Assembly (NCBI RefSeq): GCF_000688395.1
Contig: NZ_JIAG01000014.1
Coordinates: forward strand, 1-64,000
Direction of reading: 5' to 3'
Length of the DNA stretch: 64,000 nt
Origin: Haematomicrobium sanguinis DSM 21259
Lineage (GTDB): Bacteria; Actinomycetota; Actinomycetes; Actinomycetales; Micrococcaceae
Part shown: positions 1-64,000 of the stretch, one piece after another
How positions within the stretch are numbered: the first letter of the stretch is position 1
Layout of the letters: the number at the start of each line of letters is the position of its first letter
Translations under genes and position numbers: made by a program
The notes under the pieces: model-generated
Told to the model about the DNA's origin: nothing
Seen by the model: only the letters and a program-made list of their open reading frames with translations
Database searches by the model: none

Positions 1-1
1 C

Positions 2-286
2 CCAGAGAACACGCAACTCTTCACCCGAACCGCCATACAACGCGGCGGGATCTCGGTGGCAGGGCACGTCTACGTCCTCGGCAAAGCATGGACCGGGCAA
101 ACGATCCACGTCATCCATACCCCGAACACCGTCGAACTCTTCACCCGCGAGGGCGAAAGCCTGATACTCAAACCCTGGCCCCCACCCAAATCCGTCAAAT
201 ACGAAGCCATCGCACGCCAACTCACCCACCCACACACCCGACACCACACACCCCACAAAAACTGTCCACTATGTATTGAGACCTAA
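2..286 (+). CDS. IS481/integrase-like transposase, C-terminal fragment
   Basis: The open frame enters from the left edge and stops with TAA at 284-286, so only about the last 94 residues are visible. The pattern (a VYVLGKAWTG segment, then NTVELF, then GESLILKPWP) resembles the beta-rich tail that follows the DDE integrase core in IS481-type transposases. The catalytic core lies outside the window. The last codons run into the first copy of a tandem 23-bp repeat, as expected if the transposase ends inside the terminal repeat of the element. The family call rests on a short tail and is moderate; element completeness cannot be judged. Confidence 0.55.
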   Translation, partial: PENTQLFTRTAIQRGGISVAGHVYVLGKAWTGQTIHVIHTPNTVELFTREGESLILKPWPPPKSVKYEAIARQLTHPHTRHHTPHKNCPLCIET

Positions 287-307
287 CTGTCCACTATGTA
301 TTGAGAC
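260..307. repeat. Tandem 23-bp direct repeat at IS end
   Basis: The 23-bp unit beginning AACTGTCCACTATGTATTGA occurs at 260-282 and again, identical, at 285-307, separated by CT. The first copy covers the end of the transposase reading frame. I infer an insertion-sequence terminus, possibly duplicated or two abutting element ends. The opposite end is outside the window. Confidence 0.6.
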
Positions 308-316
308 AGTACAGAC

Positions 317-357
317 CCCCATACGGCGAGGAAAATGCGGTACGGGGATGCGAAACG
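317..357. repeat. Palindromic repeat family A, copy 1
   Basis: Positions 336-357 are identical over 22 bp to the right arm of the large hairpin at 13667-13746. A degenerate left arm (317-327, two mismatches in 11) lies just before it, so this copy could form a compact hairpin. It sits between the IS end and the queuosine-precursor transporter gene. Confidence 0.7.
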
Positions 358-484
358 AGTAGAATGAGTTCGGCTCGGGTGGCAGACGGGCCGGACGTTA
401 GTCCCACACATTCATCAGCATCTTTCTTTGGGTTGATTGGCACGAGTCGCGCCTAGGCGACCCCACAATTACTGAAGGACAACA

Positions 485-2514
<2,030 letters not shown>

Positions 2515-2544
2515 CTAGTCGGCGGTGCGGCCGCTCATCCCTGT

Positions 2545-2584
2545 ATTGCCTTTTCATCCCGCAATTGCCGGATGAAAAGGCAAT
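2545..2584. repeat. Intergenic palindrome, 15-bp arms
   Basis: ATTGCCTTTTCATCC (2545-2559) is perfectly inverted at 2570-2584 with a 10-nt loop that itself contains GCAATTGC. A further partial copy of the arm (GGCGGATGAA) follows at 2586-2595. It lies between tgt and a co-directional DUF4916 gene. It lacks a T-run and does not look like an ordinary terminator. Confidence 0.75.
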
Positions 2585-2662
2585 TGGCGGATGAACCGGG
2601 GTGTGGGGGTGGCAAAAGGGTGGGGATTGCTGGATGTGTGGGGTGGAGGGGTGGGGTGAGTC

Positions 2663-3208
2663 CTAGCGGCCCCAGGCTGCGTACGCGAGCGCTTGCCGCA
2701 ACAAATCCTGACGGCCGCCGTGGAATTCATCTTGGACATACGGGCTGAGCGCCTCTTCCGGGGTCATCCACGCGAGTTCAAGCGCGTCCTGGCGCGGGTA
2801 GCATTCGCCATTGACCGGGATGATGTAGGCCAGTGCCACCGCGTGTTGCCGGTCATCGGTCAATCCGCTTTGCGAGGGCGCCGGGAAATACTCGGCGACG
2901 GTAAACGGAACCAGGCTCGGCGGCAGTTGCGGGAGGGCAAGAGAGCCAAGGTCTTTTTCCAGGTGCCGCAGGAGAGCCGCGCGAATCGTCTCTTTGTGCA
3001 TCACGCGCCCGGACACGAAGGTGCGCACCATTTGCCCGGCGGGCGTGGCCTGCAACAGCAAGCCCACCTCCGTCACATAACCGAGCGAGTCCAGGCGCAC
3101 CGGAATCGCCTCAACGTAAACCATCGGCAGGCGCTCTCTGGCCCACGCCAACTCTTCATCGTTGAGCCAACCGGGATGCGGGTCTGGGGTGCGAACACTC
3201 ATATCCAA
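2663..3208 (-). CDS. DUF4916 NUDIX-like protein
   Basis: The 181-residue protein matches the actinobacterial DUF4916 family, which is related to NUDIX hydrolases. It begins with a WLNDEELAWARERLPMVYVEAIPVR segment (about residues 14-38) and contains a VGLLLQA strand and a PEEAL segment near the end. A canonical NUDIX box (GX5EX7REUXEEXGU) is not visible, so hydrolase activity is doubtful. It lies 3 bp downstream of the MFS gene on the same strand and may be cotranscribed with it. Confidence 0.7.
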   Translation of the reverse strand: MDMSVRTPDPHPGWLNDEELAWARERLPMVYVEAIPVRLDSLGYVTEVGLLLQATPAGQMVRTFVSGRVMHKETIRAALLRHLEKDLGSLALPQLPPSLVPFTVAEYFPAPSQSGLTDDRQHAVALAYIIPVNGECYPRQDALELAWMTPEEALSPYVQDEFHGGRQDLLRQALAYAAWGR

Positions 3209-3211
3209 GTT

Positions 3212-4720
3212 TTACCGCATTGCCCCGGCATCTGCCGAACGCCCATGGCTCGAAACGCGAGTTGGTCCGCCCCCAGCCGCGCGCGTCGGAAGCGGCAGCG
3301 CGGCGACGCACACCAACGCCAAGAAGACCAAGGCCCCCAGGAGTAGCCACATATTTCCAGTGCTCAAGGTAAGGGAAGCCAGGCCGCTGACCACAGTCGC
3401 TGAGACAGCAACCGCAATGGACTCGCTGATGCCGGCCGCCGCACCGGCCTCCCCCGGGCTGATGCCATCTGGGGGCGTGGGCTCGGCCAAGATCGCATTG
3501 TATGTTTCGAGGTACGCGAGCCCGATGCCCACGCCGGCTAACGACCAGCCGATCACTAAGAGGGCGAGCGCAAGCCCTTGCTCACCGGATGCCAGGAATC
3601 TGGCGTTAGTGAACACCGCGACCGAACCGGCCACCGCCGCGATACCCACACCCAAGAGAAGCAAGCCGACCCGCACCACAGTGCGCGGAAAAGGAACAGC
3701 GGGCTCGCCCACCTTCGTATCCGGCTCGCCCGCGCGGCCTCGACGCTTACTTCTCGACACGTTAACCTTCCCCACAATCGCCCCGGTCACCGCCCAGCCA
3801 AAGCCACCGCACGCGAGCGCAATCGCCGTCATGGTCGCGTCCAGCCTGAGGATATCGGTGGCCAGGATCGGCACCGCCGCCTGCGCCCCAAAATACGCAA
3901 AAGTCATCGCGGCAAGCAGCAGAACCGCGCCGGGCCGGCGACCCCGAGCGCGCAGAGTTCCCACAGGCAAAGTTCGCTGCGCCCCCAGCACCAACAAAAA
4001 CGAACCCGCCGCGTAGGCGAAGACAATCAAACCTGGAAGGAGCACCGGCGCGAGGGCTAGCCCACCAGCGCCGAGAGCGAGAATGAGGCCATTCGTCACA
4101 CCGAGCGACTGCCGTTGAGACCCCTGAGGCGCGCTCCCGCTTTCGCGCGCACCACCACGCGGCATCGCCACCGCAATGACCACCCGCGCGGCCACCAGCA
4201 ACGGCAAATACAACACCAGCGCCCAGCGCCAACTCCCCAAAGCATTGGTCGCCGCGAGATATACCGGCGCCAGCGGCGAACTCACTAGCCACACCGCGGC
4301 AAAGCCAGCCAAGACTGCCCGCCGGTGTTCCTCGCGCAAACTTGTCAGCACCCCGCCGAGCGTCACAGTCATCATCGCGCCGGCGGCAAGCCCAACCACC
4401 ACGCGCCCCCCGACAAACATTGCCATCGACGAACTCAACGCGGTGAGCGTAGAACCGGCCACGCTGATCGCGGCCAAGAAACCAATAAGCCGATTCACGG
4501 AAAATCGGGCCAGCAGATACGGCCCCAACGGCATACTGGCGAACGTGGCCATCAGCGGCAACCCATAGGCTACCGAGTACAGATCCTTCGCCCCGAATTC
4601 CGTGGTGACTTGCGGCGTCACCACCGGCACCACGTAGCTTTGAATGCCCACTGCGAACTCGAGCGCCAGCAGCGCAAACGCAATCACCAGCGAACGCTTC
4701 CGGCTCAACATTTCTGCCAC
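3212..4720 (-). CDS. MFS transporter
   Basis: This 502-residue polytopic protein has about twelve hydrophobic segments and a central charged loop near residues 325-340 (SRSKRRGRAGEPDTK). The N-terminal half (FALLALEFAVGIQSYVVPVV, then LGPYLLARFSVNRLIGFLAA, then GRVVVGLAAGAMMTVTLG) is typical of drug:H+ antiporter-like MFS exporters. The substrate cannot be told from sequence. It is closely followed by the DUF4916 gene. Confidence 0.8.
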   Translation of the reverse strand: MAEMLSRKRSLVIAFALLALEFAVGIQSYVVPVVTPQVTTEFGAKDLYSVAYGLPLMATFASMPLGPYLLARFSVNRLIGFLAAISVAGSTLTALSSSMAMFVGGRVVVGLAAGAMMTVTLGGVLTSLREEHRRAVLAGFAAVWLVSSPLAPVYLAATNALGSWRWALVLYLPLLVAARVVIAVAMPRGGARESGSAPQGSQRQSLGVTNGLILALGAGGLALAPVLLPGLIVFAYAAGSFLLVLGAQRTLPVGTLRARGRRPGAVLLLAAMTFAYFGAQAAVPILATDILRLDATMTAIALACGGFGWAVTGAIVGKVNVSRSKRRGRAGEPDTKVGEPAVPFPRTVVRVGLLLLGVGIAAVAGSVAVFTNARFLASGEQGLALALLVIGWSLAGVGIGLAYLETYNAILAEPTPPDGISPGEAGAAAGISESIAVAVSATVVSGLASLTLSTGNMWLLLGALVFLALVCVAALPLPTRAAGGGPTRVSSHGRSADAGAMR

Positions 4721-4740
4721 CGTGCCCCCAGCAGGATTCG

Positions 4741-5475
4741 TTAGAGGGCCTGATACCCGTAAAGGTCGGTCGGCTTTTCGTTGATCCAGATCGGCTTGCC
4801 CGGATGGTCTGGGTCCTCGAGCAACAGCGTCCTGCCATACGACTCATCCACAACGCTCCCGCGCAACCCCGCGCCTTCCAAGCGCTCGAGCAAGAGGTGA
4901 GCATCGCCGTCGTACTCCAGGCCAAATGCCGAGAGACTCTCGGTCGACGCAACCGAGGACCCCAGATCGTGATCCATCACCTGCCCGCCGCCCGGCGCGC
5001 TAAAGCTGATGAACTCGCCGTCGTTGGAACGCAACTGGGCGCGCAACCCAAGCGCGTCCAGCAGTTCCCCGAAGCGCGGCACGTCCCGCACAAACGCGAT
5101 CTGATTGACCGTCACTGCGGGGCTGTCAGAACCGGCCGGGATTGGGCCCCGCGCCGCATCCACCCAAAAGGACAACCCCGCCTCATATTCCACCCGCATG
5201 CTCATTCCGTGCGGCTGCTCGCTCACCTCGGCCGCGAACCCGGCCGACCGCACCGCCTCCGAAAGCGACTCAAGAGAATCGCTGGAAAACCGAAAATCGG
5301 TCGTCAAATGATAGGAATCCGCGGGGGTCGAGGCGTGCAGGGCAACCGACCCGGAGTCGGCCCCAAACACGCGGAAAGACGGGCTGTCATATGACTTCCG
5401 CAGCCCCAGCGCGAGCAGCAGCTCCTCATTCGCGTCCATGTTCGGCGTGTATCGAATTGGCGTGACCTTGATCAT
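4741..5475 (-). CDS. VOC/glyoxalase-fold protein, two modules
   Basis: The 244-residue protein is built from two VOC-like halves (about 1-115 and 120-240), each opening with a TPIRYTPNM- or [11 protein letters not shown]-like strand followed by a LLLALGLR or LLDALGLR helix. The family includes dioxygenases, glyoxalases and resistance proteins; function is unassigned. Its start ATG overlaps the stop of the upstream ribbon-helix-helix gene (ATGA), implying translational coupling. Confidence 0.7.
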
Positions 5476-5618
5476 TTTTGCTCCCCGCCGCCCAGGTACT
5501 CGCGCAGGGCGGTCTCGACCAGCACCGACAGGCTTTGCCCATCGTCAATTGCGCGATGCTTGACGCTCGTCACGAGGTCCTTGGGCAGATAGACATTGAA
5601 TTGCACTTTCTCCGACAT
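5472..5618 (-). CDS. Small ribbon-helix-helix (CopG/Arc-like) protein
   Basis: This 48-residue gene starts with ATG at 5618 and ends with TGA overlapping the VOC start. The sequence shows a beta strand ([11 protein letters not shown]), a helix and a second helix ([14 protein letters not shown]), the ribbon-helix-helix layout of CopG/Arc DNA-binding proteins. Such proteins are usually autoregulators or antitoxins. No toxin is recognisable; the coupled partner is a VOC-fold protein. A cluster of CTAG elements just upstream (5620-5641) may be its operator. Confidence 0.7.
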
Positions 5619-5619
5619 G

Positions 5620-5641
5620 CCTAGAATGCTAGTACTCTAGC
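5620..5641. promoter_or_regulatory. CTAG-cluster, candidate RHH operator
   Basis: Three CTAG tetramers occur within 22 bp (5620-5641) immediately upstream of the ribbon-helix-helix gene, overlapping the end of the DUF1232 gene. Small RHH proteins often bind short tandem inverted sites at their own promoters. Assignment to this regulator is inference. Confidence 0.35.
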
Positions 5642-6047
5642 TTGCTCGCGTGAAGCGCAAGAGCACCTCGAGGCCGGCGGGAGTTCCCGGCCAATGTCGC
5701 TCGAGCGCGTCCCGTCCCGCGGTTTTGAGAATGTGGCGCAACACAATCGCCACCACAATAAGATCATCCGCCCAGCCGATCACCGGCAAAAAGTCCGGCA
5801 CCAGATCGATGGGCAGCAGCAAATAACCCAGTACGACGGCGATCCACACCTTGCTCCCGCGCGGCACCTTTGGGTCGGCTACTAAGGATTTCAGGGTTCT
5901 GAGCAGATCCGGGATGAGACGCAGGGCGTCTTTAGCGGTCACGGTCTCGGGGTTGCGCCTCGCGTACAGCCACAGCAGAAAGAGCAGGACGGCATACACC
6001 AGCGCCAACGAGCCAACCACGGCCAGCAAAACTTCCCAGAAATTCAC
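5637..6047 (-). CDS. DUF1232 (YkvA-like) membrane protein
   Basis: The 136-residue protein has an N-terminal membrane segment (residues 5-28) and the DUF1232 core (VWIAVVLGYLLLPIDLVPDF, then GWADDLIVVAIVLRHIL at about residues 67-107). Members are small membrane-associated proteins of unknown function. It lies upstream of the RHH-VOC pair on the same strand with an 18-bp gap and could share a transcript with it. Confidence 0.8.
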   Translation of the reverse strand: MNFWEVLLAVVGSLALVYAVLLFLLWLYARRNPETVTAKDALRLIPDLLRTLKSLVADPKVPRGSKVWIAVVLGYLLLPIDLVPDFLPVIGWADDLIVVAIVLRHILKTAGRDALERHWPGTPAGLEVLLRFTRAS

Positions 6048-6058
6048 GGACTCAGTCT

Positions 6059-7147
6059 ATGGCGGCCGTACCCCAGTGGGTGCGATCGCTGAGTGCCCGC
6101 ACCCGGCGGCGGCTGGCCGTTCGCCGTGAAAGGATGAAGCATGTGACGATTCCGCAGACCCGCGCCGAAGCACGTGCCCTCGAACGCGCCCAAACAACTA
6201 CAGTTGTCCGTACCGCTCGCGGTCAACGGTTGCCGGGAACGCGGTATCGTGAGCCGGCGTGGGGTGGCGGTGCGGCGGTGAGCTTGGGCGTTTTGGTCGG
6301 TGTTTTCGGCGCGCTCGTGGGAATTGCGCCGTGGCTTTTGACCGGCGCGACTCTGCCCCTTCAAAATTTGTGGGGCACGCACACGGCTCCCGAGTCGATG
6401 CCGGTGGCTTTGCTGCCGATCAGTCAGTACAACGCGAGAGACATCGTCATCATGCTTGTGGTTGGCGCTCTGATTGCGGGGTTTGGTGCTTGGGGCGCGG
6501 CGAGGATCACGCGAGAGTCGCTCCGATGGGGCGCTCTCGCCGGGCTGGTGCTGGCGTACGCGGTAATTATTGTGCAGTCATTCCTGGTGACGGCCGAGGG
6601 GTTGCGCAACGACGAATCGGCGCAAATCTATGTTGCCGGACTCCTCGGGGGCACCCTGATATCGGCGGTCATCGGCGTCGGTATTTTCTATCTCGCCTCG
6701 GCCCGAACCCCGGTGCTACGAGCCTTGGCCGTGGGCGCGCTGGCAGTGCCGTTGGGCGCGTGGCCCTTAGTGTTTGCGCGTACCTCGCTCGTTGGTGAGT
6801 TTTCGATCACCGACGTCCCGTGGCTCCAGTGGATGCCCGGCGTCATTGCCGGGCTTGCACTCGCGTGGCTTGGCTGGCGTAGTGGTGCGGCGGTGCTCGT
6901 GTGGGTGCTGACGCTCGCGTTCTTATGGTTCTTGCCCGCGGTGTTTTCTGCGATTCAGTCGGCGCTGGGTAATCGCGTTATCCTGGGCGACTTTTCGGCC
7001 ATGATCGCCAACGCGAGCAGAGCCTTCGGCCACACGATCCTTCCCAACGAGCTCAACGTGGCAAACGTGATCGTTGCCGTGGTGATTGGCGTGCTCGGTG
7101 CCGCGGGGCTGGCGGTCTTGGAGCGCCGTCGTACCTCTGCGGGTTAG
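6059..7147 (+). CDS. Polytopic membrane protein of unknown function
   Basis: The 362-residue frame has a basic N-terminal 65 residues and then about eight hydrophobic segments (starting near residue 72, SLGVLVGVFGALVGIAPWLL). I recognise no catalytic or transport motif. An alternative ATG at 6134 follows AAAGG too closely to be convincing. It is divergent from the DUF1232 gene, whose start is 11 bp away, so the promoters must overlap. Confidence 0.6.
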   Translation: MAAVPQWVRSLSARTRRRLAVRRERMKHVTIPQTRAEARALERAQTTTVVRTARGQRLPGTRYREPAWGGGAAVSLGVLVGVFGALVGIAPWLLTGATLPLQNLWGTHTAPESMPVALLPISQYNARDIVIMLVVGALIAGFGAWGAARITRESLRWGALAGLVLAYAVIIVQSFLVTAEGLRNDESAQIYVAGLLGGTLISAVIGVGIFYLASARTPVLRALAVGALAVPLGAWPLVFARTSLVGEFSITDVPWLQWMPGVIAGLALAWLGWRSGAAVLVWVLTLAFLWFLPAVFSAIQSALGNRVILGDFSAMIANASRAFGHTILPNELNVANVIVAVVIGVLGAAGLAVLERRRTSAG

Positions 7148-7163
7148 CCCGCCCCGCCCCGCG

Positions 7164-7514
7164 CTACTGTTCCCGCGCGGAAAGGACGCAAAATTCGTTG
7201 CCCTCGGGGTCCGCGAGCACAGTGAACGTCGCGTCGGCGGGTTGGCCGACGTCGATGCGCTTAGCGCCGCGATCGAGGAGGCCCTGGATGAGGGCGTCGC
7301 GATCATCGCTCAGGTGCGGCGCGAGGTCCATGTGCAGCCTGTTTTTGACCGTTTTGTCTTCGGGGACCGGAACGAACACGAGGCCCGGCGGGCGGCGCTC
7401 CCAGGGGGTGGAGAAGGATTCCTCCATGACGTATTTAGGGACAATGACGATTTCTTCATCCGACTCGTAGATGACCTGCCAGTCCAGGGTGTCGGCCCAC
7501 CAGCGGAGGCTCAT
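7164..7514 (-). CDS. Glyoxalase-like (VOC) domain protein
   Basis: This 116-residue single-module VOC protein has the characteristic end in which a DPEGNEFCVL strand follows a paired strand (ATFTVLADPEG), and an earlier RLHMDLAP segment. These fit the glyoxalase-6 type found widely in actinobacteria. Substrate unknown. It converges with the upstream membrane protein gene. Confidence 0.75.
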   Translation of the reverse strand: MSLRWWADTLDWQVIYESDEEIVIVPKYVMEESFSTPWERRPPGLVFVPVPEDKTVKNRLHMDLAPHLSDDRDALIQGLLDRGAKRIDVGQPADATFTVLADPEGNEFCVLSAREQ

Positions 7515-7584
7515 GGTGGTGAGCTTACGCGGGGTGCGCGGGTGTTGGGGAGGTGCCGGAGCGTCAATGCGGCCAGCCGCTGTC

Positions 7585-7645
7585 CGCGACTTACCACGTG
7601 TGACGCTTATCCCCGTGCCATAAGCGTTGCACGTGGCAAGTCGCG
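7585..7645. repeat. Palindromic repeat family B, copy 1
   Basis: Two 26-nt arms (7585-7610 and 7620-7645) are inverted with 23 of 26 positions matching and a 9-nt loop. The outer arm CGCGACTTRCCAC is shared with the hairpin at 38184-38244. It lies between two co-directional minus-strand genes. Confidence 0.8.
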
Positions 7646-7698
7646 AAGTGGGTTGCGGCGCGGAGCGGGCGGAGCGGCGGAGTCAGGGCAGGGTCGCG

Positions 7699-8916
7699 CT
7701 ACAGCGTCGCGGCGGCCTCGAAACACATCCACGCCTGCAATTGCGTCGACAGGTCGATGCGCTTAGCGCCCGGGTAACACTCGGCGGAACTCTTGAACGG
7801 TTCGTTCGGAAAGATGAGCCCCTCTCGCGCCGTGAAAAGCGAGACCTTGAGCCGCGCCTCCTGCGCCCCATCCCACAGCGCCGACGCCGTGTCCAACACC
7901 AGCCTCCGCGCAATGTCGCACGCTTCTGCATCCGCCGCGCGCAATTCCGCAGAGCGCGCCGCCAGTGCCAAGTACCGCACCAATATCCCGGTAAACAGGC
8001 CGCCATCCCCGGAGCCGTGGGTCTTCAGCGATCGGCGCCCGCCGGGGCCGGACACCACCAGCTCCCGGTCCACCGCCCGCACGAGCGACGCCGCCCGCGC
8101 CACATACGCCGAGCCCCCAGTGTCGCCTGTGCCGCCTGAGCTCCCTGACCCACCAGTGCCACCCGAGTCACCAGACCCGCCCGACCCACCAGCAACCTTC
8201 GCCAACTCCAACAGTGCCCCCAAAACCGGCCCCTGGTTGTACGTCCATACCGACGGCTCCAGCACCTCGGCGCCGTCGCGGATTTTCACCCCGTCCAGGT
8301 ACAGCCCGGACTCCGCGTCATATACCTTCGCATCCAGCCACGCGAGCAACTCAGAGGCAACGGCAACATCCCCGCGCCGCGCCGCAATCAGCGCCACCGG
8401 TGCCGTCGCCGGCGTGTTCTTGAAATCGCGCGCGGTATTCCAAAACACCCCGCCGCCCAAATCCGGCGTCACCGCCGAGGTCAACGAATCCTGCAATCGC
8501 GCCATCGCCCGCGCATTCCGCAACCGCCCTGAGCGCCGCCCCACTTTCTTCGCCGCCTCAGCCAGTGCGTCCAGCCGCCCCACTGAGAGGGCCAACCAGG
8601 CCATGTCGTCATAGTACGAATTCGTAAACCGCAACGCGTTCCGCAACCGCATGGTGGTGACCAGCCGGGAAGCCAGCTTTCCGGCACTGGGGTGATCATC
8701 GCCGTCGAACCTCACACCCGTGGCCAACTCCCGGTAACCCGCGTCCACCAAGCAATCCACAAAGTGTGCCTGCCACCAATAGTGCCACTCGGGCGAGAGG
8801 CGCCACGGCCGCACAATCGCGCCCAAATACGTGCCCGGCAGCGCCCACAGCCGTTGACCGTAGAGGTGCGTCACGGCGCGCGCGGCCGCCGTCGATCGGG
8901 AATCCCAAGTGTCCAT
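7699..8916 (-). CDS. GH76 glycoside hydrolase (alpha-1,6-mannanase-like)
   Basis: GH76 enzymes cleave alpha-1,6-mannan. The 405-residue protein carries the family's paired aspartates in NSYYDDMAW (Asp103, Asp104), followed by GGGVFWNTARDFKNTPATAP and WTYNQGPVLGALLELA. No signal peptide is visible, so an intracellular role is likely. An unusual Gly/Ser/Thr-rich insert (about residues 242-270) interrupts the domain after the WTYNQG segment; its DNA is a degenerate short repeat at about 8118-8195. Confidence 0.85.
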   Translation of the reverse strand: MDTWDSRSTAAARAVTHLYGQRLWALPGTYLGAIVRPWRLSPEWHYWWQAHFVDCLVDAGYRELATGVRFDGDDHPSAGKLASRLVTTMRLRNALRFTNSYYDDMAWLALSVGRLDALAEAAKKVGRRSGRLRNARAMARLQDSLTSAVTPDLGGGVFWNTARDFKNTPATAPVALIAARRGDVAVASELLAWLDAKVYDAESGLYLDGVKIRDGAEVLEPSVWTYNQGPVLGALLELAKVAGGSGGSGDSGGTGGSGSSGGTGDTGGSAYVARAASLVRAVDRELVVSGPGGRRSLKTHGSGDGGLFTGILVRYLALAARSAELRAADAEACDIARRLVLDTASALWDGAQEARLKVSLFTAREGLIFPNEPFKSSAECYPGAKRIDLSTQLQAWMCFEAAATL

Positions 8917-8993
8917 AAGCCCACCTTATGAGCCGCGCGGCGCACGCAAAAGACCCGGTACGCTGGCAACGGAACACTACTCAAGGAGGACTA

Positions 8994-9773
8994 GTGGATA
9001 TTGCAGGCGCCAGCGCGCTCATCACCGGCGGCGCATCCGGGCTCGGGGCGGCCACGGCCAAAAAGATGTACGACGGCGGAGCTTACGTTGTGCTCGTGGA
9101 CTTGCCTTCTTCGCGGGGCGAGGAATATGCCCGCGAGTTGGGCGAGCGGGCGCGGTTTGTTGCCGCGGATGTGGCTGATGAGGGGCAGGTGGCTGCCGCG
9201 GTTTCCGCCGCGGGTGAGCTTGGCCCGTTGCGGCTGGCCGTGAATTGCGCCGGAGTCGCGACACCCGGAAAGGTGCTCGGGCGGGACGGCGTCTTGCCGC
9301 TGGAACAGTTTGAGCGGGTGATTCAGGTGAATCTCATCGGGACCTTTAATGTGACGCGGCTGGCGGCCGAGGCGATGGCCGAGACATCGCCGGTCAAGGA
9401 CGCAGCGACGGGGACTGAAGAGCGCGGGGTGATTGTGAATACCGCGTCGGTTGCCGCGTTCGACGGGCAGATCGGGCAGCCCGCGTATTCGGCGTCCAAG
9501 GGTGCGGTGGCGGCGATGACGCTGCCGTTGGCTCGCGAGTTGGCGCGGCAGTTGATCCGGGTGATGACGATTGCGCCGGGCATTTTTGAGACGCCGATGA
9601 TGGCGGGGTTGCCGGAAGAAGCGCAGAAGTCACTGGGTCAGCAAGTACCGCACCCCTCTCGGCTGGGTAAACCTTCTGAGTATGCGGCATTGGTGGAACA
9701 CATTGTGGCGAACCCGATGCTCAACGGCGAGACCATCCGCCTGGACGGCGCGATCCGAATGGCACCGAAGTGA
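8994..9773 (+). CDS. SDR oxidoreductase, 3-hydroxyacyl-CoA dehydrogenase type II-like
   Basis: The start is GTG at 8994, preceded by AAGGAGGA (8983-8990). The 259-residue protein has the TGGASGLG nucleotide-binding motif, the NCAG motif, and the Ser-Tyr-Lys set ([10 protein letters not shown], then QPAYSASKG). The type II 3-hydroxyacyl-CoA dehydrogenase resemblance comes from the [15 protein letters not shown] segment. It overlaps the following acyl-CoA dehydrogenase by GTGA, suggesting joint action in fatty-acid or branched-chain acyl-CoA oxidation. Confidence 0.85.
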
Positions 9774-11131
9774 GTGCGCTGGCGGCCGGTGGTGCCGGTG
9801 GGTCCGCTGCTGGTACCAGCGGCGACGGTGGTGGCGGGGTTGCGGCCGGGGATGCCGCGGGGGTTGCCGGCGGCGCGGACTGGCCGGTTGAGGACGACGG
9901 TGCGCACGCCGCCGCGGCCGCCGTCGCCTCCGGTATCGACCCGACTCCCTCGCTGAGTGCGCCGCACGCCGGTGCCGACTTTTATCACGTCGAGGCGTGG
10001 CTTGCCGAGCATGAACGTTCCAAGCTCGCCGAACTGCGCGAGTTTCTTGCTCGCGAGGTGTTGCCGCACGCATCCCGGTGGTGGGACGCGGCGTCCTTCC
10101 CGGTCGATTTGTTGCCCAAGCTCGCAGCCCTTGGCTTGAGTGCACCGATCCAGCAGGGCTATTCGCCGCTGTTTCAGGGGCTGGTGATTGCCGAGCTGAC
10201 CCGAGCCGACACCTCGATCGCGACCTTCTTCATGGTGCATCACGATCTGTATGTCGAGGCGTTGCACCAGTTTGGAACGCCCGAGCAACAGCAGCGCCTG
10301 CTCGGCCCGGCGCAGGCGTTGGAAGAGACCGGAGCATTCGCGTTGACCGAGCCGGAGCACGGTTCAGACATTTCGGCGCGCATGGAGACGACGGTGCGCC
10401 GGGACGGGGATGATTGGATTCTGAACGGCCGCAAGCGTTGGATCGGCAACGGCACGTTTTGCGACCGGATGGTGCTGTGGTGCACGGACGAGTCCACCGG
10501 CGAGGTCCGCGGATTCTTCCTCGACGCCAACGCCCCCGGCGTCACGCGAACCCGGATCGAGAACAAGATCGCGTTGCGGACCGTGCAAAATGCGGACCTG
10601 GTTTTTCAGGATGTTCGTGTGCCGGAGTCGGACCGCATGCAGGGCGTCGCCTCTTTTAATGACGTGAAGCGCCTGCTGTTGGGCTCTCGGATCATGGTGG
10701 CCTGGCAGGCGGTCGGTCAGCAGCTCGCCGCATTCGACGTCGCCAGTGCGTACGCCCGTGAGCGCGAACAGTTTGGCCGCCCGATCGGCGCGAACCAGCT
10801 GGTGCAAGGGCAGCTCGTGCAGATTCTCGGCAACGCGGTGTCTTCGATGTCGATGCTCGCGCAACTCGCGCATTTACAGCGCATGTCGCTCGATCACGAC
10901 GGCTCACTCGAAATGCCGCAAGCAGCACTCGCCAAGTCCTTTACCTCGGCGCGCATGCGCGAGAGCGTCGCCCTGGCGCGCAGCATCTTGGGCGGCAACG
11001 GCATCGTCACCGATTACCGCGCCGCGAAGATCTTCGCCGACGCGGAGGCGATCTTCACCTATGAGGGCAGTTTCGAGGTCAACACCCTGATCGTGGGCCG
11101 GGACATCACCGGCATCTCCGCGTTCAAGTAG
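9770..11131 (+). CDS. Acyl-CoA dehydrogenase
   Basis: FAD-dependent acyl-CoA dehydrogenases oxidise acyl-CoA to enoyl-CoA. Motifs include [26 protein letters not shown], a [12 protein letters not shown] helix and the C-terminal [20 protein letters not shown] with the probable catalytic Glu432. The order and sequence resemble the glutaryl-CoA dehydrogenase-like subgroup. The first roughly 60 residues are a Gly/Ala-rich extension absent from the usual 380-390-residue family; the GTGA overlap with the SDR favours this start but a downstream start is possible. Confidence 0.9.
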
Positions 11132-11152
11132 CGGCGTCCTCCCTCAGAAAGT

Positions 11153-11208
11153 TGACGCAGATTACCGAAGTTGTGCGGGATTTCGCACACTTTTGTTAAT
11201 CTGCGTCA
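11153..11208. terminator. Long hairpin between convergent genes
   Basis: TGACGCAGATTA (11153-11164) is perfectly inverted at 11197-11208, with a partly paired interior centred on GTGCG/CGCAC. T-rich sequence (CCTTTTCTTGG) follows on the plus strand. It lies between the acyl-CoA dehydrogenase and the convergent DUF1684 gene and may act as a bidirectional terminator. Confidence 0.55.
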
Positions 11209-11246
11209 CCTTTTCTTGGGGAGGGGAGGAAGTGTGACGGCGTTGC

Positions 11247-12068
11247 TCACCTATACTTCTTTTCCCCGGCTTCCACGGGGGTACTGATAGCGTTTCGTTC
11301 CAGCGGCATCGGGCAGGTTCCAAAGTCCGTGAACGCGCTCGGGTAATTGATGGCGCGGTTGAAGTCGAGAGTGACCGTGCCATCCGGGCGCGGCTTGGTG
11401 ATCTGCAGCTTCCGCCAGTGGTCGGTGCTCTCCCCGTTGGTCGCATCGAAGAAGTTCAGGATGAGTGAACCCAACTTGTCCGGCTCCACCGGGAACGTGT
11501 ACTCCTGACCGTCAAGCGTGAACGTCACCTCGCCCACAAACTCGGCATCGGTGCGGTACCCGAGAGCGGTCCCAATCTCGGCGAAAACCGGATCGGCATA
11601 GGGGACAAATCGGCCCTCCACCACCGCTTCCGGTGCATATTCAAACATCGGCACACCGGAGAACTCGTCCAGTAGCGGGGAATTGGGGTCATGAATGCGG
11701 ATGGCGTACCGGTCGTCGCGCACGGCCAACTCGACCAGCACGTCGCCAAAGGTCACCCAGGGCAGCGATGCGTCCTCGGTCATGGACGCGGTGATCGTCC
11801 CATCGACCGGTCTCGTCCCCGTTTCTTCCACGCCGGCCAACCGCAAGCCATCGGACTCGGTTGCGCTCAGAGCGGCGTGCCCACCTCCGGAGGCGCGGCC
11901 GGTTGCTGACCACAGCCCCGGCACACCCTCGTATGCGCGGGGCTCTTCATCCAGCCAGTGCAAAGCCGTCAGCGACAGCCAGCCGAGCGGCTCGGACAGC
12001 GCTTTCGTGCGCCCATCCCGGAACCGTTGCCAGCGATCGAGCACCTTCTGATCCACATTTTCAGCCAT
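11247..12068 (-). CDS. DUF1684 protein
   Basis: The 273-residue protein fits DUF1684: a start rich in basic and aromatic residues, a PLGWLSLTALHWLD segment (27-40), and the near-terminal signature TVTLDFNRAINYPSAFTDFG followed by CPMPLERNAI. Biochemical function is unknown. It precedes a DedA gene on the same strand with a gap of 28 bp, but it is downstream of it in transcription order. Confidence 0.8.
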   Translation of the reverse strand: MAENVDQKVLDRWQRFRDGRTKALSEPLGWLSLTALHWLDEEPRAYEGVPGLWSATGRASGGGHAALSATESDGLRLAGVEETGTRPVDGTITASMTEDASLPWVTFGDVLVELAVRDDRYAIRIHDPNSPLLDEFSGVPMFEYAPEAVVEGRFVPYADPVFAEIGTALGYRTDAEFVGEVTFTLDGQEYTFPVEPDKLGSLILNFFDATNGESTDHWRKLQITKPRPDGTVTLDFNRAINYPSAFTDFGTCPMPLERNAISTPVEAGEKKYR

Positions 12069-12096
12069 ACCCTCTTAACCTTTCCCCGATCCAACT

Positions 12097-12699
12097 CTAT
12101 TTCCGCGCCCGTGTCTTGGCGCGCCGTCGTACATAACTCACTGCCACGGCAACCACGGTGCCAAGCGCAATCCCGGTGCCCATGCCGATCAGCGAGACGG
12201 CCCACGCGGGCAGGTCGGTGCCGGTGGCGAAGAGCGCGCCCATGCCGACCATGAAGACCGCCCAGAGAATTGCGCCAAGAACCGAGGCGGTCAAAAACGG
12301 CCGCCACGGCACGCCCGCGATCCCGGCCGCGGCCATTGACGCGGTGCGGCCGCCGGAGAGGAAGCGCACCGACACGAGCGCCGTGAACGTCTGCGCCGGC
12401 CCAACCTTTGCAACGAGCGCGACGATTCGCGCGTGCACCCAGCGCCACCAGCGAAAGCGGTCCAGCCAGCGGGTGAGCCCGAACCGGAAGGTTGCGTAGA
12501 GGGCTAGGTCGCCAAGCCAGCAGCCCAGCGCAGAGCAGAGAATAACGACGGCGAGTGGGTACCTTCCGTCCGCGGCGAGGGCTCCGGAGCCAATCACCAA
12601 GAGCTCTGAGGGAATGGGCGGGAAGAAGGCGTCGGCAGCGACCGAGACGATGAGGACGGACAGGAACCAGGGCGAGGTGGCGAGGACGTCCGGATCCAT
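12097..12699 (-). CDS. DedA/SNARE-associated membrane protein
   Basis: DedA-family proteins are thought to act as lipid (undecaprenyl phosphate or phospholipid) translocases or in membrane homeostasis. This 200-residue member has the FFPPIPSELLVIGSGAL motif near residue 26 and a conserved basic/glycine segment SVRFLSGGRTASMAAAGIAG. Four or more membrane segments are visible. It follows the pseudouridine synthase by 3 bp. Confidence 0.85.
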   Translation of the reverse strand: MDPDVLATSPWFLSVLIVSVAADAFFPPIPSELLVIGSGALAADGRYPLAVVILCSALGCWLGDLALYATFRFGLTRWLDRFRWWRWVHARIVALVAKVGPAQTFTALVSVRFLSGGRTASMAAAGIAGVPWRPFLTASVLGAILWAVFMVGMGALFATGTDLPAWAVSLIGMGTGIALGTVVAVAVSYVRRRAKTRARK

Positions 12700-12702
12700 G
12701 GG

Positions 12703-13647
12703 TTAGCGGTTCGCCTGCTGCTGGTGCTGCGGCTGGGCGAGCGCGGCGGGGGTGTGTTTGAGAGTGAGCTCGCTTGTGAAGGTGCGGGTTTCGCCGCTGA
12801 GCGGGTCGGTGAACGTGATGCTTTTGGCGAGCAGTTGTAGCGGTTCTGCGTAGTTGTCGGGGGCCTCGTCGAGGAGGGTGGGGTAGTAGCGGTCGTTGAG
12901 GATGCCGAGCCCGAGTTTGCCCATGTGCTGGCGTAGCTGGTGGGTTTTGCCGGTGTGTGGGTAGAGGCGGTAGAGCGCATGGGTGCCGTCGGTGTGTGCG
13001 AGGTCGATGAGGCTTTCGGCGTTGGGCTCGCCTTCGAGTTCGCGGGAGAGCAAGTAGTCCTTTGTTTTGACGAGGCGGTTGCGGACGGTTTGCGGGAATT
13101 GTTGAGCGGGGTCGAAGCGTGCGACGGCCTCATAGGATTTGCTGACGAGGCGCCGCTCGAAGAGTTGCTGGTAGTCGCCGCGGGATGCGGGGTTGAGTGA
13201 AAAGAGGAGGACGCCGGCGGTCATGCGGTCCAGGCGGTGGATCGGGACAAGGTCCGGGAGGTTAAGGGAGGCACGCAGGCGGACGAGTGCGCTTTCCTTG
13301 ACGTACATGCCGCCGGGGGTGGTCGGCAGGAAGTGCGGTTTGTCGGCGACGAGGAGGTGGTCGTCGCTGTGCAGGACGGTGATATCGACCGGGAGCGGCT
13401 GCTCTTCGGGGAGTTCGCGGTAGTACCAAATGAAGGTGTGTTCGCCGAGCGGGGTGTCGCGCGTGAGCTTGACGCCGCCGATGCCTTGGACCTCGCCGCG
13501 GTCAAAGCGCTCGGCGATGCCGTCCGGGTCGACGTGGCGGAAGCGGGCGAGTAGATAGCCGAGAGCGGTACCCCATTCGCCCGATTCGGGGAGCCGGACT
13601 CGGGTGGCGTTGACGCCGTCGCGCACCGGGAGCGGGGATTTCATCAC
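12703..13647 (-). CDS. RluA-family pseudouridine synthase
   Basis: RluA-type enzymes convert uridine to pseudouridine in rRNA or tRNA. The catalytic aspartate is in PIHRLDRMTAGVLLFS (Asp140). The C-terminal RLYPHTGKTHQLRQHMGKLG segment is the second family motif. No S4 domain is evident at the N-terminus. It appears to be the first gene of a unit with the DedA gene. Confidence 0.9.
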   Translation of the reverse strand: MMKSPLPVRDGVNATRVRLPESGEWGTALGYLLARFRHVDPDGIAERFDRGEVQGIGGVKLTRDTPLGEHTFIWYYRELPEEQPLPVDITVLHSDDHLLVADKPHFLPTTPGGMYVKESALVRLRASLNLPDLVPIHRLDRMTAGVLLFSLNPASRGDYQQLFERRLVSKSYEAVARFDPAQQFPQTVRNRLVKTKDYLLSRELEGEPNAESLIDLAHTDGTHALYRLYPHTGKTHQLRQHMGKLGLGILNDRYYPTLLDEAPDNYAEPLQLLAKSITFTDPLSGETRTFTSELTLKHTPAALAQPQHQQQANR

Positions 13648-13666
13648 GGCTTCAGTCTAGTTCCCG

Positions 13667-13746
13667 CCCGCGTTTCGCATCCCCGTACCGCACTTTAAGA
13701 GGCATGTGCGGGGAAATTTTTGCGGTACGGGGATGCGAAACGCGGG
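13667..13746. repeat. Palindromic repeat family A, copy 2 (26-bp perfect stem)
   Basis: Arms 13667-13692 and 13721-13746 are perfect inverted repeats of 26 bp with a 28-nt loop. The core arm GCGGTACGGGGATGCGAAAC recurs at 336-357 and, with one change, at 41181-41201. A degenerate further arm (GGGGGTGCGAAACGCGGGAG) is at 13783-13802. It lies between two minus-strand genes. Confidence 0.85.
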
Positions 13747-13810
13747 AGGCGGCCGGGTGTGCGACGTGGCTGGTGGCCGTGCGGGGGTGCGAAACGCGGG
13801 AGGACGCGGG

Positions 13811-14266
13811 TTACTCGTGGTGGTAGGGGCGCCCGGCCGCGATCTCTTGTGCGCGGTACACCTGCTCGGCCAGGATGAGCCTGACCAATTGGTGCGGGAA
13901 CACCAGCGGAGAGAGCGACCAGACAAAGTCGGCTTTGTTGCGAAACTCGTCGGTGACCCCGTAGGCGCCACCGATGACGAAGCTGACTCGTTTGCCGAGA
14001 TCGAGTTGGCCCTGAACTCTCGCCGAGAGGGAAGGCGAGTCGATCGCTTTGCCGCGTTCGTCGAGAAGGATGAGGTAATCCCCTTGTGCTTTGGAAGCCA
14101 GCTTTTCGCTCTCAAGCTGCCGCGCGCCGTCGTACTCCAAATTCGAGTGGGGCACGAGTTGCCAGGTGAGATCCCATGGCTTCTTCAGCCGCTTTTCGAA
14201 ACGGGCGATGCCGTCGGAGACCCAGTCCTCGTGTTTGCGGCCAATGGCCAGCGCGCGCAGGCTCAT
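13811..14266 (-). CDS. rlmH: 23S rRNA pseudouridine-1915 N3-methyltransferase
   Basis: RlmH is a SPOUT methyltransferase that methylates pseudouridine 1915 in 23S rRNA. The 151-residue length and motifs ILLDERGKAIDSPSLSARVQ, VSFVIGGAYGVTDEF and LSPLVFPHQLVRLILAEQVYRA are diagnostic. Its ATG overlaps the stop of the thioesterase-like gene upstream (ATGA). Confidence 0.95.
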   Translation of the reverse strand: MSLRALAIGRKHEDWVSDGIARFEKRLKKPWDLTWQLVPHSNLEYDGARQLESEKLASKAQGDYLILLDERGKAIDSPSLSARVQGQLDLGKRVSFVIGGAYGVTDEFRNKADFVWSLSPLVFPHQLVRLILAEQVYRAQEIAAGRPYHHE

Positions 14267-15120
14267 TTTTCGTTGCGTCGGAGGGTGAGGATTTGGGCGA
14301 CGCGGCCGATGGGGCCGTCTTCGTCGTAGAGGTCGCTCGCGGTGAGGCCGGCGCCGGTTTCGCCCCAGGAGACGCGGGTGTCCAAGCCGACCCAGCCGTG
14401 GCGCGGTTGGCGGAAGAGGTGGACCGTGAGGTCGACGTTGGGGAAAAGCCAGTCGCGCGGGTTTTGACGGACGGCGATGCCGTTGGCGGTGTCGACGAGG
14501 CCCATGAAGGAGGCGTTGGCTTCGCTTTCTTCGCCGAGGACGAGCGGGTACGGGGTGGAGAGCCAGGCGGTGCCGTTGCCGGGGCCGTTGCTGGCGACCT
14601 TCTTGAACTTCAGCGAGCGGATGAAGCCGCCGGGCCAGACATCGGAAATGTTGGTGATGTCTTCACAGGTGTCCGGCGCGGGGAGGGGGTTGAGGTGGGT
14701 GCCGGCGACGTCGGCGGTATCCGACTTGATGAGGCGCCAGGCGTAGGCGCGGATCGCGGCGCGGCCGTTGTGGCTCATGGTCGCTTGGATGAGTTCGATG
14801 GTGCGGCCGGGGCGGATCACTTCGGTGGTGACTTCGATGAGGCCGCCGTGGATGAGGCCGAGGATTTCGAAGGTGACTTGGGAGAGCTGGACGTCCTCGC
14901 GCGGGTGGTTCGTGTTGATCGCGTGGACGAGGAGGCCCGAGGCCGGAGCCATGTGCTGCTCGTGGGGGTTCCAGGCGCCTTGGGTGTGCAGGGTGGAGTA
15001 GAAGTGGGTGTCGTCCTTGCGGACGTAGTAGGCGCTGGGGGTCTGCTCAGGGTTGTCCTCGCCGAGGTGGGTGTCCGGGTTGGCGTCGGTCAGGTCCGGG
15101 GTCTCGGTGGCGCTACTCAT
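14263..15120 (-). CDS. Thioesterase-superfamily (double hotdog) protein
   Basis: I place the start at ATG 15120 (MSSATETPD); the frame stays open upstream but into non-coding sequence. The 285-residue protein has two hotdog-like halves, with HMAPASGLLVHAI near residue 55 and a second half ending in DLTVHLFRQPRHGWVGLDTRVSWG. This fits acyl-CoA thioesterase-like proteins common in actinobacteria. Substrate unknown. It is translationally coupled to rlmH. Confidence 0.75.
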   Translation of the reverse strand: MSSATETPDLTDANPDTHLGEDNPEQTPSAYYVRKDDTHFYSTLHTQGAWNPHEQHMAPASGLLVHAINTNHPREDVQLSQVTFEILGLIHGGLIEVTTEVIRPGRTIELIQATMSHNGRAAIRAYAWRLIKSDTADVAGTHLNPLPAPDTCEDITNISDVWPGGFIRSLKFKKVASNGPGNGTAWLSTPYPLVLGEESEANASFMGLVDTANGIAVRQNPRDWLFPNVDLTVHLFRQPRHGWVGLDTRVSWGETGAGLTASDLYDEDGPIGRVAQILTLRRNEK

Positions 15121-15304
15121 GGGTAATAGCGTAGCGCGGTGGTTGTGGTCTGGACGTTTTCGCGCGGGCCGCCGGTGCCTGGGGCTCTGACTAATGGCTT
15201 TGTCTTTTGTTGCCCCGCCGGAGATTTCTAAGTTGCACGGTTTGAGACACGGCCGGGGGCGCTTCTGGCAAACCACAACGGCAGATAGCGACGAAGATAG
15301 TTAC

Positions 15305-16216
15305 ATGGAACAGAAAAATGAGGGTTCAAGCAGTGCGGGTCTTGTCATCACGATTGTCGGGGTCGTACTGATTGGCGCGCTCGTCGCGTGGGCCGGCAGC
15401 GTTGACGGGCGCACAGTGTGGGGCGGCGTCCCGCTATTTGCGCTCGCCGTCGCCGGAGCATTCCTGATTCAGTGGCTGGTCTACATCCCGTCCATACTTG
15501 CCAGAACGGAAAAATACTTTGATCTGACCGGATCGCTGACCTTCATCGCCATCAGTATTGCTCTGCTCATTGCCACCCCGAACAAGGACCTGCGGTCCTG
15601 GATCCTGGCCCTCGCGGTCATCCTCTGGGCCGTGAGGCTCGGTTCATTCCTGTTTGCCCGCGTCGCCCGCTCTGGCTCCGACTCGCGCTTCGACACCATC
15701 AAAAATCAACCACTTCCATTCCTCCGAGTCTGGACCATGCAAGGGCTCTGGGTCAGTGTCACGGCCGCCGCAGCCTGGATCGCCATCGCCTCGGGCTCGC
15801 GCCAACCGGTCGACATTTTCGCCATTATCGGCATCATTCTGTGGTTTGCCGGGATGGCAATCGAAACCACCGCCGACTGGCAAAAACAACAATTTCGAGC
15901 GAACCCCAGCAATAAGGGAAAATTCATCGATATTGGCCTCTGGTCTCGCTCCCGGCACCCCAATTACTTTGGCGAAATCACGCTCTGGGTCGGCGTTTTT
16001 CTGATCGCGGCACCGACCCTGCAAGGCTGGCAGTGGGTCGCCATCCTTTCCCCCATCTTCGTGATCCTGTTGCTTACCAAAGTCAGCGGCATCCCGCCCC
16101 AAGAAAAACAGGCCGAGAAGCGCTGGGGTGACACTCCCGAATATCAGGCATATAAGTCACGCACTAACAAGCTGATCCCCAGGATTCGCCCAGCCAGCAC
16201 TCGTAAAATCGAGTGA
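15305..16216 (+). CDS. DUF1295 (steroid reductase/isoprenylcysteine methyltransferase-like) membrane protein
   Basis: The start is taken as ATG 15305 (MEQKNEGSS), since the upstream extension is uncharged and atypical. The 303-residue protein has about seven membrane segments and the C-terminal motif SRHPNYFGEITLWVGVFL followed by IPPQEKQAEKRWGDTPEYQAY, which binds NADPH or SAM in related ICMT/5-alpha-reductase proteins. DUF1295 genes recur beside cyclopropane-synthase-like genes, as here, which points to fatty-acyl or lipid modification. Confidence 0.85.
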   Translation: MEQKNEGSSSAGLVITIVGVVLIGALVAWAGSVDGRTVWGGVPLFALAVAGAFLIQWLVYIPSILARTEKYFDLTGSLTFIAISIALLIATPNKDLRSWILALAVILWAVRLGSFLFARVARSGSDSRFDTIKNQPLPFLRVWTMQGLWVSVTAAAAWIAIASGSRQPVDIFAIIGIILWFAGMAIETTADWQKQQFRANPSNKGKFIDIGLWSRSRHPNYFGEITLWVGVFLIAAPTLQGWQWVAILSPIFVILLLTKVSGIPPQEKQAEKRWGDTPEYQAYKSRTNKLIPRIRPASTRKIE

Positions 16217-16308
16217 ATTGCCGATGACCCACCCGCAATAGCGCCCGGAGCCGTTGACCGCTCCAATTCGTTTGTTGCCAGCGTGGCCACGACACTCAAG
16301 GAACCCCC

Positions 16309-17019
16309 ATGACGATGCCCTTCGCTAGCACCGCCGCCCACCTCACGCCGTCATCCCTGGTGCCTGCCGCCACGGATCCGAGCCAACCGCAATATGAGGG
16401 CTTCATCGGCTGGATCCTCAGCCTGATCGACACTCTCGGTGAAATCGGTGTTGGCATCGCCGTCTTCGCCGAAACCTTCATTCCTCCCATCCCCTCTGAA
16501 GCGGTGCTGCCGGTGGCCGGGTTCCTCGCCTTCGACGGCCGGATGAATCCCGTTTTCGCTTGGGCCATGGCAACGCTCGGCGCGCTTGTCGGCGCGTGGG
16601 CCTGGTACGCAATCGGTGCCGCCTTGGGTCGTGACCGCACCCGCCGGCTTATCGTGAAAATCCCGCTCATGGACGGCGAAGACTTCGACAAAGCGGAGAA
16701 ATTCTTCCAGAAGTGGGGTGTCGTCGCGGTACTGGTTGGTCGCTGCGTCCCGCTGGTGCGCTCCTTTATCTCGATCCCCGCGGGCATCGAGCGCATGAAC
16801 CTGCTCAAATTTTCCGCCTACACCGCACTCGGTTCAGGTGTGTGGAACGCCATCTGGATCGGCCTCGGATACGCATTTGGCCCGGCGATCCGTCCAGCCT
16901 TGGAAAACTGGAGCGGAATCCTGTCCAAAATCGTGGTCATCGTGATCTTGGCACTCGTCGCGTGGTTCGTCATTGCGCGGCTCCGCAAACGCTCGCGCCT
17001 AAAAACACCGCAAGCATAA
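16309..17019 (+). CDS. DedA/SNARE-associated membrane protein
   Basis: This 236-residue second DedA member of the window has ETFIPPIPSEAVLPVAGFLA (about residues 55-74) and the RCVPLVRSFISIPAGIERM segment, both family hallmarks. About five membrane segments. It sits between DUF1295 and the FAD oxidoreductase, 90 bp from the former. Its place in the lipid cluster suggests lipid translocation but this is context inference. Confidence 0.85.
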   Translation: MTMPFASTAAHLTPSSLVPAATDPSQPQYEGFIGWILSLIDTLGEIGVGIAVFAETFIPPIPSEAVLPVAGFLAFDGRMNPVFAWAMATLGALVGAWAWYAIGAALGRDRTRRLIVKIPLMDGEDFDKAEKFFQKWGVVAVLVGRCVPLVRSFISIPAGIERMNLLKFSAYTALGSGVWNAIWIGLGYAFGPAIRPALENWSGILSKIVVIVILALVAWFVIARLRKRSRLKTPQA

Positions 17020-17057
17020 TTTCCCCAAACTAGTTGATCCGCTGCACCGAATAGCTT

Positions 17058-17071
17058 TGTACACGTGCACA
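17058..17071. promoter_or_regulatory. 14-bp palindrome before lipid cluster
   Basis: TGTACACGTGCACA is a near-perfect inverted repeat (one mismatched pair) just upstream of the FAD oxidoreductase start. It resembles a dimeric regulator site. No regulator gene adjoins the cluster, so its binder is unknown. Confidence 0.35.
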
Positions 17072-17084
17072 GAATCCGCATGCC

Positions 17085-18584
17085 GTGAACATCGCCAAGG
17101 GAGCGCAGTTGGACAGCCAGACCGCGAGCACACCGGAGCTCACTCCGCCCGCCGCATCCCGCCGGATTGCCGTTGTCGGCTCCGGAATCTCCGGACTCAT
17201 TGCAGCCTGGATTCTCAGCAAAACCAACACTGTCACGCTCTTTGAAAAGGACGATCGGCTCGGCGGTCACGCGCACACGCACACCGTCCGCACCACGCCA
17301 GAATCTATTTCCGAAACCACCAACGTGGACTCCGGATTCATCGTCTTCAACGAACGCACTTACCCAACACTGATCCGCTTTTTTCGCGAGCTCGGCGTCG
17401 ACTCGCAAGCGTCCGACATGTCAATGTCCATCACGTGCCAGGGCTGCGGCCTCAGTTACGCCGGCGGCAAGGGACTCCGCGGCATCTTCCCCCGCGGCGC
17501 CGGCAACTTGCTGCGCCCGAGCTTCCTCAAAATGCTCCTGGAAATCAAGCGTTTCCACCGCCTGGCAACCCGGTTGCTTGAGAGCACTGCAGGAGCCATG
17601 CAGGAGCCAACTTTTCGTGACCCTGCATCACCGACGCTCGGCGACTTTTTGCGCGAGCACCGGTTCTCGGTGCATTTCACCAGCCACTTCCTGACGCCGC
17701 TCATCTCGGCGGTGTGGTCCTGCAACGCCGCGACCGCCGCGCAATACCCGGCCCGCTACCTCTTCACCTTTCTGCAACACCACGGCATGCTTAGCGTCAG
17801 CGGCTCCCCGCAATGGCGCACCGTCACCGGCGGCTCCGAGCAATACGTCCGCAAAGCAGCGGCGAGCATCGCGGATATCCGCCTGGGTTCTCCGGTTCAG
17901 AGCATTAAGGACGACGGCGTTAAGGTCGCCATCACCTCGATTCCCACCTTGGTCGCCACAACAGCGAGCGCCCCCGTAGCCGTGGCGGACCGCTTGACCC
18001 CACCAGAACGTGTCGGTGCCGCGCGCCTTGCCAGCGCGGCACCGGCATCCCCATATGGCGCTGACCCACTCACCGAGGAGTTCGACGCCGTCGTCATCGC
18101 GACACACCCCGACCAGGCGGCATCGCTGCTGGAAGACGGCCACCCCGCGAAAAGCATCCTCAGCGATATGCCTTATTCCGTCAATGAAACAGCCCTGCAC
18201 CGCGATGCGAGCGTCCTGCCCAGCAACCCGGACGCGAGCGCGTCGTGGAACTACCTGCTACCGGATTGCGGGGCAATGCCCGAAGATGTACTCGTGAGCT
18301 ATGACCTCAGCCGACTGCAATCACTCGGGAACCCCGGCGGCAAACCGTTCGTGGTCAGTCTCGGCCTGGGAGAGAGTATCGATGATGCAGCTGTCATCGA
18401 TCGGATGACCTATGAGCACCCGCAATACACCCCCGAATCGCTCCGCGCGCAAGCAGAGCTCAGGAACCTCAACTCGCCGCGCATTGCCTTTGCCGGCGCT
18501 TACCACGGCTGGGGTTTCCATGAGGACGGAGCGCTTGCAGGCGCGCGGGCGGCCACGCACCTCGGCGGAGTGTGGCCCGAATGA
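17085..18584 (+). CDS. FAD-dependent oxidoreductase (amine-oxidase/desaturase-like)
   Basis: The protein has an N-terminal FAD-binding VVGSGISGLIAAWIL motif, then LFEKDDRLGGHAHTHTV, and the conserved DSGFIVFNERTYPTLIRFF and GGSEQYVRK segments of the NAD/FAD-binding family found beside DUF1365 and CfaS genes. It probably oxidises or desaturates a lipid acyl chain. The assigned GTG lacks a clear ribosome site; TTG at 17109, with AAGGGAG 6 bp upstream, is an attractive alternative. The stop overlaps the next gene (ATGA). Confidence 0.85.
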   Translation: MNIAKGAQLDSQTASTPELTPPAASRRIAVVGSGISGLIAAWILSKTNTVTLFEKDDRLGGHAHTHTVRTTPESISETTNVDSGFIVFNERTYPTLIRFFRELGVDSQASDMSMSITCQGCGLSYAGGKGLRGIFPRGAGNLLRPSFLKMLLEIKRFHRLATRLLESTAGAMQEPTFRDPASPTLGDFLREHRFSVHFTSHFLTPLISAVWSCNAATAAQYPARYLFTFLQHHGMLSVSGSPQWRTVTGGSEQYVRKAAASIADIRLGSPVQSIKDDGVKVAITSIPTLVATTASAPVAVADRLTPPERVGAARLASAAPASPYGADPLTEEFDAVVIATHPDQAASLLEDGHPAKSILSDMPYSVNETALHRDASVLPSNPDASASWNYLLPDCGAMPEDVLVSYDLSRLQSLGNPGGKPFVVSLGLGESIDDAAVIDRMTYEHPQYTPESLRAQAELRNLNSPRIAFAGAYHGWGFHEDGALAGARAATHLGGVWPE

Positions 18585-19369
18585 CGCCGAGCGCAATCGG
18601 TGCGGCCAACTCACTGTATGCGGTCAACATTCGTCACGTTCGCCGTGAGCCCATGGGCAACTCCTTTCGGTACCGTTCTTATCAATGGTTTGTCGATCTC
18701 GATCACCTTCCTCGCCTGCCCTGGTGGGCAAAGCCGTTTGCGCAATTTCGCGGCAAGGACCATCTGAGCGACGCCCCCGGCAACCCGCTTAACAGCATCG
18801 CCGCCAACGTGCGCGCCCACCTCAATGCCAAAGGCATCACCGCCGACGGTCCCATCTACATGCTTGCCAACGCCGCAATCCTTGGGTGGGTGTTCAACCC
18901 GGTCTCCTTCTTTTGGTGCTTCCGCAATACACCTGAAGGGGCGCCGTCCGAACTCGAGTGCGTCCTCGCCGAAGTCCACAACACCTACGGCGAACGCCAC
19001 ACCTACGTCCTCCACCCCGACGCAAGAAACCGCGCCGCAACGACCAAGGACTTTTACGTTTCCCCCTTTCATCCGGTCGATGGCCACTACACGATGACCC
19101 TGCCAAAACCAGATAAGCACCTGGCTCTGACAATCACTTTGCACCGACCAGAATCCAAGCCGTTTACCGCCACGATGACCGGAAACCGCCTGGCCATTAC
19201 CGGAGGGAACATTGCCCGGATGCTCACAGCAATTCCGCTTGCCCCCTTGCGCGTGCTCGCTCAAATCCACTATCAAGGTGTCAAGCTGTGGCTACGCAGG
19301 CTCCCCGTCCAGCACCGACCGGCGCCGCCGACCAACCAACTCAGCCTCTCTCGAAAGGACTCGCAGTGA
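18581..19369 (+). CDS. DUF1365 protein
   Basis: DUF1365 proteins are always near fatty-acyl methyltransferases and FAD oxidoreductases but lack a settled reaction. This 262-residue copy has NSFRYRSYQWFVDLDHLPRL, NAAILGWVFNPVSFFWCF and the EVHNTYGERHTYVL motif with several conserved His residues. The start ATG 18581 gives a 4-bp overlap with the FAD oxidoreductase; a second 4-bp overlap (GTGA) joins it to the next gene. Confidence 0.85.
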   Translation: MTPSAIGAANSLYAVNIRHVRREPMGNSFRYRSYQWFVDLDHLPRLPWWAKPFAQFRGKDHLSDAPGNPLNSIAANVRAHLNAKGITADGPIYMLANAAILGWVFNPVSFFWCFRNTPEGAPSELECVLAEVHNTYGERHTYVLHPDARNRAATTKDFYVSPFHPVDGHYTMTLPKPDKHLALTITLHRPESKPFTATMTGNRLAITGGNIARMLTAIPLAPLRVLAQIHYQGVKLWLRRLPVQHRPAPPTNQLSLSRKDSQ

Positions 19370-20637
19370 CCACGACAACCGCCCACGTCAGCGCCGATAT
19401 TTGGCCGGACATCGCGCGCGTCCCGGACGGACTTCGAGCCCAACTCGGCGCACCCATTGCACGCAAACTCTTCCTGAGCGCCGTGCGCCGCCTGCCGCTC
19501 ACCCTCGAGATGCCCGGCACCGCACCAGAACCCAATAACGGCACCACCAATAAGACCGCAACCCACCCGGTCATGACCATCCACTACCCGGACCGCTTCT
19601 TCGCCCGTCTCGCCCAGAGCGGCCTGATCGGCCTCGGCGAGTCCTACATGGCACGCGAGTGGGACGCCGAGGATCTCGCCGCGGTCATGGGCGTTTTCGC
19701 CTCCCAAGTTTCCAAGCTCATCCCGCAACCCCTCCAAGCGCTCCGAAGCCTGCTCATCCCGCGTCACCCCAAGTCGGAGCGCAATGAGAGCGCCAACACC
19801 AAAAGCAACATTGCCCGTCATTACGACCTTTCCAACGACCTCTTCGCCTCGTTCCTCGACCCGACCCGCACCTACTCTTCCGCTCTGTTTGAAAGTCTTG
19901 ACGCGCCGTCGTACGCCACCTTGGAGGCCGCGCAACAACGCAAGATCGACCGCCTGCTGGACGCCGCCAAGGTCACCGCCGGGTCGCGCGTGTTGGAAAT
20001 CGGCACCGGCTGGGGCGAACTCGCCCTCCGCGCGGCCGCCCGGGGCGCCACCGTGTTCTCCGTGACCCTCTCCGAGGAGCAAAAGGAACTCGCCGAACGG
20101 CGCGTCGCCGAGGCCGGGCTGTCCGGCCAAGTCACCATCCAGCTCATGGATTACCGGCAGATCACCGGCCAATTCGACGCCGTACTCTCGGTCGAAATGA
20201 TCGAAGCCGTCGGGCTCGAATTCATGCCAGAATACTTCCGCGTCATCGCCGATTCGCTGGTGCCCGGCGGCCGCGTGGGCCTGCAAGCGATCACGATCGG
20301 CCACGAACGCATGCTCGCGACCCGCAACTCCTACACCTGGGTGCACAAATACATTTTTCCCGGCGGCATGATCCCCTCCTCCGAACTGATCGGCGCCGAG
20401 GCCCGCGCGCACGGGCTGATTGTGGAAAACCGACTCGCGTTCGGGCAACATTACGCGGAAACGCTACGGCTCTGGGACGAGGCGTTCAACCGGGCGAGCG
20501 AGCGCGTGGATGCGCTCGGATTCGACGAAACTTTCCGGCGCATGTGGCATTTCTACCTCGCCTATTCGCGCGCCGGCTTCGCATCCGGCTACCTCGATGT
20601 GCAGCAATTCGCGATGGTCAAGGGCGGCCGCGCATGA
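19366..20637 (+). CDS. Cyclopropane-fatty-acyl-phospholipid synthase-like methyltransferase 1
   Basis: These SAM-dependent enzymes add a methylene or methyl group to unsaturated acyl chains of phospholipids. The start is GTG 19366 with GAAAGGA upstream. The 423-residue protein has NIARHYDLSNDLFASFLDPT and the SAM-binding VLEIGTGWGELALRAA, then SVEMIEAVGLEFMPEYF. Overlaps of 4 bp on both sides show a tight operon with DUF1365 and the second methyltransferase. Confidence 0.9.
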   Translation: MTTTTAHVSADIWPDIARVPDGLRAQLGAPIARKLFLSAVRRLPLTLEMPGTAPEPNNGTTNKTATHPVMTIHYPDRFFARLAQSGLIGLGESYMAREWDAEDLAAVMGVFASQVSKLIPQPLQALRSLLIPRHPKSERNESANTKSNIARHYDLSNDLFASFLDPTRTYSSALFESLDAPSYATLEAAQQRKIDRLLDAAKVTAGSRVLEIGTGWGELALRAAARGATVFSVTLSEEQKELAERRVAEAGLSGQVTIQLMDYRQITGQFDAVLSVEMIEAVGLEFMPEYFRVIADSLVPGGRVGLQAITIGHERMLATRNSYTWVHKYIFPGGMIPSSELIGAEARAHGLIVENRLAFGQHYAETLRLWDEAFNRASERVDALGFDETFRRMWHFYLAYSRAGFASGYLDVQQFAMVKGGRA

Positions 20638-21902
20638 ACTCCATGAATTACGACGGCGATGGGCCGGGTATCGCAGGTAAGCTCGCCTCGGTCGTTGAGT
20701 CAGTGGGCGGGGGCGAGTGCCCGGTCACCATCGAGGCATGGGACGGTAGCGTTGCGGGTGCCTCTAGTGATGTGGGCGCGCCGGTGGTGTCGTTGCGTTC
20801 GCCGAATGTGGTGCGGCGGCAGGTGTTTTCACCTGGGGAACTCTCGCTGGCGCAATCCTATGTGATGGGCGAACTCAGTGTTTCCGGGGATGTGTACTCG
20901 GCGTTGCGGTATGTGTGGGATTGGGTTCAGGCACGCCGTGACGAGGGGCAGCCGGTTGGTGTTCTGGTGACACCGGCCCTGATCGCTCGGTTATTGGGTG
21001 TGGCTCGGGATGCCGGGGTGTTGCGCGAGCTGCGCCCTCCCGCGGCGCCCGCGACGCAAGCGAAGCTGGGTGGGCGGCTGCACTCGTTGCGGCGGGACTC
21101 GGATGCGATTAGCCACCACTATGACCTCTCCAATGATTTTTACGGGCTGATCTTGGACGAGCGCATGGCGTATTCCTCAGGGTATTGGGGCGCTGGAGCT
21201 AGTGATTTGGAGCAGGCGCAAGCCGATAAGTGCCGGTTGGTGGGGTCGAAGCTGGGTTTGCGGCCCGGCATGCGCGTGCTGGATATCGGGTGCGGGTGGG
21301 GGTCGCTCTCGATTGAACTGGCGGAGCAGTTTGGTGTGGAGATGGTCGGGGTGACGATTTCTGCGGAGCAATTGGCGTTTGGATTTGAGCGGGCGGCGTC
21401 GAGGGGCGTGTCTGATTTGGTGGAACTGCGCTTGCAGGATTACCGCGAAATATCCGGCGGCCCTTTTGACGCTGTGGTGTCTTTGGAAATGGGCGAGCAC
21501 GTCGGTCAGAAAAACTATCCGCGCTACGTCGAGGCAATTCGCTCCAACCTTGCCCCCGGTGGGCGCGCGCTGGTGCAACAGATGTCGCGGCGCGGAAAGT
21601 ACCCGGGCGGTGGGCCGTTTATCGAGTCCTTTATCGCGCCGGACATGTATATGCGCCCGTTGGGGGAGACCGTGGAGTTTTTTGAGCGCGGCGGCTTGGA
21701 GGTCATCGGCGTGCAGTCGCTGCGCACCGACTACGTGCGGACCGTCGAGGAATGGCGGGAGAACTTTGCGCGCAACCGCGAGGCTGCTCTGGACATGATG
21801 GGCGAGGAAGTCGTCCGGGTCTGGGAACTGTACCTGGCCGGCGGTCAGCTCAGTTTTGAGCAGGGGCGGATGGGCGTGGATCAGATCTTGATGCAGCGGT
21901 AA
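20634..21902 (+). CDS. Cyclopropane-fatty-acyl-phospholipid synthase-like methyltransferase 2
   Basis: A second CfaS-type enzyme of about 422 residues starts at ATG 20634, overlapping the first by ATGA. It has SHHYDLSNDFYGLILDERM, VLDIGCGWGSLSIELAEQFG, SLEMGEHVGQKNYPRYVEAI and QMSRRGKYPGGGPFIESFI. Its N-terminal 100 residues match the CfaS domain that precedes the methyltransferase core. Sequence divergence from its neighbour (for example GEHVGQ versus IEAVGL) suggests a different step or substrate rather than simple duplication. Confidence 0.9.
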   Translation: MNSMNYDGDGPGIAGKLASVVESVGGGECPVTIEAWDGSVAGASSDVGAPVVSLRSPNVVRRQVFSPGELSLAQSYVMGELSVSGDVYSALRYVWDWVQARRDEGQPVGVLVTPALIARLLGVARDAGVLRELRPPAAPATQAKLGGRLHSLRRDSDAISHHYDLSNDFYGLILDERMAYSSGYWGAGASDLEQAQADKCRLVGSKLGLRPGMRVLDIGCGWGSLSIELAEQFGVEMVGVTISAEQLAFGFERAASRGVSDLVELRLQDYREISGGPFDAVVSLEMGEHVGQKNYPRYVEAIRSNLAPGGRALVQQMSRRGKYPGGGPFIESFIAPDMYMRPLGETVEFFERGGLEVIGVQSLRTDYVRTVEEWRENFARNREAALDMMGEEVVRVWELYLAGGQLSFEQGRMGVDQILMQR

Positions 21903-21977
21903 TCACGGCGAGTGTCGGGCTAGGCTGGTTGTAGTACATCCATTCGAGGAACCCGAGCAAATTCAAGAGGGGACATT

Positions 21978-22211
21978 GTGACCAACAATATGAACGAGCC
22001 GTCCGCGCATACCGCCAAGCAACGCGCGATGTCCAAAGCATTCATCATTCAGGGCGTCATCGGTGCGGTGCTCATTGTGGGCGCGGTGTTGTGCTTTGTC
22101 TATGGCCAAGTCCTGCTCGGGATCCTCTTGATCGGGCTGGAGATCGTCGTCTCCCTCGTGGCGATCTTTTGGGCTCAGCACATCCAGCGGCGGGTTCGCA
22201 ACGGCGAATAG
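21978..22211 (+). CDS. Small two-helix membrane protein
   Basis: This 77-residue protein has two hydrophobic helices (about 21-42 and 45-66) and a basic tail (QRRVRNGE). The GTG start has GAGGGG upstream. No family recognised. It is followed by a strong terminator and lies just left of the AT-richer insert. Confidence 0.65.
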   Translation: MTNNMNEPSAHTAKQRAMSKAFIIQGVIGAVLIVGAVLCFVYGQVLLGILLIGLEIVVSLVAIFWAQHIQRRVRNGE

Positions 22212-22223
22212 TTAGATAGCACG

Positions 22224-22256
22224 AACGCCCCGCAATCGCTGGGATTGCGGGGCGTT
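22224..22256 (+). terminator. Rho-independent-type hairpin
   Basis: AACGCCCCGCAATC (22224-22237) pairs perfectly with 22243-22256 around a 5-nt loop, 12 bp after the small membrane protein stop. It ends the lipid-cluster-side transcription unit. The U-run after it is weak (TGTGT). Confidence 0.75.
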
Positions 22257-22354
22257 GTGTATGGCGGCCACAGTGAGGTCTCGTTGGAACACAGCCAACT
22301 GGAAGGACCTTCCGTTGTGAAACACGCAATGGAATGAACGCAAATCAGTCTGAG

Positions 22355-23497
22355 TCAAATTGTAGGAGTATTTAGCCAAACACGTTCGGTGTTTGCGTTG
22401 AAAATAATCACATGTATCTGGGCTTCAATTTCAGCTCGGCGCTCAGTAAACCCGGCATTCTCGATGAAAGCGTTCCGTATGTCTTCGGTTGAGGATCGAG
22501 ACGCTGGGTCGTACCAATAGATGATCAATTCTGCTTGGAATGAATCATCACTACCGGCATAGCTCATCGCGTGAGATAGCGATTCGGCTATCTTACTCCA
22601 CCACCAGCGGTCGGACTCACCCAGAGAGCATCCAAAAATGATAAACAGCTCTGTATCATTGAACAGGTGCCCGTACCGTATCTGGTTCTGCGCCCAGAAG
22701 GGCTTCGCTAAACGCAATGCCTGATCTCGATTACCGGTAACTGCTTTTGGCGTATCAATGCCAAACAGCAAAGAACGCGGAATACCCTGCGCCCCGTGAG
22801 GGTGGACAATCTCCGTCATCACGTATGAAGAGAAGACATCCCCTGGGCGTATTCGTGCTTTCGAAACTTGACCCGGATTACCTTCAAAAGAGAAATTTCG
22901 ATCTACAGTGAGGTGCGGCATTGAGTCGAACTGCTGCTGATCGAGGTAGATATAATTATCAAATATGGATGTATAGTTAAAGTTGAAGAAAACGAAATTG
23001 TAAGCATCGAAATTGTCACAGCGTGTTGGAAACGTCAACTGTCGGTAGCTATCGTCCGATAAGTCTTTTAGAAAGCCCTGCAAAGATGCCAGTGCGAGCT
23101 TCTCGTTCATCGAGTGTTCCCCAAGCTGGACAAGTAGTGCACTTGGAACGGCGAAATCCAAAAATTCTGCAAAAAATTGTTGCATTTCGCGAAGATTGAC
23201 AACCAACCTGGCAGTCGCGGAGCGATCTCTACGGAATAGACCCTCGACTATCGCCTCTACGTCGCTCCAGTCTTCTTTGCCATCCTGATTCAGCCTTTCC
23301 ATCTCACGATAGATGAGGTTTTCAGTATTGAATGAGCGCAGCTTCAAGAAGTGGAAAAAGCTCTCGTAGCGCGTATTGGTTTTGGCACCATAGTTGTACA
23401 TGGCTTGCAAATCGAACCCATTGCCAACAAAGGAAACTATATTCCGCTGCTTAACCGGTGACGTGAATCCAGATAACATCAGGTCTCTGTGGCTCAT
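22355..23497 (-). CDS. AbiH-family abortive phage infection protein
   Basis: AbiH proteins were described as lactococcal abortive-infection factors. This 380-residue protein has the N-terminal family motif IVSFVGNGFDLQAMY (GNGFD at 25-29) and the C-terminal LFIIFGCSLGESDRWWWSKI segment. Internal features include FFNFNYTSIFDNY and VHPHGAQG. The gene is visibly AT-richer than its neighbours and its codons differ, indicating acquisition. It is transcribed away from the broken recombinase gene. No partner gene is evident. Confidence 0.85.
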   Translation of the reverse strand: MSHRDLMLSGFTSPVKQRNIVSFVGNGFDLQAMYNYGAKTNTRYESFFHFLKLRSFNTENLIYREMERLNQDGKEDWSDVEAIVEGLFRRDRSATARLVVNLREMQQFFAEFLDFAVPSALLVQLGEHSMNEKLALASLQGFLKDLSDDSYRQLTFPTRCDNFDAYNFVFFNFNYTSIFDNYIYLDQQQFDSMPHLTVDRNFSFEGNPGQVSKARIRPGDVFSSYVMTEIVHPHGAQGIPRSLLFGIDTPKAVTGNRDQALRLAKPFWAQNQIRYGHLFNDTELFIIFGCSLGESDRWWWSKIAESLSHAMSYAGSDDSFQAELIIYWYDPASRSSTEDIRNAFIENAGFTERRAEIEAQIHVIIFNANTERVWLNTPTI

Positions 23498-23934
23498 ATT
23501 GCATTCTCGCTTCTAAAATTTTATGTATTCGTATTATTACCCATACACGACAGTTTGAAAACCCCAGGATCGTACGGTGTTCCGCCCGGTGTTCGCCTCG
23601 CTCTTCCGTTCACTTTGCCGACCACACGCCACCGTCCCCGGATTTCTACGCCACTTCGCCCGAACTGGGATGGGGGTCCTGCTGCTTTCGCAGCAGACCG
23701 AGCCGGATTGCAGGTGCAGCGTGGGCTGGAAGAGTGTGCGTATCCCTCGGTGACCGAATCCGCAGACCTTTTCGAAACGAGAATTTCGCCAAACCAGGGA
23801 CACGTTGTTGCGGAATACACATCATGCCGAACGGAATATTTTCTCCTTCCGTCAATCGAGCTATCCTCGCGGGGCCACTCGAGAGAAAACCGCGCCGAAC
23901 CGGGGCGTTAGAGCGGCAGAAAGGAGTAATAGAT
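23498..23934. other. 437-bp gap, no convincing gene
   Basis: Overlapping open frames occur on both strands but none has a ribosome site, a family resemblance or codon bias. A short stem (CTGCTG/CAGCAG, about 23678-23694) is visible. The first 50 bp are AT-rich and probably contain the abiH promoter. AAAGGAG at 23920-23926 serves the recombinase start. Confidence 0.5.
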
Positions 23935-25592
23935 ATGGCGATCTATCCTCAGCCCGAAGCCGCTACGCGAACAACATCAACCACCTAATCTCGCGCGGTT
24001 ATCTATCTTCGCGTCTCTACCTCACGCCAAGCGAACGAGAATGGCGAGGCAGAAGGCTACTCAATCCCGGCGCAGCGTGAAGCCTGTCGGCGCAAAGCCG
24101 AAGAACACGGTGCGACAGTTATTGAAGAGTTCGTGGATGCAGGTGCATCAGCGCGTTCGGCAGATCGTGACGGACTGCAGGCGATGTTCGGCTACCTCGG
24201 CCAGCAGGGCGCCGACTACGTCATCGTGCACAAGATTGACCGGCTTGCGCGTGACCGGATGGATGATGCGTTCATTCACCTCAAGATCAAGAGCGCGGGA
24301 GCTGCGCTCGTCTCTGTCATGGAGAACATCGACGACACGCCATCCGGCAAGTTCCAGCACGCCGTCATGGCAGGCATGGCAGAGTACTACTCGTCCAACC
24401 TGAGCCATGAGGCCAAGAAGGGTATTGGCTAGAAAGTGAAGAACGGCGGCGCCCACGGCGTCGCTTCGATCGTCTATGCCAACACGCTGAGTCGCATCGA
24501 AGGTCGCGAGATAAAGAGCGTTTCGCTCGACCCGGAGCGGGCACCGCACATCAAGCGGGCGCTCGAGACGTATGCGCGTGGTCAGGTCGGCATCTCTGAC
24601 CTGCGCGATCTGCTCGAGGAGCGTGGTCTCCGGAGCCGTAAGACGACGCGGTATGTCGGCAGCGCACTTAGCAACGCCCAGGCGCATCGGCTGCTGTCGA
24701 ATCCGTACTACACCGGGTGCATCAAACACCGGGATGTCTTCTACGACGGTGCGCATGAGCCGTTGATTAGCGACGAAACATGGAACGAAGTCCAGAGTGT
24801 GCTCGCAGGGAGGCGCATCGCCGGCGACCGGTCATGGAAGCATTCGCACTTCCTCAAGGGAACCGTGAAGTGCAACCGCTGCAAGCGCCGGATGGGGTTC
24901 GGCTACGCAAATGGTCGTGGTGGCACCTACGCATACTTTTTCTGCCTCAACCGGCACACCGGCCGGAGTGTCTGCGATCTGCCGTACATCCAGCAGCACG
25001 AAGTCGAAAATGCCGTTGACCATCTCTGGGCCTCGCAGCACTACAGCGAAGCCGAGCTTGCGCACATTGAAGAGACGATTGACGAGTTGGTTGCACTGGA
25101 ACTTAATGACAGCAGAGAGCTGGTTGCCGTGCAGCAGAGCCGACTCGTCACGCTGACGCGCAAGAAGCGGCGGCTCAGTGATGCTTATCTCGACGGCATC
25201 GTGCAACCCGAAGACTTGAAGCCACGACAGGAGCAGCTTCAGACGGAGATCGCTGACGCCGAACGACTCGTCAGGAATGCAGCAGTCCACGGCGACATCA
25301 CGAAAGAGCGCATCGGCATCTTGCTCAAGCTCGCGCGTAAAGCTCACAAGCTCCACCGATCAATCGGTGACAGGGCCAAGGGTGATCTCAACCGCGCCCA
25401 GTTCAGGGCGATATACATTGACTCGGAAAGTGACGAACCAGGTCAGGGCCACGAAGTAACCCTCGTGCCCGCGCACGCCGACGTCCTGGCCGCATTCGTG
25501 GCCGTGGCCCAGGAAGCCCGCCAGGCCCTGAACGCGCGGGACAAGGCCAGACGCAGGCGAACCAGCCAGCCAACCGCGGAGGACAACGGAAA

Positions 25593-25624
25593 AACCCCCG
25601 ACAAGCTTTCGCTTGCCGGGGGTT
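25593..25624 (-). terminator. Terminator of tRNA-Ser(CGA)
   Basis: An AACCCCCG.CAAGC stem with one internal mismatch closes on loop TTTC (25593-25624). On the minus strand it is followed by TTTTCC, directly downstream of the tRNA-Ser gene. It lies inside the apparent 3' part of the recombinase frame. Confidence 0.8.
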
Positions 25625-25639
25625 CCAATCTGTATCTAC

Positions 25640-25729
25640 TGGCGGTGACGGTGGGATTTGAACCCACGTTGGCTGTTACACCAAACAACATTTCGAGTGT
25701 TGCACCTTCGGCCGCTCGGACACGTCACC
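25640..25729 (-). tRNA. tRNA-Ser(CGA)
   Basis: The minus strand folds as a class II tRNA: acceptor GGTGACG (25723-25729) pairs with CGTCACC, the anticodon stem-loop is CAACA-CTCGAAA-TGTTG with anticodon CGA, there is a long variable arm, T-loop GGTTCAAATCC, discriminator G, and an encoded CCA (25640-25642). It borders the AbiH/recombinase insert. Confidence 0.95.
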
Positions 25730-25781
25730 AAACAACTCCACTACTTTACCGTAAACGCCCCGTGCCACCGAAACCAGGTGG

Positions 25782-26258
25782 CTAGCGATGATTCGCAAAG
25801 AAATCGCGGAGCAACTCAGCGCATTCGGCCTCGCGCACCCCGCCAAACACCTCGACCCAATGGTTGAGCCGCGTCTCGCGCAGCACCTCCAGCACCGATC
25901 CGGCCGCCCCCGCCTTCGCGTCCCACGCGCCAAACACCACCCGCGGAATCCGCGCGAGCGAAATCGCGCCCGCGCACATCGCGCACGGCTCCAGCGTGAC
26001 CACCAGCGTGCACCCGTCAAGCCGCCACCCCGGCACCTCCTTGGCGGCCCGCCGGATAGCCAGCATTTCCGCGTGTGCGGTGGGATCGCCGTCGTGCTCC
26101 CTTTCATTGCGCCCGGCGCCAATCACTACGCCTTCGGCGTTAAGAACGACGGCGCCAATCGGCACATCGCGCGTGTCCAGTGCCGCGCGGGCTTGGGAGA
26201 GCGCGAGGCCCATCCAGTCATAGAACTGCGCCTTCTGAAGTGCGATCCCTTTGTCCAC
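25782..26258 (-). CDS. tadA: tRNA adenosine deaminase
   Basis: TadA converts A34 to inosine, mainly in tRNA-Arg(ACG), which is also encoded in this window at 35.9 kb. Zinc and catalytic residues are in [11 protein letters not shown] (His62, Glu64) and [11 protein letters not shown] (Cys92, Cys95). The 158-residue length is standard. A start a few codons downstream (ATG 26213) is possible. Divergent from upp. Confidence 0.92.
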
Positions 26259-26281
26259 CCCTCAATGGTACGTTTAGACCT

Positions 26282-26917
26282 ATGCGCGTACAGGTTGTCG
26301 ACCACCCCCTTGTTGCCCACAAACTCACCGTTTTACGGGAGAAGACCACGCCGTCTCCGGTGTTTCGGTTGCTCACCGAGGAACTCGTGACTTTGCTCGC
26401 CTATGAGGCAACGCGCACGGTGCGGGTAGAGCCGGTTGGGATTGAGACTCCGGTCGCGACTACTACCGGCACTGGTCTCACGAAGCCGACGCCGCTCGTG
26501 GTGCCGATTCTGCGCGCTGGGCTCGGCATGCTCGAGGGTATGGTCAAACTCTTGCCGACTGCCGAAGTCGGATTCTTGGGGATGGCGCGCAACGAGGAGA
26601 CCCTGGACGTTATTACCTATGCGGAGCGGTTGCCGGATGACCTGACGGGGCGTCAGGTGTACGTGCTGGACCCCATGCTCGCGACCGGCGGAACGCTGCG
26701 CGAGGCAATCAAGTTCCTGTTCAAGCGCGGAGCTACCGAAGTGACTTGCATTTGCCTCCTGGCCGCACCCGAGGGGCTGAAGGTGCTTGAGGAAGAGCTG
26801 GCGGACGCGAACGTGAATATTGTTTTGGCGTCGATTGACGAGAAACTCAATGACAAGGCGTACATTGTTCCGGGTCTGGGCGACGCCGGAGATCGGCTCT
26901 ACGGGGTAGTCGGCTAG
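26282..26917 (+). CDS. upp: Uracil phosphoribosyltransferase
   Basis: Upp makes UMP from uracil and PRPP. The 211-residue protein has the PRPP-binding [16 protein letters not shown] (Asp130 region), [13 protein letters not shown] and the C-terminal uracil-binding [14 protein letters not shown]. Start ATG 26282. Divergent from tadA with a 23-bp intergenic gap, so their promoters lie close to or inside each other's 5' ends. Confidence 0.97.
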
Positions 26918-27457
26918 GGCGCTTTGGATTACTGGAGAGTAGGTTTTGCCGGTCGCGCGACCGTCTCATTATGTGGACAAATATTTTCTGGCGTGACGAA
27001 GCTTAAGTTCAGATTCGATTCACACTTGGAAACAATCGAATTATCTTCGGTGTAACCAGGTAATGAGGGCTAATCTTCGAGGCGGATGGCGTTACTGGCT
27101 GGGTTCTGGCTCAAAAATTCGATTGTGAAGCGGATCACAAAATCAAGCGATTTCTCAGCATACGGACATTTTTCCCCGAGAATGATTGCCGCTGGACCTG
27201 CGTCGGGTGCAATAATTCTTTATGTGAACATCGAACCCACATCCATGACGTCGCGAGCCCCGCAGGCCATCAAGCCTGCGGACGTTGCCCGTGAGTCGAT
27301 GTGCTGTCGTTGTCGAATGCATAGCTAAAGCACTACCCCAGCTCTAGTTCTCTATTCATCATTCGAGCCCAACGGCGGGTTCGCCCGTCTCGTCTCGGAC
27401 ACCACCCCTGCATTCGAGCCGATGATTTCGGTTTCTCAACGTTTACGAGGTTTCACC
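26918..27457. other. 540-bp regulatory gap
   Basis: This AT-richer stretch separates upp from the orphan winged-helix gene. It contains an 8-bp perfect stem CCGCAGGC/GCCTGCGG at about 27260-27281 and a 9-codon frame rich in cysteine (27299-27328). An 80-codon frame (27086-27328) has no good ribosome site and is probably spurious. It most likely holds a long 5' leader and promoter of the downstream regulator gene. Confidence 0.45.
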
Positions 27458-28285
27458 ATGAGCACTTCTTCCGGCTACGTCCACATCTCTGTACGCAACG
27501 CTCAAAACCGCTCCCGCGCTGTACGTCAAGCGGGACCGTCCCACTACGGTTACGGCAACCCTGGTGTCGCACCGGGTTCTCCCTACGCCTATTCGCCGCA
27601 ACAACGTTTTGCGCCCGTTCCGGTGGCGGCGACTGCGCCGCGATTGGGCCCAGCGAATAGTTCCTCTGCGGACGTGGCTCGCCCCGACGCCGATGCCATC
27701 GCGCGTGGCTTTGTTCTATACGTCGGCATTGACGAGGACACCGCCGCCGACGCCGGAACCTCGCTCGCCAAGCTCGCTCAAGAGGTGCGGAAATTTGTGC
27801 AGACTCTCGTGCCCGAGGCCGAAAGTCACGCGGCGGTAGCGATCGCACCCTCCACGGCGATCGGCTCCGACCTCGAAGTGGTGCGCCGCGCGCTGGGGGA
27901 TCCCACCGCCGCCCGGGCGCAACGCATTGATTCCGCGATCAACCAGGAGAGCGCGCCACGACCCAATGGCGTGTTGATTGATTTGCCGCGCCGCGAGGTC
28001 CACCTGGACGGGGAGAGCCTCAACCTGACCTACAAGGAGTTCGAACTTTTGAGCTTCTTGGTCGACAACGGGACCCGCACGGTCACTCGTGACGAACTGT
28101 TGGATTCGCTGTGGAGTGGATCGGGCGAAGTGCCGAATGAGCGCACCATTGACGTGCATATTCGCCGACTGCGCTCCAAGCTTGGCCGGCTCGCCAACAC
28201 AGTGCGCACCGTGCGCGGCCAGGGTTACCGCTTCTACGAGCACCCCGAAGTTGTCATCTGGTCCGCGCCAGAGTACTCGATTTAG
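27458..28285 (+). CDS. Orphan OmpR-type winged-helix transcriptional regulator
   Basis: The start is ATG 27458 with an upstream ACGAGG. The 275-residue protein has a low-complexity N-terminus, a middle domain (FVLYVGIDEDTAADAGTSLA) that is not a CheY receiver, and a C-terminal winged helix (GVLIDLPRREVHLDGESLNL, YKEFELLSFLVDNGTRTVTR, RTIDVHIRRLRSKLG, VRTVRGQGYRF). No phosphoacceptor aspartate context is visible and no histidine kinase lies nearby. This architecture is common in actinobacteria; target genes are unknown. Confidence 0.85.
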   Translation: MSTSSGYVHISVRNAQNRSRAVRQAGPSHYGYGNPGVAPGSPYAYSPQQRFAPVPVAATAPRLGPANSSSADVARPDADAIARGFVLYVGIDEDTAADAGTSLAKLAQEVRKFVQTLVPEAESHAAVAIAPSTAIGSDLEVVRRALGDPTAARAQRIDSAINQESAPRPNGVLIDLPRREVHLDGESLNLTYKEFELLSFLVDNGTRTVTRDELLDSLWSGSGEVPNERTIDVHIRRLRSKLGRLANTVRTVRGQGYRFYEHPEVVIWSAPEYSI

Positions 28286-28334
28286 TTTTCCCCACGGTTA
28301 GAGCGGGAGCGGCGAGCGCTGCTTCCATCACTTG

Positions 28335-28394
28335 GCAGGCCCAATTTAACGGTGCAGGCCCATATATGGGCCTGCACCGTTAAATTGGGCCTGC
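28335..28394. repeat. Perfect 60-bp palindrome
   Basis: Every base from 28335 to 28364 pairs with 28365 to 28394 about the centre CATATATG, with no loop. A further partial arm TAAATTGGGCC (28395-28405) directly repeats 28381-28391. It lies between two plus-strand genes. It lacks a terminator T-run and is longer than any ordinary operator. Confidence 0.9.
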
Positions 28395-28512
28395 TAAATT
28401 GGGCCCGCATTCTTGGGGCGCGCCACGGCGCAGGCGCCCGTTGCGCTGCAATTACTTAGCGCCCCAGTAGCGTCCCAGCATTGCCCGCGCCGCCATTGAC
28501 TAGACTGAACGC

Positions 28513-29031
28513 ATGAAGGGCAACGTCAAGACTCTGATGCTCATGCGGCACGCCAAGGCGGCATGGCCCCCGGATGTTGACGACTTTGACCGCCCGCTTG
28601 CCGAGCGCGGCCACGAGCAAGCGCCCGAGGTGGGCCGCTGGATGCTGGAAAACAATACGGTTCCGGACTACATCCTGACCTCGAGTGCCCTGCGCACCCG
28701 GCAAACCACCACGTGGGTTTCCCAGGAACTGGGGGAGCTTGCGCCGACGGCCAAATTGGAGGACGGTCTTTACGGCGCCACCGGGACGGAAATTATCGTC
28801 CACATCAATCACGTTCCCGAGACTGTGCGATCGCTACTGGTTGTCACCCACATGCCCGGTGTCCAGGACGCAGCGATGCGCCTCGCCAGCGCACAATCCG
28901 ATGAGGACTCCGTGCTGGATCTCGCAGGACACTATCCGACCGCCGCTCTGACGGTCATGAACGTCACGAAACCCTGGGCGGAACTTGACGGCAGGGACGC
29001 TGACGTCACGAATTTCTTTGTCCCGCGCTAA
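28513..29031 (+). CDS. SixA-like phosphohistidine phosphatase
   Basis: Histidine-phosphatase-superfamily members of this size remove phosphate from phosphohistidine or small substrates. The 172-residue protein has LMLMRHAKAAW with the catalytic His13, SSALRTRQTT, and the second histidine in LLVVTHMPGVQD. It overlaps the convergent TetR gene by 4 bp. Confidence 0.85.
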   Translation: MKGNVKTLMLMRHAKAAWPPDVDDFDRPLAERGHEQAPEVGRWMLENNTVPDYILTSSALRTRQTTTWVSQELGELAPTAKLEDGLYGATGTEIIVHINHVPETVRSLLVVTHMPGVQDAAMRLASAQSDEDSVLDLAGHYPTAALTVMNVTKPWAELDGRDADVTNFFVPR

Positions 29032-29663
29032 AGCGTCAATACATCCACGTCCCGCACGTAGCCGCGCAACGGCAGCATCAGCACACGAATGGCTTCATCC
29101 CGCGAGCGTTCCGGATGAAAGACCTGCCGGTCCAGGGCCAACACCAACGCAGATCCCATCATGAGACCGACCAGGGCCTGCTCATCGATGTCGGTTTCGA
29201 CCTCATGCCCCTCGACCGCGCGGCGAATCGCCTGACCCGCAATCGAGAACAGGCGCTCGCGCAACAGCGCCAAGGTCGAGTGCCATTCGCTGGGCGAACG
29301 CCACAACTCGCTGATGATGAGTTGCGAGAAGGAGGGGTACTCCTGGAAGAAGTCGAGCGTGTACCCCAGCGTCACCTTCAACGCTTCTAGCGGTGGCACG
29401 GAATCGTCTGGCACCAGGCGCTCTTCCAACAGATCCACGCCGTATTCCAGTAACTGCGCCACCAGATCGGATTTGCTACCGAAGTTGTAATACACCGTGC
29501 CTTTGGATACTCCGGCCGCCGCCGCGATCTCATCCACGGTCACGTGCGCGGGACCGCGCTCGCCGATGAGCAGCATCGAGGCGTCGAAGAGTTTCTTGCG
29601 GGTGGCGGTGGTCCGCCCCGGTCGGCGGGTCGGTGCCGGCGCACTGGGCTCAACGTAGTTCAT
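29028..29663 (-). CDS. TetR-family regulator of the YhgE operon
   Basis: The 211-residue protein has the TetR N-terminal HTH (KKLFDASMLLIGERGPAHVT, VDEIAAAAGVSKGTVYYNFG) and a helical ligand-binding C-terminus. Its start overlaps the YhgE stop by 4 bp, so it is the third gene of the operon and probably controls it through the AACTGAC..GTCAGTT site upstream of the first gene. Confidence 0.9.
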   Translation of the reverse strand: MNYVEPSAPAPTRRPGRTTATRKKLFDASMLLIGERGPAHVTVDEIAAAAGVSKGTVYYNFGSKSDLVAQLLEYGVDLLEERLVPDDSVPPLEALKVTLGYTLDFFQEYPSFSQLIISELWRSPSEWHSTLALLRERLFSIAGQAIRRAVEGHEVETDIDEQALVGLMMGSALVLALDRQVFHPERSRDEAIRVLMLPLRGYVRDVDVLTL

Positions 29664-31738
29664 ACCGCGATCTCCGGTTGCAGGGTCTTGAGCGTCCAGA
29701 GCTTGTGTTTGCGCGCGGCCAAGGTGGAAAGCAGCAGCCCGATCGCGGTGTAGAAGAACAGCGCGGCAACCACGGGCACCACTTGGGACAGCTCGCCACC
29801 GTAAATCAACTGCCGCATACCCGTCACCACATAGCCCAATGGCAAGATCTGATGCGCAATCTGCAAAGGCTCAGGAATGGTCTGCCACGGGAAGGTGCCG
29901 CCGGCCGAAACCAACTGCATCACCAACAGGATCAGCACGACGAACTTGCCCACCGTCCCCAAAAGCGCCACCACGCCCTGAATGATCGCGGTAAATGCCA
30001 TCGCCGCCAGTAGCATCAACAGCCAGGTCAGCCACGGATAAGCGGTGTCCAAGCCCAAACCAAACTGCACCACCGCAAACAGCAGCGTTGCCTGCAGCGC
30101 CGCGATCGCCAGGAACGGCAACCATCCGCCCACCGCGATTTTCCACGACCGCGCATTGGAGGCGAGCGCCCGCTTGGTAATGGGACGCATCGCTTGAATC
30201 AGCATAAACACGCCAATCCAGAGGGCCAGCGACAAGAAGAACGGCGCCAAACCGGCCCCATAGCTGTTCGCCTGGGTCTGTTTCAGATCTTCCACCTTGA
30301 CCGGATCGGAAATGACTCGCGCCGCATCTTGACGCTGGTCATCGGTAGGATTCGGGACGGTGCCAGCACCCTTGCGCAATTGAGAGGCAAGCTCGTGCGC
30401 GCCGTCATCCACTTTCCCGACTCCGTCCGCTAGGGCGCTCGAGCCGTCCCGCGCGGTGGTGAGGCCATCGCGTAGCTGCACCGCGCCGTCGTACGCGCTT
30501 TGCTGCCCCGCGGCCAAGGTGCCGGCACCGCTATTCAGTTCAGCTGCACCGCTGGCGAGCTGAGCGGCACCATCGGATGCCTGCGAAATCCCGCCGACGA
30601 GCGCGGGCATGTTGTCGGCGAGTTGCCGATTGCCGTCCGCCACCTGCTGCGCGCCATCGGCGAGCTTATTGACCTGGCTGACCGCGCCGTCAACCTGCGC
30701 CTGCGCGTCCTTGACCGCACTGGAATTTGCGGCGGAGTCGAGGTCGGCGAGGATCTGATCGGCCTGTGCCTGCGTGAGGATTCCGGCGTCCACAAGTTGC
30801 GCTGTCCGATCCTCCACTGCCTTGCGCACCGAGTCCTCGGTCGCGCGTAAGTCTTGGACCGCCGTCGTAATTTTATCGGCGAGCTGGCGATTTCCGTCCG
30901 CCACCTGCTGCGCGCCATCGGCGAGCTTGGCGGTCTGCTCGGGGAGCGCGGCGGTCTTGTTCTTGAGTTCGCCGAGCCCGCTATTGAGCTGGTTTGCGCC
31001 GTCGGTGAGCTGCCCGGTGCCATCGCGCAGTCGGTTTGCGCCGTCCACGAGTTGCACCTGCCCGTCGACGAGGCGCTGCGAGCCGTCGGCGAGTTGGCCG
31101 ATGCCGTCACGCAACTGGTTGGCGCCATCACGCGCCTGGCTGGTGCCGTTGGCGAGCTGGTCCGCGCCGTCCGCCGCCTTGACGATCTGTGCGTGAATCT
31201 GGCCGAACCCGGTGAGCAGCTTGTTCGCCGTCTCCTCGCCGACCTCCTTCGCCACCGAGTTGTGCACCTCGGTGGTCAGCTTGTCCACAATGGAGCTCAG
31301 CAGGTAGTTATTGGCATCATTGGTGGTCACCTGAAGGATCGCCTGGCGGGAAGAATCAAAGTCCGACGGCGATGCAAGCGCCTCGCTGAAATCTTCCGGG
31401 ATGATGAGGGCAAAGGAATATTTTCCACTTTCCACCCCGTCATTGGCGGCCTGCTCGCTGTCCACCGGGATCCAGTTAAAGGTATTGGTGTCCTGGAGGT
31501 TTTTGGCGACGTTTTCACCGGCGTCGAGGGTAGTGCCGTCCGCCATGGTTGCGCCCTTGTCTTCCACAACGAGCGCGGCATCGAGGTTCTTGAGGTTGCC
31601 GTAGGGGTCCCAGTTCGCGTAGAGATACACCGCGCCGTAGAGGATCGGAACCATTGCCAGCGCCAGGATGGTGAGGCGCGGCAAAATGCCCGAGGTCATG
31701 CGTTTGATCTCGGAGCGGAAAAGCTGGAAAACGGTCAC
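29660..31738 (-). CDS. YhgE/Pip-family membrane protein
   Basis: This 692-residue protein has one N-terminal membrane helix (about 20-40), a large extracytoplasmic region with many heptad-like QLADGxxQLxDG repeats (about 190-470, including two copies of KLADGAQQVADGNRQLAD) and about five C-terminal membrane segments of the ABC-2 permease type. YhgE/Pip proteins are related to phage-receptor and type VII-like secretion accessory proteins and to exporters. It is encoded between an ATPase-like protein and a TetR regulator with 4-bp overlaps. Confidence 0.88.
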   Translation of the reverse strand: MTVFQLFRSEIKRMTSGILPRLTILALAMVPILYGAVYLYANWDPYGNLKNLDAALVVEDKGATMADGTTLDAGENVAKNLQDTNTFNWIPVDSEQAANDGVESGKYSFALIIPEDFSEALASPSDFDSSRQAILQVTTNDANNYLLSSIVDKLTTEVHNSVAKEVGEETANKLLTGFGQIHAQIVKAADGADQLANGTSQARDGANQLRDGIGQLADGSQRLVDGQVQLVDGANRLRDGTGQLTDGANQLNSGLGELKNKTAALPEQTAKLADGAQQVADGNRQLADKITTAVQDLRATEDSVRKAVEDRTAQLVDAGILTQAQADQILADLDSAANSSAVKDAQAQVDGAVSQVNKLADGAQQVADGNRQLADNMPALVGGISQASDGAAQLASGAAELNSGAGTLAAGQQSAYDGAVQLRDGLTTARDGSSALADGVGKVDDGAHELASQLRKGAGTVPNPTDDQRQDAARVISDPVKVEDLKQTQANSYGAGLAPFFLSLALWIGVFMLIQAMRPITKRALASNARSWKIAVGGWLPFLAIAALQATLLFAVVQFGLGLDTAYPWLTWLLMLLAAMAFTAIIQGVVALLGTVGKFVVLILLVMQLVSAGGTFPWQTIPEPLQIAHQILPLGYVVTGMRQLIYGGELSQVVPVVAALFFYTAIGLLLSTLAARKHKLWTLKTLQPEIAV

Positions 31739-32427
31739 TGGGCATCACCTGATTGTGGGGTCTCGGGTGTTTCTGACGTTTCTGGGGTGGCCTCTTCTGC
31801 GGGTGCCGAGGCGTCGCCGACGTAGAAGACGGGGCCGTCAAAATTGGCGGGCACGTTGAGCACTGTGGCGACAACGGTGTCACGCTCGGCGAATTCTTGC
31901 AGCGGGGTGAGCCATTCCTCGGCGTAGGGGGTGTGGCGGTCCGGGGTGTCGAAGACGAGGGTATCGACCGCGTAATCGGTGAGAGCAAGGTTGGCGAGCA
32001 GTGTGATGCGGTCTATCGCGTTGACTTGGTCAATCCAGTTGTCTTCGAGGTGCTGGAGATGGTTGACGTTCAGCCATTGCGTTGCGGTGAGTTTGGCGCG
32101 GCGCTTGCCCGGGATTAGGGCGAGGTCCTCGTTGACAAGGTCGAGAATCTTGAGGTGAGATTCGGGCTCGTTGACGTCAATGGCGTCGATCAGGCCGGTG
32201 TGCATGCGCAGGTCCTTAGGGGAGGCGCTGTGGTCATGGGTGACAGTGCCGGAGGTCGGCTTCATGCGGCCGGTGAGCGCAAGCGCGAGGGCAGTGCGGG
32301 TCAGCGCCGCGTCCGCTTGGACTAGGGTGACCGTCTTGCCGGGGGCAACCAAGCTGGTCGGCGGAACCAGGTCGGTATGGCGCCCCTTAATAAAGAGGTT
32401 GTGGGCAGTGAGCATGGGGGTCCTCAA
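31735..32427 (-). CDS. Degenerate ABC ATPase-like protein
   Basis: The fold is that of an ABC ATPase: LTAHNLFIKG at the start, then a GRMKPTSGTV strand and a DTLVFDTPDR segment. However the Walker A region reads QADAALTRTALALALTG with no GxxGxGKS/T, and Walker B ends TP rather than EP. The 230-residue protein is therefore unlikely to hydrolyse ATP. It overlaps yhgE by 4 bp and probably acts as a non-catalytic partner of that protein. An ATG at 32415 may be the true start. Confidence 0.65.
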   Translation of the reverse strand: MRTPMLTAHNLFIKGRHTDLVPPTSLVAPGKTVTLVQADAALTRTALALALTGRMKPTSGTVTHDHSASPKDLRMHTGLIDAIDVNEPESHLKILDLVNEDLALIPGKRRAKLTATQWLNVNHLQHLEDNWIDQVNAIDRITLLANLALTDYAVDTLVFDTPDRHTPYAEEWLTPLQEFAERDTVVATVLNVPANFDGPVFYVGDASAPAEEATPETSETPETPQSGDAQ

Positions 32428-32454
32428 TCTTCCGATCTGTAGCCATGTTATCTA

Positions 32455-32470
32455 AACTGACTGGTCAGTT
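32455..32470. promoter_or_regulatory. TetR-type operator upstream of YhgE operon
   Basis: AACTGAC and GTCAGTT are inverted around a 2-bp centre (32455-32470), 28 bp upstream of the first gene. The pattern is typical of QacR/TetR sites. On the minus strand TAGATA-like promoter elements lie next to it. The third gene encodes a TetR regulator, the likely binder. Confidence 0.65.
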
Positions 32471-32553
32471 CAAATAAGAGGGGTGAGGGGTGTGCGTTGT
32501 GGTGGCCCAAGAGGGTTTGGATGGTTGTGCCGTGGGTGGCGGGGTGCGGCGGG

Positions 32554-33312
32554 TTAAGCGGTTTCCGGGCGCTGTTGTCTGCTCAGCCCCAGGTTCACCT
32601 TGCGTTCGAGTGCTTCGCGGGCCGCTTCAGGAAGTAGGAGCACGCCGTCGAGTTCTTTGAGGGCGCGCTGGTAGGCGGTTTTACGCTCGCTGTCGGTGGA
32701 GCCCTGGTTCGTGGACATCGCGACGAACTGTTTTGCTTTCTTGAGCCGGTCCCGTTCCGCGGGGGTGAAGTTGTTGTCCTTGACGCGCATCGCTTCCCGT
32801 TCGGCGGCATCGAAAGCGGTGAGGTAGTCATCCACGGCGTCTTGGTATTCGCGGAGTTGGTCTTGGGTGAACGTGGCGTCCGCGCTCTCCGGGGCGAGTC
32901 GATCTGCCTTGCGCTTAGCCTTGAGGTACGCCGAGGTGAGCGGTTCCCGAACGTCGGTCATGGCGGGGTAATCGATGAGTCTGGCGACGTCGAGTTCATA
33001 GGCGAGCCAGCGGTCATTGACGGCCTTGTGAGATTTCAGCGCCTCGGTGGTTTGGCGGCGGAGCCGATCCTGCGCGGTAGGAGCGGGAGCTTGTTGGGGA
33101 TGTGGGCTCGGTGTGGCGCCGGCTTGGCCATAACGCAGGCGCATGCGCTCCATCTTGCGTTCGTGCCGCTTCTCGTTCTCTTTAGAGATGGCTTTGAACG
33201 CTCCACCGATGGAACCGGCAATCATGGCGCCAAAGGCCCAGACCACCCACATGTTGGCGGACACCCACTGAAATACCTGCTGGAACTCATTGCCATCCGC
33301 TGCCACGATCAT
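32554..33312 (-). CDS. Single-span membrane protein of unknown function
   Basis: The 252-residue protein has one hydrophobic helix (about 19-40, ANMWVVWAFGAMIAGSIGGA), a basic Lys/Arg-rich stretch (EKRHERKMERMRLRYG), a Pro/Ala linker and a long charged helical C-terminus with LDVARLIDYPAMTDVREPLT. It is a membrane-anchored cytoplasmic protein; I do not recognise its family. Confidence 0.6.
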   Translation of the reverse strand: MIVAADGNEFQQVFQWVSANMWVVWAFGAMIAGSIGGAFKAISKENEKRHERKMERMRLRYGQAGATPSPHPQQAPAPTAQDRLRRQTTEALKSHKAVNDRWLAYELDVARLIDYPAMTDVREPLTSAYLKAKRKADRLAPESADATFTQDQLREYQDAVDDYLTAFDAAEREAMRVKDNNFTPAERDRLKKAKQFVAMSTNQGSTDSERKTAYQRALKELDGVLLLPEAAREALERKVNLGLSRQQRPETA

Positions 33313-33357
33313 GATTTGATTCTAGTGACTTGATCGCTCGAGTAAACCGCGTGGTAT

Positions 33358-34485
33358 TTAGGGGCGCGGCAGGTTGGCGAAGAACTGCCACAAGTCTTTC
33401 AGGAGTAAGTCGGGGGCTTGTTGCGCCGCGAAGTGTCCGCCTTTGTCCATTCGAGTCCAGCGCTGAATATTGGCGTGGTCGCGGTCGGCGAATCTTCGGA
33501 CGGATTGAAAATCGTTGGGGAAGATCGCAACCCCCAACGGCACGGTAGTAGGGCCTGGCGTTGTGGGCTCGGCGTGCGCGTCGTCAAAGTATCTGCGCAC
33601 CGAACTCGCGACGGTCCCAGTGAGCCAGTAAGTAGCTGCGTTGGTTATGACATAGTCGTCAGGCACTTCGTCGCGAAAGAGCTGTGCGGTCCACGCCAGC
33701 CAGCCCGTAGGGGAGTCCTGCAGTGCAAAACTGAGCGTTTGCGGCTGAGCCGATTGGTACGCATTGAATGCGAGCCCGCCGCCAGAGGTGAATCCCTGCA
33801 GAAATTCCACGGCCGCCTGGTCTTCAGTGCTTAAATCGTGAAACTCGGCGGGATCCCCACCGGGAAAAGAAAAAACTTGCGTGACGTGAGCGCCGATCAC
33901 CCGGTGCGGGGCGATCCTGCCGAGGGCTATGGAGACGTCAGAACCGAGATCGTTTCCGTGCGCCCCAAACCTCTCGTAGCCCAGGCGGGTCATAAGTTCG
34001 AGCAGTGTTTCGGCTATTCGCGTTGTGGTCCAACCTTCTGACGTGGTTGCACCAGCAAAACCAATGCCCGGTACTGAGGGGAGCACCACATGGTATGCAT
34101 CGGTGGCTGACCCGCCGTGTGCCACGGGATCGGTAAGCGGACCGATGAGGTCCAGATATTCAAAAACGGACATCGGCCAACCGTGGGTCAGCAAGAGGGG
34201 AGTAGCGCTGGGCTCTGCGGAGCGAACATGGATGAAGTGAATTGGCTGGTCATCGATGGTGGTCAGAAACTGGGGGAGCGCGTTGAGTTTCGCTTCCTTA
34301 GCACGCCAGTCAAAGTCGTTGAGCCATGCATCGCGGAGTCGTTTCACGTAGTCCAGTGGCACCCCGTATTTCCAGTCAGCCGTCTCGGGAACCTCAGGCC
34401 ATTTTGTCCCGGCGAGGCGACTCCTGACATCCTCTAGTACGGCATCGGGAAGGCGGACTTCAAAAGGCGTAATAGCGGAGTTCAT
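33358..34485 (-). CDS. Epoxide hydrolase (alpha/beta hydrolase, EHN type)
   Basis: The 375-residue protein has the N-terminal epoxide-hydrolase segment (ITPFEVRLPDAVLEDVRSRL), the oxyanion HGWP (101-104), the nucleophile-containing GNDLGS (Asp179) and the C-terminal GGHFAAQQAPDLL with the catalytic His. Ring-opening of epoxides is expected; substrate unknown. The ATG start at 34485 overlaps the DinB-like gene stop (ATGA). The pair faces a TetR gene across a strong palindromic operator. Confidence 0.9.
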   Translation of the reverse strand: MNSAITPFEVRLPDAVLEDVRSRLAGTKWPEVPETADWKYGVPLDYVKRLRDAWLNDFDWRAKEAKLNALPQFLTTIDDQPIHFIHVRSAEPSATPLLLTHGWPMSVFEYLDLIGPLTDPVAHGGSATDAYHVVLPSVPGIGFAGATTSEGWTTTRIAETLLELMTRLGYERFGAHGNDLGSDVSIALGRIAPHRVIGAHVTQVFSFPGGDPAEFHDLSTEDQAAVEFLQGFTSGGGLAFNAYQSAQPQTLSFALQDSPTGWLAWTAQLFRDEVPDDYVITNAATYWLTGTVASSVRRYFDDAHAEPTTPGPTTVPLGVAIFPNDFQSVRRFADRDHANIQRWTRMDKGGHFAAQQAPDLLLKDLWQFFANLPRP

Positions 34486-35057
34486 GCCCACTGTGGGGTT
34501 CTCCCCAGGTAGCGCAAGAGCGAATCGGCGGCCCCGTCGTCCTGGTCCGGCTCCAACGCCGGCCCGTAGGCAAAGCCGCGCAACGATTCCACAGTAGCCT
34601 CGGCGGCGGGACGCAGCTGCTCGGCGAGTTCGTCAGTCAAGGGGGATGGCTGACCTGTTGCGATTGCCACATCCCAGGCGTGAACGGCGGCGTCCAGAGC
34701 TGCCGCCCCCGCTGCGAGCTCGGGGCTCAACTCTGGGACAGGTGGGAGCGGAGTATTAAGGGTATCGGAGCCTTCGGCAATCTCGGTCCAAGAAGTCCGA
34801 GCGGCCTCTGTAGCGGTGTTGACTGCGTCGCCTACTTCTTGGATACCAACTGTTGGCGGCTCAAACGGGTTGTACGTGGGAGGGGTTCCAGATCCGACGG
34901 ATGCGGCCCAGGCATGCTGATCTCCTGCCGCGTGCATGAGCACCTGTGCAACGTTCCACTCGGGGCACGGCGTGGGGAGTGAGAGCTGTCCGGTGCGGAT
35001 CTGCGAGGTCACCTGGTCAAGTGCAGCGAGAGCGGCTGAAAGGGTGGGGAATTGCAT
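34482..35057 (-). CDS. Mycothiol-type DinB (TIGR03086-like) protein
   Basis: The 191-residue protein begins TLSAALAALDQVTSQIRTGQ and has LPTPCPEWNVAQVLMHAAGD and DAAVHAWDVAIATG, the metal-binding His pattern of the mycothiol-dependent maleylpyruvate isomerase/DinB family. Such proteins use mycothiol in detoxification reactions. Co-translated with an epoxide hydrolase, it may act on epoxide or its adducts; this coupling is inference. Confidence 0.85.
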   Translation of the reverse strand: MQFPTLSAALAALDQVTSQIRTGQLSLPTPCPEWNVAQVLMHAAGDQHAWAASVGSGTPPTYNPFEPPTVGIQEVGDAVNTATEAARTSWTEIAEGSDTLNTPLPPVPELSPELAAGAAALDAAVHAWDVAIATGQPSPLTDELAEQLRPAAEATVESLRGFAYGPALEPDQDDGAADSLLRYLGRTPQWA

Positions 35058-35088
35058 AGGAACTCCTTGATGGCGAACGATAGTTTTT

Positions 35089-35113
35089 AAAACGGAACGT
35101 TTCGTTCCGTTTT
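35089..35113. promoter_or_regulatory. TetR-type operator, 11-bp arms
   Basis: AAAACGGAACG and CGTTCCGTTTT are perfect inverted repeats around TTT (35089-35113), midway between the divergent TetR gene and the DinB/epoxide hydrolase operon. This layout suits autoregulation and control of the operon by the neighbouring TetR. Confidence 0.75.
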
Positions 35114-35175
35114 AGGGTAGCAGTGGCGTTACGGGCGAGCAATGGCTCAAGCGCGGCAACTGCTAATCTGGCGCA

Positions 35176-35916
35176 ATGGCCGAAGACCAGGACAAGATTT
35201 CACTCAGCCCGCACCACGCCGAGGCGGCGCGCAACGATGAATCGATCCTGAATGCGGCCCGCGCTGTTTTCTTGGCTGACCCCAAAGCGCCGATGAGCAG
35301 CGTCGCCAAGCTCGCGGATGTCGGAATGAATGCGCTCTATGCCCGTTATGCAAGCAAAGAGAACCTGCTCAGAGCGCTCGCATACGACGGACTTGAGAGA
35401 TATGTGGCTGCGCTGAAAGAGGCGTTGGCCAGTGCCGCCCCCATCTGGGATGCATACACCACCTGCCTCGAGCGCATCGTAGAGGGTCAAAGCCAGGCGC
35501 TTGCACAAAGGGTTGCGGGCACGTTCACTCCCACTGCAGAACTGACGGAGTTGGCCAAGGTTTCCGGCGCGCTCTCACGCGAACTATTCGACCGGGTCCA
35601 AGGCGCGGGCCAGCTTCGAGATGACGTGTCCGAGCCCGACGTGACGCTCCTGCTAGAAATGGTTGCATCCATTGATATCCCGCACGCGGATCGAGATCCA
35701 TCCGTTCGCAATCGCTACCTCGCCATCGTACTGGAGGGCTTGCGGGCGCCCGCGCGGAATGTTTTGCCGGGAAAGCCTGCGAATATTGACGACCTGGTGG
35801 CGCGGTGGAGGGGCACGGGTGCTAAGGCGCCTGGCAAAGCAGAAGGCCCCCGCCATGTCGACGAGGGCCCTCACAAAAAAGTGCGCCCGAAGGGATTCGA
35901 ACCCCCAACCTTCTGA
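35176..35916 (+). CDS. TetR-family regulator
   Basis: The 246-residue frame has the TetR helix-turn-helix (SILNAARAVFLADPKAPMSS, VAKLADVGMNALYARYASKE). The C-terminal residues (from about 210) read through the tRNA-Arg terminator and then antisense to the tRNA-Arg gene, ending at TGA 35914-35916. It is divergent from the DinB/epoxide hydrolase operon with a strong palindrome between them. An epoxide or similar compound as effector is a guess from context. Confidence 0.8.
   Translation: MAEDQDKISLSPHHAEAARNDESILNAARAVFLADPKAPMSSVAKLADVGMNALYARYASKENLLRALAYDGLERYVAALKEALASAAPIWDAYTTCLERIVEGQSQALAQRVAGTFTPTAELTELAKVSGALSRELFDRVQGAGQLRDDVSEPDVTLLLEMVASIDIPHADRDPSVRNRYLAIVLEGLRAPARNVLPGKPANIDDLVARWRGTGAKAPGKAEGPRHVDEGPHKKVRPKGFEPPTF
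35845..35869 (-). terminator. Probable terminator of tRNA-Arg(ACG)
   Basis: An eight-base-pair stem (GGCCCCCG/CGAGGGCC with one G-U pair on the minus strand) follows the tRNA-Arg gene. The T-tract after it is poor. It lies inside the apparent 3' coding part of the TetR gene. Confidence 0.5.
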
Positions 35917-35954
35917 TCCGTAGTCAGATGCTCTATCCGTTGAGCTACAGGCGC
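35882..35954 (-). tRNA. tRNA-Arg(ACG)
   Basis: The minus strand folds as a 73-nt tRNA: acceptor GCGCCTG with CGGGCGC (one T-G pair), D-arm GCTC/GAGC, anticodon stem-loop TCTGA-CTACGGA-TCAGA with anticodon ACG, and T-loop GGTTCGAATCC. CCA is not encoded. TadA in this window should edit its A34 to inosine. Confidence 0.95.
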
Positions 35955-36110
35955 ATGTCCCTAAAAGGACTCATTTACTTTAGCGTGCCAACCGGAAATT
36001 CTCCTAATCGGCCACAATGCAGGGTGGGGCGCGCGCAAAAGGCGCGCATCGCCGTCGTATTTCATGCGGGGAGCAGGAGGCAAAACCGCCGCGCTCCGCC
36101 ATAAGGCGGC

Positions 36111-36138
36111 TAGACCGGTCTATGTGACATGCGTCACT
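36111..36138. promoter_or_regulatory. CRP/GlxR-like site and adjacent palindrome upstream of pckG
   Basis: TGTGACATGCGTCACT (36123-36138) matches the CRP/GlxR pattern TGTGA-N6-TCAC, and TAGACCGGTCTA (36111-36122) is a perfect 12-bp palindrome directly before it. The pair lies about 150 bp upstream of pckG, in the 332-bp gap that also holds a GCGCGC/GCGCGC stem near 36031-36047. Carbon-status control of gluconeogenesis is the expected role. Confidence 0.5.
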
Positions 36139-36286
36139 GAAAACCGGCCGTGGCGCCGCGAGAATCCCCGAAATCTCGCGCTTGACCAATGTAGTTGCGG
36201 CCGCGCACCGCCAAACATCGGGCCAATTTGCGCACGAAGAATCCCTACGATCGTTACACCACTGTCACCCAATGGAGGGATCAACC

Positions 36287-38173
36287 ATGGCCGAAGTCTT
36301 GCCCGACACCACGCACGCGCCGAACGCTGAGCCGGCCGCGCAGGCAAGCATGGGGAGCACGGGAAGCACTGCACCGACCACGCACGCCAAACTGGCCGCG
36401 TGGGTTGAGGAGGTGGCCGCGCTCACCGAACCGGCAAACATCTACTGGGTTGACGGCAGCGAGGAGGAAAATGCGCGTCTAACGGCGGAACTTGTCGAGG
36501 CCGGGACGCTGACGCCGCTGAACCAGGAAAAGTTCCCAAATTCTTTCGCGGCGTTCTCCGATCCGAAGGACGTGGCGCGCGTGGAGGAGCAGACGTTTAT
36601 TTGCTCCGAGCGTGAGGAAGACGCGGGGTTCACCAATAACTGGATGGAACCCAAACTCATGCGCAACAAGCTGACCAACCTGTTTAAGGGGTCGATGCGC
36701 GGGCGCACCATGTACGTGATTCCGTTTGTGATGGGGCACTTGGACGCGGATGATCCGAAATTCGGCGTGGAGATCACCGATTCGGCGTACGTTGTCGCCT
36801 CGATGCGGATCATGGCGAACATCGGCACCGATGTGCTGCGGAAGATGGAAGAATCCGACGCGTTCTTTGTCCCGGCGCTGCACTCGGTCGGTGCGCCGCT
36901 TGCGGACGGGCAGGCGGACGTCCCGTGGCCCTCCAGTGACGAGAAATGGATTGTCCACTTCCCCGAGTCGCGCGAAATCTGGTCCTACGGCTCCGGTTAC
37001 GGCGGCAACGCGCTGCTCGGTAAGAAGTGCTTCGCGCTGCGCATCGCCTCGGTCATGGCGCGCGACGAAGGCTGGCTCGCCGAGCACATGCTCATACTGA
37101 AGCTCACCAGCCCCGAGGGCGCGGTGCACTACGTTGCCGCCGCGTTCCCTTCGGCCTGCGGCAAGACGAACCTCGCGCTCCTGGACCCCACGATCGAGGG
37201 CTGGAACGTGGAAACCCTGGGTGATGACATCACCTGGATGCGCTTCGATTCCGAGGGCAAGCTGCGTGCGGTCAACCCGGAGGCCGGTCTCTTCGGTGTG
37301 GCGCCGGGCACCGGCTGGGGCACCAACCCGAACGCCATGCGCGCCATCGCGAAGGGCAACTCGATCTTCACCAACGTGGCTCTCACCGATGACGGCGGCG
37401 TGTGGTGGGAAGGCATGACCGAGGACACCCCGGAGCACCTGACCGACTGGCAGGGCAACTCCTGGACTCCGGATTCCGGACGCCCGGCCGCACACCCGAA
37501 CTCCCGCTTCTGCACCCCGATCGATCAAATCGACATGCTCGCCGAGGAGTACTTTGCGCCCAACGGCGTGCCGATCTCCGCGATCCTGTTTGGCGGCCGC
37601 CGCAAGACCACGGTGCCGCTGGTGACCGAGTCGCGATCCTGGACCAACGGCATCTTCATGGGCTCCACATTGTCCTCCGAGACCACTGCCGCCGCGGCCG
37701 GTCAGGTCGGCGTGGTGCGCCGCGACCCGATGGCCATGTTGCCCTTCATCGGCTACGACGCCGGCGACTACCTCAAGCACTGGATTCGCCTGAGCAGCGA
37801 GCACAGCGAAGAGCAGCTACCGAAAATCTTCCTGGTCAACTGGTTCCGCCGCACTGAAGACGGCGGGTTCGCCTGGCCCGGCTTCGGCGAAAACTCGCGC
37901 GTGCTCGAGTGGGTCATCGACCGCGTGGACAATCCAGAGGCGACGAGCAATGCGCAGGAGACCCCGATCGGCTACATTCCGACCGTGGACGGCCTGGACA
38001 CGGACGGACTCGGCGAGGATGACGCGACCATCGAGCAGGCGATCCGCTTTGTTCCCGAGGAATGGGCCGCGGAGACCGAACGCATCGAAGAATGGTACGA
38101 GCGCTTCGGCGACTCGCTCCCAGACGCGATGCGCACCGAGTTGGCCTCGCTCAAGGAGCGCCTGAACGCCTAA
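36287..38173 (+). CDS. pckG: Phosphoenolpyruvate carboxykinase (GTP)
   Basis: PckG interconverts oxaloacetate and phosphoenolpyruvate with GTP. The start is ATG 36287 with GGAGGG upstream. The 628-residue protein has the kinase P-loop FPSACGKTN, the RFCTPIDQI segment and [11 protein letters not shown], all characteristic of the GTP-dependent family, plus an N-terminal Ala/Ser-rich leader of about 30 residues. A CRP-like site upstream suggests carbon regulation. In this window it connects with lactate and pyruvate from fucose breakdown. Confidence 0.97.
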
Positions 38174-38183
38174 AACCTCACTC

Positions 38184-38244
38184 CGCGACTTGCCACACAC
38201 GACGCTTATTCCAGCGGCATTTCCGTGGTATGTGGCAAGTCGCG
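38184..38244. repeat. Palindromic repeat family B, copy 2
   Basis: CGCGACTTGCCACA (38184-38197) is perfectly inverted at 38231-38244. Beyond this outer 14-bp stem the left arm continues like the family B copy at 7585 (ACGCTTAT). It lies between the convergent pckG and GyrI-like genes and supplies the last codons and stop of the GyrI-like gene. Confidence 0.8.
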
Positions 38245-38874
38245 AGCGGTGGTGGGCTGTCGAAGGATGGTTTTGAGCTTTTCTGGAGCGGTGCGCCTCG
38301 GATCGGAGAGGTAAATTTCGTGGTGCTCGCCATTGAAGGTGAGCTCTAGGCCGGGCATGACCTCGTGGTGCAGGCGGTGGAGCGTTGGGGCTTCGGCATC
38401 GTAGGGTCCGATGTGCAACGTTTGCAGGCATTCGCCTTCGGTGATGGTCCGGAATTCTACGTCGGCCAGTCGCGGCACATCCTTCTTGGCGGCGAGAGTG
38501 TGGCGGGCGTGATCCACCTGATCTGCGGTAATCCACCCGGGTTGGTTAATGAGCATCGTCCAGGCCCAGGCATCCTTGTCCCGTGTGATGAAGACTTCCG
38601 GGTCATCGGCGCGCCATTGACCCTCAAGCGGGGCCACCACGTAATCACGCCGCAACTCCTGTTTGCTGAAGAACTTTAACGTGTACGAAAGTCCAAATAG
38701 CGCTTCCACGGCGAGTCGATACTGCTCCGAAGTATTGGGGTTGCCCTCACCGTCCAGGGCCAAATAGGTCATGGTCGGCACGTCAACCTGCGTAAATTCG
38801 TCACGCGGCGCGGAATAAAGAAAGCGTAGCGACTTTTTGACGTCAAACTTGTCCATGAGGCTAGTGTGGCTCAC
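38206..38874 (-). CDS. GyrI-like small-molecule-binding domain protein
   Basis: GyrI-like domains bind small molecules or inhibit gyrase. The 222-residue protein opens MDKFDVKKSLRFLYSAPRDE (from the second ATG, 38856) and contains DVPTMTYLALDGEGNPN and the LQTLHIGPYDAEAPTLHRLH motif. The final residues after RQPTTA come from the repeat family B palindrome, so the ancestral stop was probably replaced. The 3' end therefore differs from homologues. Next to a TOPRIM gene whose stop overlaps its possible first start. Confidence 0.8.
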   Translation of the reverse strand: MSHTSLMDKFDVKKSLRFLYSAPRDEFTQVDVPTMTYLALDGEGNPNTSEQYRLAVEALFGLSYTLKFFSKQELRRDYVVAPLEGQWRADDPEVFITRDKDAWAWTMLINQPGWITADQVDHARHTLAAKKDVPRLADVEFRTITEGECLQTLHIGPYDAEAPTLHRLHHEVMPGLELTFNGEHHEIYLSDPRRTAPEKLKTILRQPTTARDLPHTTEMPLE

Positions 38875-39412
38875 CTTGCGGACGAATCGTGTCCTTAATG
38901 GAATCCATCAGGGTCGAGAGCACCCGGGGCACGGCATGTTTTGTGCGGGCTCGCTCTGCAAGCGCGAATCCATAGTGGAGCTTGCGCCCGCTAGTGGTGC
39001 CGAAGAACCTGTGGAGTTGCTGCTCTACCGGACGCGCGCGTTGTTGCGGTTCTTGCCGAAAGCTTTCCCACTGCCGGGATTCGCCCTCGGCCCGAATTAA
39101 CTCGGTCACGGATTCCACCCCGAGGGAGGAAATGAACTCACCTTCCAAGTCGGGATCACAGTGGAAGAGGCGCGCCCGCGCAACGCCGTGATTGTCAAAG
39201 GCGCGCTCAAAGAAAGCGGACTCAGCAATATCGCACAATGCCCAGACCGCATTTGCCGTGGCCCGACATTCACTTAGGGCGTGGGCAATATTGGTGGCCC
39301 CGCCAAGAATTTCCACCCTCACGCCGACCAGGTCAAAGGCCGAGAGTAGCTCGTCAAGCGCCGCCGCGTCACTCGCTCCTTCTACGAAGACGTGTGCGGA
39401 AAGTTCGGGCAT
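38861..39412 (-). CDS. Standalone TOPRIM-like (OLD-family) protein
   Basis: The 183-residue protein has a TOPRIM-type start (HVFVEGASDAAALDELLSAF with Glu11), a GG-N strand (VEILGGATNIAHAL) and an acidic LCDIAES plus FHCDPDLEGEFISSLG. It resembles the nuclease domain of OLD-family ATP-dependent endonucleases without the ATPase. A DNA-cleaving or nucleotide-handling role is possible but unproven. It is coupled to the GyrI-like gene. Confidence 0.65.
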   Translation of the reverse strand: MPELSAHVFVEGASDAAALDELLSAFDLVGVRVEILGGATNIAHALSECRATANAVWALCDIAESAFFERAFDNHGVARARLFHCDPDLEGEFISSLGVESVTELIRAEGESRQWESFRQEPQQRARPVEQQLHRFFGTTSGRKLHYGFALAERARTKHAVPRVLSTLMDSIKDTIRPQGEPH

Positions 39413-39449
39413 GAATTCATCGTACGTCCCCGACCCGCGGGCCCGTCCC

Positions 39450-39522
39450 CTCCTCGACTGTGTAGCAGTTAATGCCCATCCGACCGGCGAGAATGGGCAT
39501 TAACTGCTACACAGTCGAGGAG
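39450..39522. repeat. 30-bp perfect inverted repeat between divergent genes
   Basis: Arms 39450-39479 and 39493-39522 pair perfectly over 30 bp around a 13-nt loop. The right arm ends 13 bp before the M81 peptidase start. Both flanking genes diverge, so a transcription terminator makes little sense here; the element must overlap or adjoin promoters or leaders. Confidence 0.9.
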
Positions 39523-39535
39523 ATAGGGTTGGGGT

Positions 39536-41176
39536 ATGCGCGAAACATCGGATGTCACCGCCAGCCTGCCCCGCCCGGACGCCTCCGAAATTTGGATGCC
39601 CCCGCTCCCGAGCCCCCACCCCGACGGCATCGCCAAACCACGCATCGGCATCTGCGGCATCTCCATCGAGTCCAGCACGTTCTCGCCGCACGTCTCCGGC
39701 GAGGAGGCGTTCACCCGCCGCGAGGGCCAAGATCTCCTCGACTTTTACAGCTTCCTCCAGCCCGCCGACGAGCTCACCCAGGCCGCCGAATGGCGCCCAC
39801 TCGTCCACTTCCGCTCGCTCCCCGGCGGGGCCGTCGACCCAGATTTCTACCAAGAAATGAAGGACGCCATTCACCAAGCGCTCCACCAGGAAATCGAAGA
39901 AAACGGTCCCCTCGACGGCCTCTTCTTCGACATCCACGGCGCCATGAGCGTCACCCAGATGTGGGACGCGGAAGGCGACCTGGCCGATATGGTGCGCAAC
40001 GCCGTCGGGCCTCAGACTCTTATCACCACCTCCATGGACCTCCACGGGAACGTCTCCCGGCAACTGCTGGAAGCCGTTGACCTGATCACCTGTTACCGGA
40101 TGGCGCCGCACGAGGACTACATGAACACCAAGGAGCGCGCGGTCTGGAACCTGCTCGATCGGCTGCGCGGCGAGCACGGGCGCGATCCGCAGGCCCGCCG
40201 CGTGCACAAGGCGTGGGTGCCGGTGCCCGTCTTGCTTCCGGGCGAGAAAACCTCCACGCGACTGGACCCGGCGGCCTCACTGTACGCGGAACTTCCGCGC
40301 ATTGAAGCGCAGCCGGGCATCACGGACGCCTCGATCTGGATTGGCTACGCGTGGGCGGACGAGCCGCGGTGCATGGCATATGTGGTCGTGACCGGGGATG
40401 ATGCCGAGCTCGCGGCGCGCGAGGCCGAGGCGCTGGGCCGCCAGTTCTGGGATGCGCGCGGCGATTTTCGGTTTGTCGGACCGGCGATGCCGCTGGAGCA
40501 GGCGGTGGATCGGGCGCTCGCCTCCAGCGCGCGCCCGTTCGTCATTTCGGACTCGGGCGACAACCCGACCGCGGGCGGCACGGGGGACGTGACCTGGACG
40601 GTCGCGCGGCTTCTGGAGCGGCCCGGGTTTGTGGACGCGGTGCGGGCCGTGCACGCATCAATGTACGACGGCGATGCCGTGGCTTCCGCATTTAGCGCCG
40701 GCCTGGGTGCCGAAATAGTAGTAGATGCGGGGGCGCGCGTGGATGGTGTGTGGGAGGGGCCGGTGACCCTGCGCGGAGAGGTGTATTCGCTGAGCGAGGG
40801 CGATCAGGTCGCCGGGCGGCAAGCGGTGATTCGGGTGGGGCCGGCCGGGGACGACGGAGCAGGTAGCTCGGATCGCGGGCTGTACGTGATCGTGACCGAG
40901 CGCCGGAAGCCCTTCCACCATCTGGAAGACTTCCGATCGTTGGGTCTGGATCCGGAGAGCTTCGACGTGGTGTTCGTGAAAATCGGGTACCTGGAGCCCG
41001 AGCTATATGCGCTCGCCGACGGGGGCAGGAACTGGATCATGGCGCTGACTCCGGGCGGGGTGGATCAGGATTTGTTGCGCCTGGGCCACTCGCATTTAGC
41101 CCCGGGCGTGTTCCCTTTCGAGGACGTGGAGGAACCCGCGGGTGGGTTGCGCGCGGCGGTGCATCGGCGCGACTAG
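39536..41176 (+). CDS. M81-family (MlrC-like) metallopeptidase
   Basis: MlrC-type enzymes cleave small peptides; the name comes from microcystin degradation. The 546-residue protein has IGICGISIESSTFSPH, the metal-associated FFDIHGAMSV, MDLHGNVS and MAPHEDYM segments, then DNPTAGGTGDVTW. The N-terminal ~35 residues (Pro-rich) are extra. No signal peptide, so cytoplasmic. Substrate unknown; it may process imported peptides. Confidence 0.85.
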   Translation: MRETSDVTASLPRPDASEIWMPPLPSPHPDGIAKPRIGICGISIESSTFSPHVSGEEAFTRREGQDLLDFYSFLQPADELTQAAEWRPLVHFRSLPGGAVDPDFYQEMKDAIHQALHQEIEENGPLDGLFFDIHGAMSVTQMWDAEGDLADMVRNAVGPQTLITTSMDLHGNVSRQLLEAVDLITCYRMAPHEDYMNTKERAVWNLLDRLRGEHGRDPQARRVHKAWVPVPVLLPGEKTSTRLDPAASLYAELPRIEAQPGITDASIWIGYAWADEPRCMAYVVVTGDDAELAAREAEALGRQFWDARGDFRFVGPAMPLEQAVDRALASSARPFVISDSGDNPTAGGTGDVTWTVARLLERPGFVDAVRAVHASMYDGDAVASAFSAGLGAEIVVDAGARVDGVWEGPVTLRGEVYSLSEGDQVAGRQAVIRVGPAGDDGAGSSDRGLYVIVTERRKPFHHLEDFRSLGLDPESFDVVFVKIGYLEPELYALADGGRNWIMALTPGGVDQDLLRLGHSHLAPGVFPFEDVEEPAGGLRAAVHRRD

Positions 41177-41180
41177 TTCC

Positions 41181-41201
41181 GCGGTACCGGGATGCGAAAC
41201 G
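41181..41201. repeat. Palindromic repeat family A, copy 3 (single arm)
   Basis: GCGGTACCGGGATGCGAAAC plus G differs from the 13.7-kb arm by a single base. It sits 4 bp after the M81 stop. Only one arm is present. Confidence 0.7.
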
Positions 41202-41256
41202 AGGAGAGGATTTGGCAAAAGGGCTTCACAAATAGTGTTCCAGGTCACACAATGGG

Positions 41257-41285
41257 GTTAATCGATCACATGTTAATCGATTAAC
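41257..41285. promoter_or_regulatory. Operator-like repeats before M60 peptidase gene
   Basis: GTTAATCGAT occurs at 41257-41266 and again at 41272, where it is part of the perfect 14-bp palindrome GTTAATCGATTAAC (41272-41285). The second copy ends 25 bp before the start codon. This suits a dimeric repressor; no regulator gene adjoins. Confidence 0.55.
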
Positions 41286-41310
41286 AGGAATTGTCAACCA
41301 AGGAGTGATC

Positions 41311-42762
41311 ATGAACCGCCGATGGAGTGGCCCCCTGGCTATTGCCACCACAACACTTTTAGTCACCAGTACCGCCGTGCCAGCCATGGCAAACCCCGGT
41401 GCCGTAGCGGCGCCATCCCTCGCGAAAGCCAGTATTGCGAGCGCGTCTCTCCCAGGACAAGTGGCCCCGTCGCAGACGGATTCCGGTGTCATTTCGAGCG
41501 ACCTCACCGTCCAGAAAGCGTTTAGCAAGGTGACCGCGCGCGGCATGGGAGACGCGGGCGAGCAGGAAAAACGCGAGAACCGGCACATGCGCCACTCGGA
41601 CCTGCAATCCACGGGGCGATTCGCCACCGCGGGCACTCGCTTGACCGTTCTGGTTCCCAAGGGGAGCCCGAAGCTAGAGATCGGCATCGGCCTGTACGGG
41701 CCCTATGCCTCCATGAACGGCGGCAAAGAAGTCGGGATCAAGAAGCAGGTACTGGGCGAGGGCACCAATACGGTTGTGGCACCCGTCGACGGTATGGTCT
41801 ACCTGCTGAACAAGACCGAGACCGACACCTCCCGGCCCGTCATGGTCAAGGGCGGTCAAGCCGTGCCGGTGTGGATCAAGGGTAAGACCACCCCGCAAGA
41901 GTTCGAGGCCGCGCTACAGCGCTACCCAGATGCGCCCTTTGTCACCCTGATTGCGGACCGGATTATGGGCGAATTCCAACGCCGAATTGTCGACGAAGCG
42001 ACCAACCGCGCCGACTTCGGGAAGATCATGGATGAATGGGACCGCTATGTGGCAATCACAAACGCCACCTACGGTCTCTCCGACACCGCAACCGGCCTGG
42101 ATTGGAAGTCCCAGCAAAAGGTCTACATCTCCAATCCGGACACCGGCTATGGTTACGCTTACGCCGAAGACGATTACATTGCCTTCCCCATCTCCAATGA
42201 CGCCGGAGCTAACCTCTTGGCCAATGTACCGGCAAAGCGCTGGGGACTGTGGCACGAAATCGGGCACACCTACCAGACCACGCAGTATGAGACGGGATCG
42301 GAAGAAGTTACCGTCAACATCAGTGCGCTAGCGGTGGAGAAGGCCGTGCAGGGCACAAGCCACCTCGATGGCGAAGGGCCGCAAAAGAGTTATGACGCCT
42401 TCTTCGGGATGCCGGTAGAGCAACGCGACTACAGCGCTAACCGCGACCTCTTCTTCAAGCTCATGATGTTCGGCCAGCTGTCCTGGGCATTCGGCGACAA
42501 CTTCTATCCCCAACTCTCCCAGGAGTACCGTCGCCTCGTTGCCTCCGGCGTCAAGTTCCCGAGCAGCCAGGACGACCAGCTCAACGAGTTCGCGCGGATC
42601 ACCTCGAAACTGACCGATCGCAACCTCGCGCCGTTCTTTGAACAGTGGGGCATCCCCTTGACCCAGGAGGTCAAGGATGAGATCGCTCAGTACCCCGAGC
42701 TCACCACGCGCATCTGGGAGAACCGGCTCTCGACCGACATCACGGTAGAGAAGGAGCTCTAA
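41311..42762 (+). CDS. Secreted M60-family (mucin-type) metallopeptidase
   Basis: M60-like peptidases cleave mucin and other glycoproteins. The start is ATG 41311 with AAGGAG. The signal peptide spans residues 1-27 with cleavage after VPAMA. The zinc motif is WHEIGHTYQ (His315, Glu316, His319) followed by ETGSEEVTVNISALA with the downstream Glu. The 483-residue protein lacks a wall anchor, so it is released or loosely bound. The nearby fucose pathway fits use of host glycans. Confidence 0.9.
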   Translation: MNRRWSGPLAIATTTLLVTSTAVPAMANPGAVAAPSLAKASIASASLPGQVAPSQTDSGVISSDLTVQKAFSKVTARGMGDAGEQEKRENRHMRHSDLQSTGRFATAGTRLTVLVPKGSPKLEIGIGLYGPYASMNGGKEVGIKKQVLGEGTNTVVAPVDGMVYLLNKTETDTSRPVMVKGGQAVPVWIKGKTTPQEFEAALQRYPDAPFVTLIADRIMGEFQRRIVDEATNRADFGKIMDEWDRYVAITNATYGLSDTATGLDWKSQQKVYISNPDTGYGYAYAEDDYIAFPISNDAGANLLANVPAKRWGLWHEIGHTYQTTQYETGSEEVTVNISALAVEKAVQGTSHLDGEGPQKSYDAFFGMPVEQRDYSANRDLFFKLMMFGQLSWAFGDNFYPQLSQEYRRLVASGVKFPSSQDDQLNEFARITSKLTDRNLAPFFEQWGIPLTQEVKDEIAQYPELTTRIWENRLSTDITVEKEL

Positions 42763-44174
42763 CTCTCCTGCCGCACGGCAGTCAAGACGCGGTCACGAAT
42801 GGATTCCATCGTGGCCGCGTCTTTGCCTTCGGCATTCAACCGCAAGAACGGTTCCGTGTTGGAGGCACGGAGGTTGAACCACCACGCTCCGTTCGCGGCA
42901 GAGAAGGTGATGCCATCGAGATCGTCTGTTGTGGCGCCGTCGTTCTTAAATTCCTCACGCACGCGCGCCACGGCCGCCGCCACGTCCTCAAGCCGCGAAT
43001 TAATCTCCCCGCTGGAGACGTATGGCTCATACTCCGCCGCGAATTCGGAGAGCGGCAGGTCCTGCTCGCCGAGCGCCGCGAGCACGTGCATTGCGGCGAG
43101 CATGCCGGTGTCGGCGTTGAAAAAGTCGCGGAAGTAGTAGTGCGCGGAATGTTCGCCGCCAAAGACCGCGCCCTCTTGCGCCATGACCGCCTTAATAAAC
43201 GAGTGCCCTACGCGGGTGCGCACCGGGCGGCCGCCCTCGCGCTCCACAATCTCGGGAACCGCGCGCGAGGTGATGAGATTGTGAATAATGACCGGCGTGT
43301 GCTCGCCGGCAGCGCGCGCCCGCGCAATTTCGCGCCGCGCCACCAGCGCGGTGATCGCGGACGGGGAGACCGGCTCGCCCTTTTCATCGATCACAAAACA
43401 ACGGTCTGCGTCACCATCGAAGGCCAGGCCAAGATCGGCCTGATGTTCGACGACGGCACTTTGCAAATCGCGCAGGTTCTCCTTTTCGAGCGGGTTGGCA
43501 GGGTGATTCGGGAAGGACCCATCCAGTTCGAAATAGAGGGGAACAATGTCCAGCGGAAGTTTGGGGAGCAGTTGATCGCCCAGCACCGCGGGGGTGGTGA
43601 GCCCAGCCATGCCGTTGGCGGCGTCTACGACGACCTTGAGCGGCCGGATGTTGCTGAGGTCAACGAGGTTGCGCAGGAACTGGGAGTAGTCCTTCAAGAT
43701 GTCTTTGACCGAGATTTCACCGGGAGTGCTGTTTTCCGGGATGCCGTTTTCGAGGTAGTCCTCGGCAGCCTTCTGGATCTCCTTGAGACCGGTTTCGCTC
43801 GAGACTGGAACAGCCCCGGCCTTTGCCATTTTCATGCCGTTGTATTCGGCAGGGTTGTGGCTGGCGGTAAAGGTGACACCGGCTGCGTTGTATTCGCCGC
43901 ATGCGAAGTACAGCTCATCGGTGGAGATGAGGTCAAGGAGTTCTACGTTGGCGCCGCGAGCCGACGCGCCTTCGGCAAAGGCGCGGATGAACGTGGGCGA
44001 GGATGGGCGCATGTCTCCGCCCACCATGATGGTTTTGCCGCTCTGCTCGAGGACATCGACGAAGGCCGCGCCCACGGCCTTGCAGATTTCCGGCGTGATG
44101 GTTTCGCCGACGATTCCGCGGACGTCATAGGCCTTGAAGGACGGGGACAAGTCAATTGTTGAACTCACCCCCAT
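42759..44174 (-). CDS. Phosphomannomutase/phosphoglucomutase
   Basis: The start is ATG 44174. The 471-residue protein has the phosphoserine loop TASHNP (Ser105), the metal-binding LAFDGDADRCF, and the sugar-recognition GEHSAHYYF. It interconverts hexose 1- and 6-phosphates and supplies precursors for glycan and polysaccharide synthesis. It converges with the M60 gene and diverges from recQ. Confidence 0.93.
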   Translation of the reverse strand: MGVSSTIDLSPSFKAYDVRGIVGETITPEICKAVGAAFVDVLEQSGKTIMVGGDMRPSSPTFIRAFAEGASARGANVELLDLISTDELYFACGEYNAAGVTFTASHNPAEYNGMKMAKAGAVPVSSETGLKEIQKAAEDYLENGIPENSTPGEISVKDILKDYSQFLRNLVDLSNIRPLKVVVDAANGMAGLTTPAVLGDQLLPKLPLDIVPLYFELDGSFPNHPANPLEKENLRDLQSAVVEHQADLGLAFDGDADRCFVIDEKGEPVSPSAITALVARREIARARAAGEHTPVIIHNLITSRAVPEIVEREGGRPVRTRVGHSFIKAVMAQEGAVFGGEHSAHYYFRDFFNADTGMLAAMHVLAALGEQDLPLSEFAAEYEPYVSSGEINSRLEDVAAAVARVREEFKNDGATTDDLDGITFSAANGAWWFNLRASNTEPFLRLNAEGKDAATMESIRDRVLTAVRQES

Positions 44175-44265
44175 AGCGTACCGAACGGCTCCGACATTCT
44201 TGTTATTAGCGCGGAAACCGGCTGGTTTCGAGGTCAATGTCAGAGGCGGCTGAAATACTGCAGAC

Positions 44266-46407
44266 ATGGAGAATTTACCGAACGGCTCGGCAGGGTTGAA
44301 GGAGCGAGCGCTAGCACGGCTGCACGCGCTTGTCGGCAATGCGGAAGCCTCATTTCACCAGGGGCAATTCGAGGCCATCGAGGCGCTGGTCGCGCGGCGG
44401 GAGCGGGCGCTCGTGGTGCAAAGAACCGGGTGGGGAAAGTCAGCGGTCTACTTTATCGCGACCGCTTTGCTGCGCGAGCAGGGGAGCGGCCCCACAATTT
44501 TGATTTCGCCGTTGCTGGCGTTGATGCGGGATCAATTGGAGGCGGCTGAGCGCGCTGGCGTGCGGGCGGCCGTCATCAATTCCGCTAACCGCCTGGACTG
44601 GGGGGACATCCAGGATCGGCTGAACCGGGACGAGGTTGACGTACTTCTGGTGTCTCCGGAGCGGCTCAACAACGTGCAATTTCGCGATGAGCAGCTGCCG
44701 AGTTTGCTGGCGCGCACCGGGATGCTGGTCATTGATGAGGCCCACTGTATCTCCGACTGGGGACATGATTTCCGGCCGGACTACCGTCGCATTAAAGACA
44801 TTATTGGCCGGATGCCGGCCGGGACACCCATCCTTGCGACCACGGCCACGGCCAACTCTCGAGTGGTCGCCGATATCGAAGAGCAACTTTCCGAGGGCGC
44901 CCCGGTCACGACCTTACGCGGTCCGCTGACCCGGAAGTCGCTGCGGTTGGGGAGCATGTCGATGCCCTCCCCGCGTGCGCGTCTCGGCTGGCTCTTGGAA
45001 CATCTTGACGATTTTGAGGGCAGCGGAATCATTTACGCGCTCACCATTTCCGCGGCCGAAGATACCGCGAACATGTTGGCGAATGCGGGCTATGAGGTGC
45101 GCTCCTACACCGGCCGTACCGACCCGCAAGAGCGCATCGAGGCAGAAACAGCACTCAAGGAGAATCGAGTCAAGGCACTCGTGGCGACCAGTGCGCTCGG
45201 CATGGGGTTTGATAAGCCCGATTTGGGGTTCGTCATTCATATGGGTGCGCCCTCGTCCCCGGTGGCCTATTACCAGCAGGTCGGCCGTGCCGGGCGTGCC
45301 ACCGATAATGCCGACGTGCTCTTGCTGCCAGGCAACGAGGACAGCGAAATTTGGGATTACTTCGCGACGGCCTCGATGCCCAGTCAGCTGAACGCCAACA
45401 AGGTTCTCGAAGCCTTAGCCGAGGCGGGAACGCTGAGTGCGCCGGCGTTGGAATCCCGGGTCAATGTGCGCCGCGCCCCGTTGGAGTTGCTGCTCAAGGT
45501 ACTGGACGTTGACGGAGCCGTGGAGAAGGTGAGCGGCGGCTGGCGCTCGACCGGCGCGCCCTGGACCTATGACGAAGAACGCTACCGCCGGATCCAAGAA
45601 GCACGGGTCAAAGAGCAGCGCACGATGTTGGACTATGAGAACACCAAGGACTGCAGAATGCTGTTCCTGGCGCGGTCGTTGGATGATCCAGAAGCGTTGG
45701 ATCCGCTGACTGCGCAACGGTGCGGGCGTTGCGACAATTGCGCCGGTGCCTGGTACGCGACTGGAGTCTCGGACCGTTCCATTGCCAAGGCCACTTCCGC
45801 GCTGGGACGAGTGGGAGTGGAAGTTGAACCCCGGAAGCTCTGGCCCAAGGAGATGCCGCGCTTGGGTATCGACGTCAGAGGGGCGATCACCGAATCGGAG
45901 CGATTTGACGAGGGGCGGGCGCTCGGGCGATACACCGACCTCGGCTGGGGCGCCTCGCTCCGCCAGGCCACCTCAGAGGAGTCGGAGGATGCACCCGTGA
46001 GCGAAAACCTGCTCAAGGGCGCGGTCAAAGTGCTCTCCGAGTGGGAGTGGTCCGAGCGGCCGGTTGCGATCGTGTCGATGCCGTCGGTGCGCCATCCCAG
46101 ACTGGTTTCCTCGCTGGCCCGGGGGCTCTCAGAGATTGGGCGCATCCCCTACCTTGGCGAATTGAGCATGCTCGGCGGCGGACCCGACCACGCGCCCGGC
46201 GGAAACAGTGCTTTCCGGCTGCGAGATGTGTGGGGAAAATTCGCTGTTCCGGATGCGGGCAGAGACATCATCTCCAACCTCGAGGGGCCGGTGCTCCTTG
46301 TCGATGACTTGGTCGACTCTCGATGGAGCGCCACCGTAGCCGCAAAGGCGCTCAAGGACGCAGGGGCAAAGGGGGTGTTGCTTTTCGCACTAGCGCAGAA
46401 GGCGTAA
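44266..46407 (+). CDS. recQ: RecQ-family helicase with C-terminal phosphoribosyltransferase-like domain
   Basis: RecQ helicases unwind DNA in repair and recombination. The 713-residue protein has Walker A RTGWGKSA (53-60), DEAH (157-160), QQVGRAGRA, and zinc-site cysteines ending RCGRCDNC. No HRDC domain follows. Instead the last 140 residues include VLLVDDLVDSRWSATVAAKAL (from residue 676), the PRPP-loop pattern of phosphoribosyltransferases. The pyrophosphate-loop and hood residues are not obvious, so activity is uncertain. Confidence 0.9.
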   Translation: MENLPNGSAGLKERALARLHALVGNAEASFHQGQFEAIEALVARRERALVVQRTGWGKSAVYFIATALLREQGSGPTILISPLLALMRDQLEAAERAGVRAAVINSANRLDWGDIQDRLNRDEVDVLLVSPERLNNVQFRDEQLPSLLARTGMLVIDEAHCISDWGHDFRPDYRRIKDIIGRMPAGTPILATTATANSRVVADIEEQLSEGAPVTTLRGPLTRKSLRLGSMSMPSPRARLGWLLEHLDDFEGSGIIYALTISAAEDTANMLANAGYEVRSYTGRTDPQERIEAETALKENRVKALVATSALGMGFDKPDLGFVIHMGAPSSPVAYYQQVGRAGRATDNADVLLLPGNEDSEIWDYFATASMPSQLNANKVLEALAEAGTLSAPALESRVNVRRAPLELLLKVLDVDGAVEKVSGGWRSTGAPWTYDEERYRRIQEARVKEQRTMLDYENTKDCRMLFLARSLDDPEALDPLTAQRCGRCDNCAGAWYATGVSDRSIAKATSALGRVGVEVEPRKLWPKEMPRLGIDVRGAITESERFDEGRALGRYTDLGWGASLRQATSEESEDAPVSENLLKGAVKVLSEWEWSERPVAIVSMPSVRHPRLVSSLARGLSEIGRIPYLGELSMLGGGPDHAPGGNSAFRLRDVWGKFAVPDAGRDIISNLEGPVLLVDDLVDSRWSATVAAKALKDAGAKGVLLFALAQKA

Positions 46408-46410
46408 ACC

Positions 46411-47226
46411 TCATCCACGCTTGGGTAGCGGCGAGAAGCGTGCCGCTGACATCTCGTAAGATTCCACCGGGCGCAACCGCAACCCTTGCATGCCGCCGTC
46501 CACGGCAAGCGAGGTGCCCGTCGTGGAACCGGAGAGCGGGCTAGCCAAGTAGAGCACCGCACCAGCGACTTCTTCCGCGGTGACCAGCCGGCCGTGGGGT
46601 TGGCGCGCGTTGAGGGCGGTGCGCTCCGCTTCGGGATCGTCCGCTTTGGCGAGCAGACGCCCGATCCACGGGGTGTCCGCAGTGCCGGGGTTCACGCAGT
46701 TGACGCGGATGCCTTCGCGAATGTGGTCGGCCGCCATGTTGAGGGTCAGCGACAGCACCGCACCCTTGGAAGCGCCGTAGAGCGCCCGGGCGGGCAACCC
46801 CGCGGTGGCGGCAATAGAGCAGGTGTTGACGATCGCGGCGTGCTCGGACTTCCGCAAATAGGGGAGCGCGGCGCGGGAAACCCGGACCATTCCCAGCACA
46901 TTGATGTCGAAGACGCGGTGCCATTCCTCATCGGAATTGTCCTCGACGGTGCCCTGTGCGCCGATGCCGGCGTTATTGATCACAATGTCGATGCCGCCGA
47001 ACTTCTCTGCCACGGCGCCGACCGCCGCGCGCACACTGGAATCGTCCGAAACGTCGCAGGTCACCGAAAATATCTGATTATCGCTGGGCGCTCCGGACAC
47101 CTCGAACGGGTTCAAGTCCAGGACGCCGACCTGTGCGCCGCGAGCCACCAGTTCTTGCGTGATGGCGGCCCCGATCCCGGACGCGCCTCCCGTCACGATT
47201 GCTGTCAATCCATCGAACTCTGCCAT
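46411..47226 (-). CDS. SDR dehydrogenase, likely 2-keto-3-deoxy-L-fuconate dehydrogenase
   Basis: The start is ATG 47226 with GGAGGA upstream. The 271-residue protein has TGGASGIGAAI, NNAGIGAQG and the Ser-Tyr-Lys set (NTCSIAATAGLPARALYGAS). By context it oxidises 2-keto-3-deoxy-L-fuconate to the 2,4-diketo acid, the substrate of the adjacent FAH hydrolase. The specific substrate rests on cluster membership. Confidence 0.8.
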   Translation of the reverse strand: MAEFDGLTAIVTGGASGIGAAITQELVARGAQVGVLDLNPFEVSGAPSDNQIFSVTCDVSDDSSVRAAVGAVAEKFGGIDIVINNAGIGAQGTVEDNSDEEWHRVFDINVLGMVRVSRAALPYLRKSEHAAIVNTCSIAATAGLPARALYGASKGAVLSLTLNMAADHIREGIRVNCVNPGTADTPWIGRLLAKADDPEAERTALNARQPHGRLVTAEEVAGAVLYLASPLSGSTTGTSLAVDGGMQGLRLRPVESYEMSAARFSPLPKRG

Positions 47227-47228
47227 GA

Positions 47229-48098
47229 TCAATCCTCCGTCGTGGAATAAAAGGTTTGCTCTTGGGTGCCGAGGCCATCGATTTCCAACCGCGCCACGTC
47301 CCCGGATTGCAGGTACGGGAACCGGCCGGAAAGCGCCACGCCTTCCGGCGTCCCGGTCAGAATAAGATCGCCTGGCTCTAACTCCATGTACTGACTGATG
47401 TAATGCACCAGTGTGGGCACATCGAAAATGAGGTCGCTGGTAAAAGAGTCCTGCCGAGGATCCTCATTCACCCAGCTGCGCAGGCGCAAGTTATTGACAT
47501 CGACGTCCTCTTTGGGCACCAAGTACGGGCCGAGCGGAGTAGAGCGCGGAAGCGATTTTCCACGGGTCCACTGCCCGGCATTGCCCTTGAGCTGATAGTC
47601 GCGTTCGGAAAGATCGTTGGCGATCGCATACCCCGCCACCGCGTCAAAGGCCTCTTCCGGGCTCGCGGTGTAGCTCGCCGGCTTGCCCATCACGACGGCC
47701 AGCTCGACTTCCCAGTCATAGGTTGCGGCCCCCGGAGGGATAGGTGAGTCATCAAAGGGCCCCGCAACCGTGTTGCTGGGTTTGAGAAACACCACCGGCT
47801 CGGTGGGCGGCGCCGATCCGGACTCGGCGGCATGCGCCGCATAGTTCATGCCAATACACACCACCGAAGCGGGCCGGGCAATAGGCGAGCCAAAACGCTC
47901 GCCATCCTCCAGCACTATTTCCTCAAGCGCTCCGGAGGCGAGCAATTCGGAAACGCGAGCAACGCCGTCGTTCCTAAAGAAATCCGCGTTGATATCGGCA
48001 AAGTGGCCGGACAGATCAAAGTGTTGCTCGCCGGCATCGGTCTCCACGCTCACCACGGGCAATTCGGAGCCAGCGTCGCCGCGGCGCGAGAACTTCAT
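47229..48098 (-). CDS. FAH-family hydrolase, likely 2,4-diketo-3-deoxy-L-fuconate hydrolase
   Basis: Starting at ATG 48098 the protein has 289 residues with the FAH fold: CIGMNYAAHAAESG, PVVFLKPSNTVAGPFD, and metal-binding TYDWEVELAVVMGK (Glu-x-Glu). In the fucose pathway this hydrolase splits the diketo acid into pyruvate and lactate. It lies 2 bp before the SDR gene and divergent from fuconate dehydratase. Confidence 0.85.
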   Translation of the reverse strand: MKFSRRGDAGSELPVVSVETDAGEQHFDLSGHFADINADFFRNDGVARVSELLASGALEEIVLEDGERFGSPIARPASVVCIGMNYAAHAAESGSAPPTEPVVFLKPSNTVAGPFDDSPIPPGAATYDWEVELAVVMGKPASYTASPEEAFDAVAGYAIANDLSERDYQLKGNAGQWTRGKSLPRSTPLGPYLVPKEDVDVNNLRLRSWVNEDPRQDSFTSDLIFDVPTLVHYISQYMELEPGDLILTGTPEGVALSGRFPYLQSGDVARLEIDGLGTQEQTFYSTTED

Positions 48099-48131
48099 GA
48101 GGGACCTCTCGGATTCGTTTGGCAATTCGCG

Positions 48132-48160
48132 TTGACATAAAGACATCGGATGTTTAGTCT
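48132..48160 (+). promoter_or_regulatory. Promoter with operator for fuconate dehydratase
   Basis: TTGACA (48132-48137), a 17-bp spacer and TAGTCT (48155-48160) form a good promoter. The spacer contains the 11-bp palindrome ACATCGGATGT (48143-48153). A repressor bound there would block polymerase. The cluster's GntR regulator is the natural candidate. Confidence 0.6.
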
Positions 48161-48194
48161 CAACTACATCACTATACCCACGGAAAGCGCAACC

Positions 48195-49550
48195 ATGAGC
48201 CAGATTACCGCGATTGACACCATCGATATTCGCTTCCCGACATCCCGCGAACTTGACGGCTCGGATGCCATGAATCCGGACCCAGATTACTCCGCCGCGT
48301 ACGTGGTGATTCGCACTGACGCCGGTGACGGGCTGGAAGGGCACGCGTTCGTCTTTACGATTGGTCGGGGCAATGACGTGGAGGCCGCGGCGATTTCGGC
48401 GCTGGAGGATCACCTGCTCGGGCGCAACGTCGAGGACCTTCTGGCGAACATGGGTGCTACCGCACGGCTACTGAACGACGATTCACAATTGCGTTGGCTC
48501 GGCCCGGAGAAGGGCGTCATGCACATGGCGATCGGTGCCATCGTGAATGCGCTGTGGGATCTCAAGGCGAAGCGCACCGGGATGCCGTTGTGGAAGCTGC
48601 TCGCCTCCATGACTCCCGAGGAACTCGTTGAGCTCGTGGACTTTCGCTACCTGAGTGACGCCATCACCCCTGAAGAAGCGCTCGAGATTTTCCGTGCCGC
48701 CGAGCCTGGGCGTGCCGAGCGCACCGCGATGCTGGAGCAAACCGGCTACCCCGGCTATACGACTTCCCCGGGGTGGCTCGGCTATTCGGATGAGAAGCTG
48801 GTGCGGCTTGCCAAAGAGGCCGTCGAGGAGGGATTCACTCAAATCAAGCTCAAGGTGGGGGCGGACCTCGAGGACGATCGCCGCCGCCTTCGGCTTGCCC
48901 GCGAGGCCGTGGGGCCGGACATTCGCATTGCCGTGGACGCGAACCAGCGGTGGGACGTGCAGCCGGCAATCGACTGGATTCTCGCCCTAGATGACCCGAA
49001 CATCGCCTGGGTAGAGGAGCCGACCAGCCCCGATGACGTTTTGGGCCACGCGGCCATTGCCCGCGGGATTGCACCCATTCCGGTGGCGACCGGGGAGCAC
49101 GTGCAAAACCGTGTGGTGTTCAAGCAGATGCTCCAGGCCGATGCGCTGCAGATCTTGCAGATCGACGCCACCCGGGTGGCGGGAGTCAACGAAAATATTG
49201 CCAACTTGCTTTTGGCCGCGAAATTTGGTGTCCCGGTGTGTCCGCATGCCGGGGGCGTGGGGCTGTGCGAAGCCGTGCAACACCTCTCAATGTTTGACTT
49301 TGTCGCGGTGTCCGGGAGCCTCGAGGGCCGCATGATCGAGTACGTCGATCACTTGCACCAGCACTTCCTCACACCCACAGTCATTGTCAACGGCCGCTAC
49401 CAGGCCCCGCTCACCCCCGGCGCGAGCACCGAAATGCGCCCCGAATCCATTGCCACCTTCCGCTTTCCCGACGGGATATTCTGGCAGGCGGATTTGGCCA
49501 GGGGTGGCGAGGCGCAACCGGAAATCCCGGCCGCCGCGATGCAAGGATAA
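48195..49550 (+). CDS. L-fuconate dehydratase (enolase superfamily)
   Basis: The enzyme dehydrates L-fuconate to 2-keto-3-deoxy-L-fuconate. The 451-residue protein from ATG 48195 has the family's [20 protein letters not shown] opening, the KLKVG base motif, the [14 protein letters not shown] and ATGEHV metal ligands, and HAGGVGLCE near the C-terminus. An earlier ATG (48150) lies inside the promoter and is not used. Confidence 0.9.
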
Positions 49551-49554
49551 TGCG

Positions 49555-50511
49555 ATGAACACGGTTTTTGACACGTTGCGCGCCGAGCGCGTGCTCGGCT
49601 TTGGCGGCGCGGGAATCGGCAATCTTTACCGCCAGATGTCCGACGGCGTTGCTCGCCAAACCTTGCAGGCCGCCTGGAACGGGGGTGTCCGGTACTTTGA
49701 CACGGCACCGCATTACGGATTGGGGCTCTCGGAACGCCGGATCGGCGAGTTCCTGGCGGACAAGCCGCGCGAGGACTTCCTGATCTCCACCAAAGTGGGC
49801 CGCCTCATAGTGCCGAACCCGGACTACCGGGACGGGCAAACGGATGACGAAGGTTTCGACGTCCCCAAGACCTCTATCCGCGAATGGGATCCGAGCGAGA
49901 GCGGAATCCGGCGCAGTCTGGAAGAGTCGCTTGAGCGGCTTGGGCTGGACTCGGTGGACATTCTTTACCTCCACGATCCGGACGTCTATGACTTGGAAGC
50001 CGGAATCGCCCAAGGTCTTCCAGCGCTTGAGAAGTTGCGTTCGGAGGGTCTGGTGAAAGCCATCGGGGTCGGCGCAAACACGGTGGACACGTTGGTTGAG
50101 AGTGTGCGGCGCGCGGATCTCGACCTCATCATGCTTGCCGGGCGGTACACGCTGCTTGAACAGCCGGCCGCGGAGACCCTGCTTCCGCTCTGCAGCGAGC
50201 GCGGTGTCGGCGTGGTGAATGTGGGGGTCTACAACTCGGGCCTGTTGGCTCGGGATGAAGTACCCGAGGACGCGAACTACAACTATGCGCAAGCCCCGGC
50301 AGCGATCATTGAGCGCGCGCGACGGCTCGCCGCGGTGTGCCACGACTTTGGTGTGAGCCTGCCCGCGGCCGCGGTGCAGTTCAGCTACCAGAACCCGGTG
50401 GTTGCCGCCGTTGCCCTGGGCGCGAGCTCTGCCGGGCAAATGGACGAGAACTTGCGCCGCTTCGACGCGGATATCCCCGCCGAACTGTGGGACGCGCTCG
50501 CCAAGGTGTGA
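49555..50511 (+). CDS. Aldo/keto reductase, likely L-fucose dehydrogenase
   Basis: The 318-residue protein has FGGAGIGNLYR, the active-site Asp in YFDTAPHYG, Lys in STKVGR and His in LYLHDPD. It resembles D-threo-aldose 1-dehydrogenase/L-fucose dehydrogenase, which oxidises L-fucose to L-fucono-lactone. It follows fuconate dehydratase by 4 bp. Confidence 0.88.
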   Translation: MNTVFDTLRAERVLGFGGAGIGNLYRQMSDGVARQTLQAAWNGGVRYFDTAPHYGLGLSERRIGEFLADKPREDFLISTKVGRLIVPNPDYRDGQTDDEGFDVPKTSIREWDPSESGIRRSLEESLERLGLDSVDILYLHDPDVYDLEAGIAQGLPALEKLRSEGLVKAIGVGANTVDTLVESVRRADLDLIMLAGRYTLLEQPAAETLLPLCSERGVGVVNVGVYNSGLLARDEVPEDANYNYAQAPAAIIERARRLAAVCHDFGVSLPAAAVQFSYQNPVVAAVALGASSAGQMDENLRRFDADIPAELWDALAKV

Positions 50512-50645
50512 CGACCTGTCGCCTCGGTGAGGCACAGCGGTAGGGGGATGCCTTAAGAAGGCGAGGTCCCGCCGTCGTGCATCAGCGGGTGCGTAGCTTT
50601 TGGTGCCGGTCGGCGTAAAGCCATGCGGCTCCAGCTGGGCTCTTG

Positions 50646-50740
50646 CGCACACTCGAAATCCCCGCGTGAGCGCACACTCGATTTCTACTGTGCAGATAAT
50701 GCACGCTTTAACGGCGTGTCGCGTGCGTGTTCTGCACAGT
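50646..50740. repeat. Imperfect palindrome and direct repeats between convergent genes
   Basis: GCGCACACTCGA occurs twice (about 50645 and 50670). ACTGTGCAGATAATGCACGC (50687-50706) is inverted at 50721-50740 with 17 of 20 positions matching. Located in the 233-bp gap between the aldo/keto reductase and the convergent lactonase; no gene is visible there. Confidence 0.65.
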
Positions 50741-50744
50741 CGAT

Positions 50745-51605
50745 TTAGAGGTGGTAGGTGTTTGTGGCGGTGTCGTGGAAGAGCGCCGCTTGCTCGGAGA
50801 GGCTCAACGGCTCGGCGAGTTCTTCATAGGTGTCCCAAATGCGGGCGTAGTCGCTTGCCAGGAGCGAGACCGGCCAGTCCGAGCCGAACATGAGCCGTTC
50901 GGGGCCAAAGGCGTCGAGGAGCGTGTCGAAGACCGGGCGCAGGTCCGCGACTTTCCAGGATGACCAGTCCGCCTCGGTCACCAGGCCGGAGACCTTGCAC
51001 GTGACATTGGGGTGGACCGCCAACTCGTGGATGTCCTTTGTCCAGTCCTTGATGTCGCCGGTGGCTATGTCCGGTTTCGCGGCGTGATCCAGGATGTGCG
51101 GCAAGTCAGGGTTCCGCCCCACGGACTCAATCACGGCGTCGAGTTGGCTCGGGAGCACGACAAACTCATAGCTGAGCCCCGCCCGTTGCACGGCGGCCAT
51201 CCCGGACTGCACGTCATCGCGGAGCAACCAGCGCGGGTCGGGCTCGCCCTGAACCTGGTGTCGGATTGCTTTCAACCAATTCCCTGCGGGCGAGGCGAGG
51301 AGGCGGTTGAGCCTGGCCTCGGCGTCGGCGTTTGTCAGATCGACCCAGCCGGTGACCGCCGAAATAACTGGGCTGGACGCGGCGATCTCCAAAAACTCCG
51401 GTGTTTCCTCGGCGACGGTCACGGTTTGCACCAGAACCGAGGCGCTGACTCCCGCTGCAGCGGCAAGGCGCTCAAAGTCAGCGGCGGAGAAGCTGCGCGC
51501 GATGGGTGCCATCGTCTCGGGGTCGATCCAATCCTGCTCGCGAACGGTGAGGTCCCAGACGTGGTGGTGGGCATCGATTTTCGGGCCGGTGTATTTCTCG
51601 GACAT
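50745..51605 (-). CDS. Amidohydrolase, likely L-fuconolactonase
   Basis: Starting at ATG 51605 (GAGG 5 bp upstream) the 286-residue TIM-barrel protein has KIDAHHHVWDL at the N-terminus, an LDHAAKPDI strand and MFGSDWPVSLLA, the amidohydrolase-2 pattern. L-fuconolactonases of this family open L-fuconolactone to L-fuconate. It is divergent from the mutarotase gene. Confidence 0.88.
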   Translation of the reverse strand: MSEKYTGPKIDAHHHVWDLTVREQDWIDPETMAPIARSFSAADFERLAAAAGVSASVLVQTVTVAEETPEFLEIAASSPVISAVTGWVDLTNADAEARLNRLLASPAGNWLKAIRHQVQGEPDPRWLLRDDVQSGMAAVQRAGLSYEFVVLPSQLDAVIESVGRNPDLPHILDHAAKPDIATGDIKDWTKDIHELAVHPNVTCKVSGLVTEADWSSWKVADLRPVFDTLLDAFGPERLMFGSDWPVSLLASDYARIWDTYEELAEPLSLSEQAALFHDTATNTYHL

Positions 51606-51705
51606 AGTCACCTCGGCGTAGGTAGGATGTTTCCACCATGCTTTCCGCTACGACAGCCAGCTGTCAACGGGGCGCCCAGGACAACCGCACAGGAAGCGAG
51701 TAGCA

Positions 51706-52023
51706 ATGCAGCACATAGCCCTCCATACCAAGATTCGCGAAGGAAAAGAGCAAGGGTACCTTGAGGTGCATGAGGTCATTCCCCCCGAACTGGATGAGGC
51801 TCTACGCGCGGGCGGGGTGCACAGTTGGCGGATCTATCGTTTTGGCCGGGACCTTTTCCACGCGGTGAGCTTGGAAAGCTGGGATGCGTTTCGAGAATTC
51901 ATGGCGACAAGCCCCGCCGACATCGCGTGGCAGGCGCGCATGGATGAATTCATTGAGCCGGATGGCGATGAAGCGTATGACGGGTTCTTGCCACTCGTGT
52001 GGGAGTTACCAGAGCGCGCTTAA
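51706..52023 (+). CDS. L-rhamnose/L-fucose mutarotase-family protein
   Basis: This 105-residue protein of the RhaM fold has the opening HTKIREGKEQGYLEVHEVIP and the SWRIYRFGRDLFHAVSLESW segment with its His and Trp. It interconverts anomers of the deoxysugar, supplying the form used by the dehydrogenase. Specificity for fucose is inferred from the cluster. Confidence 0.88.
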   Translation: MQHIALHTKIREGKEQGYLEVHEVIPPELDEALRAGGVHSWRIYRFGRDLFHAVSLESWDAFREFMATSPADIAWQARMDEFIEPDGDEAYDGFLPLVWELPERA

Positions 52024-52739
52024 GCGAGGTCTGCGTCCTCGGCGTTGACGTCTTGCGCGTCTCGCAACCACTGTTCCACGCCGCTGATGTGCGTGATGAG
52101 CAGTGCCCGCACGAGTTCGGCGTCGCCACGGGCCAGGGCATTAGCGATGGCGCGATGCTCATCGATGGTGCGCGTAACCGACTTCTCTTCGGTGATGCCG
52201 CGCCACACTCGGGCGCGGACGGTCCCGGAGGAAAGACCGCCAATGAGCGAGGACAGGTAGTCGTTTCCGCTCGCATCGGCAATGACGCTGTGAAATTCCA
52301 GGTCATGCTGCACGAGGTCTTCGAGCGGGGTGTCCTCGTTGACGTGATCCATCGATGCTTCGAGTTCGGCGAGCTGTTCCGGGGTGATTCGTTGGGCGGC
52401 GAGTGCGCCCGAGGCCGGTTCCAGAATGCGCCGCACTTCAAACATTTCTAGTACCGAAGCGTCACGGTGCAGGTCTACAACAAAGCTCATCGCCTCGGTC
52501 AAGAGTGCCGGCTCAAGGCTCGTGACATAGGTGCCGTCGCCGCGGCGCACGTCCAGAACACGGATGAGTTCCAGTGCTTTGACCGCTTCGCGAAGCGAAC
52601 TGCGCGAGAGCCCCAGCTTTTCGCTGAGGTCTTTCTCCGGCGGAAGCCGATCCCCGGGGTTCAGCTCGCCGGAAATCAGCATGTCCTTGATCTTGGTGAT
52701 TGCTTCGTCAGTTACGGCCATAGAGGACATTCTAGGCAT
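52020..52739 (-). CDS. GntR/FadR-family regulator
   Basis: The 239-residue protein has an N-terminal winged helix (KIKDMLISGELNPGDRLPPE, SEKLGLSRSSLREAVKALEL) and an FCD effector domain with metal-type His residues (FHSVIADASGN, TIDEHRAIANAL). Such regulators respond to sugar acids. It is probably the repressor of the fucose cluster. Convergent with the mutarotase gene, overlapping by 4 bp. Confidence 0.9.
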   Translation of the reverse strand: MPRMSSMAVTDEAITKIKDMLISGELNPGDRLPPEKDLSEKLGLSRSSLREAVKALELIRVLDVRRGDGTYVTSLEPALLTEAMSFVVDLHRDASVLEMFEVRRILEPASGALAAQRITPEQLAELEASMDHVNEDTPLEDLVQHDLEFHSVIADASGNDYLSSLIGGLSSGTVRARVWRGITEEKSVTRTIDEHRAIANALARGDAELVRALLITHISGVEQWLRDAQDVNAEDADLA

Positions 52740-52941
52740 TGTGCACTGTTCCTGGTGTTTCCTCCGATTCAGGCATCAATATTCTTACTCTCAATCCCCG
52801 CTCCGAACCGGATATCGCTGTGCCGGAGCACCCGGTGAGGTTCGGCCGGAAGGCGAGCATCGCCGTCGTTCATTTTTATATCGAATCGGGCACACATTGC
52901 CCATTCCGGTGTGACTCACCTCACCTGCTGGGATACGATTT

Positions 52942-52975
52942 GTGAAACCGCGCACACCGCGCACCCTTGTTTCAC
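52942..52975. repeat. Short inverted repeat upstream of ABC binding protein gene
   Basis: GTGAAAC (52942-52948) is inverted at 52969-52975 around a GC-rich 20-nt loop, 45 bp before the start codon. Could be an operator or a leader stem. The remainder of the 281-bp gap holds the divergent GntR promoter. Confidence 0.35.
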
Positions 52976-53020
52976 GCCGCTGGCGGGGAACACGCTCGTC
53001 ACCACATAAAGGGGCTTGAA

Positions 53021-54712
53021 TTGCTCACCACACACTCCAAGGGCGCCCGAGGTAAGCGCGCGCTCATGAAAGTTGGCGCCACCGTCGCTGCGGCCGCGCT
53101 GCTGCTCACCGGTTGCGCGCAGAGTCAGCGCGACAACAACGCCGGCGATGGGTCGAATGGCGGGGATGTGAACTCCACGTTCGTGTTCGCGGCGTCCTCT
53201 GACCCGAAGTCGCTGGATCCCGCGTTCGCTTCCGATGGCGAATCCTTCCGCGTCAGCCGCAATATTTTTGAAGGGCTCATTGGCGTCAAGCCCGGCACCG
53301 CCGACCCGGAGCCGCTCTTGGCCGAGTCATGGGAGGAGTCCGAGGACGGGCTTTCCTACACCTTCAAACTCAAGGAAGGCGTCAAGTTCCAGGACAACAC
53401 CGACTTCAACGCCGACGCCGTGTGCAAGAACTTTGACCGCTGGTACAACTTCACCGGTATCCAGCAAGCCGAGACGATGGCCTACTACTACGGCAATATT
53501 TTCCGTGGTTTCAAGGGCGATGACTCGGCGATTTACGAATCCTGCACCCCGAACGGCACCAACGAGGTGACCGTGAAGCTGGCGAAGCCGTTCGCCGGTT
53601 TCATCGCCTCGCTCTCGCTGCCGGCCTTCTCCATGCAAAGCCCCACCGCGCTGGAAAAGTACGGCGCGGATGTGGCGAAGGGCACCGAGGATAACCCCGA
53701 ATTGAGCGAGTATGCGCAAGGCAACCCCGTGGGTACCGGTCCGTTCAAGTTTGATAAGTGGAACGTCGGACAGCAGGTGGAATTGTCCAGCTGGGATGGC
53801 TACTGGGGAGACAAGGGCCAGATCAGCAAGGTCATCTTCCGCATCATCGATGACCCGACCGCCCGCAAGCAGGCCCTCCAGGCCGGGGAAATTGACGGCT
53901 ATGACCTGGTTGCGCCCTCGGACGTGCAAGCCTTGAGCGACGCCGGTTTCAATATTGTGAACCGCCAGCCATTCAACATTTTGTACCTGGGCATCAATCA
54001 GGCCATCCCGGAGCTGGCCAACCCGAAGGTGCGTCAAGCCATTGCCTACGCGATTGACAAGGAGGCGCTGGTCAAGCAGACCCTGCCCGAAGGCACCAAG
54101 GTCGCGACCCAGTTTGTGCCCGATATGGTCAATGGCTACAACCCGGACGTCACCAGCTACGACTATGATCCGGAAAAGGCGAAGCAGCTGTTGGCTGAGG
54201 CTGGCTACCCAGACGGGATCACCATCGATTTCAACTACCCGACCGGTGTGTCCCGCCCGTACATGCCCACGCCGACTGAAACCTTCACCGCGATCAGCGC
54301 CATGCTGAACGATGTGGGCATCAAGACCAACCCGGTGCCGGACAAGTGGAGCCCGGATTACCTGGATAAGGTTCAGGGAACCACCAAGGAGCACGGCATC
54401 CACCTTCTGGGCTGGACCGGCGACTACAACGACACCGACAACTTCATTGGCGTCTTCTTCGGCCAGAAGAAGATGGAGTGGGGCTTCGACGATCCGGCGC
54501 TCTTCAAGGCGCTGAACGATGCCCGCGGCATGAAGTCTCTGGATGAGCAGCTTCCGGTGTACCAGAAGATCAATGACGACATCATGAAGATGTTGCCCGG
54601 TATCCCGTTGGCCTCGCCGACCCCGTCGCTCGCGTTCGCCGAGCGCGTCGAGTCCTACCCGGCCAGCCCGGTTCAGGACGAGGTCTACAACCAGATCAAG
54701 CTCAGCAAGTAG
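53021..54712 (+). CDS. Opp/Dpp-type ABC substrate-binding lipoprotein
   Basis: The start is TTG 53021 with AAAGGGG 6 bp upstream. The lipobox LLLTGC places the lipidated Cys at about residue 31. The protein (563 residues) has the SBP family 5 pattern: SSDPKSLDPAFASDGESFRV, FKLKEGVKFQDNTDFNADAV, GNPVGTGPFKFDKW, and VRQAIAYAIDKEALV. Family members bind oligopeptides or oligosaccharides; the actual ligand is unknown. Confidence 0.93.
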   Translation: MLTTHSKGARGKRALMKVGATVAAAALLLTGCAQSQRDNNAGDGSNGGDVNSTFVFAASSDPKSLDPAFASDGESFRVSRNIFEGLIGVKPGTADPEPLLAESWEESEDGLSYTFKLKEGVKFQDNTDFNADAVCKNFDRWYNFTGIQQAETMAYYYGNIFRGFKGDDSAIYESCTPNGTNEVTVKLAKPFAGFIASLSLPAFSMQSPTALEKYGADVAKGTEDNPELSEYAQGNPVGTGPFKFDKWNVGQQVELSSWDGYWGDKGQISKVIFRIIDDPTARKQALQAGEIDGYDLVAPSDVQALSDAGFNIVNRQPFNILYLGINQAIPELANPKVRQAIAYAIDKEALVKQTLPEGTKVATQFVPDMVNGYNPDVTSYDYDPEKAKQLLAEAGYPDGITIDFNYPTGVSRPYMPTPTETFTAISAMLNDVGIKTNPVPDKWSPDYLDKVQGTTKEHGIHLLGWTGDYNDTDNFIGVFFGQKKMEWGFDDPALFKALNDARGMKSLDEQLPVYQKINDDIMKMLPGIPLASPTPSLAFAERVESYPASPVQDEVYNQIKLSK

Positions 54713-54725
54713 TGTGAGCCGCGCG

Positions 54726-54761
54726 GTGTGGGCGCCACTGTTCATCCGGTGGCGCCCACAC
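54726..54761 (+). terminator. Stem-loop between binding-protein and permease genes
   Basis: GTGTGGGCGCCAC (54726-54738) pairs perfectly with 54749-54761 around a 10-nt loop. No T-run follows. Such a stem after a binding-protein gene often limits read-through or stabilises the upstream mRNA, keeping binding protein in excess. Confidence 0.6.
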
Positions 54762-54839
54762 TGCTGTGATCGGCGCGTCCAACCCTAACCGAAGGAAGCG
54801 GGCGCACCGCACAACGGCGGTCGTTTTAGAAAGGGCACA

Positions 54840-55844
54840 GTGCTCAAACTCATTGCCAAGCGGTTGGCTCTCTTAATCCCAACCCTGATCGGCCTCTCCA
54901 TTCTGCTCTTCGCCTGGTTGCGCGCACTACCCGGCGGGCCCGCTGTGGGTTTGCTTGGTGAAAAAGCAACACCGGAGGCGATCGCCCGCGTCAACGAAGC
55001 GTACGGTTTTGATAAGCCCATCCTGGAGCAATACTTCATCTACATCGGGAAGCTGTTGCGCGGCGACTTTGGTCTGTCCACGGTGACCAACCGTCCGGTG
55101 CTCGAGGAATTTATCAACCGTTTCCCCGCCACCATTGAGCTGACACTCTTTGCCATCGCGTTCGCCGTGATCCTGGGCGTGCCGCTCGGTTACCTGGCCG
55201 CACGCAAGCGGGGTACTGCCATCGATAACGGTTCGGTGGTGTTCAGCTTGCTGGGTATCACCATCCCCGTCTTCTTCCTGGCCTTCATCTTAAAGTACGT
55301 GTTCTCCATCATGTGGCCGATCCTCCCGACCTCCGGGCGCCAAGACCCCCGCATTGACGCGACACACGTCACCAACTTTTACGTCCTTGACGGGCTGATG
55401 ACCCAAGAATGGGACGCGTCTTGGGATGCGTTCATTCACTTGATCCTCCCGGGCATTGCGTTGGGAACCATCCCGTTGGCGATCATTGTGCGCATTACCC
55501 GCGCCTCGGTGCTTCAGGTGCAAAACGCCGACTTTGTGCGCACCGCCAAGGCCAAGGGCATCTCGACGAAGCTGATCCGGCGCCGCTACATCCTGCGCAA
55601 CGCGTTGCTGCCGGTGGTCACCACGATTGGCCTCCAGCTCGGCCTCTTGCTCTCCGGGGCGGTCTTGACCGAGACCGTGTTCGGGTTCAACGGCATCGGC
55701 AAGTTCTTGCGAGACGCGATCTTTGCCCTGGACTACCCGGTGCTCCAAGGCTTCATTATTTTCATTGCGATTGTGTACTCGCTCGTCAACCTCATTGTTG
55801 ATGTGTCCTATGGTTTGATCGACCCGAGAGTGAGGGCCTCATGA
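54840..55844 (+). CDS. ABC permease, Opp/DppB-type
   Basis: GTG start with GAAAGG upstream. The 334-residue protein has the DppB opening ALLIPTLIGLSILLFAWLRA, YGFDKPILEQYFIYIGKLLRG, and the EAA-like FVRTAKAKGISTKLIRRRYI loop. About six membrane segments. It ends in an ATGA overlap with the second permease. Confidence 0.95.
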   Translation: MLKLIAKRLALLIPTLIGLSILLFAWLRALPGGPAVGLLGEKATPEAIARVNEAYGFDKPILEQYFIYIGKLLRGDFGLSTVTNRPVLEEFINRFPATIELTLFAIAFAVILGVPLGYLAARKRGTAIDNGSVVFSLLGITIPVFFLAFILKYVFSIMWPILPTSGRQDPRIDATHVTNFYVLDGLMTQEWDASWDAFIHLILPGIALGTIPLAIIVRITRASVLQVQNADFVRTAKAKGISTKLIRRRYILRNALLPVVTTIGLQLGLLLSGAVLTETVFGFNGIGKFLRDAIFALDYPVLQGFIIFIAIVYSLVNLIVDVSYGLIDPRVRAS

Positions 55845-56821
55845 GCCAGATGCTTCCTCCCAACCCCAGCGGCGGCCCCGATCTTCCGGATCCCACCGAT
55901 GAAGCGGCGGTGGAACTGACCAAGGACGCGGGCAAGGCGCGCAACACTCGCGGCACAAGCCTGTGGGGCGACGCGTTCCGGCGATTGCGCAAAAACCCGG
56001 TCGCGATTGCCGGCGCCATCATTGTGCTCTTGTTCGTGCTGGTCGCAATCCTCGCGCCCATCCTCGCGCCCTACCCAGGGGATGCGTTGCCGGGCCGCGA
56101 ATACATCACGCCGACCCACATCCCGGGCCCGGGCGAACTCCCGCAGTTCCCGCTCGGCTTAGATAAGTTCGGCGGGGACGAGTTGAGCAAACTCATTTGG
56201 GGTGCTCAGGCCTCGCTGACCATTGGTGTTGTCTCCACGATCTTCGGGTTGGCGGGCGGCATGCTCCTCGGCGCGCTCGCCGGAGGTTTCGGCGGCTGGG
56301 TGGAATCCGTGATCATGCGCTTCGTCGACATTATGCTCTCCATCCCCTCGCTTTTGCTTGCGGTCTCAATTGCGGCAATTTTGGGTCAAACGCCGATGGC
56401 GGTCATGATCGCGATCGGCGTGGCGCAAGTGCCGATCTTCGCGCGGCTGCTCCGCTCCTCGATGATCTCCCAGCGCAGTAGCGAATATGTGCTGGCGGCC
56501 CGGTCGCTGGGCCTGAGCCGCGGCACCATCGCCGTGGACCACATGCTCCCCAACAGCATGGGCCCGGTCATTGTGCAGGCAACGCTGACCCTCGCGACCG
56601 CGGTCATTGACGCGGCTGCGCTCTCTTTCCTCGGCTTGGGTGGCGGCCGCCCGGAAACGGCCGAGTGGGGCCGCATGCTCACCTACGCGCAAGACTCACT
56701 GGCGATCGCCCCGCAACTCGCGTTCTTCCCTGGCCTGTGCATCGCGATCACCGCGCTCGGGTTCACCCTCTTTGGCGAGTCGCTGCGCGAGGCTCTTGAT
56801 CCGAAGTCCCGCACCAAATAG
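55841..56821 (+). CDS. ABC permease, Opp/DppC-type
   Basis: The 326-residue protein has an extended N-terminus (about 55 residues), the FRRLRKNPVAIAGAIIVLLF opening of DppC proteins, and EYVLAARSLGLSRGTIAVDH as the EAA loop. It forms the importer with the DppB-type subunit. The ATPase is encoded on the opposite strand nearby. Confidence 0.95.
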   Translation: MSQMLPPNPSGGPDLPDPTDEAAVELTKDAGKARNTRGTSLWGDAFRRLRKNPVAIAGAIIVLLFVLVAILAPILAPYPGDALPGREYITPTHIPGPGELPQFPLGLDKFGGDELSKLIWGAQASLTIGVVSTIFGLAGGMLLGALAGGFGGWVESVIMRFVDIMLSIPSLLLAVSIAAILGQTPMAVMIAIGVAQVPIFARLLRSSMISQRSSEYVLAARSLGLSRGTIAVDHMLPNSMGPVIVQATLTLATAVIDAAALSFLGLGGGRPETAEWGRMLTYAQDSLAIAPQLAFFPGLCIAITALGFTLFGESLREALDPKSRTK

Positions 56822-56852
56822 CGGCGGCGCGGTCATGCCGGGCGGTGGCCCG

Positions 56853-57542
56853 TTATTGTGTTGAGGCGACGATGATGGCCGTGAGGTAATCGGCAACCTG
56901 CTGCTCGGTGAGGGTTGCGAAGTCAACTTCGGAAAGCGAATTTACGTTAAGGGTGACTAGCGCATTCTTGGACTCATCAAAATACAATGCCGTGTACGCG
57001 CCTTGGGGGTTGGGCGGAATCCACGTCCGCACCACGTCGATATCCACACCGCGCGAACTCACGGTTGACACGGTATTCTCGCGGTCGCCGCCGTAACTTT
57101 TGGGCTGGTTGAACTCTTCGACCGCGGCCTGCGCCTGTTCGGAGTCTGGGGCCTGTTGCAGTGTCAGAGCACCGGCGTAGCGCTCGTTAGACCAAAAGCT
57201 GCATTGATAGGTGTAGGCGTTTTCGACTTTGCCGGCATCTCCAAAGTCCCCATAGCCTTGGTCGCTGAGCTTGGCCGGGACGTCGAGGATTTTCGGGAGA
57301 GTATCGGCAATGAGGCACGGTCCCTTTTTAAAGTAGGCAATCGAACTCGTGAAACCGTCTGATTTGGGCCACTCTTCGGCCGTGGTCTTGAGCCACTCTG
57401 CCGATATCCCCGTTACCGAGGCGTTGCTCGGCACCGAATTGGGGTTGCCGCCCTGGCAGCCGGCCAACCCGAACCCTGCAAGTGTGACGAGCCCGGCCAG
57501 CAGCGCCGAGGCGCCTCGGCGGTGCGATCTGCCCAGGCTCAC
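56853..57542 (-). CDS. Lipoprotein of unknown function
   Basis: The 229-residue protein has a signal sequence ending in LAGFGLAGCQGG, a lipobox with Cys29. The mature part has two cysteines (GPCLIAD, YQCSFWS) likely paired outside the cell. It overlaps the dual ATPase gene (ATGA), so it is co-expressed with the importer, but its family is not recognised. Confidence 0.7.
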   Translation of the reverse strand: MSLGRSHRRGASALLAGLVTLAGFGLAGCQGGNPNSVPSNASVTGISAEWLKTTAEEWPKSDGFTSSIAYFKKGPCLIADTLPKILDVPAKLSDQGYGDFGDAGKVENAYTYQCSFWSNERYAGALTLQQAPDSEQAQAAVEEFNQPKSYGGDRENTVSTVSSRGVDIDVVRTWIPPNPQGAYTALYFDESKNALVTLNVNSLSEVDFATLTEQQVADYLTAIIVASTQ

Positions 57543-59296
57543 GACGCCGAGCCGAGCTCGATGTCCACGCCCGGAATCGAGGCGAGTAGCTTGACGGTGT
57601 ACGGGTGCTGCGGGTTCTCGAAAATCTCCTCGGTGGTCCCGGACTCGACAACCTCGCCGTCTTTCATGACGTGTACGTAGTCCGAAATCAGGCGCACGAC
57701 GGCCAGGTCATGCGAAATGAACACATAGGACAGCCCGTTCTCGCGCTGCAGCCGATCCAGCAGCTTCAAAATCTGATCCTGCACCAGGACGTCCAGGGCG
57801 CTGACCGGCTCGTCACACACGATCAGCTCGGGATCCAGGGCGAGCGCCCGGGCAATTGCCACACGTTGGCGCTGCCCGCCGGAAAGTTCCGAGGGGTATC
57901 GCGAAAGCATCTTCGGATCCAGCGCGACCTCTTCGAGCAGTTCGGCGACCCGGCGCCGGCGCAGCTTATTGTTGCCGCGCTTGTACGCGCGCAGCGGCTC
58001 GCTGACGATCTTCTCGATCGTGAACATCGGGTTCAGCGAGGAATAGGGGTCCTGGAAAATCGGCTGCACGCGTTGCCGGAAGTCCCGCAGTTGCGCGCGA
58101 TCCAGCTTCTGCACGGCGGTGCCCTCGAAGGTGATGTCGCCGCTCGTCGGGTCAATCAGCTTGAGCAGCATGCGCGCCGTCGTCGTCTTGCCGGACCCCG
58201 ACTCGCCCACAATCGCGGTCGTCTTCCCGCGCGGCACCTCGATGCTGACGCCCTTGACCGCCTGAAAATCCGGCTTCCCGAAACCGCCCTTAAACACCTT
58301 GCTGAGGTTCTTCACCGAGGCGATGAGCGCGGGTGCCTTGGTCTCGGCCGTGATGTTCGACGGCGTGTTCCCGGCTTCCGTGCGCCCCTCGCCAACGTGT
58401 TCATCAGCGGGGAGCGGCGGCACGTCTTCGACGTGCACGTTGGGGGTCATGCGGGCGGCCGCGATAGACGGCGCGGCGGCGACGAGCTTCTTGGTGTACT
58501 CGGCCTGCGGGTTTTCTAGGATTTGGCGCGCCGGACCGGCTTCGACGACCTCGCCCTTGTTCATGACGATGATGTCTTGGGCGCGCTCGGCAGCCAGACC
58601 CAAATCGTGGGTGATGAGCATGACGGCGGTGCCGAGCTCCTCGGTCATGCGCGAGATTTGGTCCAGAATGACGCGCTGCACCGAGACGTCCAGGGCGCTG
58701 GTGGGTTCGTCCGCGATGAGCAGTTTAGGGCGGCACGCCAAGCCAATGGCGATGAGCACGCGTTGGCGCATGCCGCCGGAGAGCTCATGCGGATACTGTT
58801 TGACGTGCTCCTTCGCGTTGGGCAGTCCGGCGAGCTCGAGAATGGCCTCCACCTTTTCGCCCACGTTCTTCTTTGTCGCGTGACCGTGCGCCAAGAGAGG
58901 CTCGGCGACTTGTTGGCCGATCCTGGTGACCGGGTTGAGGTTGCTCATGGGGTCCTGCGGCACCATACCAATGGAATTCCCACGTACCCGGCGCAAACCG
59001 GACTCTGCCATACCAACTAGCTCATCGCCGTCGAACTTAATGCTGCCCGAGGTGACCTTGCCGTTTTCGGCGAGCAGGCCGATCACCGCGGCCGCCGTGG
59101 TGGACTTGCCGGATCCGGATTCGCCGACGATCGCGAGGGTGCGGCCGGGCTCGATGGTGAAGCTGACGCCGCGCACCGCGTCCACCGTGCCGTCCTGGGT
59201 GGTGAAGCCGATGTTCAGGTCGGTGACCGTAAGGAGCGGTTCGCTGCCGCTCGGGGTCGCAGGGGTGGGCGCGGTGGAAGCGTCGAAGTCAGCCAT
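57539..59296 (-). CDS. Fused dual ABC ATPase, DppD-DppF type
   Basis: The 585-residue protein contains two ABC ATPase domains joined by a linker near residues 285-330. Each has Walker A (GESGSGKST, GESGSGKTT), an LSGG signature (LSGGMRQRV, LSGGQRQRV) and Walker B (LLIADEPTSALDV, LIVCDEPVSALDV). It would energise the Opp/Dpp importer. Encoded on the opposite strand to the permeases, with the lipoprotein gene downstream. Confidence 0.95.
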   Translation of the reverse strand: MADFDASTAPTPATPSGSEPLLTVTDLNIGFTTQDGTVDAVRGVSFTIEPGRTLAIVGESGSGKSTTAAAVIGLLAENGKVTSGSIKFDGDELVGMAESGLRRVRGNSIGMVPQDPMSNLNPVTRIGQQVAEPLLAHGHATKKNVGEKVEAILELAGLPNAKEHVKQYPHELSGGMRQRVLIAIGLACRPKLLIADEPTSALDVSVQRVILDQISRMTEELGTAVMLITHDLGLAAERAQDIIVMNKGEVVEAGPARQILENPQAEYTKKLVAAAPSIAAARMTPNVHVEDVPPLPADEHVGEGRTEAGNTPSNITAETKAPALIASVKNLSKVFKGGFGKPDFQAVKGVSIEVPRGKTTAIVGESGSGKTTTARMLLKLIDPTSGDITFEGTAVQKLDRAQLRDFRQRVQPIFQDPYSSLNPMFTIEKIVSEPLRAYKRGNNKLRRRRVAELLEEVALDPKMLSRYPSELSGGQRQRVAIARALALDPELIVCDEPVSALDVLVQDQILKLLDRLQRENGLSYVFISHDLAVVRLISDYVHVMKDGEVVESGTTEEIFENPQHPYTVKLLASIPGVDIELGSAS

Positions 59297-59338
59297 TCCT
59301 CTATTCTGACCTACTTTGCGCCGCGAGTGTTAGCTGGG

Positions 59339-60466
59339 TCACATGGGGGTGCCGAGGGAGTTTTTGACCTTCTCGGAGTTGTCCCAATCGTTGGCTTGCA
59401 TGGCGGCCTTGACCTTGCCGTCCTTCAACCAGTACGCCTGGAATGCGCCCTTCGGGTCGCCCTTGATCTCGACGCGGTCGTAGTCCGGCTTGCCGTCCTT
59501 GGTGTGGTCCACGCTGCCGAAGTATTCCATGCCGAGATCGTACTGGTCGGTGAAGAAATAGGGTTGCTTGTCGTAGACCGTGTCCTTGCCGGCAATGTTG
59601 GCGGCGGCGGTCTTGGCCTGCTCGATCGCGTTGTCCCAGTGTTGGACGCGCAGCCGGCCCAGGGTGGGGTGGTCCTCGTTGGCGATGTCGCCGATCGCGT
59701 AGATGTTCGGGTCTGAGGTTTGCAAGCGATCGTTGACGAGGACGCCGTCATCGACCGCGAGGCCGGCATCCTCGGCGAGTTGCACGTCCGGGTAGGCGCC
59801 GATGCCGACCACAATCATGTCGAACTGCTTGAGGTCATCCGTTGTCGGGGTGGCGTTCGTCTTCAGGGTGACGCCGTGTTCGCGGTGCAGGTTGGCGAAA
59901 ATCTCGGCGACCTCGGGGCCCAGTACCTTTTCCAGTGGAAGGTTGCCGCGGATGAACACGGTCACCTCGCAACCGTACTCGCGGGCGGCCGCCGCGACTT
60001 CTAGCCCGATCCAGCCGCCGCCAATAATGGCGATGTTCGGCTTGTCGTTCAGCGCCGCTTTGAGCCGATTGCTGTCTTCGGCGGTGCGCAAGTAAAAGAC
60101 GGGTTTGCCGGACTCCTCGGCCGCGGGAAAGGGTGTGGGTTGGGAGCCGGTCGCTAAGACGAGTTTGGTGTAGTCCAGGGTCTCGCCGTTTTCGGTGGTG
60201 ACGGTGTTGTCCTCGCGGTTGATGCTGGTGACTCGAGTCCCCATCAGGAGGGTGACGTTGTTGTCGCGGTACCAGTCGGCGTCTTTGACGGTGGCCGAGT
60301 CGGTGTCGGCTTTGCCGAGGAGCACGTCTTTGGAAAGCGGTGGACGCTCATACGGTAGGTGGTCCTCTGCGGCGACAAGCGTGATGGGATCTTGGTAATC
60401 CAATTCGCGGAGTTCGGTGGCGACGGTGGCTCCAGCCAGTCCGCCGCCGATAATGACGACGCTCAT
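59339..60466 (-). CDS. NAD(P)H:FAD oxidoreductase (ferredoxin-reductase-like)
   Basis: The 375-residue protein has an N-terminal FAD site VVIIGGGLAGATVATEL, LPYERPPLSKDVLLG, a central NAD(P) site IAIIGGGWIGLEVAAAA and the C-terminal YAIGDIANEDHPTLG. These features fit rubredoxin/ferredoxin-type reductases. The electron acceptor is not identified; no ferredoxin or P450 gene is beside it. Confidence 0.9.
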   Translation of the reverse strand: MSVVIIGGGLAGATVATELRELDYQDPITLVAAEDHLPYERPPLSKDVLLGKADTDSATVKDADWYRDNNVTLLMGTRVTSINREDNTVTTENGETLDYTKLVLATGSQPTPFPAAEESGKPVFYLRTAEDSNRLKAALNDKPNIAIIGGGWIGLEVAAAAREYGCEVTVFIRGNLPLEKVLGPEVAEIFANLHREHGVTLKTNATPTTDDLKQFDMIVVGIGAYPDVQLAEDAGLAVDDGVLVNDRLQTSDPNIYAIGDIANEDHPTLGRLRVQHWDNAIEQAKTAAANIAGKDTVYDKQPYFFTDQYDLGMEYFGSVDHTKDGKPDYDRVEIKGDPKGAFQAYWLKDGKVKAAMQANDWDNSEKVKNSLGTPM

Positions 60467-60609
60467 GCTCTCTCCCAGGTCAGTAGCTCCAGTGTGCTTC
60501 TGTCACAACCTAAACTTATGTGACCGCGAGCCGGGGATGCTAGTCACATGTCAGTTATGGGTCCGTGAGCGGTAGTTCGCGGACACCCTTGTGGGGCCGT
60601 AAACGCGAA

Positions 60610-60638
60610 AGAGGGCGCGACCACTGGTCGCGCCCTCT
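60610..60638 (-). terminator. Terminator of tRNA-Ser(GCT)
   Basis: AGAGGGCGCGACC (60610-60622) pairs perfectly with 60626-60638 around ACT. On the minus strand it lies directly after the tRNA-Ser gene and is followed by TTTC. A second poly-A run on the plus strand (60640-60646) might serve the opposite direction. Confidence 0.85.
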
Positions 60639-60649
60639 CAAAAAAATCG

Positions 60650-60738
60650 CGGAGACGGGGGGATTTGAACCCCCGGTCGAGTTTTAGCCCGACAATTCAT
60701 TAGCAGTGAATCCCATTCGGCCGCTCTGGCACGTCTCC
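60650..60738 (-). tRNA. tRNA-Ser(GCT)
   Basis: The minus strand folds as a class II tRNA: acceptor GGAGACG (60732-60738) with CGTCTCC, anticodon stem-loop TTCA-CTGCTAA-TGAA with anticodon GCT, a long variable arm, and T-loop GGTTCAAATCC. CCA is not encoded. Confidence 0.95.
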
Positions 60739-60872
60739 ACTGTTGCGAGAGCTATGCGCAAACGCAACCGTACCAGCGTACCCGGTAGCTGGCACGGTGA
60801 GCAAAGCGTGGCGCCAGAAGGGAGAGTGTGCAACTGACGTTCAGCTCCCCTCCACAAAAAGATGATAGACAG

Positions 60873-60894
60873 TGAAACTATCGATAGTTACACT
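60873..60894. promoter_or_regulatory. MerR operator
   Basis: A 22-bp palindrome with one mismatched pair (core AACTATCGATAGTT, 60877-60890) lies 7 bp before the MerR start ATG. MerR proteins bind such sites inside promoters. TAGACA (60867-60872) and TACACT (60890-60895) are plausible -35 and -10 elements. Confidence 0.65.
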
Positions 60895-60900
60895 ATCCAT

Positions 60901-61587
60901 ATGCGAATTGGTCAACTGAGCGCCGAGAGCGGCGTCTCCATCCCCAGTATCAAGTACTACATGCGTGAGGGCCTCTTGCCTGCTGGTCAGGCGACGAGCG
61001 CAAACCAGGCCGATTATTCGGGCGAGCACCTGGCCCGATTGCGGTTGATTCGCGGACTCGTGGAACTCACCGGGGTGGGAATTGAGCAGATCAGGCAATT
61101 GCTCGTCTTCATGGAACGCGGTCAGGTAGATAGTGAGTCGCTGAGCTATTCGCAGTCGCTGGCCAACCGGCGCCAGAATGACACCGCGCCCTCTCCGTCT
61201 GCGATGAGGCGAGTCAAGGCGGCACTGAATTTCAACGACGATTTGAATGGGGACCTGGCGGCGCGAGCCATTGAAATGGTCGCCCGCACCATCGACGTCA
61301 CCGAGGCCGCCGGAACAAGCGTGAGCGATGACTGGCTTCGCGTCTATGCGCGCCAAGCCCGCGCTTTGGCCAGCGAAGACATCGATGAAGTCGCCCGCCG
61401 CGCGGAGGATCCCGGCGCGCAAGTGAGCCTCGCGCTCCTCGGAACACTCCTCGGCGATGTCGTCATTGAAGAATTCCGACGCTACGAACAGGCCAGGATC
61501 TCCATCTCGCGATTCGATCGGGCCTCATCGAACCCAACGCAAGAACACCGTCAGTCAAACGAAACGCCCGCAAAGCGAAAGGAATAG
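60901..61587 (+). CDS. MerR-family regulator
   Basis: The start is ATG 60901. The 228-residue protein has the MerR DNA-binding domain (MRIGQLSAESGVSIPSIKYY, MREGLLPAGQATSANQADYS, EHLARLRLIRGL) and a helical C-terminal effector region without a clear metal-binding cysteine set. It leads an operon with two membrane-protein genes, 3 bp upstream of the first. Confidence 0.9.
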   Translation: MRIGQLSAESGVSIPSIKYYMREGLLPAGQATSANQADYSGEHLARLRLIRGLVELTGVGIEQIRQLLVFMERGQVDSESLSYSQSLANRRQNDTAPSPSAMRRVKAALNFNDDLNGDLAARAIEMVARTIDVTEAAGTSVSDDWLRVYARQARALASEDIDEVARRAEDPGAQVSLALLGTLLGDVVIEEFRRYEQARISISRFDRASSNPTQEHRQSNETPAKRKE

Positions 61588-61590
61588 ATC

Positions 61591-62631
61591 ATGAACGCCG
61601 CCGCCCCATCCACGTCTCGCACTGCCCAGGCACGCAGTGCGTTGCCGCAACTCAATCGACCCCTCTTAGTAGTAACCGTGGTTATGGCCGTGCTGACGCT
61701 CGTGTGCCTCGTGGGCTACTTCGCCGATCCGCGGGAGATTACCGGTGCTCCCGCCTGGGCGAAGCCGTTGAAGTTCTCCATTTCGATTGGCATTTACGCG
61801 CTGACGGCGCTCTGGCTCTTCCGGTTTATACCCGAACGGTTTCGTCGATTGGGGACCGCGCTCGCCTGGATCATTTCGGTGGCGCTCCTGATCGAGCAAG
61901 CCATCATCGTCAATGCCGTCATTTTGGGGACTACAAGCCACTTCAATGGGACGACCCCGTTGGCGATGGTTCTATGGCAGGTCATGGGAGCCAGTATTGT
62001 GTTTGTCTGGGTCGCGACGTTGATCCTCGCGGTGGTGCTCTGGAATGCGGAGTTGGGGGATCGGGCGCGAACGCTTGCGGTCCGAAGCGGTGTCGTCTTC
62101 GCTTTGCTCGGAATGGTGCTTGCTTTTGCGATGGTGGTTCCCGTGTATCCGTGGCTGAATACCGGTAGTCCAGACGTATTGGGCGCGCACTCTGTGGGAA
62201 GGCCGGACGGCGGCCCCGGGCTACCTCTTCTCGGCTGGAGCACAGTGACGGGGGACTTTCGCCCCGCGCACTTCCTAGGCATGCACGGCCTTCAAGCAAT
62301 CCCGCTCGTTGCCTGGGGGCTGGAGGCAGCTTCCCGAAAGAGCCCGGCTTTGCGGGTCGTGGGCGTGCGAATTGCTCTGATTTGGGCGGCCAACGTGGCG
62401 TGGTTCGGGTTCACCATGTTGCTCTTTGTGCAGGCGTTCCGGGCGCAACCGGTCACGGCCCCGGACGGGATCACGATCTCCCTGGCGGCAACAATTATTG
62501 CGGTAAGCGTGCTGGTCGCGATTGTCGGCGTTTGGCGAGCACTGGTAAGGGCACGCGCACGGGCATCGGCTGGGCAGCATAGGCCGGCGCCCCAAAGCCA
62601 AGCGGTGCCCCAGCATCACCAGGCGGTCTAG
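61591..62631 (+). CDS. Polytopic membrane protein of unknown function
   Basis: The 346-residue protein has about eight membrane segments and conserved stretches FADPREITGAPAWAKPLKFS, GTTSHFNGTTPLAMVLWQVM, and PAHFLGMHGLQAIPLVAWGL. These recur in bacterial membrane proteins without known function. Several conserved His residues in or near membrane segments suggest a redox, metal or quinone link, which is inference. Second gene of the MerR operon. Confidence 0.65.
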   Translation: MNAAAPSTSRTAQARSALPQLNRPLLVVTVVMAVLTLVCLVGYFADPREITGAPAWAKPLKFSISIGIYALTALWLFRFIPERFRRLGTALAWIISVALLIEQAIIVNAVILGTTSHFNGTTPLAMVLWQVMGASIVFVWVATLILAVVLWNAELGDRARTLAVRSGVVFALLGMVLAFAMVVPVYPWLNTGSPDVLGAHSVGRPDGGPGLPLLGWSTVTGDFRPAHFLGMHGLQAIPLVAWGLEAASRKSPALRVVGVRIALIWAANVAWFGFTMLLFVQAFRAQPVTAPDGITISLAATIIAVSVLVAIVGVWRALVRARARASAGQHRPAPQSQAVPQHHQAV

Positions 62632-62633
62632 GC

Positions 62634-62999
62634 ATGAGCTCCAAACGCTACCCTGCGCTCTTTTACACTTACCTCGTGCTCGCCGCGCTTGGCCTCGTTG
62701 CGACGTGGACCTTCAACATCCTCTCGATGGCCGCGCGTGAGAACTACCTTGGCGAATGGTTCGGCAACGGCCCCGCGGTGCTCTCGGCGGCATTCGACCT
62801 CATCGTCATCCTGATCGTGGCCGCCGTTTTCATGGTGGCTGAGTCCCGCCGCCTCGGGATGAAACACGTGTGGGCGTACCTGATAGCGATGCCGCTCGTG
62901 GCCGTGGCGTTCGCGCTCCCGCTGTTCCTGGCCATGCGGGAGCGCGCCCTCGCCACCGGAAGACCCTACCCACGCGGCCATAAGGCCGCGCGAACCTAG
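62634..62999 (+). CDS. DUF2834 membrane protein
   Basis: The 121-residue protein has three membrane helices and the motif FNILSMAARENYLGEWFGNG, then FDLIVILIVAAVFMVAESRR, typical of DUF2834. Function unknown. Third gene of the MerR operon, 2 bp after the previous stop; converges with the prolyl oligopeptidase gene with a 4-bp overlap. Confidence 0.8.
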   Translation: MSSKRYPALFYTYLVLAALGLVATWTFNILSMAARENYLGEWFGNGPAVLSAAFDLIVILIVAAVFMVAESRRLGMKHVWAYLIAMPLVAVAFALPLFLAMRERALATGRPYPRGHKAART

Positions 63000-64000
63000 T
63001 CGGTCAGCGCCTTGAACAAGAACCGGTAACTCAAGGCGCGGGTCTTCGCGGCCTGGCGGTTGTCCGAGGCGGCCGAGTGCCCACCCTCTAGGTCCTCGTA
63101 GAACCACACGTCCTCGACACCCATATCCTGCATCTTCGCGGCCATCTTGCGCGCCTGCACCGGGCCAACCCGGTCATCGGAGGTCGCGGTCCAGAACAGC
63201 ACCTCGGGGTACTTCACCCCGGTGCGCAACAGGTGATACGGCGAGAAGGTCTGAATGAAATCCCACTGTGCCGGGTCATCCGGGTCGCCATACTCGGCAA
63301 TCCAGGAGGTGCCAGCCGACAGTTTCACGTATCGCTTCATGTCCAAGAGCGGCACCCCGCAGGACACCGCACCGAACAGCTCCGGGTACTGGGTCAGCAT
63401 GTTCCCGACGAGCAGCCCGCCATTCGAGCCGCCCGCACAACCCAGGCGCTCCGGTCGGGTCACGCCGCGGCGCACCAGGTCTTCGCCGACCGCGGAGAAG
63501 TCCTCGTATGCCTTGTGCCGTTTTTCCTTCATGGCGGCTTGGTGCCACTGCGGCCCGTACTCGCCGCCGCCGCGAATATTAGCCACCACGTACACGCCCT
63601 GGCGCCCGTTCGCCGCGCGCGGGGTGAGCCAGCCGATGCCGATGGTCGGCGCATAAGCGGGCAATCTGCTGATCTCAAAGCCACCGTAACCGTCGAGCAT
63701 GACGTGATTATCGCCGTCGTACTCCATGTTTTTCGGGCTGACCTGGAAATACGGGATGTGCGTGCCGTCCTTGCTGGTCGCGAAGAACTGCTCGACCTGA
63801 AAGTCGTCTTCGTTGAAATACGACGGCGAGTGCTTGACTTCCTGGGGTTCCTCACCGACGGTGCCGCGCAAGAGGGTGGTGGGGGTGAGGAAGCCGGTAA
63901 TGGTCATCCAGAAGTCGTTGGCGGTGGCGTCATCGTCGGGATCGAGGGCGGAGACGCTGACGTCGTGGTTCGCCGGGACGCCCTCGAGGGTGCTGGCGGC
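62996..64000 (-). CDS. Prolyl oligopeptidase (S9A), C-terminal part
   Basis: The open frame continues to the right edge, so the N-terminal propeller is missing. The visible part has the nucleophile motif GCAGGSNGGLLVGNM, the Asp in TATSDDRVGPVQA and the His in DLEGGHSAASDNRQA. Upstream codons translate without stops to the edge (reading DPDDDATANDFWMTITG). It cleaves short proline-containing peptides. Confidence 0.9.
   Translation of the reverse strand, partial: AASTLEGVPANHDVSVSALDPDDDATANDFWMTITGFLTPTTLLRGTVGEEPQEVKHSPSYFNEDDFQVEQFFATSKDGTHIPYFQVSPKNMEYDGDNHVMLDGYGGFEISRLPAYAPTIGIGWLTPRAANGRQGVYVVANIRGGGEYGPQWHQAAMKEKRHKAYEDFSAVGEDLVRRGVTRPERLGCAGGSNGGLLVGNMLTQYPELFGAVSCGVPLLDMKRYVKLSAGTSWIAEYGDPDDPAQWDFIQTFSPYHLLRTGVKYPEVLFWTATSDDRVGPVQARKMAAKMQDMGVEDVWFYEDLEGGHSAASDNRQAAKTRALSYRFLFKALTD

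Follow-up and report, generated by a model that had tools for sequence, protein, structure and literature searches.

The palindrome at positions 13664 to 13749 of the window (the whole analyzed stretch of 64 kb from Haematomicrobium sanguinis DSM 21259) is a complete copy of a dispersed element, here called family A, with a total of about 45 copies in the genome. Copy number, fixed geometry, location, the different conservation of arms and centre, the predicted hairpin, the existence of a sister family (family B), and the targeting of the dyad by an IS481-type insertion sequence (IS) form the observed base of this study. With moderate confidence, we interpret these elements as lineage-specific REP/ERIC-like dispersed palindromes, i.e., hairpins at the 3' ends of genes, which probably serve as bidirectional terminators or as guards of mRNA 3' ends.

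The element represents a nested palindrome of 86 bp (covariance-type model match R1, E 9e-22), located between rlmH (13811-14266, minus strand) and a pseudouridine synthase gene (12703-13647, minus strand). The preliminary description had reported a perfect 26-bp stem at 13667-13746, and this proved correct: the left arm CCCGCGTTTCGCATCCCCGTACCGCA (13667-13692, minus strand) is the perfect complement of the right arm TGCGGTACGGGGATGCGAAACGCGGG (13721-13746, plus strand; arm search of the window), and both 26-nt arms enclose a variable centre of 28 nt (13693-13720), which is the IS481 target region in other family-A copies. In a search with 21 arm bases, allowing up to three mismatches, five matches were detected within the window vs 0.01 in shuffled sequences. 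The exact copy of TGCGGTACGGGGATGCGAAACG previously recorded at 336-357 is indeed present, not as a free-standing copy but as the right half of an IS-interrupted element. Two further arms had also been described. The near-exact one at 41181-41201 matches TGCGGTACGGGGATGCGAAACG with one mismatch over 21 bases and belongs to a single family-A arm (41181-41204, plus strand, E 2e-5), which follows the stop codon of the gene at 39536-41176 at a distance of 5 nt. The degenerate one carries three mismatches to TGCGGTACGGGGATGCGAAACG (13776-13796) and is part of a half copy located 3' of rlmH (13776-13803, plus strand). A possible distant relative, a nested palindrome at 2535-2594 with an inner TTTTCATCCC/GGATGAAAA module and other arms, remained below the threshold (E 0.059). 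An Rfam search of the window returned tRNAs only and nothing for the palindromes.

The analysis was then extended to the whole genome, a draft assembly of 2.93 Mb in 27 contigs (99.99% complete), and confirmed an amplified, dispersed, and extragenic palindrome of fixed size, far above chance: the 16-base arm core TACGGGGATGCGAAAC gave 86 matches with up to two mismatches, compared with one for the reversed control. In total, the genome contains 40 full copies, far more than had been reported, in addition to four that an insertion sequence has split and a few halves. Every one of the 36 arm pairs that stay within the permitted mismatches has a spacing of 57, and these pairs, together with four slightly degenerate copies, align gap-free across 86 columns, with flanks that are unrelated between the dispersed copies. 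The resulting consensus reads CCCC[T/G]CGTTTCGCATCCCCGTACCGC-ATTTTCAGAGCCGTATACGGCTCTGAAAAT-GCGGTACGGGGATGCGAAACG[A/C]GGGG. Within the arms (columns 8-21 and 25-28), merely 3-4% of the halves per site deviate from this consensus, compared with 25-39% in the centre, which is composed of the recurrent half-types TTTTnnGAGCC, AAAAATTGAGCC, and TTTTCATCCCC in roughly random combinations. Centre halves of the same copy are no more alike than halves from different copies, arm halves of the same copy only slightly more so (p 0.016), and, along the full length of the hairpin, covariation slightly exceeds that in shuffles (85.3% vs 84.1%). Hairpin pairing alone is thus insufficient to account for the conserved arm sequence, and the family-A arms are conserved as sequence, beyond pairing.

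A search of the genome with the centre alone led to the discovery of family B, comprising 13 copies of 74 bp with the arms GCAAATTTAAGCG...CGCTTAAATTTGC, always 61 apart, and the centre TTTTCAGCGCC[.]TATA[.]GGCGCTGAAAA. The mid-stem of family B varies among the copies, being mostly paired within each copy, and covariation is found in columns 16-18 and 20-21 (paired 0.77-0.85 vs 0.49-0.63 expected). Both families have different arms and a similar centre, TTTTCAG[A/C]GCCGTATA. Furthermore, two additional family-A copies on contig C10 (C10:44,375-44,484 and approximately C10:117,540-117,620) have the centre replaced by an unrelated palindrome, in one case by an inverted pair of TACGACGGCG; in these copies one arm is degenerate. 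Because of family B and the two swapped-centre copies, the palindrome modules appear to be exchangeable, a handful of cases pointing in this direction. Taken further, families A (86 bp) and B (74 bp) and the swapped-centre copies might all be variants of one modular type of nested palindrome: a similar centre, also the IS landing site in family A, would be combined with interchangeable arm sets, and some machinery other than a RAYT or a known transposase would copy the units from one stop codon to the next; we regard this broader proposal as speculative and rather unlikely.

The 10-mer TACGACGGCG is in itself the most over-represented one of the window, with 14 copies on both strands (positions 4905, 5832, 7124, 9069, 12122, 14125, 19904, 20649, 30484, 30860, 36050, 40664, 63712, and 63819) compared with 0.1-0.2 expected. 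Twelve of these are located inside genes, in several frames, the remainder between genes, and in one place two neighbouring inverted copies form a terminator-like hairpin. On genome level, TACGACGGCGATGC gave 291 matches with up to one mismatch (control 1) and is also enriched in some genera of the family (60-74). By analogy, TACGACGGCG brings to mind DNA uptake sequences or some other signal spread over the chromosome. A third palindromic repeat of 64 nt, TCCGCGACTT[A/G]CCAC...GTGGCAAGTCGCGA, is found at 7583-7646 and 38182-38245 (77% alike) and again at the start of contig C18. Two very long, near-perfect hairpins between genes, at 28332-28397 (33-nt arms, no loop) and 39450-39522 (30-nt arms, 13-nt loop), belong neither to family A nor to family B.

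The gene context of all A and B copies was evaluated with a simple codon-usage gene finder and compared with random placements in the intergenic DNA of the window alone, so that the following figures are approximate. For 43 of 53 copies (31/40 of family A and 12/13 of family B), a gene directed towards the element has its stop codon no more than 25 nt away, compared with 10.2% of the random placements, and the distance is mostly 0-1 nt for family B. Convergent gene pairs are enriched (24 of 53 copies vs 21% of placements), while divergent regions, i.e., promoter regions, are depleted (2 of 53 vs 34%). Structurally, the predicted RNA hairpin reaches z = -7.2 on one strand and -9.0 on the other, and in being stable, GC-rich, and placed right after a stop codon it resembles intrinsic terminators. 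A U-tract following the stem was found neither at the window copy nor in the consensus flanks, and a consensus-terminator scan revealed none. The initial view of an element "rather than terminators" is nevertheless not supported, the elements being positioned tightly behind stop codons like 3'-end hairpins, though they lack a U-tract.

Family-A units are nested inverted repeats with a fixed length of 86 bp, in which conserved outer arms (CGTTTCGCATCCCCGTACCGC) flank a variable, roughly palindromic centre. Mostly placed immediately behind stop codons and often common to two convergent genes, they would form one long hairpin upon transcription of either strand. Their most likely role would be that of a bidirectional 3'-end signal, combining transcription termination or attenuation with protection of mRNA 3' ends. 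The copies would have spread as units along some route, and the conserved arms may be read by a protein.

The left edge of the window revealed an additional aspect of these elements. An IS481-type insertion sequence reaches into the window with its right end, which occupies 1-313 (plus strand), includes the C-terminus of the transposase (2-286) and, at 263-282 and 288-307 (plus strand), two end boxes TGTCCACTATGTATTGAGAC, and terminates in ...AGTACA. It is directly followed by the right half of the split family-A element (314-360, plus strand), in which 314-329 represents the target-site side of the centre (GACCCCCATACGGCGA). The doubled end box (TGTCCACTATGTATTGAGAC, CTAAC, same box) was found at ten contig ends, i.e., at five left and five right junctions, in agreement with five copies of the N-terminal transposase part. 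Its 79 amino acids matched NF033577 with E 1.8e-5 and 24 bits, a fragment match below the whole-protein cut-off, and the C-terminal piece gave no family match in a comparison covering the two ends of the IS. Eight of the ten junctions adjoin the family-A centre at the identical base, and four of the five genomic copies split family-A elements at the same dyad position. The target duplication amounts to 16 bp, which within the family-A element is the central palindrome, and is exact at three of the five copies: GAGCCTCACACGGGTC (C9/C20-start), GAGCCGTATACGGGTC (C20-end, ambiguous between two left junctions as it fits both C10 and C12), and ACCACATTTTCGCCTC at C18/C6, where the fifth copy resides in a non-element site. 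The junctions C4, C14, and C16 have no duplication partner, perhaps due to recombination between IS copies. Most likely, the family-A dyad serves the IS481-type element as a safe landing site.

In respect to the origin of the copies, the preliminary description of an amplified non-coding element holds, whereas its mobility had been deduced from copy number only, and we found no target-site duplication: direct repeats of 2-9 nt flanking the elements at offsets of 0-17 showed nothing convincing above pairings of different copies. This bears directly on the possibility of a selfish, MITE-like element, the arms of which would be terminal inverted repeats for a transposase acting in trans and the copies of which would survive where they are harmless, just behind genes. 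Terminal inverted repeats are present, and the constant length, the conserved ends around a variable middle, the ~45 dispersed copies with unrelated flanks, and the absence from nearly all other genera fit this idea. However, besides the missing duplications, a larger element bearing these arms did not turn up, and fixed-spacing pairs or halves account for nearly all arm matches; lone arm pairs at IS distance were not seen in the draft assembly of 27 contigs, and at 0-25 nt from stop codons the copies cluster more tightly than would be needed just to avoid genes and promoters. Overall, we consider a MITE-like origin unlikely. Somewhat less probable still is a function as chromosomal binding sites, with each arm as half-site for a DNA-binding protein (a nucleoid protein, gyrase, or condensin loader) kept between genes to spare expression. 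It would explain an arm sequence constrained beyond pairing needs, halves that evolve nearly independently, and the half-site spacing fixed at 57 bp, but no such protein was identified, family B occupies the same kind of place with quite different arms, and the tight link to stop codons is left unexplained.

An inverted pair of a conserved ~22-mer at fixed spacing, dispersed over many extragenic palindromes and with rare single arms, resembles the organization of REPINs (PMC3116915), which are moved by RAYTs. The suspected RAYT link did not withstand the search for the RAYT/Y1 transposase (Pfam PF01797), with no match in the 99.99%-complete genome and positive results in five control genomes. 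In addition, the single arm is not self-palindromic (folding at -1.5 and 0.0 kcal/mol), and neither a GTAG nor a CGTC terminal tag occurs at the ends of the family-A consensus. The REPIN/RAYT reading, failing in two defining features, i.e., a RAYT in the genome and a self-palindromic, tagged REP unit, was rejected because of the missing RAYT/Y1 and the missing flanking target-site duplication, and we regard it as highly improbable.

To cover the distribution in related taxa, a covariance model built from the 40 family-A copies was run on the genomes of relatives. Among 38 other genomes of the order, three diverged matches were detected, all of them in one other genus (G003; E 6e-9 to 2e-3), along with a borderline match outside this genus; among 295 genomes of the family (32 genera), matches were confined to the own genome and G003. 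Relatives thus do contain further matches, albeit weak ones in a single genus, in a comparison between genera. The three G003 copies are located between convergent reading frames, touching or nearly touching their stop codons, and this suggests that the stop-codon location is older than the amplification, although these weak matches could in part be convergent GC-rich hairpins. Arms of the GGGGGTG type occur in relatives in few copies, and an amplified family was not found there. A scan of 84,980 genomes, a set that may not include the own and nearest genomes, for the arm pair GTTTCRCATCCCC-N30-60-GGGGATGYGAAAC gave no match, and BLAST of the element returned merely two 26-base matches at chance level among plasmids (E 0.9) and none among phages. 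The closest RlmH proteins were found in Arthrobacter species (69% identity), too distant for an empty-site comparison. An Arthrobacter-like RlmH, 64% identical to that of the window, is also encoded on WNZI01000007.1, titled Vibrio cholerae strain 35D, which probably reflects contamination or mislabelling of that assembly.

Comparison with known systems places our preferred reading, a REP/ERIC-like palindrome acting at gene 3' ends, between several established types of elements. Like the REPs and REPINs of Pseudomonas and E. coli, family A consists of dispersed, extragenic, hairpin-forming inverted motif pairs at fixed spacing and is targeted by a specific insertion sequence (PMC3116915, PMC3733652). 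It differs in being one 86-bp nested palindrome tightly behind stop codons, without a RAYT and with non-palindromic arms lacking the GTAG tag. Insertion sequences targeting REPs (IS1397, ISKpn1, IS621, ISPpu9, ISPsy8, and ISRm22) were assigned to the families IS3, IS110, IS4, IS256, and IS5 in a 2006 survey, with IS481 not among them (PMC1525189). In these cases, too, an IS enters a dispersed palindrome at a single defined site, so that the present case is a variant and its kind not new; what differs is that the inserted element is of IS481 type and duplicates 16 bp of its target, adding to palindrome targeting an IS family outside that survey (PMC1525189). Bidirectional intrinsic terminators between convergent genes likewise form a long, GC-rich hairpin common to two 3' ends; family A differs by the missing U-tract and by a sequence and length conserved across ~40 unrelated loci, as a dispersed repeat. 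ERIC (IRU) elements of enterobacteria and vibrios are long imperfect palindromes of ~126 bp and near-constant length in transcribed intergenic DNA, for which no transposase is known. Family A is also a long palindrome of near-constant length between genes, differing from the ~126-bp ERIC in sequence and phylum, and, tRNAs aside, the window has no Rfam match. While REP-type repeats with RAYTs are chiefly proteobacterial, we here describe an actinobacterium in which a RAYT was not found and which harbors two related palindrome families with a similar centre, very close behind stop codons. The old question on such repeats, selfish DNA or recruited 3'-end signals, thereby becomes directly testable.

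Follow-up and report, generated by a model that had tools for sequence, protein, structure and literature searches.

The window, that is, the whole stretch of 64,000 nucleotides of Haematomicrobium sanguinis DSM 21259 that was analysed, carries a long palindrome in the gap between two plus-strand genes (Table 1). The upstream gene encodes a winged-helix protein and the downstream gene a member of the histidine phosphatase family. The start of the winged-helix gene was our choice within an open reading frame spanning 27422-28285; its stop codon, at 28285, precedes the palindrome by 49 nt. Three open reading frames overlap the palindrome itself, all of them short (23-42 codons), and these are not regarded as genes.

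Table 1. Features at the palindrome locus, in window coordinates
Feature	Position	Strand	Support
Winged-helix (Trans_reg_C) protein gene, upstream	27458..28285	+	PF00486, 2.4e-22
Perfect 60-bp palindrome, core of the element	28335..28394	.	30/30 pairs, loop 0
Word 1, GCAGGCCCA, outer, left arm	28335..28343	+	
Word 2, GCAGGCCCA, inner, left arm, 19 nt past word 1	28354..28362	+	
Word 2', inner, right arm	28367..28375	-	
Word 1', outer, right arm, 19 nt from word 2'	28386..28394	-	
Extra 14-nt unit, TAAATTGGGCCCGC, also in the C13 copy	28395..28408	-	direct repeat, alignment
Histidine phosphatase family protein gene, downstream	28513..29031	+	PF00300, 3.8e-8

The original prediction described a perfect 60-bp palindrome without a loop, followed by a third partial arm, and both parts of this description are borne out. 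All 30 pairs match around the centre CATATATG, each arm contains GCAGGCCCA twice at a distance of 19 nt, and the third arm is the segment 28395-28408, which matches 28381-28394 as a direct copy at 13 of 14 nt. From base composition alone, the chance expectation for such palindromes is ∼3e-13 per 64 kb. In a scan of the window that allowed loops of 0-12 nt, five inverted repeats scored at least 15, and the one at 28335-28394 was the strongest. The predicted RNA fold of 28320-28440 has an energy of -84 kcal/mol (z = -9.1 against shuffled sequences), and the DNA fold of the palindrome one of -39.8 kcal/mol (z = -11.1). The Rfam search returned microRNA hairpin models alone, far under their gathering scores, which are taken as chance matches to a long perfect stem.

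A family of four copies and its symmetry

A whole-genome BLAST search, which answers the proposal to look for copies elsewhere, found three more copies on contigs C13, C9 and C8, with 83-88% identity, making a family of four. The three diverged copies are all imperfect palindromes, so that the window copy is the only perfect one. The extra 14-nt unit is common to the window and C13 copies (two of the four), and these two are for that reason taken to be related by descent and not to have formed independently. All four copies sit at or just past a stop codon: (i) the window copy follows the winged-helix gene, (ii) on C13 the copy runs into the final codons of a minus-strand gene converging with a GH20 hexosaminidase gene, (iii) the C9 copy lies 6 nt past an M1 aminopeptidase gene, which converges with a lipoate ligase gene, and (iv) the C8 copy (L034:9831-9890) overlaps the nusA stop codon at the very edge of the repeat, ahead of ylxR and infB. 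Within a few nucleotides of infB there follows another palindrome of the four-word architecture described below (L034:13387-13458).

Fold-back during assembly or amplification can create perfect zero-loop palindromes, and an assembly artefact was the case named at the outset as fatal to the observation. That three other loci hold diverged homologues, one of them with the extra 14-nt unit, disfavours this reading, and unrelated sequence flanks the palindrome on both sides inside an 86.7-kb contig. An artefact is therefore highly improbable.

The family appears confined to its own genome in the collections searched. BLAST with 79 bases of the element in 59 genomes gave a match in the own genome alone and none in the 58 others, and a distant blastn search of plasmids and phages with 28300-28460 gave no match. 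The core pattern was met in five stretches of the contig collection, none of which resembles the window's family beyond the core, and a single 3-mismatch core match, without the arms, was found among 295 genomes of the bacterial family (in G306). Among the five is the Acidimicrobiia metagenome-assembled genome CSMAG_650, two contigs of which (L042 and L045) have a long palindrome of their own, with 28 perfect pairs in L042, the same 22-base core and unrelated arms.

The winged-helix gene was matched in all 44 genomes searched and is near full-length in most of the 27 other genomes of the same family, but the window palindrome is absent after it in all 27 of these genomes with the locus. The region 3' of the gene is variable there: over the 200 nt that follow, the top hairpin score ranges between 5 and 22 and is at most 7 in 15 of the 27.

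The perfect symmetry of the window copy is probably recent, produced either by quasipalindrome template switching, in which one arm would have been copied from the other during replication, or by a recent duplication. At pair 11 the window copy has T-A where all three other copies have T.T, and the window copy differs from the others by mirrored, two-sided changes at pair 17 (against three of three) and pair 18 (against two of three). The remaining differences in the other copies are mostly one-sided breaks, as in decaying copies. The pattern at pairs 11, 17 and 18 is what arm-templated correction of a quasipalindrome would leave. Template switching at quasipalindromes is an established type of mutation in E. 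coli (PMC7202029) and has a role in the upkeep of hairpins (PMC8794818).

Palindromes at gene ends, termination and SbcCD

To place the window palindrome among its neighbours, 544 kb of the own genome (G000) were sampled: the window, 80 kb around the copies and one further place, and 400 kb of contigs C1 and C2. This sample contains 35 inverted repeats that score at least 15, several of which repeat one another, and no inverted repeat of that score occurred in the five stretches of the shuffle control. With genes called by a simple codon-usage script and not by a standard caller, none of the 35 lies inside a gene, 18 lie in gaps between tandem genes, 16 between convergent genes and one between divergent genes, whereas divergent gaps account for 30.5% of the intergenic length (p = 5e-5) and 25% of the gaps (p = 6e-4). 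The one palindrome called between divergent genes is a second long hairpin in the window, at 39450-39522, with arms of 32, a loop of 9 and GTAG near the base of its stem. Its sequence is common to L033:4502 and L056:19499; the members of this hairpin family end in CTRTGTAGC...GCTACAYAG, and their interiors differ between copies, mostly symmetrically in both arms. A perfect loopless palindrome longer than that at 28335-28394, with 34 pairs, lies on contig C1 (L050:6253-6320) and belongs to the CTATGTAGCGCGA family.

The clustering of own-genome palindromes at gene 3' ends would suit a strong transcription terminator, or a stabiliser of the mRNA 3' end, of the upstream gene, with the repeats arising from the reuse of good hairpins. 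The position of the window copy 49 nt past a stop codon and its RNA fold of -84 kcal/mol are in keeping with such a role, and some relatives have a terminator-like hairpin past the winged-helix gene. As in intrinsic terminators, a hairpin stands just past a stop codon; unlike them, the element has no T run, its stem is far longer than usual and its sequence recurs at unrelated genes. Only 3 of the 12 nt after the palindrome are T (0-5 of 12 in eight elements), and a terminator scan gave three sites, the palindrome not among them, so the element does not look like a canonical intrinsic terminator. The genes nusA, ylxR and infB usually form a single operon, and full termination at the C8 copy, between nusA and ylxR-infB, would therefore be costly. 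Nor is a hairpin past the winged-helix gene conserved, given the low scores in more than half of the family relatives. Termination or stabilisation as the source of these repeats is accordingly considered unlikely.

A different question is how a palindrome of this length persists, since long perfect palindromes had been argued at first to be usually unstable in bacteria. The comparison set comprised 1.14 Mb from relatives that bear SbcD, with 75 palindromes scoring at least 15, 34 at least 18, 8 at least 25 and 2 at least 30. The 400 kb of C1 and C2, sampled irrespective of palindromes, hold 22, 13, 7 and 4, respectively. For the longest palindromes (at least 28, and likewise at least 30) this is 4 per 400 kb against 2 per 1,140 kb, with p = 0.043, uncorrected for seven cut-offs. 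There is no difference at cut-offs of 15-22 (p 0.33-0.74), p is 0.08 at 25, and perfect runs of at least 20, 25 and 28 give p values of 0.28, 0.11 and 0.11. Palindromes are thus ordinary in this genome and in its relatives, and the longest are nominally commoner here. The instability argument is weak in that palindromes are not rare in SbcD-carrying relatives; it keeps some content in that those as long as the window's are rarer there.

Loss of the SbcCD hairpin nuclease, which would let long palindromes persist in this genome, has the gene content in its favour. SbcD had no match in the own genome, as against matches in 289 of 295 family genomes (275 above the model cut-off), and the search for SbcC returned a short ATPase-like match and no real SbcC. 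The lower limit for SbcCD in vitro is given as a palindrome of ∼20-36 bp (PMC4245961), so that a 60-bp palindrome could be a substrate. The nominal excess of palindromes scoring at least 28 points the same way, but it is not accompanied by a difference at the lower cut-offs or for perfect runs. A match to SbcD is also missing in the three genomes of genus g19 examined, in G098 and in G168. The SbcD-lacking genomes used for comparison (G068, G168 and a little of G018, with G098 left out) show no excess, at 2 per 610 kb for scores of at least 28 (p = 0.61), and within one genus the counts at 25 and above run the opposite way: G168, without SbcD, has 1 per 200 kb and G263, with SbcD, has 4 per 200 kb. 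On account of these comparisons SbcCD loss, judged quite improbable as the cause, is not used as an explanation.

Four words at a step of 19 nt

The arrangement of words within the arms is shared more widely than the sequence of the family. Across all samples there are 66 palindromes with arms of at least 22 nt; direct repeats of at least 8 nt within an arm occur in seven of them, all spaced exactly 19 nt, with five unrelated words in three genera, where ∼0.1 would be expected from shuffled arms. The architecture was scanned for in 2.29 Mb as a word, a step d, the same word, a centre, the inverted word, d, and the inverted word again, with d from 10 to 40; the spacing of 19 had been noticed first on the same data, so these scans are not independent of the 66-palindrome test. 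With 9-mers and at most one mismatch, the scan gave seven elements at 19 nt, two at 20 and none elsewhere, and none in 60 shuffled stretches. With 10-mers and at most two mismatches, it gave 13 at 19 nt, 4 at 20 and 25 across the other spacings, and the shuffled stretches yielded three matches, none of them at 19 or 20.

All 17 elements at 19 or 20 nt are intergenic, whereas only 7 of the 25 at other spacings are, the remaining 18 lying in coding sequence. Twelve of the 17 have a called 3' end no more than 50 nt away; for the other five the distance is greater, and three of these lie 23-51 nt from a gene start. One hit in the own genome, on L048 with a spacing of 20, is far from any stop codon and may be unrelated. 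By genome, the elements number eight in the own genome, five in G068, three in G135 and one in G263; none was found in G001, G030, G168 or a 17-genus sample, nor in 50 kb of E. coli K-12, a very small control. The class is patchy across genomes. The window copy was picked up by these scans and belongs to it, as each of its arms repeats a word at the 19-20 nt spacing. No description of four-word palindromes with a 19-nt step was recognised in the literature searched, with most subscription journals outside it. Thousands of REP candidates are reported at loose settings for an Arthrobacter in PMC12306157, in the accessible part of which no mention of 19 nt or of direct repeats was found. Another small palindrome family, with CAATTGC and TTTTCAT words recognised by eye, comprises window 2545-2584 and L052:16991-17050.

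Two further pattern tests, in genus g26 and in the own genome, are more independent, yet their patterns were derived from elements already seen. In genus g26, with the gap left free at 3-13 nt, all six matches have a step of 19, in three of seven genomes; the source element of the pattern is among the six, and a single element contributes two, one from each arm. The pattern TTTNNNNGCC-N9-TTTNNNNGCC, allowing up to one mismatch, gave 26 + 27 matches in the own genome, compared with 9 + 12 for the reversed control. The pattern does not require a partner, and 34 of the 53 matches form 17 inverted arm pairs, at least four of which were known beforehand; the offset is exactly 35 nt in 16 of these pairs and 37 in the remaining one, which is the window family's copy on C8. 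The other 19 have no partner, and many of these have the look of chance hits. Neither the window copy nor C13 fits the pattern, and C9 fits it in a single arm. The window's family shares its geometry with the larger set of palindromes, a link that rests on the 2.29-Mb four-word scan, while kinship by word is weak.

Comparison of the two arms within each of the 17 pairs gives 7 differences over 136 free word positions, as against 41 over 153 spacer positions (p = 4e-7, for positions that are not fully independent). The mean difference per site between the arms of the window's family is 0.13 in the words and 0.31 in the spacers. At their spacing, the words are hence better conserved than the spacer pairing, and it is this difference that suggests recognition of the four words by a protein, although the conservation of the words could partly reflect recent common descent of the copies.

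Likeness to known repeats and a proposed origin

The best reading of the palindrome at 28335-28394, with a probability of about 0.6, is that it is one copy of a short palindromic repeat that is dispersed at gene 3' ends and very probably codes for no protein. The repeat would have spread within the genome and would carry in its four words putative recognition sites for a protein. The dispersed repeat is real and its position ordinary; the one unusual shared feature is the four-word geometry with its 19-nt step. From the sequences we infer protein recognition and spread in the manner of a mobile element. The protein would be transposase-like or otherwise DNA-binding, and copies spreading inside the genome would be tolerated just past genes. 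Once there, they would become hairpins in 3' untranslated regions and may tune mRNA ends without being canonical terminators. Against the reading as a dispersed repeat it counts that no Y1-type transposase and no autonomous parent were identified, that no target-site duplication was recognised by eye, and that the copies are only four, three of them visibly decayed. The early suggestion of a mobile-element end or a recent origin is supported in part, in that the palindrome belongs to a dispersed family of four, is alone among them in being perfect, and is built like a wider group of repeated palindromes.

One close comparison is with REP elements. REPs of the GTAG and CGTC super-families are short palindromic repeats found downstream of coding regions, between tandem or convergent genes, with several families per genome (PMC3733652). 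The window element is likewise palindromic, intergenic and repeated, with four copies, one of which (C13) overlaps last codons, in a genome where none of the 35 sampled palindromes lies inside a called gene. REPs are, however, 20-40 bp long and of high copy number, whereas the window element is at least 60 bp long, occurs four times and repeats its word directly within each arm, and no GTAG or CGTC tag was seen by eye in or adjoining 28335-28408. In REPINs, conserved ends in an inverted pair form one hairpin of ∼80 nt, and the arms show compensatory changes (PMC3116915). The window element resembles them in having conserved inverted units in one hairpin with compensatory arm changes, and differs in that its conserved words lie inside each arm at a spacing of 19 nt. 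RAYT, the Y1 transposase (PF01797), had no match in the own genome, while 5 of 14 control genomes, E. coli included, gave one; the RAYT hypothesis and REPIN membership were rejected on this ground.

Pairs of DNA uptake sequences were also considered and rejected: in the 544 kb, each of the five words tried has 0-8 copies outside palindromes, at most ∼2.5 times the expectation. GCAGGCCCA was seen 18 times, 10 of them in elements, with 5.9 expected, and TTTCAGCGCC occurs five times outside palindromes, with 2.0 expected.

Miniature inverted-repeat transposable elements (MITEs) share with the window element a short length, dispersal and terminal inverted repeats, but here the palindrome fills nearly the whole element and no parent element was identified. 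A non-autonomous element of this type, whose arms would be two-part terminal repeats to which the parent's transposase binds, accords with the dispersed copies and with the fixed spacing inside each arm. Contig C5 carries a pair of solo arms of a related word, inverted to each other at a distance of 3.76 kb (34995 on the plus strand and 38729 on the minus strand) and placed as the ends of a larger element might be, but two neighbouring decayed elements could mimic such a pair. By eye, no target-site duplication was recognised in the flanks of the four copies, the ends of which are not exactly known, and the search for transposase domains, which covered the Y1 (RAYT/IS200-like) type, found none in the genome. 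A MITE-like origin of this kind is considered fairly unlikely. Overall, the window element most resembles, in how it works, a miniature repeat dispersed among the 3' ends of genes.

A broader version of the dispersed-repeat reading can be put forward tentatively. The palindrome may represent a class of short elements of this bacterial family, mobile or regulatory and so far undescribed, in which a word occurs four times, as two inverted pairs that keep strictly to a step of 19 bp; a cognate protein would recognise the words and would have co-evolved with genus-specific words while the geometry was kept, and the 3.76-kb stretch on C5 could be an autonomous member that carries the protein. No larger elements flanked by the words were recognised in the stretches of other genera that were examined. 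Taken alone, the window palindrome is one among the many that lie where genes end. What offers a concrete, testable signature is the 19-nt geometry, which recurs with unrelated words across several genera; from it one would expect a protein whose footprint covers two sites. If this is true, families of repeats that are usually read as RNA hairpins or as RAYT-driven REPs can originate in another way. Elsewhere in the window, at 24133-25785, two adjacent plus-strand frames resemble, by eye, two parts of a large serine recombinase.
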